From Gloeobacter violaceus PCC 7421 (lineage in GTDB: Bacteria; Cyanobacteriota; Cyanobacteriia; Gloeobacterales; Gloeobacteraceae), in NCBI RefSeq assembly GCF_000011385.1, contig NC_005125.1, positions 3,782,001 to 3,846,000 of the forward strand: a stretch of DNA of 64,000 bases, read 5' to 3'. The notes under the pieces are model-generated. The model was not told the origin of the DNA. It was given only the letters and a program-made list of their open reading frames with translations, and ran no database searches. Below are positions 1 through 64,000 of this stretch, piece by piece. The first letter of the stretch is position 1. Each line of letters begins with the position of its first letter. A program made the position numbers and the translations under genes.

Positions 1-2
1 CG

Positions 3-1634
3 TTGATAAGCACCGGCTCAGAGCTCGAAAAGCAGGAATTTCTGGCTGGCATGAACGAGCTGAGTGATGGCGCGCTGTCGTTGCACCTGCAGGCGATGCC
101 GGGGGATGCCGATGCTGCCCGCCTCGCCTTCGCGGTGATCCTGCAGCGCAAAGGGCGCATCCTCGATATCCTCAGCGAGGATCTTAGCGCCCTGCGCCGC
201 CGCTTGAACCCGCAGGAGCAAGAGTTGCTCGATCGGTTGACGGAGGTGCGCTCGCAGCTTGCGGCCCTGGTTTTCAAAGGCGCCGACACCGACGCAGGCG
301 AACCGTACAAAGAAGAAATCGCCCGCTTGCACAGGGAGGCGGAGCAGCTGGAGAAATCTCTCGCGCAGCGTAGTGCGGCTTACCGATTGCGCAGCGGCGC
401 TGTGCATGTCGAGGCGGTGCAACGGCAAATTCCTGCCGAGGCCGCGCTCGTCGAAATCGTGCGCTATCGGCCGCTCAATTTCAAAGCCACGAGCCCCGCC
501 GACGAGTGGGGGCAGCCTCGCTACGCCGCCTACGTGCTGCTTGCCCAGGGCGATCCGCAATGGGTCGATCTCGGTCCGGCCGACCCCCTCGACAAATTGG
601 CAATGCTGTTCGGGGAATTGGTCGGCCGACAAAGCGCCGATTTGCCGTTGGTGCGCAAACTGGCGCGCACCATCGATGAACGGACGATGCGCCCCGTCCG
701 CACCAGGCTCGGCGGCGTCAAACACCTGCTGCTCTCGCCGGACGGGCAACTGCATACTCTGCCTTTCGGCGTGCTGGTCGATGAACAGGGCCACTATCTC
801 ATCGAAAAGTACACCCTGAGCTATCTCAATGCAGGGCGGGACTTGACCCGCCTGCAGGAGCGGGCTTCAGATCCCCGCGAAGCGCCTCTGGTGGTGGCCG
901 GTCCCGATTACGGTCGCTCCCCTGCAGCTTTGCAGGCACCCTCGACCGCCCCCTCCACCCGTTCGGGGAGCCTGGGGCAGCTGCAGGTGGGACCTTTGCC
1001 GGGAAGCTTGCAGGAGGCGAAGGTGCTGGCGGCCCTGTTGCCGGGGGCGCGCACGCTCACCGGTCCCAAGGCGACCGAGAACACCCTCAAGCAGGTGCGC
1101 GGACCGGGTTTGCTGCACCTGGCCACCCACGGCTTTTTCTTGAGCGATACCGGGTTATTAGGCCGCAAGGGGACCAGCGAGGTACTCCAGGAAAATCCGC
1201 TCTTGCGCTCCGGTCTGGCGTTGGCCGGGTTCAATGCCCGCTCCAGCGGCAGTGAGGACGGGGTGCTCACGGCACTGGAGGCGGCGAGCCTCGACCTGCA
1301 GGGCACGCAACTGGTGGTGCTCTCGGCCTGCGACACCGGACTCGGGCAGATTTACAGCGGCGAGGGCGTCTACGGCCTCAGGCGCGCCTTCGCCGTCGCC
1401 GGTGCCCGCAGCCAGGTGCTCAGTTTGTGGCGCGTGGACGACCGGGGCACCCAGGAAATGATGGCGGGATTCTACCGCAACCTGCTTTCCGGCCAGGGCC
1501 GCAGTGAGGCGCTAAGGCAGGAGCAGTTGAAGATGCTGGGCAGTAAACGCTATCAACACCCGTACTATTGGGGTGCGTTCATCGCCTCCGGGGACTGGCG
1601 GCCTTTGAACAAAACGCTGCTTACCGGGCGTTAA
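3..1634 (+). CDS. CHAT-domain protein, 5' end cut by window
   Basis: The frame is already open at the left edge, so the N-terminus, usually TPR repeats in this family, probably lies outside the window. The visible 543 residues have a charged, probably coiled region (about 50-130) and a C-terminal caspase-like CHAT domain. Its dyad is visible: His376 in LATHGFF and Cys443 in LSACDTG, followed by the conserved SLWRVDD segment. CHAT proteins act as proteases or scaffolds in signalling and immunity. No neighbouring partner is visible, so the target is unknown. The domain call is secure; the true start is not. Confidence 0.85.
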   Translation: MISTGSELEKQEFLAGMNELSDGALSLHLQAMPGDADAARLAFAVILQRKGRILDILSEDLSALRRRLNPQEQELLDRLTEVRSQLAALVFKGADTDAGEPYKEEIARLHREAEQLEKSLAQRSAAYRLRSGAVHVEAVQRQIPAEAALVEIVRYRPLNFKATSPADEWGQPRYAAYVLLAQGDPQWVDLGPADPLDKLAMLFGELVGRQSADLPLVRKLARTIDERTMRPVRTRLGGVKHLLLSPDGQLHTLPFGVLVDEQGHYLIEKYTLSYLNAGRDLTRLQERASDPREAPLVVAGPDYGRSPAALQAPSTAPSTRSGSLGQLQVGPLPGSLQEAKVLAALLPGARTLTGPKATENTLKQVRGPGLLHLATHGFFLSDTGLLGRKGTSEVLQENPLLRSGLALAGFNARSSGSEDGVLTALEAASLDLQGTQLVVLSACDTGLGQIYSGEGVYGLRRAFAVAGARSQVLSLWRVDDRGTQEMMAGFYRNLLSGQGRSEALRQEQLKMLGSKRYQHPYYWGAFIASGDWRPLNKTLLTGR

Positions 1635-1636
1635 GG

Positions 1637-1666
1637 GCCAGGAACTTCCATCCGTCCGCTCCTGGC
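1637..1666 (+). terminator. Weak hairpin after the CHAT gene
   Basis: A 7-bp perfect inverted repeat (GCCAGGA / TCCTGGC) with a 16-nt loop starts 3 bases after the CHAT stop codon. There is no T-run, so this is only a candidate terminator. The rest of the gap to 1845 shows nothing recognisable. Confidence 0.3.
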
Positions 1667-1845
1667 GAATATCGGGCCGGACGAAATGGATGATCCCTCA
1701 AAGGACGCCTTGAAGGGCGCGGGGAGGACAGTTCCCAGCGGATTGGCGGGCCTGTGGAGTGAGGGTAACAGTACCCACCCACCGCAGATGAGCTTCCCAC
1801 CTCTCAAGACTGAACAACAGTTTACTGCGTAGTACCTGTATTACG

Positions 1846-2196
1846 TCATTTCTCCGGGTCCGAGACCTCCCTTTGCAACTGCTCGATGGAATCGAGCACG
1901 TCGACGAATCGACGGCCGAAGTCGGTAAGGGTGTACTCCACGTGCGGCGGAATTTCTGGGTAGGAGCGCTTCTCAAGCAGGCCGTAACGCACAAACTCAC
2001 CCAAGCGGTCGTTCAAAACTTTTGTGGACAACCCGTCGAGCGAGCGTGCCAACGCCCCCGGCCGGTGGACTCCACGGCGCACCTGATTGAGGATCTCCAG
2101 GGACCACTTGCAGCCGAGCGCCTCCTCGACTATCCGCATCACCGTCGGCCGCGCTTTGCGGCTAGTGCACGGATTGCCCCTGCGACGAAATTGCAA
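1846..2196 (-). CDS. HxlR-family transcriptional regulator
   Basis: A 116-residue winged-helix protein with the HxlR pattern: GCKWSLEIL in the first helix, the GLSTKVLNDRL recognition helix region, and the wing ending in PHVEYTLTDFGRR. An N-terminal Cys (CTSR) lies where redox or aldehyde-sensing members such as HypR/YodB often have one. The start chosen is TTG at 2196; the first ATG at 2139 would remove the N-terminal arm. It is divergent from a quinone oxidoreductase remnant with a palindrome between them, a classic HxlR arrangement. It probably repressed that gene in response to quinones or electrophiles (inference). Confidence 0.85.
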   Translation of the reverse strand: MQFRRRGNPCTSRKARPTVMRIVEEALGCKWSLEILNQVRRGVHRPGALARSLDGLSTKVLNDRLGEFVRYGLLEKRSYPEIPPHVEYTLTDFGRRFVDVLDSIEQLQREVSDPEK

Positions 2197-2250
2197 CCAT
2201 TTCGAGCCTACCCCACCAAAAAGTGCTTACTTGTGTTGATTGATCAGGAC

Positions 2251-2264
2251 ACCTAATTTTAGGT
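2251..2264. promoter_or_regulatory. Probable HxlR operator palindrome
   Basis: ACCTAA-TT-TTAGGT is a perfect 14-bp palindrome in the space between the divergent hxlR gene and the quinone oxidoreductase remnant. Size, position and AT-rich centre fit an operator bound by the adjacent HxlR protein (inference). Confidence 0.6.
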
Positions 2265-2298
2265 CATGACTGAGCACAACGTTCTTCAGGAGGGCAGC

Positions 2299-2970
2299 AT
2301 GCAAGCTGCAGTGATCGAGTCGTTCGGGGGACCACAGGTGTTTGAATACCGACACTTGCCAGTACCGGTTCCCAAAGGCCGCGAGTTGCTCATTCGGGTC
2401 AAAGCCACCTCCGTCAACCCCCTCGACTGCCAGATCCGGCGGGGGAATTACAAGGAGCAGGTGAGCCTGCCCGCCATCCTTGGCCACGATGTCTCCGGCG
2501 TGGTGGAAGCTGTGGGTGACGCCGTACGGGACTTTGCCGAGGGCGACGAAGTCTTCTACGTTCCGCGCATTTTCGGTGGTCCGGGCAGCTACGCGCAATA
2601 CCATGTTGTGGAGGAAGCCATCGTTGCCCATAAACCCGCCAACCTCTCGCACGCTCAAGCAGCAGCACTTCCTCTGGCGGGTGGAACCGCCTGGGATGCC
2701 CTGGTGGTGCGGGCTGCCCTGCGCGTGGGGGAGTCGATTCTCATCCATGCCGGTGCCGGTGGTGTCGGGTCGCTCGCGGTCCAACTGGCCAGGGCGATGG
2801 GGGCACAAAAAAGCCGAGTGGCACGCTTATCTGCGGCAGCCCATTTCAGCAACCGGCAGATACACGAACAAGCGTACCGCCGCAGTGTTCCAGGGTGCTT
2901 GGGGCACCGGAATCAATTGGCAGCTTGCTCGGCTTCCAGTGCCCTTGCCACTGCTTCCGGCTCGCCGTGA
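2299..2970 (+). pseudogene. Truncated zinc-free quinone oxidoreductase (MDR family)
   Basis: The start at 2299 has a good ribosome site (AGGAGG, 2288-2293). Residues 1 to about 170 match NADPH:quinone reductase/alkene reductase MDR proteins: [22 protein letters not shown] and the Rossmann loop HAGAGGVGS. After AMGAQ near 2810 similarity stops. The frame then runs through unrelated residues and into the 3' end of uvrC on the other strand. About 150 residues, covering the rest of the cofactor domain and the C-terminus, are missing, so the product cannot be a normal reductase. A deletion joining it to the uvrC end is the simplest explanation. Confidence 0.8.
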
Positions 2971-4799
2971 AAGTACGTGTGAATCACTTGCGCTAGACGC
3001 GAGCCGATGCCGGGGGTCTTGGCAATTTCCTCGAAGCTCGCCTTTTCGAGTACCGGCACCGAGCGGAACGTATCGAGAAGGATCTTGCGCTTGGCAGGGC
3101 CGATGCCGGGGATATCATCCAGGCTGGAGCGGGTCATCCGCTTGCCGCGCTGCTCGCGGTGGAAGCTCACCGCAAAGCGGTGGGCCTCGTCGCGGATGCG
3201 CTGCAGCAGGTGCAAAGCCGGGTCGCCCTGCGCAATCAGCACCGGGTCCGAACGCCCCGGCAGGAAGACTTCTTCGAGGCGCTTGGCCAGGCCAATCGTG
3301 GGCACATCGCCGTAGGACAGCTCTTCCATAACGGCGCGGGCGGCCGAAAGCTGTCCTTTGCCGCCGTCGATTACCACCAGATCCGGCAGGTCTCCCTCCG
3401 GTTCGCTCTCGGCACGCGCAAAGCGGCGGGAGATCACCTCGGCCATCGAGGCAAAGTCGTCCGGACGGCCCGCCACGATGCGCGGATCGCGGATTTTGTA
3501 GTGGCGGTAGTACTGCTTGGCGGGCGCTCCGTCCACGAACACCACCCGCGAGGCGACGGTGTCGGTGCCCTGGATGTGGGAGATGTCGTAGCACTCCATG
3601 CGCCGGGGAACGCTCGGCAATTCTAGAGCCTCCGCCAGGTTGAGCAGCCCCTTTTCCTGGCGGCGGGAGAAGCGCTCCAAGCGCTGCAACTCGGCCTCGG
3701 CGTTGCGGGCCACCATCTCGACGAGTTCGGCTTTGATTTGACGCTGGGGGGCATGGATTTCGACTTTGCGGCCTTTTTTCTCGGCAAGCCAGGTAGCCAG
3801 AATATCTGCCTCTGGCAGCGGATGCTGGGTGAGCACTTCGAGGGGAATCTCCTCGGAAGCCGAGGCGCGGTAATGCTCTTCGAGCACGCGCTGGAGGATG
3901 TGGCCAGGATCCTCGCCGGAAGCGGCGGCCGAAAAACCGAGCCGGCCGATGAGCTTGCCCGAGCGCACCTGAAAAAGCTGAATCGAGACGAGGGCGGCGT
4001 CGGCGGCCAGGGCGACCGCGTCGCGGGAGACCGAACTGTCGGGAACGGTGATCTTCTGGTGGGCACCCAACTGGTTGAGGCCGGTGATGCGGTCGCGCAG
4101 TCGGGCGGCATGCTCGAAGTTCATCGCGGCGGCGGCCGTTTGCATCTGGTCTTCGAGTTGGGCGAGGAGTTCTGCGGTGCGCCCCTGGAGGATCATCTGG
4201 ATCTGACGGATGGTGGCGCGATACTCCTGGGGCGAAATCAACCGCTGGCAGAGGCCCGGACAGCGGCCCATCTCGTAGTTGATGCAGGGGCGGTCCTTAA
4301 AGACGGGGGTATTGCGCTGGCGCAGGGGAAAGAGTTTTTTGAGCAGGCCCAGGGTGCTGTGCAACGCCCCCGCGTCGGTGTAGGGACCGAAGTAGCGGTC
4401 TTCCGGGTGGCCGCTGCCGCGGCGGCGGGTGACGAAGATGCGCGGGTACTCCTCCGACCAAGTAATGCACAGGTAGGGGTACTGCTTGTCGTCTTTGAGC
4501 AGGACGTTGTAGCGCGGCTTGTGGGTCTTGATCAGGTTGTCTTCGAGGACGAGCGCCTCCGCCTCGGTGTCGGTGAGAATCAGTTCGAAGTCGTGGACCT
4601 TGCCCACCATGATCGCGATGCGCGGCGAGTGGTCGTGTCCGGGCTGGAAGTACGAGCGCACCCGGTTTCTGAGATTCTTGGCCTTGCCGACGTAGAGAAT
4701 CTCCCCGGCCTCGTCGCGCATCAGGTAGACGCCCGCCGAGGTGGGCAGCAGTTCGAGCCGCTCTTTGAGGCGTTCGGGGTCGGCGATGAGGTTGGGCAT
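2913..4799 (-). CDS. uvrC: Excinuclease ABC subunit C
   Basis: Full-length UvrC of 628 residues, the nuclease that makes both incisions in nucleotide excision repair with UvrAB. Order: N-terminal GIY-YIG domain (GVYLMRD, then [14 protein letters not shown]) for the 3' cut; a UVR motif near residues 205-240 that contacts UvrB; the RNase H-like endonuclease domain beginning [13 protein letters not shown] for the 5' cut; and tandem helix-hairpin-helix motifs ([18 protein letters not shown]) at the C-terminus. It lies seven bases downstream of queF on the same strand, so the two are likely co-transcribed. Its 3' end overlaps the broken quinone reductase frame. Confidence 0.97.
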
Positions 4800-4806
4800 G
4801 CAGGTG

Positions 4807-5220
4807 TCAGGTGCCGGGTCGGGTATGGCGGGCTTCGACCACCATGTGCACGTTGCCGCGCGGGTTGAAGTCGCCCTTGATCTGCACGCGCAGCGGGTCG
4901 GCCGCGGCCACGAAATCGTCGAGCACGACGTGCACCACTTCCTCGTGGGAGATGTAGCGGTCGCGGAAACTGTTGACGTAGAGCTTGAGGGCCTTCAGTT
5001 CGACCACCTTCTCGTGGGGAACGTAGGTGAGATAGATAGTCGCAAAGTCCGGGTAGCCCGAGAAAGGGCACTTGCAAGTAAATTCCGGCAGGGTGATGTG
5101 GATGTCGTAGTCGCGGCCGGGGCGGGGATTGGGAAAGGTAATCAGTTGGCCTGCTTCGATAGCCCGCTCACCGTACTTGACTGGTTCGGCGGGGGTTGGG
5201 GCGACTGGCAGATCGCTCAT
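4807..5220 (-). CDS. queF: NADPH-dependent preQ0 reductase (QueF type I)
   Basis: A 137-residue unimodular QueF that reduces 7-cyano-7-deazaguanine (preQ0) to preQ1 in queuosine synthesis. The nucleophile Cys51 (in CKCPFSGYPDFA) and the proton donor Asp58 have the family spacing. The QueF hallmark E-(S/L)-K-(S/A)-hK appears as ELKALKLY. The start at 5220 is chosen over the in-frame ATG at 5280 because GGAGG sits ten bases upstream of it and the family homology begins there. It precedes uvrC on the same strand. Confidence 0.93.
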   Translation of the reverse strand: MSDLPVAPTPAEPVKYGERAIEAGQLITFPNPRPGRDYDIHITLPEFTCKCPFSGYPDFATIYLTYVPHEKVVELKALKLYVNSFRDRYISHEEVVHVVLDDFVAAADPLRVQIKGDFNPRGNVHMVVEARHTRPGT

Positions 5221-5295
5221 AGCGGGGATTCCTCCGGCGGCGTGGGTACCCTGTGGCGTCTGGGTTTGCGCCATTACCATTTAAACCCATGGCCT

Positions 5296-5928
5296 TTAGA
5301 GATTACTGATGTAGCGCATCGCTGAGGCGTCACCCTCACTCTGGCCGCGCCTGAGGGCTTCGGCCAGGGCCGACGGTTCCAGGCCCACGAGCACTCGTGA
5401 ATGTTGGATCGCTACCAGCCCGCTTTCACCCTCGGCTGTGCCGAACATGCGGACTTCAACGGCCTCGACGTCCACCACCCAGTACTCCCCTACCCCCAGC
5501 CGGGTGTACAGTTCCCGCTTGGCGTCCAGATCGTCCGCCAGGGTGCTTGCTGAAATTTCGATGGCCAGCACCGGCGCCTGGACCGTCTCCAGGTCGATCG
5601 GTCTGTTGGAGCGAGCGGGGCGGGCGCCAGCCTGTCCTGCGAAATACGCTAGAGCCGGTTGCGCTTCTTGCAGGCCGGTCTTCCTGAGCGTGACGTTGAT
5701 GTAGCTGTACAGAGGCAGCGCCCGGATGAGTAGCCACTGGGCAATGATCGAGGCGACAAGGCCATTGTCCTGGGCGTGGGACGGTCCGACCGGCGACATC
5801 TCAACGCGCATCCAGCCGCTGTTGTAATAAAACTTGGCCTTCACCAGAGCCGGATCGCCCTCCAGGGCCAGCAGATACTCCCAACTGGCCGGTACCCAGG
5901 TGTCCTGCAGGAAAGCCGGTGTTTTCAT
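5296..5928 (-). CDS. Uma2-family (DUF820) putative restriction endonuclease
   Basis: About 210 residues starting MKTPAFLQDTWV; an upstream in-frame start at 6000 is possible but falls in the intergenic part. The PD-(D/E)XK-like Uma2 fold is recognisable from VEMSPVGPSHA near the N-terminus, PVLAIEISASTLADD (core Glu) and YTRLGVGEYWVVD. Uma2 proteins are very numerous in cyanobacteria; their biological role is not established. A second copy lies at 54204-54890. It is followed, in the same direction, by queF-uvrC. Confidence 0.85.
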   Translation of the reverse strand: MKTPAFLQDTWVPASWEYLLALEGDPALVKAKFYYNSGWMRVEMSPVGPSHAQDNGLVASIIAQWLLIRALPLYSYINVTLRKTGLQEAQPALAYFAGQAGARPARSNRPIDLETVQAPVLAIEISASTLADDLDAKRELYTRLGVGEYWVVDVEAVEVRMFGTAEGESGLVAIQHSRVLVGLEPSALAEALRRGQSEGDASAMRYISNL

Positions 5929-6016
5929 TTTCCAAAGGCTCCGCAACCTGCCCCATTCTCTGAGCACATCATACTCAAGCGTCCCTGCTGTTCCGACCAC
6001 TCCCGACTCTAAAGAA

Positions 6017-6043
6017 CCGTCCGGGGGTAGGCACCCCGGGCGG
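6017..6043 (-). terminator. Terminator of the secreted protein gene
   Basis: A GC-rich hairpin of about 11 bp (one wobble, one bulge) with a 4-nt loop, 15 bases past the stop codon at 6058. On the minus strand it is followed by TTCTTT, so it fits a factor-independent terminator. Confidence 0.6.
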
Positions 6044-6057
6044 AAGCTGCAGGATGC

Positions 6058-6837
6058 TTAGCGGATCTTACCGGGCAGGGTGAGTTTGCCTGAGGCCACA
6101 TCGAAGACGTTGGGCACGCGCCACAGCGGCTTGTGCAGATTGGCGTTGACGCGCAGACCCGCGGTTACACCGTCGAAGGATGCTCCTTTGACAGCGCCGA
6201 TGTTGTCAAAAGGAACACGTACCTCGACTGTGCGGGTGCCGATGGCGGGCGAGTAACCGGGGCTGTCGATGAAAATAGGCACGCCGGGCCAGGTCTTGGG
6301 CAGGCGGGGTTTGACCCCTTCGGGCAAATCGCGCACCTTCAGCATGCCGGGCATCGTCTCGTCGGGGACGAGCACCACCCAGTGGGTGTGCCAGGTGTTG
6401 CCGTCGTTGTCGAGTTTGCCGTCGCCGTTCTCGTCGAAAATGGGTGTGTCGTCGAAGTCCGGGTGGGTGGCGACCGCGAAGGCGAGGATGCCGCTTTTGG
6501 CTTCGAAACCGACCTCGGCTGGGTCGATCGAAGTCGGCCAGACATAGGCGTAGATCTCGGTGCCCGCGTACTTGCCGGTGGCGGTCGGTTTGGCGGCACC
6601 CGCCTTACCGCTCACCTCCATGCGGAAGACGGCGACGTTGCCCTCGGTGGCGATTACAGTGCGGACAATGTCCCACTCGGGCTTCACCGCACCGCCCGCG
6701 GGCGCCTCGATGGTGCTTGCATCGGCGGTAGTGCTGGTGGCAACAGGGGTGAGGGCCTCGTGGGCAAAGGCCGTGCCGGTAATGAGCGCGACGGAGGCTG
6801 TGCCGGCCAGCAACAACGAACGAAGCATACTCGACAT
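6058..6837 (-). CDS. Secreted protein of unknown function
   Basis: A 259-residue protein with a clear signal peptide (MSSMLRSLLLAG... cleavage near TAFA-HE). The start at 6837 is supported by AGGAGAT just upstream; the in-frame ATG at 6915 would bury the signal peptide. A central acidic loop of the form DENGDGKLDNDGN looks like a calcium-binding EF-hand or dockerin-like loop, followed by WHTHWVVL. No enzymatic motif is seen. Probably periplasmic or outer-surface. Its own terminator suggests a single-gene unit. I do not recognise the family. Confidence 0.75.
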   Translation of the reverse strand: MSSMLRSLLLAGTASVALITGTAFAHEALTPVATSTTADASTIEAPAGGAVKPEWDIVRTVIATEGNVAVFRMEVSGKAGAAKPTATGKYAGTEIYAYVWPTSIDPAEVGFEAKSGILAFAVATHPDFDDTPIFDENGDGKLDNDGNTWHTHWVVLVPDETMPGMLKVRDLPEGVKPRLPKTWPGVPIFIDSPGYSPAIGTRTVEVRVPFDNIGAVKGASFDGVTAGLRVNANLHKPLWRVPNVFDVASGKLTLPGKIR

Positions 6838-7013
6838 GGTGAGATCTCCTTGGATTCGATGGATAGACGGGAATCTGCGCAAAGCGAGCGCGACCGCCCG
6901 CTCTGCCCGCAACACCTGATTAGGAAAATCAGCAATGAAACTTGTCGGGGCTTGGGAAGGCGCCTTTCAAGCCGGCGGTTGTTTGGACTGCTGCTCAAAA
7001 ACCACCGTTACGA

Positions 7014-7682
7014 TCACAATGAGCTGTCGGATTGTGATTGTGCACGGATAAAAGTTGACCAGTTGCGGTCGGCCAGTTGCGGCTCGGCCCTCTCGTAATC
7101 CGGGCACTCCACGCGCAGGTTGCGATCACCGAAGGGCGCGTCGACGAAGGCGCAGTGGTGCGGAGTGTTCGAACCTGGATAGCTGTGGGGTCGAAAGTAG
7201 CGACAATTGACACACATCCGCGCCGGGAGAATCTGGCCCTGCTCTTGCAGAGAACGGATCATCTTGATAAGACATCGAGTCATTGCCGCCTGCTCGCCCG
7301 GCGCCAGGGTACCGGCCGCCTCCAGCAGGCTCGCGGGCCACTGCACCAGGCGGTTGGCCTGGGCTGCTCCCGCTTCGGTCAATGTCAAAACAAAAGCCCG
7401 GGCATCCTGTGGCGACAGAGTTCTGGCAACCAGGCCCTTGCGGATAAGGGCACCCACAGCGTCGCTCGCGGTGGCCGGGGTGACGGACAGTTCCCGAGCT
7501 ACTTCCGACATACGTACCACCTCTTGAGAACGAAGGTGCAACAGCTTCAAAATCTGGACCTGGGTAGGCGTCAGACCCATTTCGCCCGCCACCTGCCAGG
7601 TCTCTCCCTTCATGACTGTGGCAATCCGAGCCAGCCCATCGAGGACTTTGCTCTCGATCGCGCCGGGGACTTCTTCAAACAT
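7014..7682 (-). CDS. MarR-family regulator with C-terminal Cys4 tail
   Basis: A 222-residue protein. Residues 1-150 are a MarR winged helix (ELSVTPATASDAVGALIRKGLVAR recognition region in halves; DARAFVLTLTEAG wing). Residues 155-200 form an extra module with four cysteines, Cys157-x2-Cys160-x16-Cys177-x15-Cys193, and a His pair, which suggests a bound zinc or Fe-S cluster (inference). The gene has a strong promoter overlapped by a perfect palindrome, so it is probably autorepressed and released by a redox or metal signal sensed by the tail. No target gene is adjacent; the next gene in the same orientation is the secreted protein at 6058. Confidence 0.85.
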   Translation of the reverse strand: MFEEVPGAIESKVLDGLARIATVMKGETWQVAGEMGLTPTQVQILKLLHLRSQEVVRMSEVARELSVTPATASDAVGALIRKGLVARTLSPQDARAFVLTLTEAGAAQANRLVQWPASLLEAAGTLAPGEQAAMTRCLIKMIRSLQEQGQILPARMCVNCRYFRPHSYPGSNTPHHCAFVDAPFGDRNLRVECPDYERAEPQLADRNWSTFIRAQSQSDSSL

Positions 7683-7703
7683 CCCGCTTGCCTCATCGGC
7701 AAT

Positions 7704-7724
7704 TTATTTAGGACTCCTAAATAA
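7704..7724. promoter_or_regulatory. 21-bp palindromic MarR operator
   Basis: TTATTTAGGA-C-TCCTAAATAA: two perfect 10-bp arms around one central base. It covers the -10 box and start region of the marR promoter, so binding would block transcription. Such TTAGGA-type palindromes are typical MarR operators. Confidence 0.8.
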
Positions 7725-7750
7725 TAGGCGTCTTTTGGCTTTCTTGTCAA
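7721..7750 (-). promoter_or_regulatory. Sigma70-type promoter of the marR gene
   Basis: On the minus strand, TTGACA (7750-7745), an 18-bp spacer, and TATTAT (7726-7721), upstream of the start codon at 7682. The -35 box is consensus. The -10 box lies in the operator palindrome. Confidence 0.75.
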
Positions 7751-7963
7751 CAGGATGGCTCCCAAACCTGTCGTTCGAACCGAGCAAGATCCTCACCCAG
7801 GTCGAACCGATGCTCTCGGCGATCGATGCCTACAAAGCTCTCGACCTGCGCCAGCCGGGTTGGGTGAAGGTGGAACTGGTGCCGGGTAGGTAGCTGCGTT
7901 TGTGCTGGATGGTTGGAATCGGCGTCGGGTGTCGGCCAGCTCGGAGCGACACCCGAAACTCTG

Positions 7964-8611
7964 TTACTGCACTGGCCGCAGGTTGGTGAAGGTGATCTCG
8001 GTGACGGTCGAGGTGTCGCCTTCGCGGCTGTGGACAACCTGCCTGGTCATCACCCAGTAGCCTTCGTACTCTTCGTAGGTGTCTTCGAATCTGCGCTGGG
8101 CGGTCACTTCACCGCTCTGGGCGTTGCGGAACACGGCGTTGTAGGCGGTCGAAAGATAACCGGTGGAGGTATCGATCTTGGCCAGGTGGTTGATCGTGAA
8201 GGCCATGCGCCCCATTGTCCGGGAGACCTGGACGACCTGGTTGTCGCGGATTTTGTAATTCGAGCCCATCGCGTCGCCGCCCACGGTCACCGGCAGCGCC
8301 CCGGTCTCGTCGGCTTCACCGTCGAAACTGAAGGTGTGTTTGCTGTGGGCCGCTTCGAAACTGGAGCGCTTGCGGTGGACAACCACGTCTTTGAGCTGGT
8401 TGTAGAGCCATTCCTGCGCCTTGGCGTCAGCGGTCTCGACGCGCACGCTCAAGTCTTTGAGGATGGCGGCGGTGCCGGTGTGGGTTTCGTCATTCAGCAC
8501 CAGGGTAAAATCCGCCTCGAAACCCGGAAAATCGGCATCCCAGGTGTAGCGGTTCTCGTAGGCTGCCCGGAACACATCGGCGGCCGAGGGCTGCGTCTGC
8601 ACTTCACTCAT
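7964..8611 (-). CDS. DUF3386 family protein
   Basis: A 215-residue cyanobacterial DUF3386 protein (FRAAYENRYTWDADFPGFEAD opens the family, in two parts; VVHSREGDT and VTEITFTNLRP close it). ATG at 8611 is chosen over GTG at 8614 because GGGAGAA is well spaced. No signal peptide, no membrane segment and no catalytic motif that I can name. It lies 36 bases downstream of the lycopene cyclase-like gene in the same direction, so the two are probably one operon. That hints at a role linked to carotenoids or photosynthetic membranes, but this is only context. Confidence 0.85.
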   Translation of the reverse strand: MSEVQTQPSAADVFRAAYENRYTWDADFPGFEADFTLVLNDETHTGTAAILKDLSVRVETADAKAQEWLYNQLKDVVVHRKRSSFEAAHSKHTFSFDGEADETGALPVTVGGDAMGSNYKIRDNQVVQVSRTMGRMAFTINHLAKIDTSTGYLSTAYNAVFRNAQSGEVTAQRRFEDTYEEYEGYWVMTRQVVHSREGDTSTVTEITFTNLRPVQ

Positions 8612-8647
8612 CACTGGTTCTCCCGCATTTTTTGCAACGAGGTCATC

Positions 8648-10657
8648 TTAACTGAGAACAAATCCGGTGCGGGCCGGGCGGCCGATACCGTAGGTGAGCC
8701 GGTAGCTCCAGGCCAACAGGCGATACCAGAGGCGGGGATTGGTCTTTTCGAGGCGGTGGCGGGCGGAGCGCACCACCTCCGGCAGCCAGCCGCCCAACAC
8801 GGCACTCTGCAGCGAATCGAAGGCAAAGCGGCCGTAAGCCGGAAGCCAGTTGACGAGGGTCTCGGTGCCCACCACGTCCACGGCCCAGGTAAGGATGCGG
8901 GGGTTTTTGAAGGCAGCGCGCAGGGCCAGATTCGTAAACTCGATCCAGCCCAGGCGGTCTTTGAGAAAGGCGTCCACCAGGCCGGGGGGGCTATCGGCCA
9001 GGATATCGAAGTAGATGTTGAGAATAGCGTTGATGCGCTCGGGCGAGAGCCGCCTACCGGTGGGCACCATCATCGCCCGCGAAAAAAGCCAGGTGACGGC
9101 GATGTTGCTCTGGGAGGCGCGCACGCAGTCGAGATCGGCGGCGGCGAGCAAATCGTGCTGCAAGGCCGTGTGCAACAACTCGCACAGCCGGGGCAAATTG
9201 CGCACCAGCGAGCCGAAGCCCGTGAAGACCAAAGGCGACTGCAGCGAGGCGGCATCGCCGATGGTCAGCAACCGGTCGAAGGCCACCCGCCGCTCGTGGG
9301 TCTCCAGGGCGGAGCCCGCCGGGATGTAGCCGAAGGTCGCCTTTTTCAATTCGAGCGCACCGAGATCGCAGCGCTTGTACTCGGGGAGGATCGCAAAGAA
9401 ATCCTCGTAGAGATCGAGCAGGCTGCCGGGGTTGTCGGGGTGGATCTGATGGTAATAAAATAGATAAATCGCCATCTCGTCGCCCTTGCCCGGGAACAGT
9501 TCCCAGATGAGCTGGCGGCCCCGCGAGATGTCGCCGTGGGAGCAGAGCACATCGCCCAGTTTGAGGTCCCACACCCCCGGCTTGAAGCCACTCACCACCG
9601 CCCCCACCGTCGGGCAAACGGAGTCAAAAGCGCGGCCGCCGGTGAGCTGTAGGGCAATCGGCGAAGCCGATCCCATCGCGTCGATGCACAGCCGCCCACC
9701 CAGGCGCAGCCGCTCGCCGGTGCCCAGTTGATGGGCTTCGACGACCAGACCTTCCTCCCAGACGTGGATGCGATCGAACTCGGTGCAGTCGAAAATATCG
9801 CCGCCGTGGGCGCGCACCTGTTCTCCGCACAGGTGCAACAGCTTCTCGGCATCCAGGGCGACGTTGAGGACCGTCGGGGTGTGCAGCAGTTTGCCCTTGG
9901 CCCGGGGCGGCACGTTGCCGTCGTAGAACTTGTTGAGCCCGTCGTAGTACTCGTTGAGGATGAGCCCTTCGACCTGCTCGCGGCCAAACAGTCCCAGTTC
10001 GACGAGCGATTCGAGTTCGCTCCTGGAGATGTTCCACTCGCGGTTCATCCCGCCGAACGGGCCGCGCTCGATCACCGCCACCCGCCAACCGAGGCGGGCC
10101 ATGGCGGCGGCGTGGATGATCCCGAGGGCGGCGCCGCAGTAGATCAGGTCGTAGGTGATGGGCGGCGGATTGGCGGGGCGGCTTTTGAAGATGACCGGTT
10201 CGGGTGCCGCCAGGCGGCCTGCGGCCCCTTCGCGCCAGCGCTTTTCCCACCAGTAGGCTTTTTTGAGGGCGTACTCGCCGTTTTCCATCCGGGTCTCGAA
10301 GTAGTGCACCGTGAGCGGATAGTAAGGGCGCAGCGCCTCGAAAATCGACTGACCCCCCAGGTCGATGGTGGGCAGTTCGGGGTAGGCGAGCGGAAAAGCC
10401 GCCTCCAGCCGCGTCTTGAGATCCGACACCCAGCCTGCCTCGGCGGCGCTTGGCTTATCACTCCACCGAAAGACTTTGAGATAAGTGGTCCGCTGCAGTT
10501 CCCACACAAAGCAGACCCACTCGGCGTCCTCGTAGCTGAGCCGAAAGCCGTCCGGCGTGGGCGAGGGGGTGCCGAAGGCGGGGCGAAAAGTGACCTGCAG
10601 CCACTCGCGCACCTTCGCCGTCGGTGCCGGAACTTCCAGGTAGAGCAGTTGTTCCAT
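8648..10657 (-). CDS. cruA: CruA/CruP-family FAD-dependent lycopene cyclase (putative)
   Basis: A 669-residue flavoprotein. The first ~150 residues are a family-specific extension. Then comes a Rossmann FAD-binding segment (YDLIYCGAALGIIHAAAMARLGW, in halves; the usual GxGxxG is altered to GAALGI), then IERGPFGGMNREWNIS and GDAASLQSPLVFTGFGS, which are marks of the CruA/CruP family. These proteins cyclise lycopene to gamma- or beta-carotene in green sulfur bacteria and cyanobacteria lacking CrtL/CrtY. The length and extension favour CruA over the shorter CruP. Which cyclisation it performs cannot be read from the sequence. It precedes the DUF3386 gene. Confidence 0.7.
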   Translation of the reverse strand: MEQLLYLEVPAPTAKVREWLQVTFRPAFGTPSPTPDGFRLSYEDAEWVCFVWELQRTTYLKVFRWSDKPSAAEAGWVSDLKTRLEAAFPLAYPELPTIDLGGQSIFEALRPYYPLTVHYFETRMENGEYALKKAYWWEKRWREGAAGRLAAPEPVIFKSRPANPPPITYDLIYCGAALGIIHAAAMARLGWRVAVIERGPFGGMNREWNISRSELESLVELGLFGREQVEGLILNEYYDGLNKFYDGNVPPRAKGKLLHTPTVLNVALDAEKLLHLCGEQVRAHGGDIFDCTEFDRIHVWEEGLVVEAHQLGTGERLRLGGRLCIDAMGSASPIALQLTGGRAFDSVCPTVGAVVSGFKPGVWDLKLGDVLCSHGDISRGRQLIWELFPGKGDEMAIYLFYYHQIHPDNPGSLLDLYEDFFAILPEYKRCDLGALELKKATFGYIPAGSALETHERRVAFDRLLTIGDAASLQSPLVFTGFGSLVRNLPRLCELLHTALQHDLLAAADLDCVRASQSNIAVTWLFSRAMMVPTGRRLSPERINAILNIYFDILADSPPGLVDAFLKDRLGWIEFTNLALRAAFKNPRILTWAVDVVGTETLVNWLPAYGRFAFDSLQSAVLGGWLPEVVRSARHRLEKTNPRLWYRLLAWSYRLTYGIGRPARTGFVLS

Positions 10658-11105
10658 CGAGACCGTGCGATTCTCCTGACTTCAGAGTAGTCGCTCCGGG
10701 TCGCCTGCGGCCTGGAAGCCCCATGGATCGGCCGTCGGGCCTGCGCCCACGGACGTTTCGACAGCAATGCATAATTCAAAATGCACAAATCTACAGTCGA
10801 TCAGCACCGAATCGACTACTGTCCTGCCGACGAGCATCCCGCTTGTCGGCGCGAATGATTTTCCAGGGCGGCAAGAGAACGAATGTCCCGGCGGATGTTC
10901 GGTTATTGTCGGCAATCATTTCTCAACAACGGCCATGACCGGCACGGCCCTAGGGCCTCGCGGGCGGTCGCCGCGTCGATCCAAATCGTCAGTCCGCGTT
11001 TTGCAAGCCGAAGCTTGCGGCGCGCCTGCCCGGGTATGACGCTTGGTGCCGACGGGCCGCTCTGTATCCAGACCTCTCGATTCAATCCATCATCGGGTGA
11101 CGAAG
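10658..11105. other. Intergenic region between divergent cyclase and peroxidase genes
   Basis: 448 bases without a convincing gene. It must hold the promoters of both divergent genes. Visible structure: an inverted repeat AGTCGAT / ATCGACT around 10796-10819, and a 10-bp hairpin with one wobble at 10826-10850 (GCCGACGAGC, loop ATCCC, GCTTGTCGGC). No U-run follows on either strand, so these could be regulatory sites or part of an RNA leader. No tRNA or known riboswitch is recognisable. Confidence 0.4.
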
Positions 11106-12728
11106 ATGACCAGTACCCAAGACAGACCCACCTCCGTCCCTCCTTCTGCGAGCCGCCGCGGACCGGAGGTCCGCCGCCACGGCCACGCACCGCGCACCGG
11201 TGAGCAGTACCCACTGGGCGAGTTCGTGCCCTCCGGCAAGTTCGGCCGCATGTTCGCCCGTCTGCGTCCGCTGTTGCCCCCAAACGAGGCGCTCATCGAA
11301 CTGGGCCTGGCCATGGGCGACGTCGAACCGAACACCCCCGAAGGGGACAACCCCGAGGTGCCTGCGGGTTACACCTACCTGGGCCAGTTCATCGACCACG
11401 ACATCACCTTCGACACCACCTCCCTGCAGGAAACGCTCATCGATCCGCAGGCGCTCACCAACTTCCGTTCGCCGATGCTCGATCTCGATTCGGTCTACGG
11501 CTCGGGCCCGGCGGTGCAGCCCTACCTCTACCGTCAACCTCCTGCCGCTACCGACCCGGTCACGAACATCCGCCGCACAGGCCCGGTGGAGGAATTGCTG
11601 GTCGGTTTGACCAACACCCAGCCCGGCGCCGGTGATGCCGACGTACCGGTCTCCCAGCCCAACGACCTGCCGCGCAACGCCGAGGGCACGGCGCTGTTGG
11701 GCGACCAGCGCAACGATGAGAACCTGATCGTCGCCCAGTTGCACGTTGCTTTTTTGAAGGCCCACAACAAGCTCGTCCGCCTCATCCGCAGCGGCGAAAT
11801 TCCCAGCGAGTCGCCCGAGCGCAAGTCCCCCTTCGAGGAGGCCCGCGATTTGCTGATCTGGCACTACCAGTGGATCGTGCTGCACGACTTTCTGCCCCGC
11901 ATTATCGAGCAAGGGCAACTGGATGACGTACTCAAAAACGGCCGCCGCTTTTACCAGTACAAGGATTTTCCGTTTATCCCGGTGGAGTTCTCCGTGGCCG
12001 TCTACCGCCTGGGTCACAGCATGATCCGCTCGGTCTACGACTACAACCGGGTCTTCACCCCGCGGCCGGGTGGGGTGACTCCGGCCACCCTCGATTTGCT
12101 GTTCCGCTTTACGGCCAAGTCGGGTGAGCCGAACGATTTTGCCAACGTACCCGTTCCGAGCGACTGGATCATCGATTGGCGCCGATTCTTTGATCTCGAT
12201 GCCTCTCTGCCCACCAACCCCAGCCGCAAACTCGATCCATTCCTGGTGGAGCCGCTCAGCGTGTTGCCCAACGTCGAGGGGCAGGGCCGCCCGGACGCTT
12301 TTGCCTCCCTCGCCGTGCGCAACCTGCTGCGCGGCAAGATGGTCGGTCTGCCGCCGGGCCAGTCGGTGGCCCTGCGCATGGGCATGGAGCCGCTGAGCCC
12401 GGAGCAAATCGCCCAGGGTCCGGACGGCGCGGTGGCCAAAAAGCACAACCTGCACATCGAATCTCCCCTCTGGTACTACGTCCTCAAGGAGGCCCAGATC
12501 AAGCACGGTGGCCGCCGCCTCGGCCCGGTTGGCAGCCGCATCCTGGCGGAGGTGTTCGTGGGTCTGCTCGAAGGTGACAGCAGTTCCTTCCTCAACCGCT
12601 GCCCCACCTGGAAACCCAAGCGGCCCATCGCCCGCGAGGACGGACGCTTCACCGCCGCCGACTTGATCGCCTTTATGGGGGACGTCAGTCCGATTGACGG
12701 TCTGGCCGATCCTGCCGGCAGAAGCTGA
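11106..12728 (+). CDS. Animal-type haem peroxidase (peroxidase-cyclooxygenase family)
   Basis: 540 residues from ATG 11106, with no signal peptide. The catalytic sites of the superfamily are present: distal Gln94 and His98 in GQFIDHD, the AFLKAHNKLV helix, and proximal haem ligand His304 in YRLGHSMIRS. The acidic stretch LDSVYGSGP after the distal helix is the calcium-loop region. Family members oxidise halides or lipids with peroxide; substrate here is unknown. It stands alone with its own strong terminator. Sequence is bacterial in style and compact, lacking the propeptide of mammalian enzymes. Confidence 0.92.
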   Translation: MTSTQDRPTSVPPSASRRGPEVRRHGHAPRTGEQYPLGEFVPSGKFGRMFARLRPLLPPNEALIELGLAMGDVEPNTPEGDNPEVPAGYTYLGQFIDHDITFDTTSLQETLIDPQALTNFRSPMLDLDSVYGSGPAVQPYLYRQPPAATDPVTNIRRTGPVEELLVGLTNTQPGAGDADVPVSQPNDLPRNAEGTALLGDQRNDENLIVAQLHVAFLKAHNKLVRLIRSGEIPSESPERKSPFEEARDLLIWHYQWIVLHDFLPRIIEQGQLDDVLKNGRRFYQYKDFPFIPVEFSVAVYRLGHSMIRSVYDYNRVFTPRPGGVTPATLDLLFRFTAKSGEPNDFANVPVPSDWIIDWRRFFDLDASLPTNPSRKLDPFLVEPLSVLPNVEGQGRPDAFASLAVRNLLRGKMVGLPPGQSVALRMGMEPLSPEQIAQGPDGAVAKKHNLHIESPLWYYVLKEAQIKHGGRRLGPVGSRILAEVFVGLLEGDSSSFLNRCPTWKPKRPIAREDGRFTAADLIAFMGDVSPIDGLADPAGRS

Positions 12729-12756
12729 TTTCGCGATTTTGTCGTTCTCCCTGCTC

Positions 12757-12793
12757 CCACGGCCGATCCGGTAGGTTGGCCGTGGGTTTCTTG
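12757..12793 (+). terminator. Strong intrinsic terminator of the peroxidase gene
   Basis: CCCACGGCC (12757-12765), a 13-nt loop, GGCCGTGGG (12779-12787), then TTTCTT. A perfect 9-bp GC-rich stem with a T-rich tail, 29 bases after the stop codon. Confidence 0.85.
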
Positions 12794-12850
12794 CCGAAAC
12801 GATTGCTGAAAAATCTAATGAGTAGGAGGACGCAACTATAAGGAGCTGCA

Positions 12851-13075
12851 ATGGAGGCCCATAGTTTTCAAATCATCGTGGTCAAGGACGGATCACTGAG
12901 TGTTGAGGGCTTGCCAATCAAAGCGGGCGATGTCTTGGAAGTAACGATTTCGATTCGGTCTTCGATACCTGCGGGTGAAAATCGCAGTCTTTATCCCTTG
13001 AGGGGTACCTCTTTCTTCTATGAAAATGCCTTCGAGCCCCTTGCTGCCGAAGACTGGGATATTCTGCCAGCTTGA
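12851..13075 (+). CDS. Small orphan antitoxin-like protein
   Basis: 74 residues with a good ribosome site (AAGGAGCTGC before ATG). The pattern is that of short cyanobacterial VapB/antitoxin-like proteins: an N-terminal beta segment with LPIKAGDVLEVTI, then the tail NRSLYPLRG...PLAAEDWDIL. These usually precede a PIN-domain VapC toxin. Here the next gene is a TonB receptor on the opposite strand, ending two bases after this stop, so no toxin partner exists. Either an orphan antitoxin or a regulator of something else. Confidence 0.65.
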   Translation: MEAHSFQIIVVKDGSLSVEGLPIKAGDVLEVTISIRSSIPAGENRSLYPLRGTSFFYENAFEPLAAEDWDILPA

Positions 13076-13076
13076 T

Positions 13077-15302
13077 TCAAAACTCCGTGGCAAGCGAGGC
13101 GAAAATCTGGGCACCGGGGGCGTTGAAGGTTGTGAAAGGCTCGCGATATAGAGCGTCGGTAAGATTGGTCACCCCGATCCCCAGGCGGGTTGCCCCGCTC
13201 AAAGGCACGCCCAGATCAAAATCGAGGACGGTAAACCCGTTGCCTTGACCGGCCGGGGCGGTGGCGAAGTAACTGGGTACGTTGCGCAAGATGGCCTGGG
13301 CGTAGAAGCCGGAGCGCTCCTGAAAGCGCAGCCCGATGCTTGCTGAGGCGGGCACGAGCTGATAGCCCTGGGCAGAGCCGATGCGGGTACCGGTGTCCTG
13401 GTCGTAGGCGGTGACGGTGCCGTAGCTGCCAAATACAGTCAGGCCGTCCACGATTTCCCAGGACGCCTCCGCCTCGTAGCCGTAGCCCTGCACCCGCCGA
13501 ATGTTGGCCGGCAGCAACACCAGCCCGCCGAACTCGGGCAGCGCCTGGGCGACGATTTTGTTATCGAAGTTGCTCAGAAAATAACCGATATCGGCGCGCA
13601 ATCGGCCCTGGCGCACCCTGATGCCGATATCGTAAGTCTCGGAGCGCTCGGTGGTGAGGCCCGGATTGCCGAGGGTGACACCGACGCTTTGGGGTCCGCC
13701 GTACAACTCAAAAAAGTTCGGGTTGCGGATGGCCCGGCCGTAACTGGCGCGTAGCGCATAGCCTGGAGCGAATTCCCAGGTGAGGCCCGCCGCTGGGATG
13801 AGTTCACTCGTCTCGCGCACGTTGCCCGGAAAGCTATCCGGCGGCAACGGGAAGGGGCAAGGCACGCCAGGAGGCAAAAAAGGCAGCGGACAGACCGGGT
13901 TGAGGGCGGTGGCTTGCGCCGCTTGGCGGTAGTTGTCCCAGCGCAGACCGGCGGTGAGGTTGAGCCCCGCAGCAATCGGCACGGCCGCCTGGGCGAAGGG
14001 GGCGATGGAGCGCTGGGAGCCGCTCGGGCGTTGGGGAGTCGAGTCGGCGACGCCGCCGGTCAATTCGGTGTCGTTGTTGGAGTAGCTCTCGTTGTAGGCG
14101 TCGAGCCCCCAGGTGAGCTTGGCGGCTCCCAGGGTGCTCACGAACTGGGCGATGCCGCCCAGGCTGGTGAGAATCGGCCGCTGGTCTTGCAGCGAAGTGG
14201 GGATCAATGCCCCGGGTCCGGCCTCAAGGAAGATGTTGTTGCGGAAGTTGCGCTCGAAGCCGGTGTAGTAGAGCCGCGCCTGAAATTCGCTTCCGAGCAG
14301 ATTTGCGTTGCGGTAGGTGAAGGCGTACTGGTCGCGGTTGCGGTAAGGAAAGGAAAAATCGAACACCGCTCCGCTATCAGAAACGATGGGCAACAGCAGA
14401 TTTTGCGTGCGCGAGGCGAGAAACTCGAATTCCAGCTCGCTTTTGTTGTCGAACTCATAGGTGAGGCGGGCCAGATAGTTCTGAGAATCGAAGCGGTTGC
14501 GCACCTGGGTCTTCCCGGTGGCATCCAGGTAATCCCCGACGTTCTGGCTCGAAAAGCGCGTCAGGTAGCGCAGATTGCCCGCTTTGCCGCTCAGGCCGAT
14601 CCCGGTGCGAAATGTTTCAGAACTGCCGAAGTCGAAGTTGGCGCTGAGGCGCGCGGTCTGCTCGGTAACACCCCGGCGGGTGATGAGGTTGATGACGCCG
14701 TCCACCGCTTCCGTACCGTACAGCACCGAGGCCGCCCCCCGGATCACCTCGATGCGCTCGATTTGATCGACCGGAAAATCAAGCAGATAGTCTTCGGTGC
14801 CGTTGGTATTGTTGCGGCGGATGCCGTCCACCAAGATGAGCAGCCCCGACTGGGAGCCGCGCCCCCCCAGACCGCCCCGCAGGCGCGGCTGGCTGATGAA
14901 GCGGCCCCCCGTAAACGACTGGCTGAAGTTGGGGACGGTATTGAGCAAGTCCGCGATGGTCGTGGCCCGCGCCCGCCGCCGGTCGATTTCTTCTTTGGGG
15001 ATCACGGTGATGGCAAGCGGCGTACTCAGATCGCTCTGGGTGCGGCGGTTGGCCGTCACGTTCACATCTTCCAGGACAAAGTTCGAGACCGGTTCTGCAG
15101 GAGTACTCCCAGGTGCCGGAGCTTTGGAGGGAGGCTCCGGGAGCGGCTGCTGGGTAAGCAACCCCGCTTCGGTGGCCGGCCGCTCAAGCTCGGCCAGGTG
15201 CGGTACTTCAGCAGCCGGGGCAACTGGGACACAAACAAGGCACCAGGCGAACGCAGCCGCGTTCCACCGTCCCGCAAAGTGCGGGCGGAATAAACCATGC
15301 AT
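13077..15302 (-). CDS. TonB-dependent outer-membrane receptor
   Basis: 741 residues: signal peptide (to about residue 30, ...VPVAPAAEV), a proline-rich linker, a TonB-box-like segment (VLEDVNVTANR), the plug domain (TPLAITVIPKEEI, IERIEVIRGAASVLYGTEAVDGVIN in parts), then a 22-strand barrel ending in the aromatic-terminated strand IFASLATEF. It imports a chelated metal or similar substrate using TonB energy. The gene follows the ABC ATPase by eight bases, so they form an operon, but neither a binding protein nor a permease gene is present. Substrate unknown; iron or cobalamin types are the usual options. Confidence 0.93.
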   Translation of the reverse strand: MHGLFRPHFAGRWNAAAFAWCLVCVPVAPAAEVPHLAELERPATEAGLLTQQPLPEPPSKAPAPGSTPAEPVSNFVLEDVNVTANRRTQSDLSTPLAITVIPKEEIDRRRARATTIADLLNTVPNFSQSFTGGRFISQPRLRGGLGGRGSQSGLLILVDGIRRNNTNGTEDYLLDFPVDQIERIEVIRGAASVLYGTEAVDGVINLITRRGVTEQTARLSANFDFGSSETFRTGIGLSGKAGNLRYLTRFSSQNVGDYLDATGKTQVRNRFDSQNYLARLTYEFDNKSELEFEFLASRTQNLLLPIVSDSGAVFDFSFPYRNRDQYAFTYRNANLLGSEFQARLYYTGFERNFRNNIFLEAGPGALIPTSLQDQRPILTSLGGIAQFVSTLGAAKLTWGLDAYNESYSNNDTELTGGVADSTPQRPSGSQRSIAPFAQAAVPIAAGLNLTAGLRWDNYRQAAQATALNPVCPLPFLPPGVPCPFPLPPDSFPGNVRETSELIPAAGLTWEFAPGYALRASYGRAIRNPNFFELYGGPQSVGVTLGNPGLTTERSETYDIGIRVRQGRLRADIGYFLSNFDNKIVAQALPEFGGLVLLPANIRRVQGYGYEAEASWEIVDGLTVFGSYGTVTAYDQDTGTRIGSAQGYQLVPASASIGLRFQERSGFYAQAILRNVPSYFATAPAGQGNGFTVLDFDLGVPLSGATRLGIGVTNLTDALYREPFTTFNAPGAQIFASLATEF

Positions 15303-15310
15303 GGGCGCAA

Positions 15311-16090
15311 TTACTCCGAAAGAATCCGAATAGGAAAGACCTGCAGGCCGAAGGGCGTCTCGAACCGATAGAACTCGACCCCCATCGCCCGCTCCAACAG
15401 CGGTGCTGCGAGCACCTGTCCGGGAGTGCCGCCGGCCACCGGCCGGCCGTCACTGAGCAGCAGCAGACGCTCACAAAAGCGCGCCGCCAGATTGAGATCA
15501 TCAAAGACGGTCACGACCGCCAGATTCTCGGTGCGCTTGAGATCGGCGAGCAACTCCAACAGCGCCAGTTGCTCGCGCGCATCGAGGGCGATGGTCGGAT
15601 CGTCGAGCAGCAGCACCCGCGGACTTTGCAGCAGGGCCAGGGCCAAAAAAAGCCGCTGGCGGGCAGCGCCAAGCAGCGGCTCGGCCAACCGGTCGGCCAG
15701 ATCACCCACCCCGGCGCGCGCCAGCGCCCAATCCACCGCTTTGCGATCTTCGGCCCCCAACCGGCAGCCGCGCGAACCGGCCCGCGCCAGCGCCGCCGTC
15801 TCCCACACCGTGAGGCCCGTGGGTGCCAGGCCGCAGGGAATCAGCCCGAGCGCCTGGGCGGCCTCCAAAATGCCGCCCGACTGCAACAGCCGGCCATCCA
15901 GGCGCACCACCCCGCCGAAGGGGGCCAACAGCCGGGCCAGCAACCGCAACATCGTCGATTTGCCCGCCCCGCTTGCCCCAATCAGTCCCAGCCATTCCCC
16001 CGGCAGGACGTGCAGGTGCACATTGCCGCCGTCTGCCATCTGCAAGGGTGCCTGTGCAAGCGTTTCCATCACTTGAGGTGCTTCGGCCAT
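15311..16090 (-). CDS. FecE/FhuC-like ABC ATPase with degenerate catalytic motifs
   Basis: 259 residues. Walker A is intact (GASGAGKST, 38-46) and the aspartate of Walker B is present. However, the catalytic Glu is Asp164 (LLLDDP), the signature LSGGE/Q is LLGAA (139-143), the Q-loop glutamine is missing (LIPCGL, around 86), and the H-loop histidine is Asp197 (VTVFDDLN versus VTVLHDLN). Nucleotide binding is plausible, normal hydrolysis is doubtful. It is directly coupled to a tiny upstream reading frame (stop TAG abuts this ATG) and to the TonB receptor downstream. No permease lies nearby, so it may borrow one or play a regulatory role (inference). Confidence 0.85.
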   Translation of the reverse strand: MAEAPQVMETLAQAPLQMADGGNVHLHVLPGEWLGLIGASGAGKSTMLRLLARLLAPFGGVVRLDGRLLQSGGILEAAQALGLIPCGLAPTGLTVWETAALARAGSRGCRLGAEDRKAVDWALARAGVGDLADRLAEPLLGAARQRLFLALALLQSPRVLLLDDPTIALDAREQLALLELLADLKRTENLAVVTVFDDLNLAARFCERLLLLSDGRPVAGGTPGQVLAAPLLERAMGVEFYRFETPFGLQVFPIRILSE

Positions 16091-16195
16091 CTATTGAGAA
16101 ACTTCACTAACAGAACTGGAGACGAGACCCACGGGCATGGGAAAACCCAAAGCAATTGCCCCCGCAACGACCAACCCTATGGACAGGCTGGCCAC
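16091..16195 (-). CDS. Possible 34-residue hydrophobic peptide upstream of the ABC ATPase
   Basis: A GTG-started frame (16195) encoding a 34-residue peptide that is almost entirely one hydrophobic segment ([21 protein letters not shown]) with a short Ser-rich tail. Its stop codon directly abuts the start of the ATPase gene, which suggests translational coupling. A promoter-like sequence lies 50 bases upstream. No clear Shine-Dalgarno is seen, and the frame is open further upstream, opposite the start of trmFO. It could equally be only a leader. Confidence 0.35.
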
Positions 16196-16244
16196 CGCCG
16201 CTTTGCCCGCCCGGAAGGCTGCTGCGAAAGCCGCCTTAATGGTC

Positions 16245-16273
16245 AGACTAAGTTTATTGATAGTCTTTGTCAA
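16245..16273 (-). promoter_or_regulatory. Promoter with inverted repeat for the ATPase-TonB receptor operon
   Basis: On the minus strand: TTGACA (16273-16268), 17-bp spacer, TAGTCT (16250-16245). The inverted repeat AGACTA-N10-TAGTCT (16245-16266) has one arm as the -10 box and the other just inside the -35 box. That geometry fits a repressor site, for example a metal-responsive one, but the repressor is unknown. Confidence 0.5.
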
Positions 16274-16361
16274 CAACTCCGGGAAAATTGTCGCGGCGGC
16301 CGGTTTGCGGCTATGGGCGGCGGGGGGATGGCACACTGGAGTGGTCGTCGAAACGTTGGCC

Positions 16362-17710
<1,349 letters not shown>

Positions 17711-17711
<1 letters not shown>

Positions 17712-18352
17712 TGTTCACCGGCATCGTCGAGGAGACGGGCACTCTGCTGGCTCTGGGCAGTGAAGAAATCGCCGTTCGGGCTGCGAAAGTGCTCAAAGAC
17801 GTGGCCCTGGGCGACAGCATTTCCGTGGACGGTATTTGTCTTACCGTCGTGCGCTTCGACCGCGACAGTTTCACCGCCGGTCTGTCGCAGGAGACGCTCG
17901 ATCGCACGACGCTGATTGGCCGCATCCCGGGCGACGCGGTCAACCTCGAAAGTGCGCTGCGCGCCGGGGGCAAGCTGGGCGGCCACATCGTCACCGGCCA
18001 CATCGACGGCGTCGGCCGCTGTGTGGCGGTTCATCCCGCCGGCCTTTCCTGGGAGATCGACTTCGAGGCGCCGCCGGCGGTGGCCCGCTACATCGTCGAA
18101 AAAGGCAGCATCGCCATCGACGGCATCAGCCTGACGGTGGCCGCCTGCAACACTGCTGGCGATTGGTTCCGGGTAGCGATTATCCCCCACAGCTTTGCCG
18201 AAACAACCTTGGGTGCAATCAAACCCGGTGACCCAGTCAACCTGGAGGCGGATCTCATCGGCAAGTACGTCGAGAAGCTTCTGGGCGGCAGTAAACGTGA
18301 CAGCCAGGAAAACCTGACCCCTGCCTTCCTGGCCGAGCACGGTTTTCTATAA
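17711..18352 (+). CDS. ribE: Riboflavin synthase alpha chain
   Basis: 213 residues with two internally similar lumazine-binding halves: MFTGIVEETGTL at the N-terminus and GGHIVTGHIDGVG at the start of the second half, ending VNLEADLIGKYVEKLL. It dismutates 6,7-dimethyl-8-ribityllumazine to riboflavin. It starts on the stop codon of trmFO. TrmFO needs FAD, so the coupling is biologically sensible. No FMN riboswitch is seen upstream of the pair. Confidence 0.95.
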
Positions 18353-18430
18353 GTGCAAGCCGTTCTTGAATTGATCCGATCGGTGGTCTTGCAGAGGTTT
18401 AGACTGAAGGCATCCAGAAAGAACAAGCCT

Positions 18431-18541
18431 GTGACTCAGAATATTGAAGCGACGTTCGACGGAACGGTGTTGCACCCCGAAAAACCACTGCAACTCCAGG
18501 CCAACACCCGAGTCGGTCAGACTTCAACAGGAAATACGTAA
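18431..18541 (+). pseudogene. Truncated DUF104 (AF2212-like) antitoxin
   Basis: From GTG 18431 the product begins TQNIEATFDGTVLHPEKPLQ and continues to ANTRV, the first ~30 residues of DUF104 antitoxins. After NTRV the family continues with two strands and a helix, but here the frame runs into unrelated residues and stops at 18541. About half the protein is missing and no toxin gene follows. A decayed toxin-antitoxin remnant. Confidence 0.6.
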
Positions 18542-18616
18542 CCATTTCGCTGATTGCTGTGCCTACTGTCAAACAGCAGAAATGCTCACAAAACCCAATC
18601 ACTCAAGAATTTGCTT

Positions 18617-19030
18617 GTGCGCCACAATAGCCAGAATTTGACAATCTACGAAGGCGGTTGCCACTGCGGCGCTGTGCGCTTTCGCGTGGCGGTGGAAAAG
18701 CACGAGGCGGACGATTGCAACTGCTCCATCTGCCGCAAAAAAGGATTCCTGCACCTGATCGTGCCGAACGAGCGCTTCACGTTGATAAGCGGCACCGATG
18801 CCCTAAGCACCTACACGTTCAACACCGGCGTGGCCAAACACACCTTCTGCCGGGTCTGCGGGATCCACCCGTTCTACCGGCCCCGCTCCCACCCGGATGC
18901 CGTGGACGTCAACGTGCGCTGTCTCGACGGCGAGGTGCTCGAAAAGTTCTCGATTGTCCCATTCGACGGAGCGCACTGGGAGCAAAGCATGGAGCAGGCC
19001 CAACTCCAGGGGCGGTGGCAGAGCAATTGA
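18617..19030 (+). CDS. GFA/CENP-V family zinc protein
   Basis: About 137 residues from GTG 18617; TTG 18638 is an equally possible start just before the conserved core. Core motifs GGCHCGAVRF, CNCSICRKKG and FCRVCGIHPFYRPR give the Mss4-like two-zinc fold of glutathione-dependent formaldehyde-activating enzyme (GFA) relatives. Function in most members is unproven; formaldehyde or thiol-adduct handling is the family suggestion. The gene follows the broken DUF104 frame and ends 10 bases from a convergent membrane-protein gene. Confidence 0.88.
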   Translation: MRHNSQNLTIYEGGCHCGAVRFRVAVEKHEADDCNCSICRKKGFLHLIVPNERFTLISGTDALSTYTFNTGVAKHTFCRVCGIHPFYRPRSHPDAVDVNVRCLDGEVLEKFSIVPFDGAHWEQSMEQAQLQGRWQSN

Positions 19031-19040
19031 ACGATTGCCG

Positions 19041-19511
19041 TCAGCGGCCGACGCGGATGGCCCGCCAGAACATGCCCATCGCCCCGCCCACCACGAAGAC
19101 AATATCGAACAGCAACCGCGCGGTGTTGCCGATAAATTCACCGACAAATTGAACGGGTTCGCTCGCCTCCAGTGCTAAACCCAGCAGGGGAGGCAGGTTC
19201 TGCAGCGCGATTCCCAGAGCCCAGCCCACCGGAAAGGCGGTGAGCGAAACGGTGAGCACCAGTGCCCAACCGATGCCGTTGTCGATCATCTGCCGTGAGA
19301 ACAGACGGCTGAAAATCAGCCGGGCGAGCACCCCGCCTGCCACTCCGCACAACAGCGGCACGCCGACACCGACGAGGGTGGTGCGCAGCGGGCCGGGGGT
19401 GGCAAAAAACACCACCACCAACAGCGGGCAGATCACCAAAAGCCCGAGATCGGCGAGCACGGCGCTCCAGGCGATCTCGGGCCAGGGCAGAAGCTTGATG
19501 CGTTGCAGCAT
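19041..19511 (-). CDS. Four-helix membrane protein of unknown function
   Basis: 156 residues from ATG 19511, starting MLQRIKLLPWPEI. Four hydrophobic segments: GLLVICPLLVVVFF, GVGVPLLCGVAGGVL, WALVLTVSLTAFPVG and LLFDIVFVVGGAMG. No known family motif is seen. Its start lies 23 bases after the stop of the sucrose synthase gene on the same strand, so the two are probably co-transcribed. An extended frame reaches further upstream but would read through the sucrose synthase end. Confidence 0.75.
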   Translation of the reverse strand: MLQRIKLLPWPEIAWSAVLADLGLLVICPLLVVVFFATPGPLRTTLVGVGVPLLCGVAGGVLARLIFSRLFSRQMIDNGIGWALVLTVSLTAFPVGWALGIALQNLPPLLGLALEASEPVQFVGEFIGNTARLLFDIVFVVGGAMGMFWRAIRVGR

Positions 19512-19534
19512 GGCATCGGGTGCGAAGGTCTGCC

Positions 19535-21961
19535 TTATTCTATCGAATCGCGCTGGAAGTGCCGCTCCAGCAACTTCTGCGCCCGCGGCCTGAAGAGCAG
19601 ATAAAAGAGCATCTCGACGTAACGGAGCAGGTCCTCGCGGTTCTCCTGGGAGCCGTAGTTCCAGAAGCCGTAGATGCGTGCCAGGGTCAGCAAGCGGGTG
19701 GTGTGGATTTTCCAGGTGTAGGTGCTGTAGACCCGCTGGACGGCCCGCTCGGAGATTTGCTGCCAGTAGGCGGGATTGGCCTCGCACTTGCTCACAAATT
19801 CGAGCAGCTTCTCCGCCGTCTCCTCCAGGGCATTGGGGTTGATGAGAAACCCGTTGACGCCGTCCTGGATAATTTCGAGCGGTCCGCCGAAGCGCGTCGC
19901 AAAAGTAGGCAATCCCGAGATCATCGACTCAAGAATCGTCAGACCGAACGCCTCAAAAAGGGCCGGCTGCACGAAGATCCCCTGGCGATCGGCGATTACC
20001 CGATAGATTTCGCCCGAATCGACCTTGGCCAGGCGCACCCCCAGCCAGCGGATTTTGCCGTCGAGACCGTAGCGATCGATGATCTCGTAAAGCCGGTTGA
20101 TCTCGGCAATTTCCTCGCGGTCGGTGGAATCTTCGGCGCGCAGTTTGCCCGCCACCAGAATGAGATTGCAGCGTTCCTGCAGGGCGGGGCTGCGACCGAA
20201 GCACTCCGCCAATCCGGTCAGGTTCTTGATCCGATCGAGGCGGGCCATCGAAAAGAGCGGGCGCTTGCCGGGATCGACCAAATGGCCATAGGCCTGGTCG
20301 GGATCGTCGAGGCTGAAAAGCAGTTGTTCGAGCCTTTCGCGGTCGCCCGGGGTGCGGTCCTCGGCGCGGGTGTAGGGAAAATAGATGTTCTCGTTGACCC
20401 CTGGGGGTACCACGTTGAACTTCGGATTGAACAGATCGATCCCCGAGACGACATGGTACAAATCGGGCATCGTGAAGGTGCGGTGCGACTCGTACTGCCC
20501 GACGCTGTCGGCGGTGCCGGCGATCTCCTGGTAGGTGCTGGTGACGACGAAGTTGGCGGCGTTCATCGCGATCAGATCGGCGGTAAATTGCAGCGAGAAA
20601 TGGTACTGCTCGTCGAGTTCTTCCCACTGCAGATTCGAGTAGGCGTACTTCGCTTTTTCGAGGGCGTGGGCGATGATGCACTGGGTCACCCCGAGCCGCC
20701 GCGCCAGCAAAAAAGCGACCAGGTTGCCGTCGGAGTAATTGCCGACGATTAGATCGGGCCGTCCCCGCAGTTCGGCCATCAGTTCTTTTTCGGAGTCGAT
20801 GGCGAACGACTCAAGGTAGGGCCAGATCTCGAAGCGCGAGATCCAGTTCTGGGTCACCGCCGGATTGAACTCGCGCAGGGGCACCCGCAAAATCCAGACG
20901 TTGTCGGTGCCGTAGACTTTTTCGAGCCGCTGGTTGGAGCGGGTGCCGTCGTTGTTGGGGATGAGGCGGGTGAGGATGACTACTTTGGGGTTGGGTTCCA
21001 GACCGGCCAGGGTGTGGTCCTCGATGAGCTGCTTTTCCAGACTGCGCGCCTGGTCGAGCACGTAGACCACCTGGCCGCCGGTGTCGGGGCGGCCCAACAC
21101 GCCCTCCTGGCCGAACCAGCCGTGGGGAGAAACGAGCACCACCCGAAAAACCATCGGGATGCGCGAGATAAACGCTTCGAGCGTCTCGTGGTCGGGCGAA
21201 TCGAGCAGCGCATCCAGAATTTCGAGCGTCTCGCGCACGCGGGCGGCGGTGTTGCCCCAGCCCGGCTCGAAGCCGAGCGATTGCAGGTCGAAGCGGAAAT
21301 TGGCGTAGGGCTCTTCGGGGCGGCGGGCGCTCACAAAGGCGATGACGCGCTTGAGCTGCGCGCTCAGCTGACTCAACGTCTGGATACGCTCGTTGATGAG
21401 CAGTTGGCTGCCGTTGTGGCGGTGCAGCCGGAGAAACTGAAACAGCCGCTGCTGCCACCTGCCCGGATCTTGGAAGAGTTTGCTCGACAGGAAGCGGTTG
21501 AGAAACTGCACCCCCTTGCCGATATTTTTGGAGTCGCGGATGCTCGGCGAGAAATCATAAAACGGCTGAAAATCCAGCTCCAGCACGTCGCCGTCCTGGG
21601 GACGGAAGCGGCCCGCGGTCTGATCGCATAGATCCAGGTACTCCTGGATGCTGAGCGGTTCGACGCGCAAATCTTCGCGATTGATGCGGCAATACTCCTG
21701 CCGGGCGATTACCGGCCGCAACACCAGACAGAGACTCTCGTTCTCGAGAATAAATTCCTGGGTAAAGTAAATGAGTTGGCCGAGCAGCGATCCCGAGAAA
21801 AAACTATCTTCTTTTTGGGCCTGGGAGCAGTATTCCGAGAAGACCCGCAGAATATCGCTTCGCAACAAGTAACGCTTTTCTTGTTGGTACAGTAAGCCGA
21901 TAAACTGGCGCAGGTCTGCCTTTTCCTCGCTGTCGATGACCGTCTGGATCAGGTCGGACAT
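19535..21961 (-). CDS. susA: Sucrose synthase
   Basis: 808 residues from ATG 21961, preceded by GGAGGAG, which settles the start; the family length is about 805. It reversibly converts sucrose and a nucleoside diphosphate to NDP-glucose and fructose, mainly in the breakdown direction. The N-terminal ~270 residues are the regulatory domains. The GT4 catalytic part includes SPHGWFGQ, RPDTGGQVVYVLDQ and the acceptor/donor E-x7-E motif (EAFGLTILE) near residue 670. It feeds polysaccharide or compatible-solute metabolism. Confidence 0.96.
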   Translation of the reverse strand: MSDLIQTVIDSEEKADLRQFIGLLYQQEKRYLLRSDILRVFSEYCSQAQKEDSFFSGSLLGQLIYFTQEFILENESLCLVLRPVIARQEYCRINREDLRVEPLSIQEYLDLCDQTAGRFRPQDGDVLELDFQPFYDFSPSIRDSKNIGKGVQFLNRFLSSKLFQDPGRWQQRLFQFLRLHRHNGSQLLINERIQTLSQLSAQLKRVIAFVSARRPEEPYANFRFDLQSLGFEPGWGNTAARVRETLEILDALLDSPDHETLEAFISRIPMVFRVVLVSPHGWFGQEGVLGRPDTGGQVVYVLDQARSLEKQLIEDHTLAGLEPNPKVVILTRLIPNNDGTRSNQRLEKVYGTDNVWILRVPLREFNPAVTQNWISRFEIWPYLESFAIDSEKELMAELRGRPDLIVGNYSDGNLVAFLLARRLGVTQCIIAHALEKAKYAYSNLQWEELDEQYHFSLQFTADLIAMNAANFVVTSTYQEIAGTADSVGQYESHRTFTMPDLYHVVSGIDLFNPKFNVVPPGVNENIYFPYTRAEDRTPGDRERLEQLLFSLDDPDQAYGHLVDPGKRPLFSMARLDRIKNLTGLAECFGRSPALQERCNLILVAGKLRAEDSTDREEIAEINRLYEIIDRYGLDGKIRWLGVRLAKVDSGEIYRVIADRQGIFVQPALFEAFGLTILESMISGLPTFATRFGGPLEIIQDGVNGFLINPNALEETAEKLLEFVSKCEANPAYWQQISERAVQRVYSTYTWKIHTTRLLTLARIYGFWNYGSQENREDLLRYVEMLFYLLFRPRAQKLLERHFQRDSIE

Positions 21962-22061
21962 ACAATCTCCTCCCGTTGTCTCGTGTACCGATGTTAAGCC
22001 AGCGACGGCAGAAGATGCTTTACGCTGGATCGATATCAGCCCTACGGAATACTTCCCCAGT

Positions 22062-22949
22062 ATGCTCACCAGACGCCAACTCCTGCTCGGGGGCTTCGCG
22101 GCCGTGGGCGGCGGCGCCGTCGTCCTGCCCGCCTGGGCGCTGCACGAGGCCGATTCGTTGCAGTTTGAGCGGGTGCCGGTCCAGGTGCGCGGCCTCGACC
22201 GGCCGCTGAAAGTGGCGCAGTTGAGCGATATCCACTGGGATCACGCCAATGTGCCCTGGCGTTCGATCGAGCGGGCGGTGGAGATGGTCAACGCCCTCGA
22301 CGTCGATCTGGTGGCCCTCACGGGCGACTTTGTCACCCACCATCCGCAGCCCATCCACGAACTGGCCCCAGTCCTGGGCGCTCTGCGCTCCCGCCACGGC
22401 AGCTTCGCGGTACTGGGCAACCACGACAACGTCCGCTACGACTCACGCCGCAAGATCAAAAAAGCCCTGGAGCGTTCCGGGATCGCGGTGCTCGAAAATC
22501 GCTGGACCCGGGTAGGCGAACTGGCAGTAGGCGGCACGGGCGATCTCTGGTTCGGCCCTTACGACCCCGCGCGCGTACTCACCCCATTGCGGGGCCGCAC
22601 CCCGACACTGTTGCTCTCCCATAACCCCGACACCTTCTGGCGGCTGGGGGACTTTCGTATCGACCTGCAACTGTCCGGCCACACCCACGGCGGGCAGGTG
22701 CGGTTGCCGGGCCTCGGTCCGGTGCTCGCCTTGAACAATCGTCTGAGCCGAAAGGTGAAAGACTACTTGCCGGAACTGGCCGCCGCCTGGCCTTACAAAG
22801 GCTGGGTGATCAAATCGAACGCCTGGGCGGGGCTGTATCAACAGGCCGACAACCAGCTTTATGTGTCGCGGGGAATGGGCCGCTTCAAGCGTCTCAGCAT
22901 CGGCTGTCCGCCGGAGGTGACGCTCATCGAGCTGTCGCCTGCGGCCTGA
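22062..22949 (+). CDS. Exported metallophosphoesterase (YkuE-like)
   Basis: 295 residues. The N-terminus MLTRRQLLLGGFAAVGGG resembles a twin-arginine (Tat) signal. The calcineurin-like metal sites are all visible: LSDIHWDH, LTGDFVTHH, LGNHDN, LLSHNPD and SGHTHGGQ. The closest named group is the YkuE/YaeI phosphodiesterases, which act on phosphoester lipids in the envelope. Divergent from sucrose synthase with a ~100-bp shared promoter region. Confidence 0.92.
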   Translation: MLTRRQLLLGGFAAVGGGAVVLPAWALHEADSLQFERVPVQVRGLDRPLKVAQLSDIHWDHANVPWRSIERAVEMVNALDVDLVALTGDFVTHHPQPIHELAPVLGALRSRHGSFAVLGNHDNVRYDSRRKIKKALERSGIAVLENRWTRVGELAVGGTGDLWFGPYDPARVLTPLRGRTPTLLLSHNPDTFWRLGDFRIDLQLSGHTHGGQVRLPGLGPVLALNNRLSRKVKDYLPELAAAWPYKGWVIKSNAWAGLYQQADNQLYVSRGMGRFKRLSIGCPPEVTLIELSPAA

Positions 22950-23008
22950 ACGCCGGTGGTGTCCGAAAACGGCCAGACATCGTCTTTTTGGTCGATTAGG
23001 CTTGGCAT

Positions 23009-24616
23009 ATGGATATCGACCACCTGGCCTGCTACCGGGCCGTTCTGGCGCGGGATGAGCGCTTCGACGGCCGCTTCTATACGGCGGTGAAGACGACCGG
23101 CATCTACTGCCGACCCGTCTGCCCGACGCCGCCTCCCAAGGCGCACAACTGTATGTTCTTCGCGAGCGCGGCGGCTGCACAGGCGGCCGGATTTCGGCCC
23201 TGTATCCGCTGTCGGCCGGAACTTGCCCCAGGCCATGCAGGCTGGAGCGGCACGCACGAAACCCTGCGCCGAGCAATTTCGCTGATGGCCGAGGGAGCCC
23301 CCGAAACCGAAAACCTCCCGGACATCGCCGCTGCCGTCGGTGTCGGCGAGCGACAACTGCGGCGCATTTTTCGCGAGCAAACGGGCGCCTCGGCGATCGA
23401 GTTTAAGACCGTACACCGCATCCTCTTTGCAAAAGCCCTGATCGTCGATACAGATCTGGCCATGGCGGAGATCGCTTTCGCTTCCGGTTTCGGCAGCATC
23501 CGTCGATTCAATGCGGCTTTCCAGCAAATGTATGGTCGTCCGCCCCACACCCTGCGCAAGCAAGGATGCATTGCCGGTGGCTGCGGCATTGTCCTGCGCC
23601 TGGGTTATCGCAAGCCGTTCAACTGGTCGGCGTTTCTCGCTTTTCTGGCCCCCAGGGCGATCCGCGGGGTCGAAGCGGTAACCGGTGAAACCTATCGGCG
23701 CAGCCTGCGGGCGGCGGACGGTGCGGCCCTCGTGACCGTTACCGATGATCCGCAGGCCGGGGTGCTGGTTGCGCGTGTACAGAGCGACCGGGTCGCAGCA
23801 CTTTCGGCCGTTGCCGCCCGACTGCGGCGCTTTTTCGACCTCGACGCCGATCCGGCCGCAATCGCGGCTGTCCTGGGTGCCGACCCACTTCTCGCTCCGT
23901 TGCTCGAAACCGTGCCAGGCCGACGGATACCGGGGACCATGGACAGCTTCGAGCTGGCGGTACGCGCCATCGTCGGGCAACAGGTGAGCGTCACGGGCGC
24001 CCGCACCATTGTGGGCCGTATCGCCGAGCGCTGGGGTGAGCCGCTCGACCTGCACCTGGGCGCGTTGCCGCCGGATGGGCCATTGCTGTTGTTTCCACAG
24101 GTGCAAGCCCTGGTGAACGCTCCTTTGGAAGATGTCGGCGTCATGCCCGCCCGCGCCCGGGCGATCCGTGCACTTGCAGCGGCGCTGGTAGAAGATCCAG
24201 AACTGTTAAATCCGGCGCCTCCCCCGGCACGGACGGTCGCAAGGCTCCTGCAACTGCCGGGCATCGGACCCTGGACGGCTCAGTACGTGGCCATCAGGGC
24301 CTTGGGAGATCCCGACGCCTTTCCGGCAGGCGACCTTGGCCTGCTCAAAGCCACCTCGTCAGGCAGGCCACACCTCACCCCGCGCGCGCTGGAACTGCGC
24401 TCCCAGGCTTGGCGGCCGTGGCGGGCCTACGCCGCAATCCACCTCTGGGCATCCCAAGCGGCCACAACCGACAAGCACGAAGGGGAAGGAGAAGGGTCAT
24501 GTCACAGACGCAATCCATCGACAGCACTCTACAAGTCGGGAACATCCCAACACCGCTCGGAACCTTACGGTGTAAGGTCAACAGCGACGGTGCCCTCGTT
24601 CACCTCGACTTCATAG
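23009..24616 (+). CDS. Ada-AlkA fusion: methyl-sensing regulator and 3-methyladenine glycosylase
   Basis: 535 residues. Residues 1-80 are the Ada N-terminal zinc domain; Cys34, Cys38, Cys65 and Cys68 hold zinc and one takes methyl groups from phosphotriesters. Residues 85-190 are an AraC-type helix-turn-helix. From about 200 comes an AlkA glycosylase with the HhH motif LPGIGPWTAQYVAIRA and an aspartate in FPAGDLGLLK. The AlkA homology ends near HLWASQA; about 50 further residues are non-homologous and overlap ogt by 118 bases in another frame, so the original stop was probably lost. Likely activates itself and ogt after alkylation. Confidence 0.92.
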   Translation: MDIDHLACYRAVLARDERFDGRFYTAVKTTGIYCRPVCPTPPPKAHNCMFFASAAAAQAAGFRPCIRCRPELAPGHAGWSGTHETLRRAISLMAEGAPETENLPDIAAAVGVGERQLRRIFREQTGASAIEFKTVHRILFAKALIVDTDLAMAEIAFASGFGSIRRFNAAFQQMYGRPPHTLRKQGCIAGGCGIVLRLGYRKPFNWSAFLAFLAPRAIRGVEAVTGETYRRSLRAADGAALVTVTDDPQAGVLVARVQSDRVAALSAVAARLRRFFDLDADPAAIAAVLGADPLLAPLLETVPGRRIPGTMDSFELAVRAIVGQQVSVTGARTIVGRIAERWGEPLDLHLGALPPDGPLLLFPQVQALVNAPLEDVGVMPARARAIRALAAALVEDPELLNPAPPPARTVARLLQLPGIGPWTAQYVAIRALGDPDAFPAGDLGLLKATSSGRPHLTPRALELRSQAWRPWRAYAAIHLWASQAATTDKHEGEGEGSCHRRNPSTALYKSGTSQHRSEPYGVRSTATVPSFTSTS

Positions 24617-25041
24617 AAAAGAACGAACTGCAGGGTGTCCCGCGCCCGCTGGAGCGATACGAAACCGTGACCTTGCAACCTGAGGCGGTGGCAGCAGTCG
24701 CCTCACAGCTTCAAGCGTATTTTGCAGGGGAGCGCCGAAGCTTCGATTTGGCCCTGGCGCCGGTCGGCAATGCCTTCCAGCAAACCGTCTGGAGGCAACT
24801 GTGCCGGATTCCCTACGGGGTCACGATCACCTACGGCGAACTCGCCGGCCGCATCGGCAATCCGAGCGCGGCCCGGGCGGTCGGCCGGGCCAACGCCCTC
24901 AATCCGATTGCGATCGTTGTACCCTGCCACCGGGTGATCGGTTCGGACGGCAGCCTGACGGGCTACGCGGGCGGCCTGGCGCGCAAGGCCGCCCTGCTGG
25001 CGCTCGAAGGGACAACGCTCAACCTGGGGTGGTCCCCCTGA
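24499..25041 (+). CDS. ogt: Methylated-DNA--protein-cysteine methyltransferase
   Basis: 180 residues from ATG 24499, preceded by the purine-rich AAGGGGAAGGAGAAGGG. The suicide acceptor is Cys143 in VVPCHRVIG. The helix-turn-helix region RIPYGVTITYGELAGRIG and the AVGRANALNP arginine finger are present. It removes O6-alkyl groups from guanine. The gene overlaps the tail of the Ada-AlkA fusion. Together the pair reproduces the Ada response, with the O6 domain on a separate protein. Confidence 0.95.
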   Translation: MSQTQSIDSTLQVGNIPTPLGTLRCKVNSDGALVHLDFIEKNELQGVPRPLERYETVTLQPEAVAAVASQLQAYFAGERRSFDLALAPVGNAFQQTVWRQLCRIPYGVTITYGELAGRIGNPSAARAVGRANALNPIAIVVPCHRVIGSDGSLTGYAGGLARKAALLALEGTTLNLGWSP

Positions 25042-25045
25042 CGCG

Positions 25046-26017
25046 TCACTGTTTGCTCGCCTGGCTCGCTTCGAATTGTTCGTAGGCTTCGACGATGCGC
25101 TGCACGAGCGGGTGGCGCACGACATCTTCGCGGCCGAACTCGCAAAAGGCGATCCCCCGCACCCCGGAGAGGATCCGGCGGGCGAGGGCGAGCCCCGAGC
25201 GGCTGCCCGCGGGCAGATCCGTCTGGGTCGGATCGCCGGTGACGACCATCTTCGAGGCGTTGCCCAACCGGGTGAGCATCATCTTCATCTGCTCGGCGGT
25301 GGTGTTCTGGGCTTCATCGAGAATCACAAAGGCATTACTAAGTGTCCGGCCGCGCATGTAGGCGAGGGGAGCCACCTCGATGGTGCCTTTTTCCATCAGC
25401 TGCATCAGCCGCTCGGGTTCCATAAAGTCGTAGAGCGCGTCGTAGAGGGGACGCAGATAGGGACTGACTTTGGCCTGCAGATCCCCCGGCAAAAACCCCA
25501 GCCGCTCGCCCGCTTCGACTGCCGGGCGGGTGAGGATGATGCGTTCGACGCGCCGTTCCTGCAGGGCGAGCACCGCCTGCACCGCCGCCAGATAGGTCTT
25601 GCCGGTGCCCGCCGGACCGATACCGAAGGTGAGATCGTGCCTGACGATGGCCTGCACGTAGTGCCACTGGCCGAAGGTGCGGGTATAGAGAGGTTCGCCG
25701 CGACGGTTGACGGCCACCACGGTGCGCTGCAGACGCTGGAGTTCCTCGGTGCGACCGGTGCTCACCGCCCGCTCGGCACTGGAAAGATCGATATTGCCGA
25801 TGCGCCTGCCGCGCTGCCAGAGATTTTCGAGGTTATAAATGATCTGCTGCGAGCGTTGGATCTGCTCGTCTGTCCCGGCAATGACCAGATCCTGACCGCG
25901 CAGGACCAGTTGGGCTCCCGTTTTTGCTTCCAGTAGACGCAAGTTTTCTTCGGCGGGACCGACCAGGTTGAGCGTACTTGGAATGTCGGGCAGGTGGATG
26001 GTCAGGCTGTCGGGCAT
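25046..26017 (-). CDS. phoH: PhoH-family ATPase
   Basis: 323 residues from ATG 26017 (MPDSLTIHLPD). N-terminal KH-like portion, then a PhoH helicase-type ATPase: Walker A GPAGTGKT, RPAVEAGERLGFLPGD, Walker B VILDEAQN and GDPTQTDLP. PhoH proteins act in RNA metabolism; many bacteria pair them with YbeY. Here the upstream neighbour on the same strand is rnhA, 26 bases away, so an RNA-processing operon is plausible. It is convergent with ogt, with only four bases between the stops. Confidence 0.93.
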   Translation of the reverse strand: MPDSLTIHLPDIPSTLNLVGPAEENLRLLEAKTGAQLVLRGQDLVIAGTDEQIQRSQQIIYNLENLWQRGRRIGNIDLSSAERAVSTGRTEELQRLQRTVVAVNRRGEPLYTRTFGQWHYVQAIVRHDLTFGIGPAGTGKTYLAAVQAVLALQERRVERIILTRPAVEAGERLGFLPGDLQAKVSPYLRPLYDALYDFMEPERLMQLMEKGTIEVAPLAYMRGRTLSNAFVILDEAQNTTAEQMKMMLTRLGNASKMVVTGDPTQTDLPAGSRSGLALARRILSGVRGIAFCEFGREDVVRHPLVQRIVEAYEQFEASQASKQ

Positions 26018-26043
26018 GCAAAATTTCCGGGATGCCGCAGATC

Positions 26044-26685
26044 TTAACCTTCCAGCTGCACAAGCGACTCGGGAGGCAGTCCCCAGGCAGAAATCGTGTC
26101 CAATTCCTCCGCCCGGTTGCGGCATTTTTTGTATCGCGCCCCGGATACGCCCTGCACCAGCGCCTGGCAGGCGCTCCAGCCGGTCGAGCGGCTGAGGTGC
26201 CCGTCCACCAGACTCAGATAGGTCGTTCCATTGGTGGGCACAGTCCGGGCGCCAACGGCCGGAGCACCGCCGCGGGCTGCCGTCTGGGCGAGCGTGTTGG
26301 CCCGCTCATTCTCGGGGTGGCCGGTGTGGCCGCGCACATGCTCCCAGAGCACGCGCCCCCCTACCGCCCGCTCCAGCGCTTCCCACAGATCCCGGTTCTC
26401 GACGGGTTTGCCGGTGGAAGTGATCCAGCCGCGCCGCTTCCAGCCGGGCAGCCACTCGCTCATCCCTTTGATCACGTACTGGCTGTCGGTGAGCACTTTC
26501 ACCTTGGCGTCCGCGGGTACGCGCGTCAAACCTTCGATGACGGCGCGCATCTCCATGCGGTTATTGGTGGTGTGCGGCTCGAAACCGAACACTTCTTCGT
26601 AGGTGCCCTCCCCCACGACCAGGGCCGCCCATCCCCCCGGACCGGGATTGCCGCTGCAGGCCCCGTCGGTCGCTATCCGAAACAT
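26044..26685 (-). CDS. rnhA: Ribonuclease HI with Asn at the fourth catalytic position
   Basis: 213 residues. RNase H core 1-140: Asp7 (TDGACSGNPGPGG), Glu45 (NNRMEMRAV), Asp67 (LTDSQYVIKG) and His120 (VRGHTGHPENER) are conserved. The position of E. coli Asp134 is Asn130 (ERANTLA in place of ERCDELA). In E. coli this Asp134Asn change is known to keep considerable activity. Residues ~150-213 form an additional C-terminal module (YLSLVDGHLSRSTGW...SGARYKK) that resembles the substrate-gripping viroplasmin-like domain. It removes RNA from RNA/DNA hybrids. Upstream of phoH, same strand. Confidence 0.93.
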   Translation of the reverse strand: MFRIATDGACSGNPGPGGWAALVVGEGTYEEVFGFEPHTTNNRMEMRAVIEGLTRVPADAKVKVLTDSQYVIKGMSEWLPGWKRRGWITSTGKPVENRDLWEALERAVGGRVLWEHVRGHTGHPENERANTLAQTAARGGAPAVGARTVPTNGTTYLSLVDGHLSRSTGWSACQALVQGVSGARYKKCRNRAEELDTISAWGLPPESLVQLEG

Positions 26686-26789
26686 CCGTACTTTCCACTG
26701 ACAAACATTTCACACCATACCGGATCGGGCCGGTTGACGGTGGGACGGCCAGGGCGCACAGTAGAATCTGATCAAATCTGGATAAGCTC

Positions 26790-27587
26790 ATGAAGCGCCG
26801 GGTGCAGGGATGGGCAGCGGCCATCCTGGTCAGTTCAATCGTCTGGAGTGGTGAGGTCCTAGCACTCACCCAGGCGCAGATTATCGAAAAGCTTAAGCCG
26901 GTAGTGCTCTTTACCGTCGCCACCGCCGACGGCAAACCGCTGTTGTCGCTGCCGCCGGACGGCTCCAAAGGGCCGCTGGTGGCCGGGGTCTATTTCTCCC
27001 CTCAGGACGCCGAGGCGTTCGTCGCCGCGTTCAAGAAAAAAGACGCCGCCCGCGGCGGCCAGTTGCGCGTGCAGCCGGTTTCGCTTGGCAACCTCTACCG
27101 GCTGCGCCTCGAAAGCCGCGGCACCGAGGAGGAAGTCACCCTCGCCTTCTTCGCAAACCGCACCGAAGTCGAGTGGGCACTGTCGCTATTGCAAGCCGCC
27201 GGGCGCAAACCCGAAGATTTGCAGGGGGCACCGCTGTTTGCCGCCACGGTCAATGCCGGCAAGAAACAGTACCTGACCCTCCAGCAGAACAACCGCACCG
27301 TCGTGCCGGTGTACTTCACCAAGCAGGAGATGACGGCCTTTATCGACCGCTACCGCCGCCAGCAAGCCAATGCAAACGTACCCGTAACCGTGGAAGTGCT
27401 CGATCTCGAAGGAATTCTAGAAGCATTGCAAGAACCCACCGATTCCCAGACCAAAAAGGTGATGCTCGTCACTCCCAAAGCTGCCCTCGACTACGCCCGC
27501 ACCCAATCCGGCAGCCCAATTCCAACAGTGCAACCGCCCAAGTCCCCTCCCGCCGAGGGTCTTGCCCCGACCCCGGACCCGCACTAG
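26790..27587 (+). CDS. Tic22-like periplasmic protein
   Basis: 265 residues with a signal peptide (to about residue 26, VLA-LTQAQ). The Tic22 pattern is seen as two similar halves: PLVAGVYFSPQDAEAFV and VVPVYFTKQEMTAFIDRY, joined by PLFAATV. Cyanobacterial Tic22 is a periplasmic protein that helps outer-membrane biogenesis. The tail after residue 240 is Pro-rich. A single gene, divergent from rnhA. Confidence 0.85.
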   Translation: MKRRVQGWAAAILVSSIVWSGEVLALTQAQIIEKLKPVVLFTVATADGKPLLSLPPDGSKGPLVAGVYFSPQDAEAFVAAFKKKDAARGGQLRVQPVSLGNLYRLRLESRGTEEEVTLAFFANRTEVEWALSLLQAAGRKPEDLQGAPLFAATVNAGKKQYLTLQQNNRTVVPVYFTKQEMTAFIDRYRRQQANANVPVTVEVLDLEGILEALQEPTDSQTKKVMLVTPKAALDYARTQSGSPIPTVQPPKSPPAEGLAPTPDPH

Positions 27588-27907
27588 CACTCAAGCTTGT
27601 TCTTTTGTTCAACAGATATGCCAGGAGTCCCGCGCTGTACCTGAAAGGTCAACGCCGGGAGGAATGGCATCTACAGCACGCTTCACCATCTCCTGCACAA
27701 CTGGTGTGCAATGGTACACATGAACAGCGTCACGACCGTATCGTGCAAGTTGAAAGTGCTGCCCGAGCAGGCATCCAACCGACCGCCCCTCTTGCCGGGG
27801 AGCGGCCGCCGAGCGTCGGTGCGGAGATGAGTGTGAAGACACTGCGGCGTGAGCGGGTGTCCTGCTACACAGCACCACACCCGGGTACCGTTGTCGTAGT
27901 GCAGCTT
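27588..27907. other. Intergenic stretch between convergent genes, no recognised feature
   Basis: 320 bases between the Tic22-like gene and the convergent immunity-like gene. Short reading frames on both strands show no similarity I recognise. No clear hairpin with a T-run is visible. It may be eroded sequence from the toxin locus next door. Confidence 0.4.
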
Positions 27908-28489
27908 CTACCGGGCGAGCCAACCCACCCGTTCAAGCAGTGCATCTCGAAAAGCCGAGTCGACTTGCCATTCGTCCGACGCGAAGCTGAGAAACCGATC
28001 TCTCAAAACCGTGATTCCACCGGCTTCTGCGATGAAAACTTGCATAAAGCCTGCGTGGCCGCCGATCCAAGAATAATCGTCAGTCGCACAGAAAGCTCCC
28101 CAACCCATCGACCTTCCAAACAACACGCTGTCCACATGTTTCAAGAATCCTGTGTCACATGCGGCTTCAAAACTTTGCTCGTCCCAAGTAGTTAGAACAG
28201 AATACCGGTGCGGTGGAATCGGCTCAATGTCTGTGATAATGGCAACTTCGTCACCGACTTCTAGCGCCGCCCGCTCGAGTGCCTTGAATTCAGTGGCATT
28301 GGTTATGATTCCATACAATCCGTAGGGCACGAGTACGGTCTCCCAGGCTTTATTCACAAAAGGTGTTGTCCGAACGCTTCGATCCAGAGAAGCAAGTTGG
28401 CTTTCGTCCACGAAGACAGAAGCGTAAGCGAGCCCAAACTTACTGTCGAATTCTGTTTCCGGTATGACCCCAACCTCTGATTTGCTCAC
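27908..28489 (-). CDS. Putative immunity protein of a HINT-toxin locus
   Basis: 193 residues from GTG 28489, with AGGAA upstream; a longer frame to 28534 would overlap the toxin end. The protein is acidic, soluble, and has no signal peptide. It starts ten bases after the end of the toxin remnant on the same strand, exactly where an immunity gene sits in polymorphic toxin loci. I do not recognise the family. The reading frame is intact although the toxin is broken, as expected if the immunity gene decays later or protects against a relative's toxin. Confidence 0.55.
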   Translation of the reverse strand: MSKSEVGVIPETEFDSKFGLAYASVFVDESQLASLDRSVRTTPFVNKAWETVLVPYGLYGIITNATEFKALERAALEVGDEVAIITDIEPIPPHRYSVLTTWDEQSFEAACDTGFLKHVDSVLFGRSMGWGAFCATDDYSWIGGHAGFMQVFIAEAGGITVLRDRFLSFASDEWQVDSAFRDALLERVGWLAR

Positions 28490-28499
28490 GGTACGTTCC

Positions 28500-29092
28500 T
28501 CAGGCAAAGCGGATCTTAATCGTCTTTGAGCCAAATCCCTCGATTTGAATCGTCGGCCTGGAAGGTTGGGAGGAAAAGCCTCTTACCGAGGCTTTCATAC
28601 CGTTTTCGAGTTCCACGGCGCGCACAACTCCTTTTGGGGTTTGGATCGTAAAAATTGGTCTCGCACCAGCGATATCGTCAAAAATTCGGTTTGCTTCTGC
28701 CAAACCTCCCCGCCGTTCGAGCTGAATAAGCGTTTTCGTCTCTTTGAGGGCATAGCTACCGCTTACAATCCGAGAAATAACTGGACACACGTTGTGTACC
28801 CAAGCCTGGGTGTCGCCAGCGAAGCAGAAGGTGCGGGGTCCCCCTCGACCTCCAGATTGTACGTCTTCCGTGTCTGCTCCTGTGCCGCCAGTCCGGCCAC
28901 CCGCAGCCTCTTGCCCTCGGCCGCCTGCACTCGATCCCCAGGCTCCAAACGTTCCGCCGCTGTCCAGCCTTTGTTCTGGAGAAAGAACGGGTGCTCCCCG
29001 GGCACCGTCAGCGTGTCGCGCTCACCCTGCCTATCTGTTTGGCGCAACTCCAATCGGTAGACGGGCCGATTACTGAATCTCTCCTCAAGAAG
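28500..29092 (-). pseudogene. Polymorphic toxin remnant: partial HINT domain and C-terminal toxin, frameshifted
   Basis: The first frame (to 29092, where a TGA interrupts) carries the middle and end of a pretoxin HINT domain: VPGEHPFFLQNKGW, ERLEPGDRV and KTYNLEVEGD. The expected ending AGDTQAWVHN, with the splicing His-Asn, is present but in another frame. A frameshift therefore lies around 28837-28846, in a run of G and C. The second frame continues from CPVISRIV as a ~95-residue C-terminal domain ending TIQIEGFGSKTIKIRFA, a toxin-like ending of unknown activity. The N-terminal part of the original large protein is gone. Confidence 0.75.
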
Positions 29093-29190
29093 TCAATAGC
29101 AGTTTTCGAATTTCGTGAGAAGGAATAGAACCTACATGACCGGCATAGCGGGCGCCGCTTCGGTGCAGCCAAAATCTCAAAGCGCAGTTG

Positions 29191-30921
29191 TCAAAAACTG
29201 AAGACCGCCCGCAGGATACCGACCGCCAGGCCGTTACTGCGGCTGGAATTGACCGGCTGCTCGATAAATTGCAGTATCGGTGTGAGGCTGAGCCGGTCGG
29301 TGAGCATGTGGCGGTAGTAGACCACGTAGTCGCGCTCGGTGCCGCTCGGCACCAGCGAACTGGTCAGCCCCGGTCCCACCAGACCAACGGCACTGCCCGA
29401 AAAGACGCGCAGCGGCTGGGCAACGGTGAAGCCGAGGGCGTTGCCGTCGCCTCCGAGATTGGGCAGGGTAAAGCCCAACTGCCAGGTGTTGAGGCTGATC
29501 GCCGTGAACTGCTCGTCGATGCTGGCCACCGGATAGACCGCGGTGGTCCCCCAGCCGTAGCGGCCGAAAATCGCGAAAGCCGGGATGATCGACCATTCGA
29601 AGTTCACCCCCAGCGACTGGGTGACGGTGTTCTGGATGGTCTCGGGCAGCGTCAGGGTATCGACGATGCCGCCTTGCTCGTTGAGTTGTCCGAACTGCAA
29701 TTTCACCGAGGCGGCAGGGCCGGGGCGCACCTCGAACTCGCCCAACAGCGACGATTCACCGCCGAATAACCCGCCCGCACCGTACCCGCCGTAGGGGGCT
29801 CCAAAGGGGTTCACGTCGCGGCGGGCGTCGCCGGTGGCCGCCCCGGCGTTGGTGGATAGATAGATGCCCCGCAGACTGAACGTCTCGGAGATGTCCCAAT
29901 CGAAACCCAGACCAGGCCCGAAAAAGACAAAAGTCAACAGCGGGCTGTTGGTGGTCAGTCCGCCGGTGAAGTCGAGTTCTTCGTTGTTGGCGAAGCTGTT
30001 GGCATCGAGGTATTCGGAAATCTCCAGGCGCGGGCCGAAGAAGACCCGGAAGTTCTGGCTAAAGAGCGGGAAGATATAGCGAATTTCGTCGATGGTGAAG
30101 CTGGAGGTGCCGTTGATGTTGATGCCCACCGTCGAGCCGTCGAAGGAAGTATTGTCGGGGCCGCCGCTGAAGATGAGCACGCCGATGCCGCTCGCGATCC
30201 CTGCGAGCGCGGCGCTGATGTCCTGGCCGGTAACCCCCCGCATCCGCAGCCGCAGTTCGTCCTGGCCGGTGAAGGTGGTGCGCAGGTTGAGGGTGGTGCG
30301 CGAAACGAAAGTGGTGTTGGCCGCCCGGATAGGAATGCTCACCGCGCCGAGCGCATCCCCCAGGGCGGCGGCGGAGGGGTAAGTTTCCTCGGCGGTCCCC
30401 GAGAAAATCGTACAGCCGGGACAACCGACGCCGCCGGAGATGCCCATCACCACCGAGCCGTCCATTTTGGTGACGGGGCTCAAGAGATTGGCTTCGATTG
30501 CACCGAGGCGCGTTTCGAGGCTTCCCAGGCGATCGGCGGCTCCCCCCAGTTCGTCTTGAAATTCCGCGCGCAGGCGCTCAAGGACCGCCAGATCGGCAGG
30601 CTCGGGGAGTGCCGCGCCCTCGGAGGCGATACGCGCTTCGAGCCCCACCAGGATCCGCTGCAACCAGTCGGCAAATTCGAGCCGGTTGAGGGGGCGGTCG
30701 CCTTCGAAGCGCGGCGGCTGCGCCAGGTCGAGCCGCTGGGCGATTTGGGTCAGTTTTGTGCGGCTCCAGGCGCCGGGGGGCACATCCGCCAGGGACCAGA
30801 CGGCATTGGGAGCGTGCAGTTCGCTCTCCGGCCAAGCCTGGGGGTGGGCCGGCCGGCACCACCAGGACAGGCACAACAGCCACAACCAAACCCACCATCG
30901 GGCTGTCGCACCGGTCGGCAC
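29191..30921 (-). CDS. Outer-membrane porin with SLH domain (SomA/B, OprB type)
   Basis: 576 residues from GTG 30921. Signal peptide with a Trp-rich hydrophobic core, cleavage near residue 30; an S-layer-homology region (WSLADVPPGAWSRTKL, NRLEFADWL) that binds cell-wall polymer; a coiled-coil (about 105-150); then a beta-barrel ending in LRAVFSF with C-terminal Phe. This is the usual plan of cyanobacterial major porins, which admit ions and small solutes. Downstream of the GloVer gene on the opposite side of a 30-base gap, same strand, so possibly co-transcribed. Confidence 0.87.
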   Translation of the reverse strand: MPTGATARWWVWLWLLCLSWWCRPAHPQAWPESELHAPNAVWSLADVPPGAWSRTKLTQIAQRLDLAQPPRFEGDRPLNRLEFADWLQRILVGLEARIASEGAALPEPADLAVLERLRAEFQDELGGAADRLGSLETRLGAIEANLLSPVTKMDGSVVMGISGGVGCPGCTIFSGTAEETYPSAAALGDALGAVSIPIRAANTTFVSRTTLNLRTTFTGQDELRLRMRGVTGQDISAALAGIASGIGVLIFSGGPDNTSFDGSTVGININGTSSFTIDEIRYIFPLFSQNFRVFFGPRLEISEYLDANSFANNEELDFTGGLTTNSPLLTFVFFGPGLGFDWDISETFSLRGIYLSTNAGAATGDARRDVNPFGAPYGGYGAGGLFGGESSLLGEFEVRPGPAASVKLQFGQLNEQGGIVDTLTLPETIQNTVTQSLGVNFEWSIIPAFAIFGRYGWGTTAVYPVASIDEQFTAISLNTWQLGFTLPNLGGDGNALGFTVAQPLRVFSGSAVGLVGPGLTSSLVPSGTERDYVVYYRHMLTDRLSLTPILQFIEQPVNSSRSNGLAVGILRAVFSF

Positions 30922-30951
30922 AGCGGGTCACTCCGAAAGCCAGAGGCCATT

Positions 30952-32181
30952 CTAGGGCGGATTGTCCCGGGAGGCGGCCGGAAAGCGCTCCCCCGGCAAG
31001 ACGAACTTGAAGACGGTGCCTTGATCGAGCCGGCCGCCGTGGGCGGTGGTGCCGTACAGGTGACCGTCCGTGCCCTGCATCAGGGTGCTGACCGGATGGG
31101 AACCGTCCTCGCCGCCAAAGACATGCAGCGTCTTGAGGCGGCCCTCCAGGGTGATCGCAAAGAGCGTGCCGTCGCCGTCCTCGAAGATCGACAGTTTGCC
31201 CGCGCTGCCGCCCATCAGCGACGGCTTGCCGCCGTTGACGGTCGTGCCGTAGAGCCTGCCGTCCCTGCCCTGGATCAGCGAACCGTAGGGCCGCGAGCCG
31301 TCCACGCCCCGGAAGCTGTGCAGAGTCGTCATCTCCCCTTCTGGGGACAACTTGAAGATCGTGCCCAGGCCATAGCTGCCCCCGGCGACGGTGGTGCCGT
31401 AGAGATGGCCGTCGCCCGCGAGCATCAGCGCGGCCCGGGGGCTCGTGCCGGTGCTGCTGTCGCTGTCCTGAAAGGCATGGAGCATCGAGAAGCCGGCCGC
31501 GGCCGAAAAGCGGTAGACCGTGCCGCCGTTGTTGGGTCCGTCGTAGACCGTTGTGCCGTACAACTGGCCGTCACTGCCTTCCACCAGGCCGGTGAACGGG
31601 TCGGAACCTTCCTGGAGCTTGAAGGTGTGCAATGTCTTGAAGCGGCTGTCCGCTGCGAGGCGGAAGATCGTGCCCAGGCCCGGGGAAGCGACGCAACTGG
31701 TGGTGCCGTAGAAGTGGCCGTCGCGGGCCAAAAGCAGACTGGCGAAGGGATTGCCGCCGTCGTCGCCGTCAAAACTGTGCAGAGTGGTGAGCGCTCCACT
31801 CGGGGCTCTGCGGTAGAGCGTGCCGCGCCCGGCGGAACCCCCGGCGCTGGTGGTGCCGTAAAGGGAGCCGTCGGGGGTGATGGCCGGCCGGGCGACCGGG
31901 TGGGCGCCTTCCTTACCGCGAAAGCTGTGCAGGACTTTGAACTCGCCTGCCGCCGACAGGCGATACAGCGTGCCCTTGCCGTAGGCCCCGCCGGTGGTGG
32001 CGCTGCCGTAGAGATGCCCATCCCGGCCCTGGACGATGCCCGCATAGGGGGAGGAGCCGCCCCGTCCATCGAACTGGTAGAGCGTCGCCAGTTGGGCACG
32101 GGCAGTCGCCTGCAACGCCATCAGCAGACCGAGAGCACCGAGGGCCATCCACAGTCGCCTGTCTTGCCGGTATCGCTCCAT
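30952..32181 (-). CDS. GloVer-repeat (TIGR03803-type) secreted protein
   Basis: 409 residues from ATG 32181, preceded by a signal peptide (GALGLLMALQATARA-Q). The mature part is about eight to nine copies of a ~40-residue repeat, consensus LHSF.G.DG..P...L..G.DG.LYGTT..GG..G.GT.Y. This is the repeat called GloVer, named from its occurrence in Gloeobacter and Verrucomicrobia, probably a beta-propeller. The function is unknown. An in-frame start at 32310 exists but lacks a signal peptide nearby. It is divergent from czcC and upstream of the porin gene. Confidence 0.92.
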   Translation of the reverse strand: MERYRQDRRLWMALGALGLLMALQATARAQLATLYQFDGRGGSSPYAGIVQGRDGHLYGSATTGGAYGKGTLYRLSAAGEFKVLHSFRGKEGAHPVARPAITPDGSLYGTTSAGGSAGRGTLYRRAPSGALTTLHSFDGDDGGNPFASLLLARDGHFYGTTSCVASPGLGTIFRLAADSRFKTLHTFKLQEGSDPFTGLVEGSDGQLYGTTVYDGPNNGGTVYRFSAAAGFSMLHAFQDSDSSTGTSPRAALMLAGDGHLYGTTVAGGSYGLGTIFKLSPEGEMTTLHSFRGVDGSRPYGSLIQGRDGRLYGTTVNGGKPSLMGGSAGKLSIFEDGDGTLFAITLEGRLKTLHVFGGEDGSHPVSTLMQGTDGHLYGTTAHGGRLDQGTVFKFVLPGERFPAASRDNPP

Positions 32182-32311
32182 CGCCGTCCGCCTGCACCGA
32201 TGGCCACACGATATCAGCCGCGCAACCGCCACAGCAGTCGTCCATGCGACGCTTCCCAACCGGGCTGTGCGGAGAAGATGAACCTCAATCACTTCAGCAG
32301 GGACGATCAAG

Positions 32312-33619
32312 ATGCATTACCGTCTGTATTTGAGCGGCATCGCTTTGCTGTGGGCCGGGATGAACGCCCTGCCCGCCAATGCCCAGGGCGTCCTGCCCGC
32401 AGGCGGACCCCTTGGGCTCAGACAGGCGCTCAGCCAGGCAGAACTGCGCAACCCGCAGCTGGTGGTTGCCCAGCGCAACCTGGGCATTGGGCTAGCCGGG
32501 ATCACCGCCGCCGGGGCTGCTCCGAACCCGCAACTGACCGTCTACTGGGGGTTCGGCACGGTCTACACCGAGGACGGCAGCCCCCAGACAGTGGGGCTTT
32601 CTCAGAAACTGGAGACGGCAGGCAAGCGGCCGGCCCGCCTTGCCCTGGCCGACGCCCAGTACCGCCTCGCCCTTTTACAGTACAACGCCACACGCTTTGA
32701 AATCCGCTCGCAGGTGCGCAAAGCCTACGCCCAGTTCGCCGCGGCCCAGGCCGGCGGCCGCGCCCTCGAAGTGCAGGAGCGCCTCGCCCAAAGGCTGCTC
32801 GAAGTAGCCCGCAAGCGCAGCGCAGCGGGCGAATCGCCCAAAACCGACGCCCTGCAGACCCAACTGGAGGTCAACCGGCTCAAAACCCAACAGACCGAAG
32901 CCCTCGGCCGCGTCGAGCAGGCGCAGATCGCCCTGAGTGGTCTGTTGGGACGCGATCCGGAAGAAACCCTCGATATCGACGATCTGGGTCTATTTGAGCT
33001 GTCGCTCGAAAAAACTGCCCTGGTTCCTTTGCCGGGCGCCCCCGTGCCGCTGGTGGCCACCTTCCTGGAGCGGGCTTACCGCGCCCGCTTAGATCTGCAG
33101 GCGGCCGAGCAGCAGCGGGAGGTGGCCCGCCGCCAGCTGGCTCTGGCCCGCGCCCAGCGCGTCCCGGATGTGAATGTGGCGACTGGGTATCTGTTTACCA
33201 CGCGCACCAACAGCGACCCCCAGGCCCAGGGGGTCTACGTGGGCGTGGGGATCGATCTGCCGGTCTTCTACAACAACCAGGGCGAAGTGAAACTGGCGGA
33301 ACTGGCCGGCGAGCAAAGCAGCCTGCAGATCGATGCTCTGAAGCTGCAGATTGCCGTGGAAGTGCGCACGGCCTACCGGGCGCTGCTCAACGCCCGCGAG
33401 AGCCTGCGCCGCCACCGCAACCAGCTGTTGCCCGCCGCCCAGGACGTGGTACAGCTGACCCAACTGAGTTACGAACTGGGCAAGCGCGACCTGGGCGAGG
33501 TGGTCCTCGCCCAGCAGGCGGCCCAGGCGGTGCTCGAAAGCTATCTCGAAGCAGTGGTGGCCTACCAGGGCGCCTGGGCGGATCTCGAAAAAGCGGTGGG
33601 CGAACCGCTCGATGTCTAG
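32312..33619 (+). CDS. czcC: CzcC-type outer-membrane efflux protein
   Basis: 435 residues with a signal peptide (MHYRLYLSGIALLWAGMNALPANA, in two parts). It has the TolC/CzcC two-repeat architecture: long helical stretches around 100-190 and 300-410 with two beta-barrel segments (NPQLTVYWGFG and RVPDVNVATGYLF). It forms the outer-membrane channel of heavy-metal efflux RND systems. The RND pump gene is convergent, ending three bases away. No periplasmic adaptor (CzcB) gene is in the window. Confidence 0.88.
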   Translation: MHYRLYLSGIALLWAGMNALPANAQGVLPAGGPLGLRQALSQAELRNPQLVVAQRNLGIGLAGITAAGAAPNPQLTVYWGFGTVYTEDGSPQTVGLSQKLETAGKRPARLALADAQYRLALLQYNATRFEIRSQVRKAYAQFAAAQAGGRALEVQERLAQRLLEVARKRSAAGESPKTDALQTQLEVNRLKTQQTEALGRVEQAQIALSGLLGRDPEETLDIDDLGLFELSLEKTALVPLPGAPVPLVATFLERAYRARLDLQAAEQQREVARRQLALARAQRVPDVNVATGYLFTTRTNSDPQAQGVYVGVGIDLPVFYNNQGEVKLAELAGEQSSLQIDALKLQIAVEVRTAYRALLNARESLRRHRNQLLPAAQDVVQLTQLSYELGKRDLGEVVLAQQAAQAVLESYLEAVVAYQGAWADLEKAVGEPLDV

Positions 33620-33622
33620 ATC

Positions 33623-36600
33623 TCAAGCAGGGGGCGGTTCCACCCGGGCAGGCTCGATCCCGGGACGCGGCTTCGGGGCGGCGCTATACTGCCCGAACAA
33701 CTTCTGCAGGCGCTCCCACAGCGATAAATTCGTGCGGGGGGCGCTGCCTCCGGGGGAAGATCCGCCGCAGATCACCGGGTAGAGCACCGGCAGAGCAAAG
33801 AGCGTGAAGAACGTGCAGGTAATCAGGCCGCCGATGACGACGGAGGCGAGCGGCTGCTGCACCTCGGCCCCGGCGCTGGTGGCGGTGGCCATCGGAATAA
33901 AACCGATCGACGCGAGCAAGGCCGCCGAGAGAATCGGACGCAGGCGCTCTTTGGCGCCTTTGAGGGCCGCCTTTTCAGCAGACAGACCCTCGGCCTCCTG
34001 CATGGTGCGGATGGTGGAGACCAGCACGATGCCGTTGAGCACCGCGACGCCAAAGAGCGTAATAAAGCCTACCCCCGCCGAGACCGACAGCGGCATGCCC
34101 CTGAGGTAAAGCGCCACCAGACCGCCCACCAGCGAGAAGGGCACATTGAGGAAGATCAAGATGCCCGGCCGCAGGTTGCCGAAGGAGCTATAGAGCAGCA
34201 AAAAGATCAGGGCCAGCGCCAGCGGCACGAGAATCTGCAACCGCGAGAGGGCCGATTGGTAGTTTTCGAACTGACCGCCCCAGACCAACCGGTAGCCCTT
34301 GGGGGCGCTGATTTGCGATTCGACCGCCTGCTGGGCGGCGGCGACGAAAGATCCCAGGTCGCGGTCGCGCACGTTCATGCCGACGGTGATCACCCGCTCG
34401 CCCTCGCGGTGCGAAATCTGGGCGATGCCGTCGCTGGTGGTGATGTCGACCACCGCTCCCAACGGCACGATGCGGCCGTCCTCGGTGGAGACGGGCAGGC
34501 GCCGGGTGTCCTCCAGATCGCGCACGGCATCCTCGTCGAACTTGACCGCCAGACTGAAGCGCTGGCGCCCTTCGTAGATCGTGCCCACCACCTTGCCGGC
34601 GCGGGTCGCTTCGATGGTGTCGAGCACCTCGCGCACGTTGATGCCGTACTGGGCAAGCCTCTGGCGATCGACTTTGATATTGAAGACCGGCAGGCCGCGC
34701 ACGGTCTCGGCACGCACGTCCGCCGCCCCTTGGACCTTTTTGATCACCCCGGCCGCCTGGCCCGCAAGGCGATCCAGTTCGTTGATCTCAGGTCCATAGA
34801 TGCGCAGGGCAATGTCGAGACGGTCGCCGGAAAGCAGTTCGTTGACGCGCTGTTGAATCGGCTGGGTGTAGGCGACCGTCACCCCCGGTACGATGCCGGT
34901 GAGCCGCTTTTCGATCTTCTTGACCAACTCCGGCTGGGTCTTGGCGGTCTTCCACTCTTTTTGGGGCTTGAGGATGACCAGGATGTCGGAGTTCTCGGAT
35001 TTGTTGGTGTCGGTGGCCAGTTCCGGGTGACCGGTGAAGGAGACGGCGGTGACCACCTCGGGAAACTCCTTGATCGCCTTCTCGAGGATCTTGGTCTGGC
35101 GGGCACCTTCGTCGAGGGAGGCGGCGGGCGGGCGGCGCATGTTGATCACCATCGACCCCTCCGAGAGGTTGGGGACGAACTCCGAACCCAACAGCGGCAC
35201 CAGCGTCAGCGAAGCGACAAAGATGGCCGTGCAGACGGCCGAGACCGGCAGCCACTTGCCCATCAGCCAGGTGACACCCTTTTCGTAGCCCGGGCGCAGC
35301 CACTGGATCACTAGCGTCTCGCGCTCTTCGGGAAGCTTTTTGGAAAACGCGAAGTAGCAAGCCAGGGGCACCAGCGACAGGGTGAGCACCAGCGAGGCCA
35401 CCAAGGCCAGAATCACCGTGAAGGCCATCGGCTGGAAGAGCTTACCCTCCACACCCGACAAACCAAAGATCGGGATGTAGACCACCGTGACGATCGTGAT
35501 CGCAAAGGCCACCGGCTTGGCCACCTCCGCCGAGGCCGCTCCGATCACCGCCATGCGCTCTTTGGGAGTCTCGGGGCGCTGCTCGGAAAGCCTGAGGATG
35601 ATGTTCTCGACCATGAAGACGGCACCGTCGACGAGCAGACCAAAGTCAATGGCCCCCAAGCTCATCAGGTTGCCGCTCACGCCGCCGATCACCATGCCGG
35701 TGATCGCCAGCAGCATCGAAAGCGGAATGATCAAGGCGGTGATGAGCGATCCCGGGATGTTGCCCAGCATGATCAGCAAAATGGCCGTTACCAGTAGGGC
35801 GCCTTCAATCAAGTTGATGGCGACGGTCTTGATGGCGGCGGTGATGAGCTGGGTGCGATCGTAGTGGGGGACGATTTCGACCCCTTCGGGCAACTCCTTT
35901 TGCAGTTCGGCGACGCGCGCTTTGACGTCTTTGATCACGCCGTTGGCGTTCTGGCCGGCGCGCATCAGCACCGTGGCCACCACCGTGCCGTCGGTGCCGT
36001 TGCGGGTGACCACGCCCTGACGCAGTTGATTGCCGATGACCACTTCCGCCACATCGCGCAAGTAGACCGGCGTGCCGTGGCTGCGATCGACGATCACATC
36101 GCTGATATCGCTGGTGCTGGTCACCAGGCCCTCGCCGCGGATGATCGTCTGCTCGCCGCTGCCATCTGTTGAATAGCCGCCGCCGGAGTTGGCGTTGTTG
36201 GTCTCAAGCGCCGAAAAGACCATCTGGGGCGTAATGCTGTAGCCCAGCATCCGCTCCGGGTCGAGTTTGACCTGGTACTGCTTGACGAAACCGCCCATCG
36301 GGTTGATCTCGGCGACGCCCCGGACCGATTTGAGGCGGGGGATCACCGTCCAGTTCATGATCGTGCGCAGTTCCATGGGCGTGTAACGGCCGTCGCCCTT
36401 CAGTTCGAAGACATAGATCTCCCCAAGGCCGGTGCTCACCGGACCGAGGACGGGCCTTTCAGACCCGGCGGGCAGGAGGCCCTCGGCATCTTTGAGCCGT
36501 TCGTTCACCAGTTGGCGGGCAAAGTAAATGTCAGTACCGTCCTCGAAGACGACCGTGATCTGCGACAGGCCGTACTTGGAGATCGAGCGCATCTGGTTGA

Positions 36601-36892
36601 GACGGGGCATGCCGGTCAGGGCAATCTCCACCGGAAAGGTGATGAGCTGCTCGATCTCCTGGGGACCCAGGGCGGGCGCTTCGGTAATCACCTGCACCTG
36701 CACGTTGGAGATGTCCGGCAGGCCGTCCAGGGGCAGCCGCATCACCGAGTTGATCCCGACACCGACGATCACCAGCAGCACCAGCAGCGCCAGCAGCCGC
36801 TGCTTGAGCGCCCAATAGATCCACTGAGCCAGAAAACCTTTGGGCTGAACCTGGGGAGAGCCGGCGGTTTCGGGCTGGTAGGCTGTCGTCAT
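33623..36892 (-). CDS. czcA: Heavy-metal efflux RND pump, CzcA type
   Basis: 1089 residues from ATG 36892, chosen because AGAGGA lies 6 bases upstream; longer in-frame starts at 36955 or 36979 are weaker. Twelve transmembrane segments and two large periplasmic loops; the fourth-helix motif DFGLLVDGAVFMVEN is that of the divalent-cation (Co/Zn/Ni/Cd) group, not the Cu/Ag CusA group. It pumps metal out across both membranes with an adaptor and a CzcC channel. The convergent czcC gene supports the assignment; the adaptor gene must lie elsewhere. Confidence 0.93.
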   Translation of the reverse strand: MTTAYQPETAGSPQVQPKGFLAQWIYWALKQRLLALLVLLVIVGVGINSVMRLPLDGLPDISNVQVQVITEAPALGPQEIEQLITFPVEIALTGMPRLNQMRSISKYGLSQITVVFEDGTDIYFARQLVNERLKDAEGLLPAGSERPVLGPVSTGLGEIYVFELKGDGRYTPMELRTIMNWTVIPRLKSVRGVAEINPMGGFVKQYQVKLDPERMLGYSITPQMVFSALETNNANSGGGYSTDGSGEQTIIRGEGLVTSTSDISDVIVDRSHGTPVYLRDVAEVVIGNQLRQGVVTRNGTDGTVVATVLMRAGQNANGVIKDVKARVAELQKELPEGVEIVPHYDRTQLITAAIKTVAINLIEGALLVTAILLIMLGNIPGSLITALIIPLSMLLAITGMVIGGVSGNLMSLGAIDFGLLVDGAVFMVENIILRLSEQRPETPKERMAVIGAASAEVAKPVAFAITIVTVVYIPIFGLSGVEGKLFQPMAFTVILALVASLVLTLSLVPLACYFAFSKKLPEERETLVIQWLRPGYEKGVTWLMGKWLPVSAVCTAIFVASLTLVPLLGSEFVPNLSEGSMVINMRRPPAASLDEGARQTKILEKAIKEFPEVVTAVSFTGHPELATDTNKSENSDILVILKPQKEWKTAKTQPELVKKIEKRLTGIVPGVTVAYTQPIQQRVNELLSGDRLDIALRIYGPEINELDRLAGQAAGVIKKVQGAADVRAETVRGLPVFNIKVDRQRLAQYGINVREVLDTIEATRAGKVVGTIYEGRQRFSLAVKFDEDAVRDLEDTRRLPVSTEDGRIVPLGAVVDITTSDGIAQISHREGERVITVGMNVRDRDLGSFVAAAQQAVESQISAPKGYRLVWGGQFENYQSALSRLQILVPLALALIFLLLYSSFGNLRPGILIFLNVPFSLVGGLVALYLRGMPLSVSAGVGFITLFGVAVLNGIVLVSTIRTMQEAEGLSAEKAALKGAKERLRPILSAALLASIGFIPMATATSAGAEVQQPLASVVIGGLITCTFFTLFALPVLYPVICGGSSPGGSAPRTNLSLWERLQKLFGQYSAAPKPRPGIEPARVEPPPA

Positions 36893-37001
36893 TGCGTCTT
36901 CCTCTTGTGCGGTAGCTTCAGGCGGCGGCAACGTCGGAACCGGTTCAGTGTCCATGCCCACGGAGGAACCGGCTCCCACGATACGTCTGATGTAATTTTA
37001 C

Positions 37002-37013
37002 AAACATATGTTT
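37002..37013. promoter_or_regulatory. Palindrome upstream of czcA, possible metal-regulator site
   Basis: AAACATATGTTT is a perfect 12-bp palindrome. On the minus strand it lies immediately upstream of TAAAAT, a possible -10 box for czcA. ArsR/SmtB-type metal repressors use AT-rich imperfect palindromes in such positions, so this is a candidate, but the sequence is short. Confidence 0.35.
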
Positions 37014-37131
37014 CTCGAATATACAGTGAAACGTACATCCCCACCGCGATCACTTGCCGATTCTGGCGATAGCTACCATAGCGTTGCGTCGATGTATGGC
37101 ATGGGTCCGAGCGGATGGTTTCTAAAGAAAT

Positions 37132-37163
37132 GGTCGGCTGCGTCCCATTTTACGCAGCCGACC
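37132..37163 (-). terminator. Terminator of the ccdA operon
   Basis: A perfect 12-bp stem (GGTCGGCTGCGT / ACGCAGCCGACC) with an 8-nt loop, 27 bases past the ccdA stop codon. On the minus strand it is followed by ATTTCTTT. Confidence 0.8.
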
Positions 37164-37189
37164 GGTCGTCAAAGATTGCAACAAACGAA

Positions 37190-37873
37190 TTACAGTGTCG
37201 GCGTCGGCAGCAGGGGAGCAAGCCACAGCTGCACAGTCACATCCCAGCCCAGCAGAATCGCCAGGGCCGACGCGGCCACCGCGGCGCCTGCGATCCGCTG
37301 CAACAGCTCGCCCTGGGCGCGCAGCCCCAATAGCCGAGCGCTCAGGTAACGGCCGCCGTAGGCGAAGACCAGCATCGGCACCGCCGCTCCCAAGCCGTAG
37401 ACCAGCAGCAGGCCGAAAGCTCCCGTCGGTTGTCCCCCCACCGCCGCCAGGGTCAAGATCGAACCGAGCACCGGCCCGGCGCAGGGAGTCCAGATCAAGC
37501 CAAGCTGGCTGCCTACCAGCAATTCCCCCCACAAGCCGTCCTGCTTGGGTTCCAGGGGCTGAAATCCCCCCAGGCGCGCCCACAGCCGCTCGCTCCGCTC
37601 CGGAAAGAGGGCTGCAAGTCCCAGCGCGAGCAACAGCGCGATGGCGGCGGTGCGCAGGAAACTTGCCAGCCCCGCGAACCACTCGGCGGTGACGCCCAAC
37701 AGACTGCCCGCCAGGGCAAAACCGCCCACCAGCCCAATCACCAGCGCCACCGGCCCGAAGCGGTGCGAGCGCAGCGAGCGGCCCACCAGAATCGGCAACA
37801 CCGGCAAAATACACGGCGAGAGCACGGTCAGAAAGCCACCGGCAAACGCCAGACCCAACGGTACAGCAACCAT
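37190..37873 (-). CDS. ccdA: CcdA/DsbD-type thiol-disulfide membrane transporter
   Basis: 227 residues from ATG 37873 (AGGAG upstream). Six hydrophobic segments; the redox pair is Cys21 in LSPCILPVLPI and Cys131 in WTPCAGPVLG. It carries reducing equivalents from cytoplasmic thioredoxin to the periplasm. Its partner is the thioredoxin-like protein just upstream on the same strand. The two together match the two halves of DipZ. Could serve cytochrome c maturation or periplasmic protein repair. Confidence 0.9.
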   Translation of the reverse strand: MVAVPLGLAFAGGFLTVLSPCILPVLPILVGRSLRSHRFGPVALVIGLVGGFALAGSLLGVTAEWFAGLASFLRTAAIALLLALGLAALFPERSERLWARLGGFQPLEPKQDGLWGELLVGSQLGLIWTPCAGPVLGSILTLAAVGGQPTGAFGLLLVYGLGAAVPMLVFAYGGRYLSARLLGLRAQGELLQRIAGAAVAASALAILLGWDVTVQLWLAPLLPTPTL

Positions 37874-37916
37874 GATCGTCGGCTCCTGAGAACGAAGGTC
37901 AGGAAAGTCGGTGGAC

Positions 37917-37940
37917 CGGCCCCCCGCAAAAGGGGGGCCG
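37917..37940. other. Strong intercistronic hairpin between the thioredoxin-like gene and ccdA
   Basis: CGGCCCCCC / GGGGGGCCG, a perfect 9-bp all-GC stem with a 6-nt loop, starting six bases after the thioredoxin-like stop codon. No T-run on the minus strand, so it is more likely an mRNA-stabilising or partial-attenuation element than a terminator. Confidence 0.6.
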
Positions 37941-37946
37941 ACCCTC

Positions 37947-38523
37947 CTAGGCGTCAAGCAGCGTGCGGATCACCCGCTCGGTGGTGTTGTAGGCTCCCTC
38001 GCCGATGTGGTCGTAGCGCAACCGACCCTGGCGATCGGCCAGGAACAGGTGCGGCCAGTACTCGTTGTTGTAAGCTTTCCAGGTGGCAAACCGGTTGTCC
38101 ACGGCGTTCGGATAGGTGATGCGGTGCTGCTGCATCGCCCGCCGGATGTTCTCGATATCGCGCTCGTAGGCAAATTCGGGTGTGTGGACGCCCACGACCC
38201 GCAGCCCCCGCGCAGCATAGGTTTCGTGCCAGCGGACGACGTAGGGCAAGGTGCGCTGGCAGTTGATGCAGGCAAAGGTCCAGATGTGCACCAGAACGAC
38301 ACTACCCTTCAGGTCCGCTACTGTGAGCGGTTTGGGCGTGTTCAACCACTGGGTGATCCCTGTAAAGTCGGGCAGCGGTCCACGCAGGGGCAGGGGCGGA
38401 GCGGAGCCGGTCTCCATCGCCCGAACAGCGGGCGAATCGGCCCACAACCGGATACCCGCGGCGGCGGCGGCGGCTCCCAACAAGTCCAGCAGGGCGCGGC
38501 GGTTGGTTAATGCGTCTTTCATG
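37947..38523 (-). CDS. Exported thioredoxin-like protein (DipZ C-terminal type)
   Basis: 191 residues from ATG 38523. N-terminal twin-arginine-like signal (TNRRALLDLLGAAAAAAG), then a redoxin/TlpA domain with Cys85 and Cys88 in WTFACINCQRT and the cis-Pro region WPHLFLADRQG. The CINC active site and the following HxPEF are typical of the DipZ thioredoxin half. It likely receives electrons from the CcdA-type protein encoded next. The start is fixed by the signal; longer in-frame starts run into the neighbouring intergenic space. Confidence 0.88.
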
Positions 38524-38686
38524 GTGAGCTTCTCCTGCATTCCAACCGGATTACGGAAAAGCACTGCACTCGGATTGCCCTGCGGCTGTTGGGCACGCTT
38601 TGGACAGCAAAAACGGCGCCGCTGCTTGAAAATCGCTTGTAAGGCGCCCTCGCGTACTGCGGCCTCTACACCGGAGCGCAACCCGT

Positions 38687-39877
38687 TTACGGATCCACCC
38701 AGCGGCCATCGGACTTGATTAAATCAACCAGTGCCTCGACGCCGCGAGCTTCGGGCACCTTTTTGATCTCCTCGCGGCCCCGATACAGCGAGATCGTACC
38801 GGGGGTCTTGCCCACGTAACCATAATCCGCGTCGGCCATCTCACCGGGGCCGTTGACGATGCAGCCCATTACGGCGATGTTGAGGCCGGTGAGGTGGCGG
38901 GTCGCCTCGCGCACCCGGTGCAGAACGGTCTCGAGGTTAAACAGCGTCCGCCCGCAACTGGGGCAGGCGACGTACTCGACCATCGTCCGCCTGAGGCCCA
39001 GGGCCTGCAGGATACCGTAGCAGACCGGAATTTCTTTGAGCGGATCTTCGGTGAGCGAAACGCGAATCGTATCGCCGATGCCGTCAGCCAACAGCGTCGC
39101 GATCCCGGCGGTCGATTTGATGCGGCCGTACTCGCCGTCGCCCGCCTCGGTGACCCCGAGGTGAAAGGGATAGTGCATCCCCCGGGCGTCGAGCAGCTTG
39201 GCCGCCAGGCGATAGACCGCGATCATCACCGGCACGCGCGAGGCTTTGAGGGAAATTACCAGATTGTGATAGCCCAGCTGCTCGCAAATCTCGACAAATT
39301 CGACGGCCGATTGGACCATGCCCTCGGGGGTGTCGCCATGGATATAGAGCATCCGCTCCGAGAGCGAGCCGTGGTTGACACCGATGCGCATCGCCTTGTC
39401 CTGGGCACCCAGGACATCCACCAGGGGCTTCAGTTCCTCGCGGATCTGGGCGCGGGCGCGCTCGACGTCCTCGGCGGTGTAGTCGCCCAAGCGCGCCCGT
39501 CGAAAGACGAACAATCCCGGGTTGATGCGCACTTTGTCGACGTGGCGGGCCACTTCCAGAGCGATGGGACCGCCGTCGTGGTGGACGTCGGCGACCAGGG
39601 GCACCGGCCGGTAGGTGTCTTCGAGGGTCTTGCGGATGCGCTCGAGGGCGCGGGCGTGGGCCAGGCTCGGCACCGTGACCCGCACCAGCTCGCAGCCGGC
39701 TTTGTGCAGGGCGCGGATGGCCGCCACCGCCCCCGGGGTGTCGAGGGTGTCCTCGTTGATCATCGATTGGACAACCACCGGGGCGTTGCCGCCGATGGTG
39801 AGCGCCCCCACCTGCACCGGCCGGGTGACGCGGCGCAAAGGCAACAGAGCGGGAGTGACCGGGTCGAGGGTTTGCAT
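38687..39877 (-). CDS. ispG: 4-hydroxy-3-methylbut-2-enyl diphosphate synthase
   Basis: 396 residues. Penultimate enzyme of the MEP isoprenoid pathway; supplies carotenoids, phytol and quinone tails. [4Fe-4S] ligands are visible in CPSCGRT and in [19 protein letters not shown] (two parts). The TIM-barrel N-terminus begins [19 protein letters not shown], continuing NEDTLDT. Cyanobacterial-length form; ferredoxin is the natural electron donor, and petF lies just upstream, divergent. Confidence 0.96.
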
Positions 39878-39985
39878 GGTGAATGAAGTGGTGCGCTGCT
39901 TTCAGATTGACACGATTTTGCCTGAGGATCAGGTGAGAAAAAATACCTAGAAGCGCCCACTGATCCCGATCGGGCTTATGGTACC

Positions 39986-40325
<340 letters not shown>

Positions 40326-40342
40326 GTTCTACCGACCGGACA

Positions 40343-40374
40343 CAGGGGAGAGCCGCATTCTCTTCCCTGTTTTA
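40343..40374 (+). terminator. Intrinsic terminator of petF
   Basis: CAGGGGAGAG / CTCTTCCCTG (one G-U pair), 7-nt loop, then TTTT. It lies 18 bases after the ferredoxin stop codon. Confidence 0.85.
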
Positions 40375-40380
40375 GTGTCT

Positions 40381-40716
40381 TTAAGGCTCGACAGCCGGTG
40401 CCGGTGGAACCGTCTGACCGTTGTTGTCCGGTTTTGCCGAGGGCGGAGCCTGGATGGGTCTGCTGGCCTCGATCGCTTCGTTGAGCCTTGCAATCGTTTC
40501 ATCGAGGCTGCGCCGGGCCGACTGCACCAGCCGGTCGACGCGTTGCTGGGCGTCCTCGGCCACTTCCTCGGCGGCTCCCGGTATGGTGGCGACCGAGCGC
40601 TTGAGGCGGCGGCGCGTCTCCTCGCCGGATCGCGGTGCCAGGAGCAACCCGAGCACACTACCCACAGCTGTGCCCAGCAAGAACCCGCCCACGAAGGCCC
40701 CGACCCTTCTAGCCAC
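40381..40716 (-). CDS. YtxH-domain protein
   Basis: 111 residues from GTG 40716, beginning two bases after the acsF stop. N-terminal glycine-rich hydrophobic segment (VGAFVGGFLLGTAVGSVLGL, the YtxH hallmark), then an amphipathic helical region and a Pro-rich tail. Probably a membrane-anchored coiled-coil protein. Coupled to acsF, hence maybe linked to pigment or membrane stress; YtxH proteins are stress-induced in Bacillus. Confidence 0.82.
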   Translation of the reverse strand: MARRVGAFVGGFLLGTAVGSVLGLLLAPRSGEETRRRLKRSVATIPGAAEEVAEDAQQRVDRLVQSARRSLDETIARLNEAIEASRPIQAPPSAKPDNNGQTVPPAPAVEP

Positions 40717-40718
40717 CG

Positions 40719-41759
40719 TCAGCGCACCATTTCGGGGGCCGGGGGCGCCACGGGTTTGAGCAAAAACAGTTGGGCAATGGTGCCGGCAAGGGCTGCGATC
40801 ACCGGTAGGCGGGCCAGAGGACTTTTTCCCGAGAGCGCCTCAAGCTGCAAATTCAAGTCCGCGCAGCGATCGAGATGGCGCTGAAAGCGGGGATTATCCA
40901 GATCGAGAATCAGCGGAAAGACCTTGCCGCTATCGAGGTTGGTCTGCCGCAACACCTCCATCGCGTAATGCGAGGCGTCGAGGCCGAGGGCGCTGTAGAG
41001 GTTGTGGGGCTTGCGGTCGTTGAGGTACATGGTCAGGCAGAACGACAGCAAGAAAAAGCGGACCCACAGCCGGTTGATCGGACCTTTGAGCAGCTGCGGC
41101 TGGCTTTTGAGAATCAGCCCGAAAAAGTCGCCGTGGCGATTCTCGTCCTGGCACCAGTTCTTGAAGTAATTGAATAACGGGTGGATACGGTTTTCAGGGT
41201 GTCGCTCGAGGTGCCGGAAGATGGCGATATAGCGCCAGTAGCCAATCTTCTCCGACAGGTAAGTGGCGTAGAAGATGAACTTGGGCTTGAAGAAAGTGTA
41301 CTTTTTCTGCTTGGCAAGGTTCGACAGATCGAGGCCCAGGTCGTAGTCGCCCATCGCCTTGTTCAAGAAACCGGCGTGGCGCGCTTCGTCGCGCGACATC
41401 GCTTTGAAACACTCGGCGAGCAGCGGATTGGCAGCTTTGAGACGGCGGGAAATTTCTTTGTAGAGCAAAAATCCCGAGAATTCGGAGGTGCAGGAGCGCT
41501 CGAGAAATTCGAGCATCAACGCGCGCCACTGCGGATCGATCTGGTGGGCTTGCTCCACAAAGCCCGCGTCGCGCTGGAAGTGCTCGCGGTTGTAGTCGGC
41601 CTGAAATTCGGCGAGCAGGGCCTCGAAGTCGGCTTCCATCGCCGAGATATCCAGTTTGGCCAAGGCTTCGAAGTCGGTAGTGTAAAACCGGGGGGTGAGC
41701 AAAGTTTCCCGCCGCTCAGACTGGGATGCGGTGTTCGCCTCGCGCAATGCGTCTACCAT
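40719..41759 (-). CDS. acsF: Mg-protoporphyrin IX monomethyl ester oxidative cyclase (aerobic)
   Basis: 346 residues, a diiron oxygenase that closes ring E in chlorophyll synthesis with O2. Iron ligands in the two E-x2-H motifs EARHAGF and ENRHGDFF plus the glutamates of the preceding helices ([14 protein letters not shown], in one run of 14). It is the aerobic AcsF/ChlA type. It heads a likely two-gene operon with the YtxH protein. Confidence 0.96.
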
Positions 41760-41775
41760 AATCTGCCCGTATCGC

Positions 41776-41788
41776 TAGCACAGTGCTA
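41776..41788. promoter_or_regulatory. Palindrome upstream of acsF
   Basis: TAGCAC-A-GTGCTA on the plus strand, perfect 6-bp arms, 17 to 29 bases upstream of the acsF start codon. A possible operator or core-promoter element. It lacks the 9-bp spacing of a CIRCE element. Confidence 0.35.
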
Positions 41789-41921
41789 ATCAGTCTAGCA
41801 GCAGCCTCGGGCAATTTTGAGCGCGGCTGTCGCAATGTTGCGGAGCCCGCTCGGCCATCATGGAAGGATGCGGTCGCCCGCGGCCGCGCTGATCGTTTTT
41901 TTGTCGTCGGGTGCCCAGCCT

Positions 41922-42071
41922 ATGCGTGGCAATTTGCTCTTTTTTACCGTTTTGATCGTGTTCGTATTTGCCTTGGTGCTGATGTCCTCGCGCGCCTTCT
42001 TGCCCGCGGACATGAAGGCGCCGGCCCAGATGGATCCTTCCGGGTCCGTGCCTGCAAGCAGTGCGCCGTGA
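41922..42071 (+). CDS. Small single-pass membrane protein
   Basis: 49 residues from ATG 41922: a single transmembrane segment (LLFFTVLIVFVFALVLM) and a 30-residue hydrophilic tail ending PSGSVPASSAP. Longer in-frame starts exist upstream but give unlikely sequence. Its TGA stop overlaps the GTG start of the GNAT gene (GTGA), which argues that both are translated together. I do not recognise it as a known small photosystem subunit. Confidence 0.55.
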   Translation: MRGNLLFFTVLIVFVFALVLMSSRAFLPADMKAPAQMDPSGSVPASSAP

Positions 42072-42526
42072 ACAGTCTCCCGGAGGGCTACCACCTGCGC
42101 GCGGGCAAGACCCAGGACCGTGCACTCCTGCGCCGCTTTCTCAAGGAACTGCTCGGCGAATTGGGTGAAATCCCCGAGGCTCCCGGGACCATCGACAACC
42201 TGCTCGCGCGCGTCTTCGACGCGCGCCGCACGCCGCTCTGGTGGGCGATGCAGGACTCTACAGAGGTGGGCTGTCTGTGGTTGGGGCGGGCGTGGGACCA
42301 GTTCAGCGGCGCGCAGAGCACCTACGTCCACCTGCTGTACGTCCGCCCCGAGCACCGTCGCCGGGGACTCGGCCGCTTTTTGCTCGATTGGGCTTCGGAG
42401 ATCGCCCGCACCCAGGGCGACTCGCAACTGCTGCTGCAGTCGCTGCCTGATAACACCGCCGCCCTCGGGCTGTACGCTGCAATGGGATTTCAGACGCGGG
42501 CGCTGTTTTTGAGCAAACCGCTTTAG
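42068..42526 (+). CDS. GNAT-family N-acetyltransferase
   Basis: 152 residues from GTG 42068. The acetyl-CoA fold is seen as VHLLYVRPEHRRRGLGRFLL (in parts) with the pyrophosphate-binding RRRGLG loop, and DNTAALGLYAAMGF, the usual C-terminal motif. Substrate unknown. Overlaps the small membrane protein by four bases and converges on the first VCBS-type gene. Confidence 0.88.
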   Translation: MNSLPEGYHLRAGKTQDRALLRRFLKELLGELGEIPEAPGTIDNLLARVFDARRTPLWWAMQDSTEVGCLWLGRAWDQFSGAQSTYVHLLYVRPEHRRRGLGRFLLDWASEIARTQGDSQLLLQSLPDNTAALGLYAAMGFQTRALFLSKPL

Positions 42527-43488
42527 CGCGGTCCTTCCATCTCCCAGTTGCGATCACCCACCGCCGGGAGTGCGAGTGAGCCCACAAACGTCGTACCGTC
42601 CAACAACCAGAGGGTGTTGGCTCCGGTAGTGTAGTTGCGCCAAATAATATCGGGTTTGCCGTCAGCGCTGTAATCGCCGAAGGCATTCGGTTCCCAGCCG
42701 ACGTTTGGACTTACCGCGGGGAGGATGGCGGACGCACTGTAGGCGGGCCCGTCCATAAGCCAGATGCTGTTTGCACCGGTTTTGGTATTGCGCCAGATAA
42801 TATCCGGGGTGCCGTTGTTGTCGTAGTCAGCGTCGCCACTACCGTAAATAACCCAATCGAGTCCCACCGCGGGCAAGGAAACGGTCGAGGTCAAAATGAC
42901 GCCGTCCATCAACCACAGAACGTTGGCACCTGTGGCGAAGTTGCGCCAGACGATATCCGGACTGCCGTCGCCATTGAAGTCGCCCGCACCCCGGATGCGC
43001 CAGTTGGAATCAAGTTGGGCAGGTAAACTGACGCTACCAACGTAGGTCGTCCCGTTCATCAACCAGACAGAATTGAGGCCTTGCTGGGTATTGCCCGGCT
43101 GCACCAAGTTATTGCGCCAAAGAATATCAACACTGCCGTCGGCGTTAAAGTCACCGGTGGCGGCAATGAACCAGCCCAGGTTGCTGACGGACGGCAAGGA
43201 GACGGAAGAGACAAAGTTTGCCCCGTTGAGTAGCCAGACAGTATTGGCGCCGGTGGTGTAGTTGCGCCAAACAATGTCTGAAGAGCCGTTGCCATCGAAA
43301 TCACTGTTGAGCACAGCACCCCCACCAATCAACTCTAAAGCGGCCTTGGCAGCACTGACCTCACTATCCGGCTGCAGGGCAGGACCTTGAGCCGGCTCGG
43401 GAATCGGGCCTGTGACGACGGCGGAAGCCGGAAGCGCCAGAACGGCAGCAAGGGCGAGGGACAAATAAGACAACCTATTTCGATGCAT
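42523..43488 (-). CDS. VCBS/FG-GAP-type repeat protein, copy 1
   Basis: 321 residues from ATG 43488 (AGGA nearby). Signal peptide ending LALPASA-V. Six to seven ~45-residue repeats of the pattern GDFNGDGSPDIVWRN...TGANTVWLLNG, where D-x-N-G-D-G loops probably bind calcium, as in FG-GAP/VCBS beta-propellers. Exported or cell-surface. One of three tandem paralogs with individual upstream regions. Function unknown; surface adhesion or calcium binding are the family options. Overlaps the GNAT stop by four bases. Confidence 0.85.
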   Translation of the reverse strand: MHRNRLSYLSLALAAVLALPASAVVTGPIPEPAQGPALQPDSEVSAAKAALELIGGGAVLNSDFDGNGSSDIVWRNYTTGANTVWLLNGANFVSSVSLPSVSNLGWFIAATGDFNADGSVDILWRNNLVQPGNTQQGLNSVWLMNGTTYVGSVSLPAQLDSNWRIRGAGDFNGDGSPDIVWRNFATGANVLWLMDGVILTSTVSLPAVGLDWVIYGSGDADYDNNGTPDIIWRNTKTGANSIWLMDGPAYSASAILPAVSPNVGWEPNAFGDYSADGKPDIIWRNYTTGANTLWLLDGTTFVGSLALPAVGDRNWEMEGPR

Positions 43489-43521
43489 CTCGATATCCTG
43501 CTCACTCAACGGATCGGAGAT

Positions 43522-43551
43522 ATTATCTAACGAAATCGAAAATTATGTAAA
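43522..43551 (-). promoter_or_regulatory. Promoter of VCBS-type gene copy 1
   Basis: Minus strand: TTTACA (43551-43546), 18-bp spacer, GATAAT (43527-43522), 34 bases before the start codon. Near-consensus sigma70 boxes. Confidence 0.6.
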
Positions 43552-43717
43552 CAGTTTGAAATACACCAGCGGACCACAACGGCGCCCTGTTCGTTGATCC
43601 TCCCATGACAGCGATCCGTCCCAAATCTGGGAGGAGACCACAGTCCCCCAGCGTGCAGCGCCATGATCGCAACGCATTTATATCTATTTGGCCACTATTG
43701 CACCCTTCCGCCTGAAC

Positions 43718-44677
43718 CTAGCGAGGGCCGACCATTTTCCAGCGCAGCTCTCCGACGGCGGGCAGTGCCACGGTTTGAACAAGAGCAGTGCCGTTCATCA
43801 GCCAGATGGTGTTGGCGCCGGTTTGGTTGTTGCGCCAGACCAGGTCGGGTTTGCCGTCGTTGTTATACTCACCGACGGCGGAGATTTGCCAGTCGAGGTC
43901 TGAGACCGAAGGTATGGCGGCGGAAGTAGAGTAAGTCGTACCGTTCATGAACCAGATAGTATTAGCCCCGGTCTGGTTGTTGCGCCAAACGATGTCCGGG
44001 GTGCCGTTGCCGTCAAAATCACTGTCGCCGCTGCCGTAGATATTCCAGCCGCTTTCGGAGACCGAGGGAAGATTGATGATCTCGGTGACGAGCACACCGT
44101 TGAGTAGCCAGAGTACGTTGGCACCGGTGGTGTAGTTGCGCCAGATGATATCCGGGCTGCCGTCGCCGTTAAAGTCGCCCGCTCCCCGCAGGTGCCAGTC
44201 GCCTGTGACGGTCGAGGATAAGGCGGCACTGGTGAGATAGGTCGCCCCGCGCATGAGCCAGACGGAGACGCTCCCCCGCTGGGTATTCTCAGGGCTGGAA
44301 CCGTTGTTGTGCCAGAGAATGTCTGTCTGGCCGTCGGCGTTGAAGTCGCCGGTGCCGGCGATGAACCAGTTCAAGTCGGAGACCGGCGGCAATGCGACGG
44401 TGCTCGTGTAGGTCGTACCGTTGAGATACCAGAGGACATTTTCGCCGGTCTGATTGTTGCGCCAGAGAATGTCGCCGCCGCCGTCGCCGTCAAAATCGCC
44501 GTCGGCCGCCGGGGTACCCCCCGGGACTGCGAACCAGGGAGCGTTGAAGAGCACACCATCCGGCCGCAGGGGCGAACCGCCTGCAAGTTGCCCTTGCAGC
44601 TCAGCAGCGAAACTCACCGAACATCCGGCAATCGCTGCGAAAAGCGATAGTGAGAAGACCAGCCTTTTGATACCCAT
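43718..44677 (-). CDS. VCBS/FG-GAP-type repeat protein, copy 2
   Basis: 319 residues. Same repeat organisation as copy 1 (GDFNADGQTDILWHNN, GDSDFDGNGTPDIVWRN and so on). Its leader, MGIKRLVFSLSLFAAIAGC, contains a possible lipobox IAGC with Cys19, so this copy might be a lipoprotein; type I cleavage after SFAA is the alternative. The C-terminus ends in LRWKMVGPR, matching WEMEGPR and WKLESPR of its neighbours. Confidence 0.85.
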   Translation of the reverse strand: MGIKRLVFSLSLFAAIAGCSVSFAAELQGQLAGGSPLRPDGVLFNAPWFAVPGGTPAADGDFDGDGGGDILWRNNQTGENVLWYLNGTTYTSTVALPPVSDLNWFIAGTGDFNADGQTDILWHNNGSSPENTQRGSVSVWLMRGATYLTSAALSSTVTGDWHLRGAGDFNGDGSPDIIWRNYTTGANVLWLLNGVLVTEIINLPSVSESGWNIYGSGDSDFDGNGTPDIVWRNNQTGANTIWFMNGTTYSTSAAIPSVSDLDWQISAVGEYNNDGKPDLVWRNNQTGANTIWLMNGTALVQTVALPAVGELRWKMVGPR

Positions 44678-44832
44678 AGCCTGTGCCGGGACGCGAGAGG
44701 GACGCTGGCATTATCGAATGTCTTCAGTCAGGCTGCAGAAAGAATCCGCAAAATATATGAGGCGCTATCACGCGATTGCCTGCGCTGTTCCCTCACGTGG
44801 TGAGAGCAAAAGTCCCGTCCGCATAGGTGCAA

Positions 44833-44869
44833 TGAGCTGCTTTCACCAAATAAGCGTGAAAGCAGCTCA
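44833..44869. terminator. Perfect 14-bp hairpin after VCBS-type gene copy 3
   Basis: TGAGCTGCTTTCAC (44833-44846), 9-nt loop, GTGAAAGCAGCTCA (44856-44869), 31 bases past the stop of copy 3. The T-run lies on the upstream side for the minus-strand transcript (A-run on the plus strand), so it is not a canonical terminator, but the stem is very stable. Confidence 0.55.
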
Positions 44870-44899
44870 AAAAAGCATATCCGGTCGGACTCGCCCCCC

Positions 44900-45904
44900 T
44901 CAGCGCGGGCTCTCCAGCTTCCAGTCGGGGGAGGCCACGGCGGGTAGCGCAACCGTGCTGCCCAAGGCAGTGCCGTTCATCAGCCAGAGCGTATTGGCGC
45001 CGGTCGTGTAATTGCGCCAGACAAGATCCGGCTTGCCGTCGCCGCTGTAATCGCCGAAGGCGTTGAGCTGCCAACCCGCGTTGGGTACGACCACAGGCAA
45101 GGACACAGCCCCACCGAACGTGGTGCCGTTCATCAACCAGATGGTGTTGGCACCGGTCACTTCGTTGCGCCAGACAATATCCGGGCTGCCGTTGCCGTCG
45201 AAGTCACCGTCGCCGCTGCCGAAGATGTTCCAGCCTTGATCGCCCACGCTCGGCAGGGCCGAGGTCTGCAGCAAGTTGGCACCCTCCATCAGCCACAGGG
45301 TGTTGGCCCCGGTTACGTAATTGCGCCAGACAATATCCGGACTGCCGTTGCCGTCGAAGTCTCCCGCCCCGCGGATGTGCCAGTCGCCGTCGCTCACGCC
45401 GGGCAAATCGACGGTACTCAGATAAGTAGAACCGTCCATCAGCCAGACCACAATCCGGCCCTGCTGGGTATTGGTCGGACCGGGCTTGTTGTTGCGCCAG
45501 AGAATATCAGTATTGCCGTCGCCGTTGAAATCGCCCGTGCCCGCGATGAACCAGTTCAGATCGGTCACCGCGGGCAGGGTGACCGTCGAAGCATAGCTCG
45601 TACCATTCATCAGCCACAGAACGTTGGCCCCCTTGCTGGTACTATTGCCGCGCAGCCGCCAGACGATATCTGGAATGCCGTCACTGTTGAAATCGCTATT
45701 AAGCGCACGCAGAGACGGTACTGTCGAAGTGGTTGCAGCCGGGGCGGTGCGAGGTGCAATTTCCGGTGGAGCAATCAATCCCTCAGGTTGGAGGGTAGGA
45801 CCGCTGAGGGCTTCAGGAGCCGGTTCAACGGCTCCGGCCATCGTCACATTCAGGGTTAATGCAGCAGTAAGCAGCGGCAGATAAACTAACCGTTTGGAAT
45901 CCAT
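44900..45904 (-). CDS. VCBS/FG-GAP-type repeat protein, copy 3
   Basis: 334 residues from ATG 45904 (AAAGGA at proper distance; the ATG at 45913 is the alternative). Signal peptide ending VTMAGAVEP. Repeats GDFNGDGNTDILWRNN, GDGDFDGNGSPDIVWRN and similar. Closest in plan to copy 1, with the added RLRGNSTSKGAN variation in the first repeat. A consensus-like promoter lies upstream. Confidence 0.85.
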   Translation of the reverse strand: MDSKRLVYLPLLTAALTLNVTMAGAVEPAPEALSGPTLQPEGLIAPPEIAPRTAPAATTSTVPSLRALNSDFNSDGIPDIVWRLRGNSTSKGANVLWLMNGTSYASTVTLPAVTDLNWFIAGTGDFNGDGNTDILWRNNKPGPTNTQQGRIVVWLMDGSTYLSTVDLPGVSDGDWHIRGAGDFDGNGSPDIVWRNYVTGANTLWLMEGANLLQTSALPSVGDQGWNIFGSGDGDFDGNGSPDIVWRNEVTGANTIWLMNGTTFGGAVSLPVVVPNAGWQLNAFGDYSGDGKPDLVWRNYTTGANTLWLMNGTALGSTVALPAVASPDWKLESPR

Positions 45905-45977
45905 AGCATTCATCCTTTGAGAGTGGGTGGCCAGGTGAGGCCAAATCCTTCAATCACTAAACTATGCAATTGCCCGT

Positions 45978-46007
45978 AGAATACATTGGCTGTTTTCAGT
46001 AAGTCAA
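45978..46007 (-). promoter_or_regulatory. Promoter of VCBS-type gene copy 3
   Basis: Minus strand: TTGACT (46007-46002), 18-bp spacer, TATTCT (45983-45978), 74 bases upstream of the start codon, in a locally AT-rich region. Confidence 0.6.
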
Positions 46008-46106
46008 CACTTGCATCACGTCTATAAACCATTCTGAAGTTAATAAACATAACGTCGTCACAGCAACCCAGGCCGAAGCAGAGCTCTAATTAAGTAACGA
46101 CAAAAC

Positions 46107-46991
46107 TCAAGAAGTAAACGTTAGAAATGCCAGGCGCGCCGCGCCGATGCAACCTGCTTCGTTGCCGAGCTCCGCCTGCAAAAGTTGCAACCAGGGCCGC
46201 TTGATGATCGAGCGGCGGTCAATTTCAGCCTCAGCCTCGCTCAGGAAGTAGGGGCAGCTTTTGCTCACCCCGCCGCCAATCACCACCGCCTCCGGGTCGA
46301 GCAGGTTCACCAGACCGACCAGGGCGTAGCCCAGGTCGCGCCCCACCTGCCGCCAACATTCGAGGGCCTGGGGGTCACCTGCTGCCGCCCGCTCGCCGAG
46401 CACCGCGGGGTCAAGCCCGAAGCGGCGGGCGATGGCTGGGGCTGCGATAAATTGTTCCAGGCAGCCGCTGCTGCCGCAGTTGCAGCGCGGACCGCGCGGA
46501 TCGAAGACCATATGGCCCAACTCGCCCCCCAGGCCGTGGGCACCGGTGAATAGTCGGCGATTGTGGATAAGGCTGCCCCCCACGCCCGTACCCAGGGTGA
46601 TGAAGATGACGTGGCCGAAGCGGCTGGCGCTGCCGAGCCAGTTTTCTCCCAAACCGGCCAGGTTGGCGTCGTTGCCCAGCACCGTCGACAGGCCGGTCTT
46701 CTCCTCCAGCAGGCGGGCCATCGGCACGTCGCGCCAGCCGTCGAGGTTGATGCAGGTGTACACCAGCCGGCCGCCGACATCGACCAACCCCGGTACGCCC
46801 ACGCCGAGAGCGACAGCTTCCCTTCCAGGATCGAGCACCGCCACCAGAGCGCTCAGGGCTGCGAGCACCGCCTCGGGGGTGCTCGGCCGGGGGGTTGCGA
46901 TCGTGGCGCTCGCCAGTTCCCGGCCCTGTCCGTCGTAACGGCCGGCTTTGATGGCGGTACCCCCGAGATCGATGGCGACGACCGAGCCCAT
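46107..46991 (-). CDS. ROK-family sugar kinase
   Basis: 294 residues from ATG 46991. N-terminal ATP loop AIDLGGTAIKAG; catalytic Asp in GNDANLAGLGE; LGTGVGG phosphate site; the ROK zinc/ID motif GHMVFDPRGPRCNCGSSGCLEQ split as GELGHM and CNCGSSGCLE. It is probably a glucokinase-type enzyme, although N-acetyl sugars cannot be excluded. It starts one base after the stop of the upstream hypothetical gene, so the two are translationally coupled. Confidence 0.9.
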   Translation of the reverse strand: MGSVVAIDLGGTAIKAGRYDGQGRELASATIATPRPSTPEAVLAALSALVAVLDPGREAVALGVGVPGLVDVGGRLVYTCINLDGWRDVPMARLLEEKTGLSTVLGNDANLAGLGENWLGSASRFGHVIFITLGTGVGGSLIHNRRLFTGAHGLGGELGHMVFDPRGPRCNCGSSGCLEQFIAAPAIARRFGLDPAVLGERAAAGDPQALECWRQVGRDLGYALVGLVNLLDPEAVVIGGGVSKSCPYFLSEAEAEIDRRSIIKRPWLQLLQAELGNEAGCIGAARLAFLTFTS

Positions 46992-46992
46992 G

Positions 46993-47385
46993 CTAGGAGC
47001 CGGGTTGAGGGTTGAAGCGGCGGGGTCGCTCGATGCGCGGGCGCTCGGGGCGCTCTCCTGTCCGGTAGGGCCGCTCTGCAGCGGCGGGGGAATCCCCTTG
47101 CCGGTCGCGCCGACGGTTGGGATTGCGCTGGATGCGCGGCAGGCGCGGCTGCAGACCCTCGCGCCGCTGGCTGAGTTCGTGGTGCAGTGTGGCTGCATCC
47201 ATGGCCGCGAAGGTAGACCAGCTGCGGTCGAGTTCGTCGAAATTTTCGTAGAGCAAGCGTTTGGGCGGCGATGGTGTGCCGCTCAACCCCCAGACAGCCA
47301 CCACATGGTGCTCCTCGATGCGATAAGCCCGCATCACGAGGGTATCGTCCACCTTGCGCTCGCAGATCAGCAGCGTCGGTTTCAT
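46993..47385 (-). CDS. Hypothetical protein with basic, Pro/Arg-rich tail
   Basis: 130 residues from ATG 47385 (AGGAGT just upstream). Residues 1-75 look like a small folded domain (MKPTLLICERKVDDTLVMRAY...VVAVWGLSG). Residues 85-130 are strongly Arg/Pro-rich (RRRDRQGDSP, RPERPRIERPRR), possibly nucleic-acid binding. Not a family I recognise. It is immediately upstream of the ROK kinase gene. Confidence 0.7.
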   Translation of the reverse strand: MKPTLLICERKVDDTLVMRAYRIEEHHVVAVWGLSGTPSPPKRLLYENFDELDRSWSTFAAMDAATLHHELSQRREGLQPRLPRIQRNPNRRRDRQGDSPAAAERPYRTGERPERPRIERPRRFNPQPGS

Positions 47386-47428
47386 ACTCCTGCCCAGAGT
47401 TCTCCAGCCATCGTAGCAGCGCAGGGGT

Positions 47429-49372
47429 TCACGGACTGCCCGGTCCGTTGCGGTTGAACCGCTCGACGCCGCCAACCACATCGGTGACCTGGTCAGGGCG
47501 ACCGTAGGCGTTGGTGCCCCAGTTAAAATCATCCACCCGCAACTGAAAACCGCCGGTCTGGCGCACCGGGTTGTAAGTGATCGACAGCGAGTAGGTGCGC
47601 CGATCGAGGCTGACTGTGTAGAAGGTGTCGACGGCCCGTCCGAAGGTCAGATCGATGCCGGTCTGCACTCCAAAGCGCAGGGGACCGTAGATCTGCTGGG
47701 TGATGCCGGCGAACACTTGCTCGCGCGAAGCCACCCGGTCGAACAAAAACGGCGATTCGCCGTTCACAAAACCGTTGTTGTACGAAAGGCTGAGGGCGGT
47801 GTAATCGAGAAAGTCGCGGCTGAAGCGGCCCAGAATGCTGAACAGGCTCACGCGCCCCCCCAGGTAGCCCTGGCTGTCGCCGCTGGAGTACCACGACTGG
47901 ACAAGGGTAGTCCCCACATCCAGAAACAAACCGGGGGTGACCGGTATCTGCGTAAAGCGCAGGGTCTCGCGCGACAGTGGTAAGAATTCTGCCTGCAGGA
48001 GGGTGATGGTCTTTGAAAGCGAGCCTGCCACGCGAAAGCGGCCCAAATCCGGCTGCCTATCCAGTTGCGGCTGATCGGTGTTGGCGGAGATGAGTGCGGC
48101 GTTGGCCTGGTAGGAAAGCCGCACGCCCGAGCTTCCGAGGGTGATCAGCGGCGAATCGAGGGTGATGCCGAGGTTGGATTGGGCCGTCTGAAAGCCCAGC
48201 AAATAGTTAAAAAAGCGCTCCCGGTACGCGTAACTAAAAGTGAGCGTGTGATTGCCGACGGGGACGATGTGTTCGAGGCGGGCGCGCACGCGATTTTCAA
48301 GATCGTCGAGCACTAGGCCGTTGATCTCGGAGAACAGGCGGGTGAGTTGGCCATTGTCGTACTCGACACTCAATTTGTTCTGCAGACCAAAATTTTTGGG
48401 ATCCAAGAAGCTGTTGGAACTGAGGGCCTGCTGGATGTACAGCTGGGGTGAGATTTGAAAAGTGATGTTCTTGGCAAATTCGACATAAAGGTTTTGCTGG
48501 TAGTAGACGCCGCCTTTGTCGAGAAAGTCGGAGCCGACTTCGTAGGGGGGCTTGCGCTTTTCGTTGTCGATCACGCTCTCGATGGCCGGAAAGGGCATCG
48601 CGAAATTTTGATCAAAAAAAAGCGTCCCCGAATCGATCATCAGGCGGTTGCTGCCCGGACCGATTTCGCGCAACGTCGCCCGCGCGCTTACCAGCTCCAG
48701 TTCGGGCGGGTCGAACTGGTCGGGGGTGACGCGCAGATCCTCCGCGCGCCAACCTTCGGCGTTGAACACGATGCGCTTGGCCTCGAAGCGCAGGATGCCG
48801 CCCCGGGGCTTGGGCGGGGGCGGCAGTTCGGAAGCCCCGGTCAGATCGGCGGCCAGGGGCGTGTTGATGCGCACTTTGCTCTCGGCCTTGGTGTCGATGC
48901 GGCCGGTGGCATTGAGCAGGACGCCTTCTTTGCGGGCAAAGTTGTATTCCATGCGCGTACCGGCGATGCGCTGTTCGCCCTGCACCAGCTTGACGTTGCC
49001 CTCGGCAACGGCCAGACGGGTGTCCAGGTTGACTTGCATCTGGTCGGCGCTCAACAAAACCTCGCGCAGGCGCATCTTGACGTTGCCCCGGGCGGTAAAG
49101 ACCCGATTGATCTGGTCGTACTGCTGGGTATCGGCATCCAGGAAAACCTCCTCGCCGGGCTTGAGCGCTCCGCCCACGGGCACCCCCTCCTCGCGCGGCT
49201 GCAGGGCGGTGTTGTCGATGCCGGTAGAAAGATCCTGGGCCTGTCCCGCCCCCTGGGCCTGCAGATCGCGGGCACGCTCAGGGGGCGGATTTTTGGCGGG
49301 CGCCTGAGGATCCGCCTGGACCAGACGCACCAGGGGCGGCGGTGCGGGCGGCAGAGCCGGAAGGTACGGCAT
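47429..49372 (-). CDS. Cyanobacterial LptD-like outer-membrane protein (DUF3769)
   Basis: 647 residues from ATG 49372 (AGGAG five bases upstream; GTG 49378 possible). The N-terminus is Pro-rich without an obvious signal. Residues ~75-190 have an OstA/LptA-like beta-jellyroll (FTARGNVKMRLREVLLSADQ in parts), then a C-terminal beta-barrel. Cyanobacterial DUF3769 proteins correspond to LptD, which inserts lipopolysaccharide in the outer leaflet. The cytosolic-looking N-terminus is odd for an exported protein, so a missed upstream start is possible. Confidence 0.82.
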   Translation of the reverse strand: MPYLPALPPAPPPLVRLVQADPQAPAKNPPPERARDLQAQGAGQAQDLSTGIDNTALQPREEGVPVGGALKPGEEVFLDADTQQYDQINRVFTARGNVKMRLREVLLSADQMQVNLDTRLAVAEGNVKLVQGEQRIAGTRMEYNFARKEGVLLNATGRIDTKAESKVRINTPLAADLTGASELPPPPKPRGGILRFEAKRIVFNAEGWRAEDLRVTPDQFDPPELELVSARATLREIGPGSNRLMIDSGTLFFDQNFAMPFPAIESVIDNEKRKPPYEVGSDFLDKGGVYYQQNLYVEFAKNITFQISPQLYIQQALSSNSFLDPKNFGLQNKLSVEYDNGQLTRLFSEINGLVLDDLENRVRARLEHIVPVGNHTLTFSYAYRERFFNYLLGFQTAQSNLGITLDSPLITLGSSGVRLSYQANAALISANTDQPQLDRQPDLGRFRVAGSLSKTITLLQAEFLPLSRETLRFTQIPVTPGLFLDVGTTLVQSWYSSGDSQGYLGGRVSLFSILGRFSRDFLDYTALSLSYNNGFVNGESPFLFDRVASREQVFAGITQQIYGPLRFGVQTGIDLTFGRAVDTFYTVSLDRRTYSLSITYNPVRQTGGFQLRVDDFNWGTNAYGRPDQVTDVVGGVERFNRNGPGSP

Positions 49373-49452
49373 GAACACTCCTGCTGAATGAACTCAGCAT
49401 ACCGAATCAGGGCTCTGCTAGCTTAAAGCTGGTTGAGACGGAGGATAGACCG

Positions 49453-49830
49453 ATGACAGTCCAGTTTAGACACATCATGCTGATGGTCCCGGACGTGATG
49501 GCGGCAGCGAAATTCTACAGCGAAGGCCTGGGCCTGACCGTCAAAACGGCCTCGCCCGGCTGGGGAGAGTTGGAGACCGGGGGAACGATCCTTGCTCTGC
49601 ACTACGCAGAAAATCCCCACCCGGCCGGCGCTTCGCCCATTCTCAGCTTCGTCGTCGATGACCTGGCTGCCACCATGGCAGCGCTCGAAGCCCTGGGAGC
49701 CAAGCTGGAAGGTCGGGTCCGCGAGCCCTCCTTCGGCAAGGTGGCGGCGATGCGCACGCCGGACGGCCATTGGCTCAGTCTGCTCCAGCCCGCCCCGGTC
49801 GGGGCCGCCATCGGCTCGGGCGCCCATTGA
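49453..49830 (+). CDS. VOC-family (glyoxalase-like) protein
   Basis: 125 residues: one VOC module pair in the usual half-barrel repeats, with FRHIMLMVPDVMAAAKFYSEGLGL (in two parts) and MRTPDGHWLSLLQP. A metal His in RHIML and a Glu near TGGTILALHYAE fit the family. Substrate cannot be predicted; glyoxalase/bleomycin-resistance relatives are the nearest. Convergent with psbI. Confidence 0.85.
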   Translation: MTVQFRHIMLMVPDVMAAAKFYSEGLGLTVKTASPGWGELETGGTILALHYAENPHPAGASPILSFVVDDLAATMAALEALGAKLEGRVREPSFGKVAAMRTPDGHWLSLLQPAPVGAAIGSGAH

Positions 49831-49842
49831 GTTTAGAGATTC

Positions 49843-49870
49843 GGGTGTCGGCCCACAAACGCCGGCACCC
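49843..49870. terminator. Hairpin between the VOC gene and psbI
   Basis: GGGTGTCGG (49843-49851) and CCGGCACCC (49862-49870) form a 9-bp stem with one wobble and a 10-nt loop, 13 bases after the VOC stop and 10 bases after the psbI stop on the other strand. A likely bidirectional terminator, though T-runs are short. Confidence 0.5.
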
Positions 49871-49879
49871 GGCATCTAT

Positions 49880-49996
49880 CTACTGCCCGCTGCCCCGCCC
49901 GGGGTTGCGGCTCGGATCCCCGGACAGGAAGCCGAAGGCGAAGATGGCCACAAACAACAGCACGACGATCGTGACAACCCACTTGAGAACTTCCAT
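49880..49996 (-). CDS. psbI: Photosystem II reaction centre protein I
   Basis: 38 residues: [20 protein letters not shown] continuing [18 protein letters not shown]. PsbI proteins have this exact plan: a single transmembrane helix and the near-invariant [13 protein letters not shown] stromal end. PsbI is the earliest small subunit bound to D1 during photosystem II assembly. The gene is too short for most ORF filters. Compared with other PsbI, the N-terminus has MEVLKW instead of MLTLKI. It is 42 bases downstream of the NDUFA9-like gene on the same strand. Confidence 0.93.
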
Positions 49997-50038
49997 CTGG
50001 GGACCCGAATATTTCTTAAACAATGATAAAGCACTGCC

Positions 50039-50935
50039 TTAATTTTGGAGATACTCGCGGATGCCGGTGGCCAGGTCGGTCAGCGGCATCCGCAATTCGC
50101 CGCTGAAGGGCCGCTCGGCGGTGATGTTGTCCTCCTGGAGCATCGTCAGTTGATCGGCGGTGATGGGCAACAGTTGCGGGGCAATGGCGCTACCCAGGGC
50201 GACAGCGGGCTGAACGAGGGCGATCGGAATCGAGACGAAGGGTTTGCGCACGCGCAGGTGCCGGGCCAGCAGCGCCAAGATCTCGTGCAGGCTCAACTGC
50301 TCGGGGCCGCCCACTTCGAGGATGCGGCCGTCGAAGCTCGAACTGGTGGTGCAGCGGGCGATCACTTCGGCCAGATCTTTGACCCATAAGGGTTGCAACT
50401 TGTTGGTGCCGGGGCCGATGACCGGAATAAAGGGCGGCTTGCGCACCAGATCGTTGGCCAGCAGGTTGATAAATTCGTCCCCCGGACCGAAAACCACCGA
50501 GGGACGCAAGATCACCCAGGTCAGTCCCGAGGAGCGCACCAGGGCTTCGGTGGCCCACTTGGTCTGGTGGTAGCGGGCTATGGCGTCGGGCCGAGAACCG
50601 ATGGCGGAGATGTAGACGAATTTGCGCACTCCGGCCTCGGTCGCGGCCGCAAGCAGGTTGCGGGTGCCTTCGACATGGATGCGCTCGAAGGTGACCGTCG
50701 GCGGCAGTTCGCGGATGATCCCGACCAGGTGGACGATCGCGTCCACCCCGGTGCAGGCGCGGACAAGGGAGGCTTTGTCGTCCAGGTGGCCCACGACCAG
50801 GTCCACCTCCAGAGCTTTAAGCGCAGAGGTGTCCGCCCCCGAGCGTACCAGAGCGCGTACAGAAAGACCGCGCTCGCGCAGCGTTCGGGCGGTGTGTGAA
50901 CCGATAAAACCGGTGGCGCCGGTAAGCAGGATCAT
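50039..50935 (-). CDS. Atypical SDR, NDUFA9/complex I-like NAD(P)-binding protein
   Basis: 298 residues. N-terminal Rossmann motif TGATGFIGSHTA, then VHLVGIIRE, the active-site-like YHQTKWATE (Tyr-x3-Lys) and LRPSVVFGPGDEF. These place it in the atypical short-chain dehydrogenase group related to NDUFA9; cyanobacterial relatives act as assembly factors or lipid/quinone-related reductases. Located upstream of psbI and downstream of a TetR regulator, all on the minus strand. A photosystem or quinone link is inference from context. Confidence 0.86.
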   Translation of the reverse strand: MILLTGATGFIGSHTARTLRERGLSVRALVRSGADTSALKALEVDLVVGHLDDKASLVRACTGVDAIVHLVGIIRELPPTVTFERIHVEGTRNLLAAATEAGVRKFVYISAIGSRPDAIARYHQTKWATEALVRSSGLTWVILRPSVVFGPGDEFINLLANDLVRKPPFIPVIGPGTNKLQPLWVKDLAEVIARCTTSSSFDGRILEVGGPEQLSLHEILALLARHLRVRKPFVSIPIALVQPAVALGSAIAPQLLPITADQLTMLQEDNITAERPFSGELRMPLTDLATGIREYLQN

Positions 50936-50972
50936 AGATTCAACGATGCCACACCGGGAAGGATTTGGCGCT

Positions 50973-51620
50973 TCAGGCGGGTTCGAGGCCGCAGGAGCGC
51001 AAAAGCATCGCCAACACCGAACGCTTCCAGTGTTCGTATTGTTCGGGGTCGTCGAGGATTTCCGAGTAAAAACTCTGCATGTATTGCATCTGGGAGAAGT
51101 ACGAGTAGCACAGCAGCATCCCCGCCATCAGCGTGCGGCTCACATCGCAGTCAGGACGCAGCTTACCCTGCCTCTGGGCCACCTCGAAATAATGAACCAC
51201 CTGCTCAAAAGTCTGGCGGCGAAAACCGAGGTTGCTCAGCTGATTGCCCTCTCCGAGCACCTCCCAGCTGATCAGCCGCACGTAGACGCGGTGGGTGGCC
51301 AGAAAATCAAAGTAGGTGTTGAGCAGCCGCTCCAGCATCGCGGCGGGGGGCAGGTCCGTTTGCAGCACGTGGCGGCTCATCTCGATCATCGGCTTGAGGT
51401 GTTTTTCGAGCACCGCCTGGTAAAGCCCTTCTTTGCTGCCGTAGTGATAGTAGATCATGCGCTTGTTGATGTGGGCGACGCGGGCGATCTCGTCGACGCG
51501 CGTGCCCATGAACCCCAACCGGGCAAAAAAGTACTCCGCCGTCTCTAAAATGCGCTGGGCGGAGTTACTGCAGGATTTGTCGGAGACCGGTTCTGGGGTT
51601 GAATTCATTGTGGTGAGCAT
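50973..51620 (-). CDS. TetR-family transcriptional regulator
   Basis: 215 residues. N-terminal helix-turn-helix: RILETAEYFFARLGFMGTRV with DEIARVAHINKRMIYYHYGSKEGL (in parts), then a helical ligand domain. Start 51620 is used; ATG 51608 is also possible. Ligand and targets unknown. It is upstream of the NDUFA9-like gene on the same strand and divergent from mutS2. Confidence 0.88.
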   Translation of the reverse strand: MLTTMNSTPEPVSDKSCSNSAQRILETAEYFFARLGFMGTRVDEIARVAHINKRMIYYHYGSKEGLYQAVLEKHLKPMIEMSRHVLQTDLPPAAMLERLLNTYFDFLATHRVYVRLISWEVLGEGNQLSNLGFRRQTFEQVVHYFEVAQRQGKLRPDCDVSRTLMAGMLLCYSYFSQMQYMQSFYSEILDDPEQYEHWKRSVLAMLLRSCGLEPA

Positions 51621-51786
51621 TGTTCTGGCGGTCCAGGTACATCAAAAGCAATTGCCAACAGTTTTGCATACCCGGGAGTCTATCGTACGGCATAGCCGCC
51701 CGGCGGCCAAAAGCAAGGGCCTGTACTACGATCGATCAAGTGGGTGCGGCTGCATCATCTTTCACGGCTCACCCGATTTGCTCATT

Positions 51787-54159
51787 GTGTTGTTAGCGGA
51801 TCTCGGTGCTGAAACGCGCGGACTGCTGGGCTGGGCGCGCCTTTGCGCTCAGCTGGCTTCCTTCGCCCAGACCAAGGCGGCCAAAGGTGAATGCGAGACA
51901 TTGTTGCCCTTCGAGGCGCGCAGCGAAGCCGAACGCTGGCTGCAGCGCGCCGAGGAGGCCCTGCGCTTGGCCGAGAGCGTCCCGGGCGGCCTCGCCTTTG
52001 ACGGGGTGCACGACATTGCCTCCGACGTTGAGCGCGCCGGGCGCGGGGGTCTGCTCACCGGTGAAGCGCTGCTGGCCGTCGCCTCGACCCTGGCGGCTGC
52101 CCGCCGCCTGCGCCGGGCGATCGAAGAGCATTCCGGCCAGGCGGAGGAACTGGCGTTGTTGGTGGCCGAAGTGCGCACTTTTCCGGAACTGGAACAAGAA
52201 ATTTACCGTTGCATCGACGATACCGGTGAAGTGGCCGACCGGGCGAGCGAGAAGTTGCGCGATCTGCGTTCGGGCCACCGGCGGTTGCGCGCCGAGATCC
52301 AGCGCACGCTGTTGCAACTGTTGCAGCGGCGGGCCAACTGCTTTCAGGAAAGTCTGATCACCCAGCGGGGCGAGCGATTTGTCGTCCCGGTCAAAGTCAG
52401 CCACCGCGATCAGGTACCGGGGATCGTCCATGATTCTTCCGCAAGCGGCCAGACGCTGTTTGTCGAACCGATGGCGGTGATCGATACCACCAATCGGTTG
52501 GTCGAAGGGATGCGCGCCGAGCAAGTCGAAATCGAGCGCATTCTTGCCGAACTCGCGGCCCTGGTGGCCGAGCGCGCTACGGAGCTGCTGCATCTGCATC
52601 GGGTGCTGGTGGATCTCGACCTGGCGGCGGCTCGCGCCCGCTACGCAAGCTGGCTGGGGGCGGTGCGCCCCCGCTTTGGCGAGCGCGGCTGCGGGCTGGT
52701 ACAGGTGCGCCATCCGCTCCTGGTCTGGCAGGAGCGCCACGAGCAGGGTACCCCGGTGGTGCCTGTCGATCTGCCCGTTGACCCGGCGGTGCGGGCGGTC
52801 GTGATCACCGGCCCCAACACCGGCGGCAAGACGGTGACCCTCAAGACCCTCGGCCTGGTGGTGCTGATGGCCCAGGCGGGGCTATTCGTGCCCGCCCGCG
52901 ATCCGGCGGTGCTGCCCTGGTTCGACCGGGTGCTGGCCGACATCGGCGACGAGCAATCGATCGAGCAAAATTTGTCCACCTTCTCCGGCCATATCCGCCG
53001 CATCGTGCGGATTCTGGCGGCCCTCACCCCCGATGCGCTGGTGTTGCTCGATGAGGTGGGGGCAGGCACCGACCCCCAGGAAGGTGCCGCCCTCGCCCGC
53101 GCCCTGTTGGTGCACCTGGCCGAGCGGGCGGGTCTGGTGCTCGCCACCACCCACTACGGCGAACTCAAAGCGCTCAAATACACCCAGTCCCACTTCGAAA
53201 ACGCCTCGGTCGAATTCGATCTGGCCACACTCTCGCCCACCTATCGTCTGCTGTGGGGCATACCGGGGCGCTCGAACGCCCTGACGATCGCCGAGCGGCT
53301 CGGGCTCGACGCGCAGGTGGTGGCGGTGGCCCAGGCGAGTCTGAGCGAGGGCGACGTCGAACTCGACCGGGTGATCGGCGCTCTGCAGGAGCAGTTGCAG
53401 ATCCAGGAGGAGCAGGTGCGCTCCACCACCCGATTGCGGGGCGAAGTCGAGCGGCTGCAATCGGATTTGCTCAGGCAGCAGGTGCTTCTCGACGCGCGCG
53501 AGGCGGCCCTACGCGCCCGCCAGGACCAGCAGGTGCGCGAGGTGGTGGCCGAGGCCCGCGCTGAAGTAGCCCAGGTGATCCGCACCCTCCAGCGCGGCGA
53601 TGCCACCGCCCAGCAGGCCCAGCAGGCTTCCGAGGCGCTCAAAGCCGTTGGCGAAGCGTACCTGGGCGAGGAGTCCGCCGCCCCGGCCGAGTACCGCCCC
53701 CAACCGGGAGACAAAGTCGAGATCGTTCCGCTCGGCCAGATGGGTGAAGTGCTGAGCCCTCCCGACAACGGCGATCAGGTGCGTGTGCAGGTGGGTATAT
53801 TAAAGCTCACCGTACCGGCAAGCCAACTGCGTCGCCCCGGTAGCCCGGCGACCCGGCCCAAACCGCGGCCCCAGGCTGAAGTTCCCCGTCCGCCTTCACC
53901 GCCCAAGCAAGAACCGCTGGTGCGCACCGAAGCGCAGACGATCGATCTCAGGGGGCGGCGCGTCGCCGAGGCGGAAGCGCTCCTGGAGCCGGAACTGAAC
54001 CGCCAAAGCGGGCCGCTCTGGATCATCCACGGCCACGGCACCGGCAAGCTGCGCGACGGCATCCACGAAATCCTCGAACGCCACCCGCGCGTCGCCCGCT
54101 TCGAATTTGCCGATCGCACCGAGGGCGGCAACGGGGTGACGGTGGTGTTTTTGAAGTAG
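51787..54159 (+). CDS. mutS2: MutS2 endonuclease
   Basis: About 790 residues from GTG 51787, the point where homology begins (LLADLGAETRG, LLGWARLCAQLASF); the frame is open further upstream into tetR but not homologous there. Walker A GPNTGGKT, ATPase motifs LLDEVGAGTDP and ATTHYGELK. A long coiled-coil, KOW-like strand, and C-terminal Smr nuclease domain (LRGRRVAEAEALL, IIHGHGTGKLRDGI). MutS2 does not act in mismatch repair; it resolves branched DNA or rescues stalled ribosomes in different bacteria. Confidence 0.93.
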   Translation: MLLADLGAETRGLLGWARLCAQLASFAQTKAAKGECETLLPFEARSEAERWLQRAEEALRLAESVPGGLAFDGVHDIASDVERAGRGGLLTGEALLAVASTLAAARRLRRAIEEHSGQAEELALLVAEVRTFPELEQEIYRCIDDTGEVADRASEKLRDLRSGHRRLRAEIQRTLLQLLQRRANCFQESLITQRGERFVVPVKVSHRDQVPGIVHDSSASGQTLFVEPMAVIDTTNRLVEGMRAEQVEIERILAELAALVAERATELLHLHRVLVDLDLAAARARYASWLGAVRPRFGERGCGLVQVRHPLLVWQERHEQGTPVVPVDLPVDPAVRAVVITGPNTGGKTVTLKTLGLVVLMAQAGLFVPARDPAVLPWFDRVLADIGDEQSIEQNLSTFSGHIRRIVRILAALTPDALVLLDEVGAGTDPQEGAALARALLVHLAERAGLVLATTHYGELKALKYTQSHFENASVEFDLATLSPTYRLLWGIPGRSNALTIAERLGLDAQVVAVAQASLSEGDVELDRVIGALQEQLQIQEEQVRSTTRLRGEVERLQSDLLRQQVLLDAREAALRARQDQQVREVVAEARAEVAQVIRTLQRGDATAQQAQQASEALKAVGEAYLGEESAAPAEYRPQPGDKVEIVPLGQMGEVLSPPDNGDQVRVQVGILKLTVPASQLRRPGSPATRPKPRPQAEVPRPPSPPKQEPLVRTEAQTIDLRGRRVAEAEALLEPELNRQSGPLWIIHGHGTGKLRDGIHEILERHPRVARFEFADRTEGGNGVTVVFLK

Positions 54160-54203
54160 TCCAGGCAGGCGGATAAAATGGGCGCAATCCTTCAGGCCCT
54201 GCC

Positions 54204-54890
54204 ATGCCTTCGGTCGAAACACCCGTCGTTTATCCGGACTCGGACGGCCTGCCCATGGCGGACAACACCCGGCAGTTCGAGTGGATCGTCTATATCAAGA
54301 AGGGCCTCGACGTGGTATTCGTGGCCGATCCGACGGTGTTTGTCGCCGGGGATTTGCTGTGGTACCCGGTGGAAGGCTGGCCGGATCTGCGTGCCGCTCC
54401 CGACGCCATGGTCGTCTTCGGCCGTCCCAAGGGCGACCGCGGCTCCTACCAGCAGTGGAAAGAGGACAACAAGCCGCCTGCGGTGGTCTTCGAGGTGCTC
54501 TCACCGGGCAACACGCCCTCCGAGATGACCCGCAAGTTCAGCTTCTACGAGCGCCACGGCGTCGAGGAATACTACATCTACGACCCGGATCGCTTGACCC
54601 TGACGGGGTTTACACGCGAAGGCCAGTTTCTGGCAGATGTGCCGACGATGACGGGTTGGACGAGCCCCCGCCTGGGGGTGCGCTTCGATCTCGATGCGGA
54701 CGGCAACCTGGAATTGTTCCGCCCGGACGGCAGACGCTTCGAGACGTTCGAAGCACTCACCGAGCGGGCCGAGCGCGCCGAACAGCTCGCTGAGCAGGCC
54801 GTACAACGTGCCGAGCAAGCCGAGCAACGGGCGGCGCGTCTGGCGGAATTGCTCAGGCAGCAGGGTATCGATCCCGCAGACCTGCCGTAA
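54204..54890 (+). CDS. Uma2-family (DUF820) putative endonuclease with coiled-coil tail
   Basis: 228 residues. Uma2 core with RAAPDAMVVFGRPKGDRGSY, PPAVVFEVLSPGNTPSEM and YERHGVEEYYIYDPD (each in the family). The C-terminal ~40 residues are an Ala/Glu/Arg coiled coil (ERAERAEQLAEQ) ending LLRQQGIDPADLP, a tail found in many cyanobacterial copies. A second Uma2 is at 5296-5928, of a different subtype. Biological role unproven. Confidence 0.87.
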   Translation: MPSVETPVVYPDSDGLPMADNTRQFEWIVYIKKGLDVVFVADPTVFVAGDLLWYPVEGWPDLRAAPDAMVVFGRPKGDRGSYQQWKEDNKPPAVVFEVLSPGNTPSEMTRKFSFYERHGVEEYYIYDPDRLTLTGFTREGQFLADVPTMTGWTSPRLGVRFDLDADGNLELFRPDGRRFETFEALTERAERAEQLAEQAVQRAEQAEQRAARLAELLRQQGIDPADLP

Positions 54891-54899
54891 TTCACCGCC

Positions 54900-55023
54900 A
54901 TGCTCGCCGTCGTCTTCGAGAACTCTTTGCCCGTCGTCGAAACCCGTGACGAGCCTGGTTGGATAGGCGGGCGGGTGAACCCGGCGTGCTCAAGGTGCTC
55001 ATCGACAACGCCGCCGGGAGCTA
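54900..55023 (+). pseudogene. Possible zinc alcohol dehydrogenase N-terminal fragment
   Basis: ATG 54900 gives MLAVVFENSLPVVETRDEPG, similar to the first strand of zinc-dependent medium-chain dehydrogenases (M.A.VFE..L.V...P.P). A few codons later the frame shifts and GEPGVLKVLIDNAAGSY ends at a stop at 55021-55023, as the family P.GEVLVKVL would. The rest of the gene is missing. A weak but suggestive remnant. Confidence 0.35.
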
Positions 55024-55521
55024 TTGAGCTTCGGGCAGATAGCGGCTCAAGATCTCCTGCAGCCGGGCAAACGGTGCCGAGGCGGGGTCGATCTTGATGG
55101 CGCAGTTGGAGATCGACTGGGAACCCTGGTTGGTGTAGAAGGTGTAGGAAGCGTCCTGACCGTCGGAAGCCGAGGGACATTCGCCGTCGGTGCGGTTGGA
55201 GCGAATTTGTGGGTAATCGGCGGCGTTGATCTGTTCGAGCAGGGCCGCAAGATCTGCCTGACTCATCGATTTTTCGACCGTTTTGCCGCTGCGGTCGGTG
55301 AATTGGATATGCCCGCTGCGGTCGATGAGATAGGTGCTCTGGCAGGGGCCGTCCTGGCAACGGCCGCCGCTGAGCTTGTAGCGCACCAGCAGCGGCGCGG
55401 AGGGCGAGCTTTTGGCTACCGTGGATCTGGCGGGCGGTTCGGCCAGGGCGGGGAGGGCGGCGGCAAGCACCAGCAGGCAGAAGCCCAATCCGGTGTTTTT
55501 GATATCGATTGGCTGAATCAT
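55021..55521 (-). CDS. Secreted protein of unknown function
   Basis: 166 residues. Signal peptide (GLGFCLLVLAAALPALA-E). The mature part has two Cys pairs (GGRCQDGPCQ, GECPSAS, SNCAIKI), suggesting disulfides in the periplasm. SQADLAALLEQINAADYPQI is the kind of segment seen in small cyanobacterial exported proteins of unknown role. No catalytic motif. Confidence 0.72.
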   Translation of the reverse strand: MIQPIDIKNTGLGFCLLVLAAALPALAEPPARSTVAKSSPSAPLLVRYKLSGGRCQDGPCQSTYLIDRSGHIQFTDRSGKTVEKSMSQADLAALLEQINAADYPQIRSNRTDGECPSASDGQDASYTFYTNQGSQSISNCAIKIDPASAPFARLQEILSRYLPEAQ

Positions 55522-55711
55522 CGGTTTGCAATGGATGGGAAGCTGAGCAATTTCGAATCTTAGCGGTTAGCTCTGACCACAGACCCGGACCGAAAAAACA
55601 TGCAACAAACCGGTGGATGGAGGAAGCCTTCTGTCCGCGGAGGGGGAGCAACGGCGACGAACTGTGCTGTACTGAGAGCAACGGCATTACCGGTGTGCAA
55701 AGGCAGAAACC

Positions 55712-56311
55712 ATGAACGATACGCTCCGTTGGATCGAGCAGGCCACGCAGCAGGCGGGGCGGACCGTGGAGACGATTGTCGAGAACCCTTTCGTGCGGAC
55801 GGTGGGTGGCGCCGTCGGTCTGGGCAATATCCTGCGGGCTGTCGAGCGGGTCAACGTCGATGAGGTGGAGGCGGAGGCGGACCGCTTCCGCAACAAATAC
55901 CCCGGCGAGGGCCCGGCGGAGTTGGCCCGGCGCATTGTGAGCGAAAAAGCGCTCTTCGCGGGCGGTCTGGGCCTCGCGAGCAGTGTGGTGCCGGGATTTT
56001 TGGCGGGACTGCTGGCTATTGATCTTGCGGCCACGTTGCTGCTGCAGGCCCAGATGATCTATCAGATTGCGGCGGTGTACGGTCTGGATCTGCAGGCTTC
56101 CGAGCGCAAGGGCGAGGTGGTGATGATCTTTGCCCTCGATTTTGGCGGCGGCCGGGTGCTGCGCCTGGGCCTTGGACCGCTCACCAAATTGCCGATCGTG
56201 GGCCAGGTGGTCGGCGCCGGTACCAATGCGGCGACTTTTTATTCGCTGGGTCTGGCCGCCTGCCGCTTCTACGAAGCGAAACTGGCCGCCCCGACTCCCA
56301 CAGCGGCCTGA
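55712..56311 (+). CDS. EcsC-like membrane-associated protein
   Basis: 199 residues. A Gly/Ala-rich hydrophobic hairpin (LFAGGLGLASSVVPGFLAGL, LLAIDLAATLLL), then the helix LQAQMIYQIAAVYGLDLQASERKG (in parts), typical of EcsC-family proteins, and a second glycine-rich hydrophobic segment (LPIVGQVVGAGTNAATFYSLG in parts). EcsC function is unclear; it is associated with membranes. Converges on the PD-(D/E)XK-like gene with three bases between. Confidence 0.6.
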   Translation: MNDTLRWIEQATQQAGRTVETIVENPFVRTVGGAVGLGNILRAVERVNVDEVEAEADRFRNKYPGEGPAELARRIVSEKALFAGGLGLASSVVPGFLAGLLAIDLAATLLLQAQMIYQIAAVYGLDLQASERKGEVVMIFALDFGGGRVLRLGLGPLTKLPIVGQVVGAGTNAATFYSLGLAACRFYEAKLAAPTPTAA

Positions 56312-56314
56312 TCC

Positions 56315-57106
56315 TCAGGCAGGGCCGTCGATTTGCGGTTCGAGCGGTGCAAAATCCTGCGGCTCCCAGCTCCGAAACGGCATCGGACCCTCGGGGCGCA
56401 GGCCATAGCAGCGGGTCCGAAAAAGGCAACCGGAGCAAACCTGCAGATCCGCGCTCATCGGGTAGCCGGTTGCGGCAAAACGCTCCAGCCGTTGCAGCGC
56501 CAGGGTCAGTACCCGGCGATCCGCCTCAAAAGCGGGTGGGCTGTAGTTCAGTGTGTAAGGCCGGGCCGGTGCGTTTGCAAACCAGACCACCAGCCGCAGG
56601 TCTGCGGGATCCATGGGCCTGCCCCCCACCAGGCGTTCGCCCGCCAGGCAGAGAATGGTCCTGGCCAGCCGCAGCTGCCAATCCTCCAGCAAGTCGCCAT
56701 CCTCGGGGCGTTCGAGATCGGTATTCCAGATAAAGGCGGTCAGCTGCTTTTCGTGGAGGCTCAGCCGGTTGAGGTGGGTGCTGATTCGCCAGGAGCCGAG
56801 CCGCACCCATAAAGGGTACTCAAAGAACGGCTGTCCCTGGGGATGGGAGTGGGGACTTTCGGTAAAACGTTCCCACCAGATTTGCACCTGAGCTCCAGCG
56901 GCGGCGAGCAGCGGCTCGATTCGCCGGTTCTGAGCCGCCAGTTCCACCAGCCGGCAAAATCTGCGGTGCGCCTGCCCTTGCTGTTCGGACGCCTCGAAGC
57001 CCTCGCCGGAACCGCCGAGGCGGTCGAGGTACAGATAACGAAACAGCCTTGCACAGCGCTCGGCCGCGTCGAGGGCCGGGGCCGACAACAGGACCGGTGC
57101 GTTCAT
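56315..57106 (-). CDS. Cas4/RecB-like Fe-S protein with lost nuclease residues
   Basis: 263 residues from ATG 57106, which overlaps the helicase stop (ATGA). Four cysteines match the Cas4/AddB [4Fe-4S] arrangement: Cys18, then Cys224-x2-Cys227-x5-Cys233. The PD-(D/E)XK core can be followed (QAHRRF helix near 45-50, FFEYPLWVRLG with Glu96). However, the usual DR is Asn113-Arg (LNRL), and the DxK motif reads IWNT (126-129), so the metal-binding Asp and catalytic Lys are gone. It is likely a structural or DNA-binding partner of the helicase. Confidence 0.7.
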   Translation of the reverse strand: MNAPVLLSAPALDAAERCARLFRYLYLDRLGGSGEGFEASEQQGQAHRRFCRLVELAAQNRRIEPLLAAAGAQVQIWWERFTESPHSHPQGQPFFEYPLWVRLGSWRISTHLNRLSLHEKQLTAFIWNTDLERPEDGDLLEDWQLRLARTILCLAGERLVGGRPMDPADLRLVVWFANAPARPYTLNYSPPAFEADRRVLTLALQRLERFAATGYPMSADLQVCSGCLFRTRCYGLRPEGPMPFRSWEPQDFAPLEPQIDGPA

Positions 57107-59244
57107 CGGCGGCTGTCGAAGCACTGGAGCACCTGGAAAAGGCGCGAGGGCCTCTGCTCGCGGCCGAACAGGTCGCGCGTGGCGACACTCAACACCAACC
57201 GCCGGCGGGCGCGGGTGATCCCGACGTACAGCAGCCGCAGCTTCTCTGCCGCCAGATCCAAAAAGGCCTGCTCGGTCGCCGAGGTGTGCCCGCGGCGCAG
57301 ACGGGCACTGGCGCGCAGTTCGGAGAGGGCCTCGGCGCGCATGTCGAGGCCATCCAGAAAATAGAGTCCCACCGGCCGATCCTCGCGCAGTACCGGGTAT
57401 TCGTAAGCTGAAATCCCGGTCAGAAACACCTCGTCCCATTCGAGCCCCTTGGCCCGATGGGCGGTGGCGACGGTGATCGCTCCGGGTTCGGGGGCGAAGT
57501 GAAACGCCTCGGAGGGCAAGTTGTTGAGCGAACCGTCGAGGATGGCCCGGATCTCGTCGGCAACTTCCTGCCAGTCGACGGCCGGCCGCTCCCCGAGGGT
57601 GCGTTCGAGCTGATCGACCACGTAGTGCCCCAGGTAGATTTCCGCACTGCTGCGGTAGAGGGTCTGCACCACCAACCGCAGACTATCCGCCCGGGGGCTG
57701 CGGGTGGCCAGCAGCCACCCGGCAAGGGTGGAGCAAATCTTTTGCCAACCGGCCCGCTCCTCGGCAGCCACCGGCAGGGCTATCTCCGAACCGAAAACCG
57801 GAAACAACAGCTTCTCCGGGGCAATGCGCAGCAGCCGCGGTTGGGCGCCGGCGACTTGTCGGCGCCCCAGCCCCGCCCAGTCCGCCAGCGATTCTATCGC
57901 CGCCGCCAGTCGCACCGGCGAGGAGGGTTGGGCAAAAAACTCGGCCATCACCCGCAGGCGATCGATAAGTTCGCGCTGGGTCGGGTTGCTGCGCAACAGA
58001 TCGAGGGTACGCACACCGGCAAAGCGCTGCAGTTGGCGCAGAACCTGCGCACCCAGTTCGTTGGTACCCACCAGCACCGCAAAACTGTGCTCCGGGCGCG
58101 CCGCCAGCGCTTCGGCCGCGCAGCGGGCCACAGAGGCAAGCTCCTCTTCGGGCGGACCGCACACCACTTCAAAGTGGAGGGCGGCTTCGCTGTCGCCGGG
58201 ATTGGCAGGACCGCTGCTCGCGGTGCGGATATGCTGGCGAACCAGGGCGCCGCGCAGGCTGGGGTTGGGATGGTCGGAAGCTGCCCAGTCGACCAGGGCG
58301 TTGGCAAGCGCAATGATCATCGGAGCGGAGCGGCTGGATTCTTCGAGGACGACCCGCCGGCTGAGGCGGCAGAAGCGCCGAAAAAAGCGCGGCTCGGCGG
58401 TGGTAAAAGTGCTCATGATGCTCTGGTTGGGATCGCCCACCCGCACCAAATTGCCGCTGCGGGCACTCAACAAATCCAATAGACGCTCCTGCAGGGGCGA
58501 GCTGTCCTGCGACTCGTCCTCGAACAGGTAGTCGTACCACCCTTCGACCTCGCCGCGCACCCCGGCGTCGCGCTCGATCAGATCCACCGCCCGCCAGGCC
58601 AAATCGTCGTAGTCGAGCTTGCCCGCGCGCAGCAGTTCCGCCTGGTAGCTGCGGTAGATGCCCAAGGCCCAGGGTAGAAAACCCGCCTGCACAGGTTCGA
58701 TCGCCTGCGGGGGGAGACGGTAGTTTTTGGCGGTGCGGATCACCTCGCGGCACATTGCTTTGAAACCGCGTCCAAAGGCGGCGCGGTTGCGCGCGGCGCG
58801 CTCCGCCTCGGCAGTCGGCGGCAGAAGCGGTTCCCAGATTTCGGAATGGTTGCGCAGCCAGGCCTGGGTAAGACGGCTGATGAAGCGCTCCTGCTCATAG
58901 CCTTCGAGCACATCGATCGCCGCCAGGCCCAGTTGCCCCTGAAAGTGCTGCAGCACCTTGAGCGCCAGCGAGTGCAGGGTAAAAGCCTCCAACCGACCGG
59001 CCACCCCCCCTTCCCACAGTTGCCGGTTGATGCGGCCGGTCAAATTGGCCCGAGAGGAGCGCATGAAGGTAAACACGCCGATGCGCTCGGGAGGCACCCC
59101 CCGCCGAATCACCAGTTCGGCGATCAGCGCTTCGAGGGTGAAAGTCTTGCCGCTGCCCGGCACTGCCGAGATGCCCAGCCGCCCCCCACTGTAGTGCAGC
59201 ACCTCCCGCTGGGCCGGGCGTAAGGTTGCTTCGTACGCCGGCAT
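57103..59244 (-). CDS. UvrD/PcrA-like superfamily 1 helicase
   Basis: 713 residues with all SF1A helicase motifs: Walker A VPGSGKT (28-34), motif II FEDESQD, motif III VGDPNQSIM, motif V HRAKGLEWDEVFL and motif VI VGITRARRRLVLS. It is shorter than AddA/RecB and has no nuclease domain of its own. Its stop overlaps the start of the Cas4-like gene by four bases, so helicase and Fe-S partner are likely made in fixed ratio, as in AddAB-type complexes. Role: end processing or recombination repair, or defence (inference). Confidence 0.92.
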   Translation of the reverse strand: MPAYEATLRPAQREVLHYSGGRLGISAVPGSGKTFTLEALIAELVIRRGVPPERIGVFTFMRSSRANLTGRINRQLWEGGVAGRLEAFTLHSLALKVLQHFQGQLGLAAIDVLEGYEQERFISRLTQAWLRNHSEIWEPLLPPTAEAERAARNRAAFGRGFKAMCREVIRTAKNYRLPPQAIEPVQAGFLPWALGIYRSYQAELLRAGKLDYDDLAWRAVDLIERDAGVRGEVEGWYDYLFEDESQDSSPLQERLLDLLSARSGNLVRVGDPNQSIMSTFTTAEPRFFRRFCRLSRRVVLEESSRSAPMIIALANALVDWAASDHPNPSLRGALVRQHIRTASSGPANPGDSEAALHFEVVCGPPEEELASVARCAAEALAARPEHSFAVLVGTNELGAQVLRQLQRFAGVRTLDLLRSNPTQRELIDRLRVMAEFFAQPSSPVRLAAAIESLADWAGLGRRQVAGAQPRLLRIAPEKLLFPVFGSEIALPVAAEERAGWQKICSTLAGWLLATRSPRADSLRLVVQTLYRSSAEIYLGHYVVDQLERTLGERPAVDWQEVADEIRAILDGSLNNLPSEAFHFAPEPGAITVATAHRAKGLEWDEVFLTGISAYEYPVLREDRPVGLYFLDGLDMRAEALSELRASARLRRGHTSATEQAFLDLAAEKLRLLYVGITRARRRLVLSVATRDLFGREQRPSRLFQVLQCFDSRR

Positions 59245-59538
59245 TGGCCCTCCCCTGGACAGATGTCCCTAGCATACGGTAACTGTGCCTGCGTCTGCAG
59301 CCCCCGTTGCAGGTACACCTGCTCAGCAGATACTTATTCGGGAATACTCACTCAGGTGAAAGTTTATTCATTTTTTGCTCAAAACCATTGATAATTCGGA
59401 AGTTCTACTCTGGCTTTTTGTTGCTTAAACGGGTGGCATTTTTCTTTATAGTCAATTTTATTCGGCAGCCGGCACGACAAATATAAAATCGCTTTTCTGT
59501 CTGATTAGCCCAAGCAACTCCCCCCATGAGAGGTTCCG
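59245..59538. other. AT-rich intergenic region with probable promoters
   Basis: 294 bases between the divergent helicase and secreted protein genes; the AT content (59330-59500) is clearly higher than in the surroundings. TATAAA at 59478-59483 could be a -10 box for the secreted protein gene, but no convincing -35 is spaced from it. No RNA gene is recognised. Confidence 0.4.
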
Positions 59539-60699
59539 ATGCTCATTAAGCGCGTGTTCGTTGCTGCTGTTGTTGGTGTTGTAGTAGTTGGTGCGCTGCT
59601 GTGGTATCGATTGGTGTCGGCTGTTGCGCAGTCTGCCGTGGGGGATGTTCTTGTCTCCGATCTCGACATCGATTTGATTGACCCTGAGTTCGACCAGGCT
59701 TTTGATCGCTTTACCTGGGTCGACAATCAGGGGAAAGTCTGGATTGGCAAAGTCGATCCCAAGACCGGCAATTTCACCCCACCTTCCGGCCAGAGCGTTC
59801 TGATCGATACGGGAGCCGCACCGACCGAACTGGTCGGCAATGGTCCGGAGTGGGTTTACACCAGCTCCGGTGCTCAGATTGTCTACACCAGATACGAAGA
59901 GGGCCGCCTGGCTCTCGCCCGCGCCCGCTTCGACAACGGCAATTGGACCGCCGGTCTGCTGGAGGCCGGCAGTGGCCGTTATGCCCCTTTGGGCAGCCTC
60001 GACGAGGGCGACGGGCAGCCCAGGATTAGTTATGTCGGACGCAATGAAGAGCGCAAACTGGTGACGTTTTGGCGCCACCTGGACAACCCGGACAGCGAAG
60101 CGGAAGTGCCCGGTTCAGAGCCGCCCGGTGGACGCTGGGTAGAAGGCATGCGCTCTATCGTGCTCACCCAAAAAGTGGGCACCGGCCGGCAGGGATTCCT
60201 CTACAACGTTGATACCCAGATTCTGGAGCAACTCACTTTCGATGCGGGCGTCAAAAAAACGATCATCATGTGGAAAGCCCCCGAGTACAACAACGAATAT
60301 CTGTTTTTTGTGCTCATCAATGAGACCAACATCGGGGTCTACCGCAAGACCAGCGGCACCTGGAAGAAGATCTATACCGTCGATCCCCCCTCCAAAGGCG
60401 AGTACCTCTGGTCACCGGAGGTCTTCGTCCACAACGGCAAATCCTATATTTTTATGGTCACCTCCACCAGCCGGGATCAAAAAAGCAAAACGATCCCCAC
60501 CGACATCTGGCTTGCCGGCATCGACTCGACGTCTGCTTTCTATCGCCGGATTAGCGACACCACCGAACGGGTGCGCAAAGATCCCGAAGTCTACATCACC
60601 GAACTGGGACCGTTTGTGTACTTTTTGGATTACATCGAGCCCCAAAGCCAGGCCACGGCCATCTACCGTGCGGATACCGGCCTCGGTCCGGCCAATTGA
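59539..60699 (+). CDS. Secreted protein of unknown function, probable beta-propeller
   Basis: 386 residues. N-terminal hydrophobic signal or anchor (VFVAAVVGVVVVGALLW). The remainder has repeated beta-rich stretches (FTWVDNQGKVWIGKVDPKTG, EWVYTSSGAQIVYTRYEEG, in parts), similar in rhythm to six-bladed propellers. No catalytic residues recognised. Lies downstream of an AT-rich region and apart from other genes. Confidence 0.65.
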   Translation: MLIKRVFVAAVVGVVVVGALLWYRLVSAVAQSAVGDVLVSDLDIDLIDPEFDQAFDRFTWVDNQGKVWIGKVDPKTGNFTPPSGQSVLIDTGAAPTELVGNGPEWVYTSSGAQIVYTRYEEGRLALARARFDNGNWTAGLLEAGSGRYAPLGSLDEGDGQPRISYVGRNEERKLVTFWRHLDNPDSEAEVPGSEPPGGRWVEGMRSIVLTQKVGTGRQGFLYNVDTQILEQLTFDAGVKKTIIMWKAPEYNNEYLFFVLINETNIGVYRKTSGTWKKIYTVDPPSKGEYLWSPEVFVHNGKSYIFMVTSTSRDQKSKTIPTDIWLAGIDSTSAFYRRISDTTERVRKDPEVYITELGPFVYFLDYIEPQSQATAIYRADTGLGPAN

Positions 60700-60703
60700 G
60701 CGC

Positions 60704-60820
60704 TCAGACTTTGTGGATGAGCTGCCAGCCGACCACGATCAAAATCGAGTAGAGCGTGACCTGTAAAGCGGTGCGCGGGAACATCTTGCACAAACGGGTG
60801 CCGATGAGTGCCCCCGGCAT
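60704..60820 (-). pseudogene. C-terminal fragment of a TauE/SafE-type permease
   Basis: The 38 codons MPGALIGTRLCKMFPRTALQ...LYSILIVVGWQLIHKV resemble the last repeat of TauE/SafE sulfite/sulfonate exporters (GALIGTRL loop, then a helix and hydrophobic end). The rest of the permease (~220 residues) is missing, and a terminator of cysQ sits upstream. A decayed remnant. Confidence 0.55.
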
Positions 60821-60847
60821 GGACTGGGTCCATTTGGACCAAAAGTA

Positions 60848-60874
60848 GCGCGGGGCACTTCTGGCACCCCGCGC
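60848..60874 (-). terminator. Terminator of cysQ
   Basis: Perfect GCGCGGGG / CCCCGCGC stem with an 11-nt loop, 22 bases after the cysQ stop on the minus strand, followed by TACTTTT. Confidence 0.8.
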
Positions 60875-60895
60875 TTGAAGCGACTGCAGATACAC

Positions 60896-61720
60896 TCAGA
60901 GCCGTTCGACGATCTGGGCTCTCAGTTCAGGGGGCAGATCGCCCAGCACGGCAAAATACGGATTGAGCAGGTCGGCTTTGTTGTACTGGAGCGTTTCACC
61001 TTTGAGGTTGGTGACGGTGCCGCCGGCCTCGACCACGACGCTGTGGGCGGCGGCGGTGTCCCATTCCATAGTCGGGCCGTAGCGCGGATAGAGGTGCGCG
61101 GCCCCTTCGGCCACCAGGCACAGTTTCAGGGAACTGCCGATGGAGATGACATCGATATCGCCCAGTTCGCGCAGTTTGGCAAGAAATGCCTCGGTCTCAG
61201 CACCACTGTGGGAACGGCTGGCGACCACCAGCATCGGGGCGCTCGCGGGTACGGCCGCCCGGATGGGCTGGGCCGCGGCCGCGGCGGTTTGCTTGAAGGC
61301 GCCCAGGCCGCGGGCCGACCAGTAGGTCGTCTGGACGGCCGGCGCGTGCACCACCCCCGCCACCGGCTCGCCGTCCTCGATCAAGGCGATGTTGACGGTG
61401 AATTCGCCGTTGCGCTTGATAAATTCTTTGGTGCCGTCGATCGGATCGACCAGCCAGAAGCGCGACCAGGTCCGGCGCTCCTCATAGGGCTTCGAGCGGG
61501 ATTCCTCGGAGAGCACGGGCAGATCCGGGGTCAGTTTGGTCAGCTCGCCGACAATCAGCCGGTGGGACACCAGGTCCGCCTGGGTCAGGGGCGAGTTGTC
61601 CTCCTTGTAGACTGTACCGACATCCGCCTGGTTATAAATTTCCATAATCGCTGCTCCCGCCCGCCTGGCGAGATCGACGACCTGCTGAATCAGTTGGGTA
61701 GATAGTGTCAAGCTTTGCAT
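60896..61720 (-). CDS. cysQ: 3'(2'),5'-bisphosphate nucleotidase (CysQ/IMPase family)
   Basis: 274 residues. Metal sites of the lithium-sensitive phosphatase superfamily: EESR near the first, DPIDGTKEF, and WDTAAAHSVVVEAG. GTKEF and the arrangement of the second half favour CysQ, which removes the sulfate-assimilation by-product PAP, over plain inositol phosphatase. Its own strong terminator lies just beyond. The neighbouring TauE remnant hints that a sulfur transport gene once stood next to it. Confidence 0.9.
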   Translation of the reverse strand: MQSLTLSTQLIQQVVDLARRAGAAIMEIYNQADVGTVYKEDNSPLTQADLVSHRLIVGELTKLTPDLPVLSEESRSKPYEERRTWSRFWLVDPIDGTKEFIKRNGEFTVNIALIEDGEPVAGVVHAPAVQTTYWSARGLGAFKQTAAAAAQPIRAAVPASAPMLVVASRSHSGAETEAFLAKLRELGDIDVISIGSSLKLCLVAEGAAHLYPRYGPTMEWDTAAAHSVVVEAGGTVTNLKGETLQYNKADLLNPYFAVLGDLPPELRAQIVERL

Positions 61721-62077
61721 CGAGCCTCAAGCTCCATAGAAGTGGTCCGGACAAAGGACGGCAAGGCGGCCCGGATCGCCGAAGGCGTGCACCGATCGCA
61801 GCCTACCACTGTTGGCCGGCTAGCGGGGACAGGATCGGGCTTGCAGGAACCCCGCGGTGACCAACAACTCCCGATCGAGAGTTTCGACACAAAACACCGG
61901 GACGTATCCTTGATCGGTGTGGCCGTGCAAGCTGGCACTCAGACCGCAATCTTCAGGCGCGCAAAAGCGACCGCGGCTGGTGGGGCAAACCGGCTTGCGA
62001 TTCATCGCAAGGGGTCCAAAGTGCTTGCAAGTCTGTCCAATTCTGAGAGTCAAGCGAGATTTCAAGGAAACACACCT
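61721..62077. other. Intergenic region between divergent cysQ and GH13 genes
   Basis: 357 bases. An in-frame extension of the GH13 gene runs through it (start at 61715) but encodes no recognisable domain, so it is treated as non-coding. It presumably carries both promoters; AAGGAA lies 9 bases before the GH13 start. No RNA structure I can name. Confidence 0.4.
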
Positions 62078-63520
62078 ATGCAGATTCACACACCGAACTG
62101 GGTAAAGCACGCTATCTTCTATCAGATCTTTCCGGACCGCTTCTCCCGCACCCAGCAGTTAAAACAAAAGCTGTTGCAGGCGGTCTCCTTCGAGGATTGG
62201 GCAGCCGCCCCGACCCTCTACGGCTATAAAGGCGGCGATCTGTGGGGGGTAATCGAAAGACTCGATTACCTGTCGGATTTGGGCATCAACGCCATCTATT
62301 TCACTCCGATATTTCAATCGGCGAGTAACCACCGCTACCATACCCACGATTACTATAGAGTCGATCCGCTGCTGGGAGGAAACGAGGCGTTCAAGGCATT
62401 GCTCGATGCCGCCCACGCCCGCGACATCAAAGTGGTGCTCGACGGTGTATTTAACCACGCGAGCCGCGGTTTTTTCTTCTTCCACGACATCCTTGAAAAT
62501 GGTCAACTCTCCCCGTGGCTCGACTGGTTCAAGATCGAAGGCTGGCCCCTCTCGCCCTACAATGTCGAGCAGCCCGCCAACTATGCCTGCTGGGACAACA
62601 ACCGTGCCCTGCCCCAGTTCAACCATGCCAATCCGATGGTGCGCGAGTACATTATGGAGATTGCCGAATACTGGATCAAAGCGGGTATCGACGGCTGGCG
62701 CCTCGATGTGCCCGCCTGTGTAGAGGCGGAAGGTTTCTGGCAGGAATTTCGCGAGCGCGTCAAGGCAATCAATCCTGAAGCCTACATCGTCGGCGAAATC
62801 TGGGAGGATGCCCGCCAGTGGCTCGACGGCACCCAGTTCGACGGGGTGATGAATTATCTGTTTGCCGCCCCGACCATCGCCTTTACGGCCGGGGATCGCG
62901 TCCAGGTGCAGTACGTGCAGGACCGTTCCTACAGGCCCTACCCGGCGCTGTTCGCCGTTGAGTACAAAGAGGCAATCGACAAATTGTTGGGGCTGTACGA
63001 CTGGGAGATCCAGCTGGCGCAACTCAACTTGCTCGATAGCCACGACACGGCCAGGGTACTGACCATCGCCGGGGGCGACCGCGCGAGTGTAGAACTGGCG
63101 ACACTGCTGTTGCTCACCTTTCCCGGGGCGCCCAGCATCTACTACGGCGACGAGGTGGGCCTGCCCGGCGGCATCGACCCTGATTCGCGCCAGGGTTTTC
63201 CTCCCGAATCGCAGTGGAACGGCGAACTGCTCGCGCTGCACCGCGACTTGATCGCCCTGCGCCACCGCCACGAAGCGCTGCGCATCGGCAAATACAAAAG
63301 CGTCTATGCCTCCGGCCAGTGCTATGTCTTCGAGCGCCGCCTGGAGGCGGAAGTGCTGTTGGTGGCCGTCAACGCCGGGACCGAACCGGCGCGCGTCACC
63401 CTCGAAGCGCCTGGGGAAACCTACCCGCGCAAAGTGCTCTTCGGTCCCGGCCAGGTGGAAGCCGCCGAAGGGCATCTGGAATTGAGCCTGCCGGCCCGCA
63501 GCGGTCTGGTGCTGGGGTAG
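62078..63520 (+). CDS. GH13 alpha-glucan hydrolase (neopullulanase/cyclomaltodextrinase-like)
   Basis: 480 residues from ATG 62078, with no signal peptide, so cytoplasmic. GH13 regions in order: region I DGVFNHA, II GWRLDVP with nucleophile Asp210, III GEIWED with acid/base Glu240, and IV DSHDTARVL with His322-Asp323. QIFPDRF at the N-terminus and the YYGDEVGLPGG segment are the neopullulanase/cyclodextrinase subfamily marks. It opens alpha-1,4 (and perhaps 1,6) linkages in maltodextrins. An N-terminal extension in the same frame was rejected. Confidence 0.92.
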   Translation: MQIHTPNWVKHAIFYQIFPDRFSRTQQLKQKLLQAVSFEDWAAAPTLYGYKGGDLWGVIERLDYLSDLGINAIYFTPIFQSASNHRYHTHDYYRVDPLLGGNEAFKALLDAAHARDIKVVLDGVFNHASRGFFFFHDILENGQLSPWLDWFKIEGWPLSPYNVEQPANYACWDNNRALPQFNHANPMVREYIMEIAEYWIKAGIDGWRLDVPACVEAEGFWQEFRERVKAINPEAYIVGEIWEDARQWLDGTQFDGVMNYLFAAPTIAFTAGDRVQVQYVQDRSYRPYPALFAVEYKEAIDKLLGLYDWEIQLAQLNLLDSHDTARVLTIAGGDRASVELATLLLLTFPGAPSIYYGDEVGLPGGIDPDSRQGFPPESQWNGELLALHRDLIALRHRHEALRIGKYKSVYASGQCYVFERRLEAEVLLVAVNAGTEPARVTLEAPGETYPRKVLFGPGQVEAAEGHLELSLPARSGLVLG

Positions 63521-63529
63521 ATAGACGTA

Positions 63530-64000
63530 CTACGCCGCTTCTTCGGATTCGGCGGCGAGGGCTTCTTCCTCCGCCAGTCGGGCCGCCTCTTCTTCGGCTG
63601 CGATGCGCGCTTCTTCTTCGGCTTGAAGCCTCGCTTCTTCCTCCGCCTGCAACCTGGCTTCTTCTGCTGCTGCTTGCTGGGCTTCGAGTTCCGCCTGCTG
63701 TTGCGCTTCTTGTTCTTCGGCCTGCTGCTCCAGCAGTTGTGCCTCAGGATCGCTCTGCAAGGTTTCTTCGCCAGTTTGCCCAGGCTGTGGCTCCAACCAG
63801 CCTGAAGGATCGTCTGTTACCGGTTCGAAACTGTCCTGCAGAGCCTCCAGGTCCTCGCTGAAGCCAAAATCCTGGACAGGCGCTTCGAGCAGATCCGCCG
63901 ACGCTTCGGCTTCAGTATTTTCGAGCGTTTCGGTGGGTAGGGTGAAACTGTCGTCGAAGAAATACTCCGGGCTCTGGCCTTCGGGATCTGCCGGCTGCTC
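63530..64000 (-). CDS. Acidic Ala/Glu/Gln-rich coiled-coil protein, 5' end outside window
   Basis: The frame is open to the right edge, so at least 156 residues are seen. The C-terminal 80 are a low-complexity coiled coil with repeated EEEARLQAEE-type units, and the part toward the edge is acidic and mixed (PEYFFDDSFTLPTETLE, ASADLLEAPVQDFGFS). The codon bias fits a real gene, with no stop over 470 bases. It ends 10 bases from the GH13 stop on the other strand. Function unknown; the long repetitive coil may be a scaffold or motility-type protein. Confidence 0.6.
   Translation of the reverse strand, partial: EQPADPEGQSPEYFFDDSFTLPTETLENTEAEASADLLEAPVQDFGFSEDLEALQDSFEPVTDDPSGWLEPQPGQTGEETLQSDPEAQLLEQQAEEQEAQQQAELEAQQAAAEEARLQAEEEARLQAEEEARIAAEEEAARLAEEEALAAESEEAA

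Follow-up and report, generated by a model that had tools for sequence, protein, structure and literature searches.

The window analysed here, a stretch of 64,000 nucleotides, covers positions 3,782,001 to 3,846,000 of the Gloeobacter violaceus PCC 7421 genome (4,659,019 bases, one contig). On its minus strand lie two overlapping genes, one at 57103–59244 for a UvrD-type superfamily 1 helicase of 713 aa (P0002, assigned by profile and aligned motifs), and one at 56315–57106 for a protein of 263 aa (P0001, assigned by profile and family alignment) that belongs to the Cas4/RecB/AddB-type family PF12705 and has lost its active site. Both open reading frames were found where an initial annotation, made from the same DNA, had placed them, and its claim that they overlap by ATGA is borne out by direct reading: the plus strand carries TCAT at 57103–57106, which on the minus strand is ATGA and joins the stop of the helicase gene to the start of the small gene. 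The automatic open reading frame for the latter begins at an in-frame ATG further upstream and would give 374 aa (57439–56315); we prefer the 263-aa start at 57106, which agrees with the ATGA overlap and with the family alignment. A scan by eye of the open reading frames at 50–64 kb of the window recognised no cas gene. A large open reading frame at 51457–54159 looks by eye like a MutS2-type ATPase with an Smr-like tail.

The helicase had been described as complete, and this description holds. P0002 matches UvrD-helicase (E 8e-37) and UvrD_C (E 5e-15), and it contains the full set of motifs I–VI of a UvrD-type superfamily 1 helicase, which the alignment shows to be common to 37 homologues. Aligned motif I (Walker A; residues 25–36, ISAVPGSGKTFT) lies at 59137–59172, motif II (residues 239–249, YLFEDESQDSS) at 58498–58530 and motif VI (residues 670–683, RLLYVGITRARRRL) at 57196–57237, all on the minus strand. 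P0002 falls far under every equivalog cut-off considered (AddA, RecB, PcrA, Rep and UvrD). The likeness to AddAB-type modules drawn in the initial annotation thus stands for the gene lay-out and fails for the helicase, which is not AddA by sequence, and the pair may serve either repair or defence; we rejected membership of AddAB or RecB, for which P0002 reaches 67.5 and 68 bits against AddA and RecB equivalog cut-offs of 707.65 and 696.05. Gabija (GajAB) was also rejected, as P0001 has no PADLOC match and P0002 matches the GajB models merely as a generic UvrD helicase, and so were the other PADLOC systems, where the matches reflect only generic UvrD.

Active site and cysteines of the small protein

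P0001 matches PF12705 (PDDEXK_1) with 30.9 bits, above the curated cut-off of 22 (E 3.5e-7), mostly over its C-terminal half, and intact relatives score 90–114 bits. Relatives were gathered by whole-genome searches of the phylum, and P0001 was aligned with 127 sequences; the resulting 128 rows include P0001 twice, which gives five rows for four Gloeobacter genomes. We equate the columns H51, D113, D126, K128 and Y148 with the catalytic residues of the RecB-type nuclease site (H, D, D, K and Y, in that order), and we regard E96 and Q144 as further residues of that site. Of the 123 rows from outside Gloeobacter, 122 preserve all five columns. The sole exception (L170, G278:C37) is a degenerate second copy that has neither the catalytic Lys nor the cysteines; the same genome also has an intact copy, and nothing was identified beside the degenerate one.

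Where an active nuclease would carry H, D, (D/E)xK and QxxxY, P0001 carries the changes H51C, D113N, D126I, K128N and Y148A. The minus-strand codons concerned are those of C51 in the His column of GxxxH (56954–56956; H in 123 of 128 rows), N113 in the metal-Asp column (56768–56770; D in 123 of 128), residues 126–129, which read IWNT for DWKT (56720–56731; D in 123 of 128 rows at D126 and K in 122 of 128 at K128), and A148 in the Tyr column of QxxxY (56663–56665; Y in 122 of 128). The initial annotation had noted an Asn in place of the metal Asp and the loss of DxK as IWNT, and it had proposed checking both in a family alignment; the alignment agrees on both counts and adds the His and Tyr losses, which had been overlooked. 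All five catalytic residues are gone in each of the four Gloeobacter genomes examined. The replacements are C, N, I, N and A in G. violaceus, in a metagenome-assembled genome (MAG) titled Aphanocapsa lilacina, which holds a copy of the pair at 95–98% identity, and in a third genome (G392) that by genus placement is presumably G. morelensis. They are R, H, Q, D and P in the fourth (G390), which we take to be G. kilaueensis and in which Q144 is lost too. E96 is still present in Gloeobacter, and G. violaceus retains both E96 and Q144, which are conserved in relatives.

An assembly or sequencing error can be ruled out, since the same residues occur in the independent MAG (98%) and in another Gloeobacter genome (94%). 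P0001 contains a single lysine, K120, and no (D/E)xK at any position, which excludes the displaced active site that would have spoken against a dead nuclease; together with the intact columns of the other family members, the same two facts rule out chance or misalignment. The small protein of G. kilaueensis contains two ExK motifs, both off the catalytic column. The reading as a dead nuclease, fixed in four Gloeobacter genomes and kept in a protein under purifying selection, is thus supported from the sequence, and the small protein is probably without catalytic activity in all four.

The cysteines have fared differently, and here too the earlier description, of four intact cluster cysteines, was accurate. 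C18 (codon 57053–57055, minus strand), the first predicted Fe–S cysteine, is conserved in 127 of 128 rows, and it is kept in all Gloeobacter rows together with the other three, which form C224-x2-C227-x5-C233 (codons 224–233, 56408–56437, minus strand). All four Gloeobacter genomes thereby show the one N-terminal and three C-terminal cysteines of the Fe–S subgroup represented by Cas4, AddB and Dna2, and by homology to these proteins the small protein is predicted to hold an Fe–S cluster. The cysteines are unchanged despite a divergence of 1.79 substitutions per site between the small proteins of G. violaceus and G. kilaueensis. The reverse case is seen outside Gloeobacter, where several lineages keep an intact nuclease site and lack C233, alone or with other C-terminal cysteines (crown cyanobacterial examples are L190, L195, L025, L176, L189, L187, L175, L145, L149 and L139, among others). 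Loss of catalysis and loss of Fe–S cysteines are separate events in different lineages.

Distribution of the pair and of RecBCD

Several genomes from early branches of the phylum encode an intact nuclease next to the helicase, and in all four Gloeobacter genomes the small gene and the helicase gene overlap or adjoin; the pair is ancestrally a helicase–nuclease operon. Among the oxyphotobacteria the helicase (E<=1e-25) was found in 110 genomes, the nuclease (E<=1e-20) in 125 and both in 109, with one helicase (G340) counted without its position, and the 16 genomes with only the nuclease may in many cases fall below the helicase threshold. The two genes are mostly unlinked in this group and lie within 5 kb of each other in just two cases, Gloeobacter and G286, where they are on opposite strands. 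The two genomes that we take to be hot-spring Synechococcus/Thermostichus (G177 and G332) have both genes, unlinked, with a helicase of about 56% identity.

A helicase homologue is present in all nine Gloeobacterales genomes, none of which has an intact nuclease of the P0001 family. Helicase identity is 66–100% in Gloeobacter and one sister genus and 32–36% in the other four, whose orthology is less sure for that reason. The dead small protein occurs in four of the nine; among the remaining five, three gave weak partial matches (E 0.003–0.007) and two none, an absence that is provisional because most of these assemblies are fragmented (G388 is a single contig). As a helicase homologue occurs there without the small gene, the small protein appears dispensable in these five genomes. 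In the sister genus (L085, G394:C196) the helicase, at 66% identity, has no adjoining small gene, and an amidase-like open reading frame lies about 400 bases downstream. When G. violaceus is compared with the Aphanocapsa lilacina MAG (L003), dS is 0.036 for the small gene and 0.18 for the helicase, a mismatch suggestive of a recombination boundary lying between or inside the two genes.

In searches covering 386 genomes of the phylum, RecC (PF04257) was detected in 57 oxyphotobacterial genomes, every one of family f20, and no f20 genome yielded a P0001-family nuclease. The G. violaceus genome has no detectable RecC, and the nuclease and RecC occur together in no oxyphotobacterial genome searched; in the rest of the phylum one genome (G053, 9% contamination) has both. 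Published work reports recBCD in marine Prochlorococcus and Synechococcus and finds recBC missing from G. violaceus and G. kilaueensis (PMC5101192). Because helicase and nuclease co-occur (109 of 110 genomes) and the nuclease is never found with RecC in oxyphotobacteria, the intact pair may perform RecBCD/AddAB-type work, and the exclusion of RecC, which is a single clade-level contrast and not a set of many independent events, suggests such a functional replacement and does not prove it.

We saw no long fused helicase–nuclease in G. violaceus, as its three UvrD-type open frames have 826, 721 and 741 codons. Two more PF12705 proteins are encoded outside the window (L001 and L002; P0003 and P0004), with catalytic motifs that by eye appear intact and no helicase recognised by eye nearby, and either of them could supply the cutting activity that P0001 lacks. 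In a transposon screen in Synechococcus elongatus PCC 7942, conjugation or maintenance of an RSF1010 plasmid, and natural transformation as well, were favoured when uvrD, cas4, recJ(cy) or Synpcc7942_0992 was lost, the product of the last having a PD-(D/E)XK endonuclease-like domain (PMC10653904). The gene pxcA is Synpcc7942_0991 (PMC11360081). A genome taken as a close relative of S. elongatus (G036) encodes two PF12705 proteins, one of them in the P0001 family; no recognisable pxcA adjoins either, and Synpcc7942_0992 and 'cas4' are at most candidate members of this family.

Selection on the small gene and competing explanations

Pairwise dN/dS within Gloeobacter is 0.24–0.45 for the small gene and 0.10–0.21 for the helicase, and for the intact Thermostichus pair it is 0.187 and 0.106, respectively. 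The small gene departs from neutrality weakly in the pair at 94% identity (p 0.034) and clearly in the deep pair (p 3e-5), the latter test being close to synonymous saturation, and no stop or frameshift interrupts it in the four Gloeobacter genomes. In matched trees, the mean distance of the small protein to early-branching relatives is 3.56 for Gloeobacter against 2.53 for Thermostichus, and that of the helicase is 2.87 against 2.80. G. violaceus and G. kilaueensis are separated by 0.37 substitutions per site in the helicase. The lengthening of the Gloeobacter branches in the small protein and not in the helicase indicates relaxed constraint, and the drift goes beyond the five catalytic positions, since 6 of 12 other columns conserved at >=90% are also altered in G. 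violaceus (a Fisher test comparing the catalytic columns with the other conserved ones gave no significant difference, p 0.26). Judged by these substitution patterns, the small protein is under selection, yet its constraint is relaxed and its evolution fast.

We lean towards a view of the small protein as a non-catalytic Fe–S partner of the helicase. An ancient pair, made of a UvrD-like helicase and a stand-alone Fe–S nuclease of the Cas4/AddB type, would have turned in Gloeobacter into a helicase with a non-catalytic partner. The small protein would still fold round a 4Fe–4S cluster and, as homology and operon structure suggest, bind the helicase, where it may clamp or guide a separated DNA strand or stabilise the helicase, in the manner of the inactive nuclease-like domain of RecC. 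The parent pair may process DNA ends or incoming DNA in the style of RecBCD or AddAB in cyanobacteria without RecBCD, and the Gloeobacter machine would unwind, any cutting falling to other enzymes. An AlphaFold model from the two sequences was unusable (mean pLDDT 38.6). We offer only tentatively, as something possible that we would not yet expect, the wider proposal that Gloeobacterales, photosynthetic cyanobacteria that branch early, handle DNA ends by a RecBCD/AddAB-like pathway based on a nuclease-less helicase, that the Gloeobacter ex-nuclease is a structural, strand-guiding or redox-sensing subunit, and that in other cyanobacteria the intact pair generally stands in for RecBCD.

The main rival, given the relaxed constraint and the relatives without the gene, is that the nuclease has become dispensable in Gloeobacterales, that its active site then drifted, and that the small gene is a leftover in slow decay, under weak residual constraint and heading to loss. 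Its dN/dS exceeds that of the helicase and of the intact Thermostichus gene, branches are lengthened in the small protein only, and the sister genus (G394) has the helicase with no detectable small gene. Decay nevertheless seems rather unlikely to us, because about 1.8 substitutions per site have left the frame open in four genomes, the deep pair has more silent changes than neutrality predicts (near saturation, as noted), and both lineages keep four cysteines while all five catalytic columns have changed. That the small protein still cuts nucleic acid through a rebuilt or displaced active site is more improbable by far: some PD-(D/E)XK enzymes do have migrated residues, and E96 and Q144 are kept in G. 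violaceus, but P0001 has only its one lysine and no (D/E)xK, and G. kilaueensis is also without Q144 and has other replacements at all five positions. Repurposing independent of the helicase, as a DNA-binding or redox-sensing Fe–S protein whose adjacency is historical, finds some encouragement in the unlinked genes of most oxyphotobacteria and in the inactivated Cas4-like protein that became the nucleocapsid protein of virus TTV1 (PMC5704561); we consider it improbable, as four of four Gloeobacter genomes retain the overlap of the small gene with the helicase gene even though most other oxyphotobacteria have split the two.

A non-catalytic partner of this kind would be a natural separation of function, in which the helicase and the Fe–S cysteines are kept and catalysis is gone, and the two Gloeobacter lineages with different catalytic replacements provide an internal control. 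It would make testable what the Fe–S module of Cas4/AddB-type nucleases does when cutting is unneeded, and the widespread intact pair becomes a candidate DNA-end-processing enzyme in many cyanobacteria without RecBCD.

Comparison with known systems

The nearest counterpart is the intact PF12705 nuclease and UvrD-like helicase of other Cyanobacteriota, in which both proteins are homologous to ours and the genes are adjacent in early-branching classes; it differs in its intact nuclease site and in the separation of the genes in most oxyphotobacteria. AddAB of B. subtilis and AdnAB of mycobacteria likewise combine a superfamily 1 helicase with a PD-(D/E)XK nuclease, the AddB nuclease domain has an Fe–S cluster, and the P0001-family profile matches AdnB weakly (E 7.6e-5). 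In those systems the nuclease domain is part of a helicase or helicase-like chain, whereas Gloeobacter has a separate 713-aa helicase and a 263-aa protein whose site is lost. Dead nuclease folds in helicase machines are already known from RecC, which has a nuclease-like fold without catalysis within RecBCD; RecC is a large subunit without Fe–S cysteines, and the likeness is one of description.

Other systems share the Fe–S nuclease and differ in its state or setting. The bacterial Dna2-like protein Bad (PMC7430649) and human DNA2 join a helicase to an Fe–S nuclease with four cysteines, and in DNA2 the cluster matters beyond cutting (PMC7311471), but both are single chains with an active nuclease. 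The TTV1 nucleocapsid protein (PMC5704561) is an inactivated Cas4-like protein in a non-catalytic role, and differs in being a viral structural protein with no helicase partner. Pairs of UvrD and Cas4-like proteins are already known: the unfused pair of Clostridiales and the UvrD–Cas4 fusions (Hudaiberdiev et al., 2017; PMC5704561) combine, within a single predicted operon, a UvrD-like helicase and a Cas4-like partner of family PF12705, a likeness again drawn by description, and they differ from the Gloeobacter pair in that their nuclease is regarded as active.
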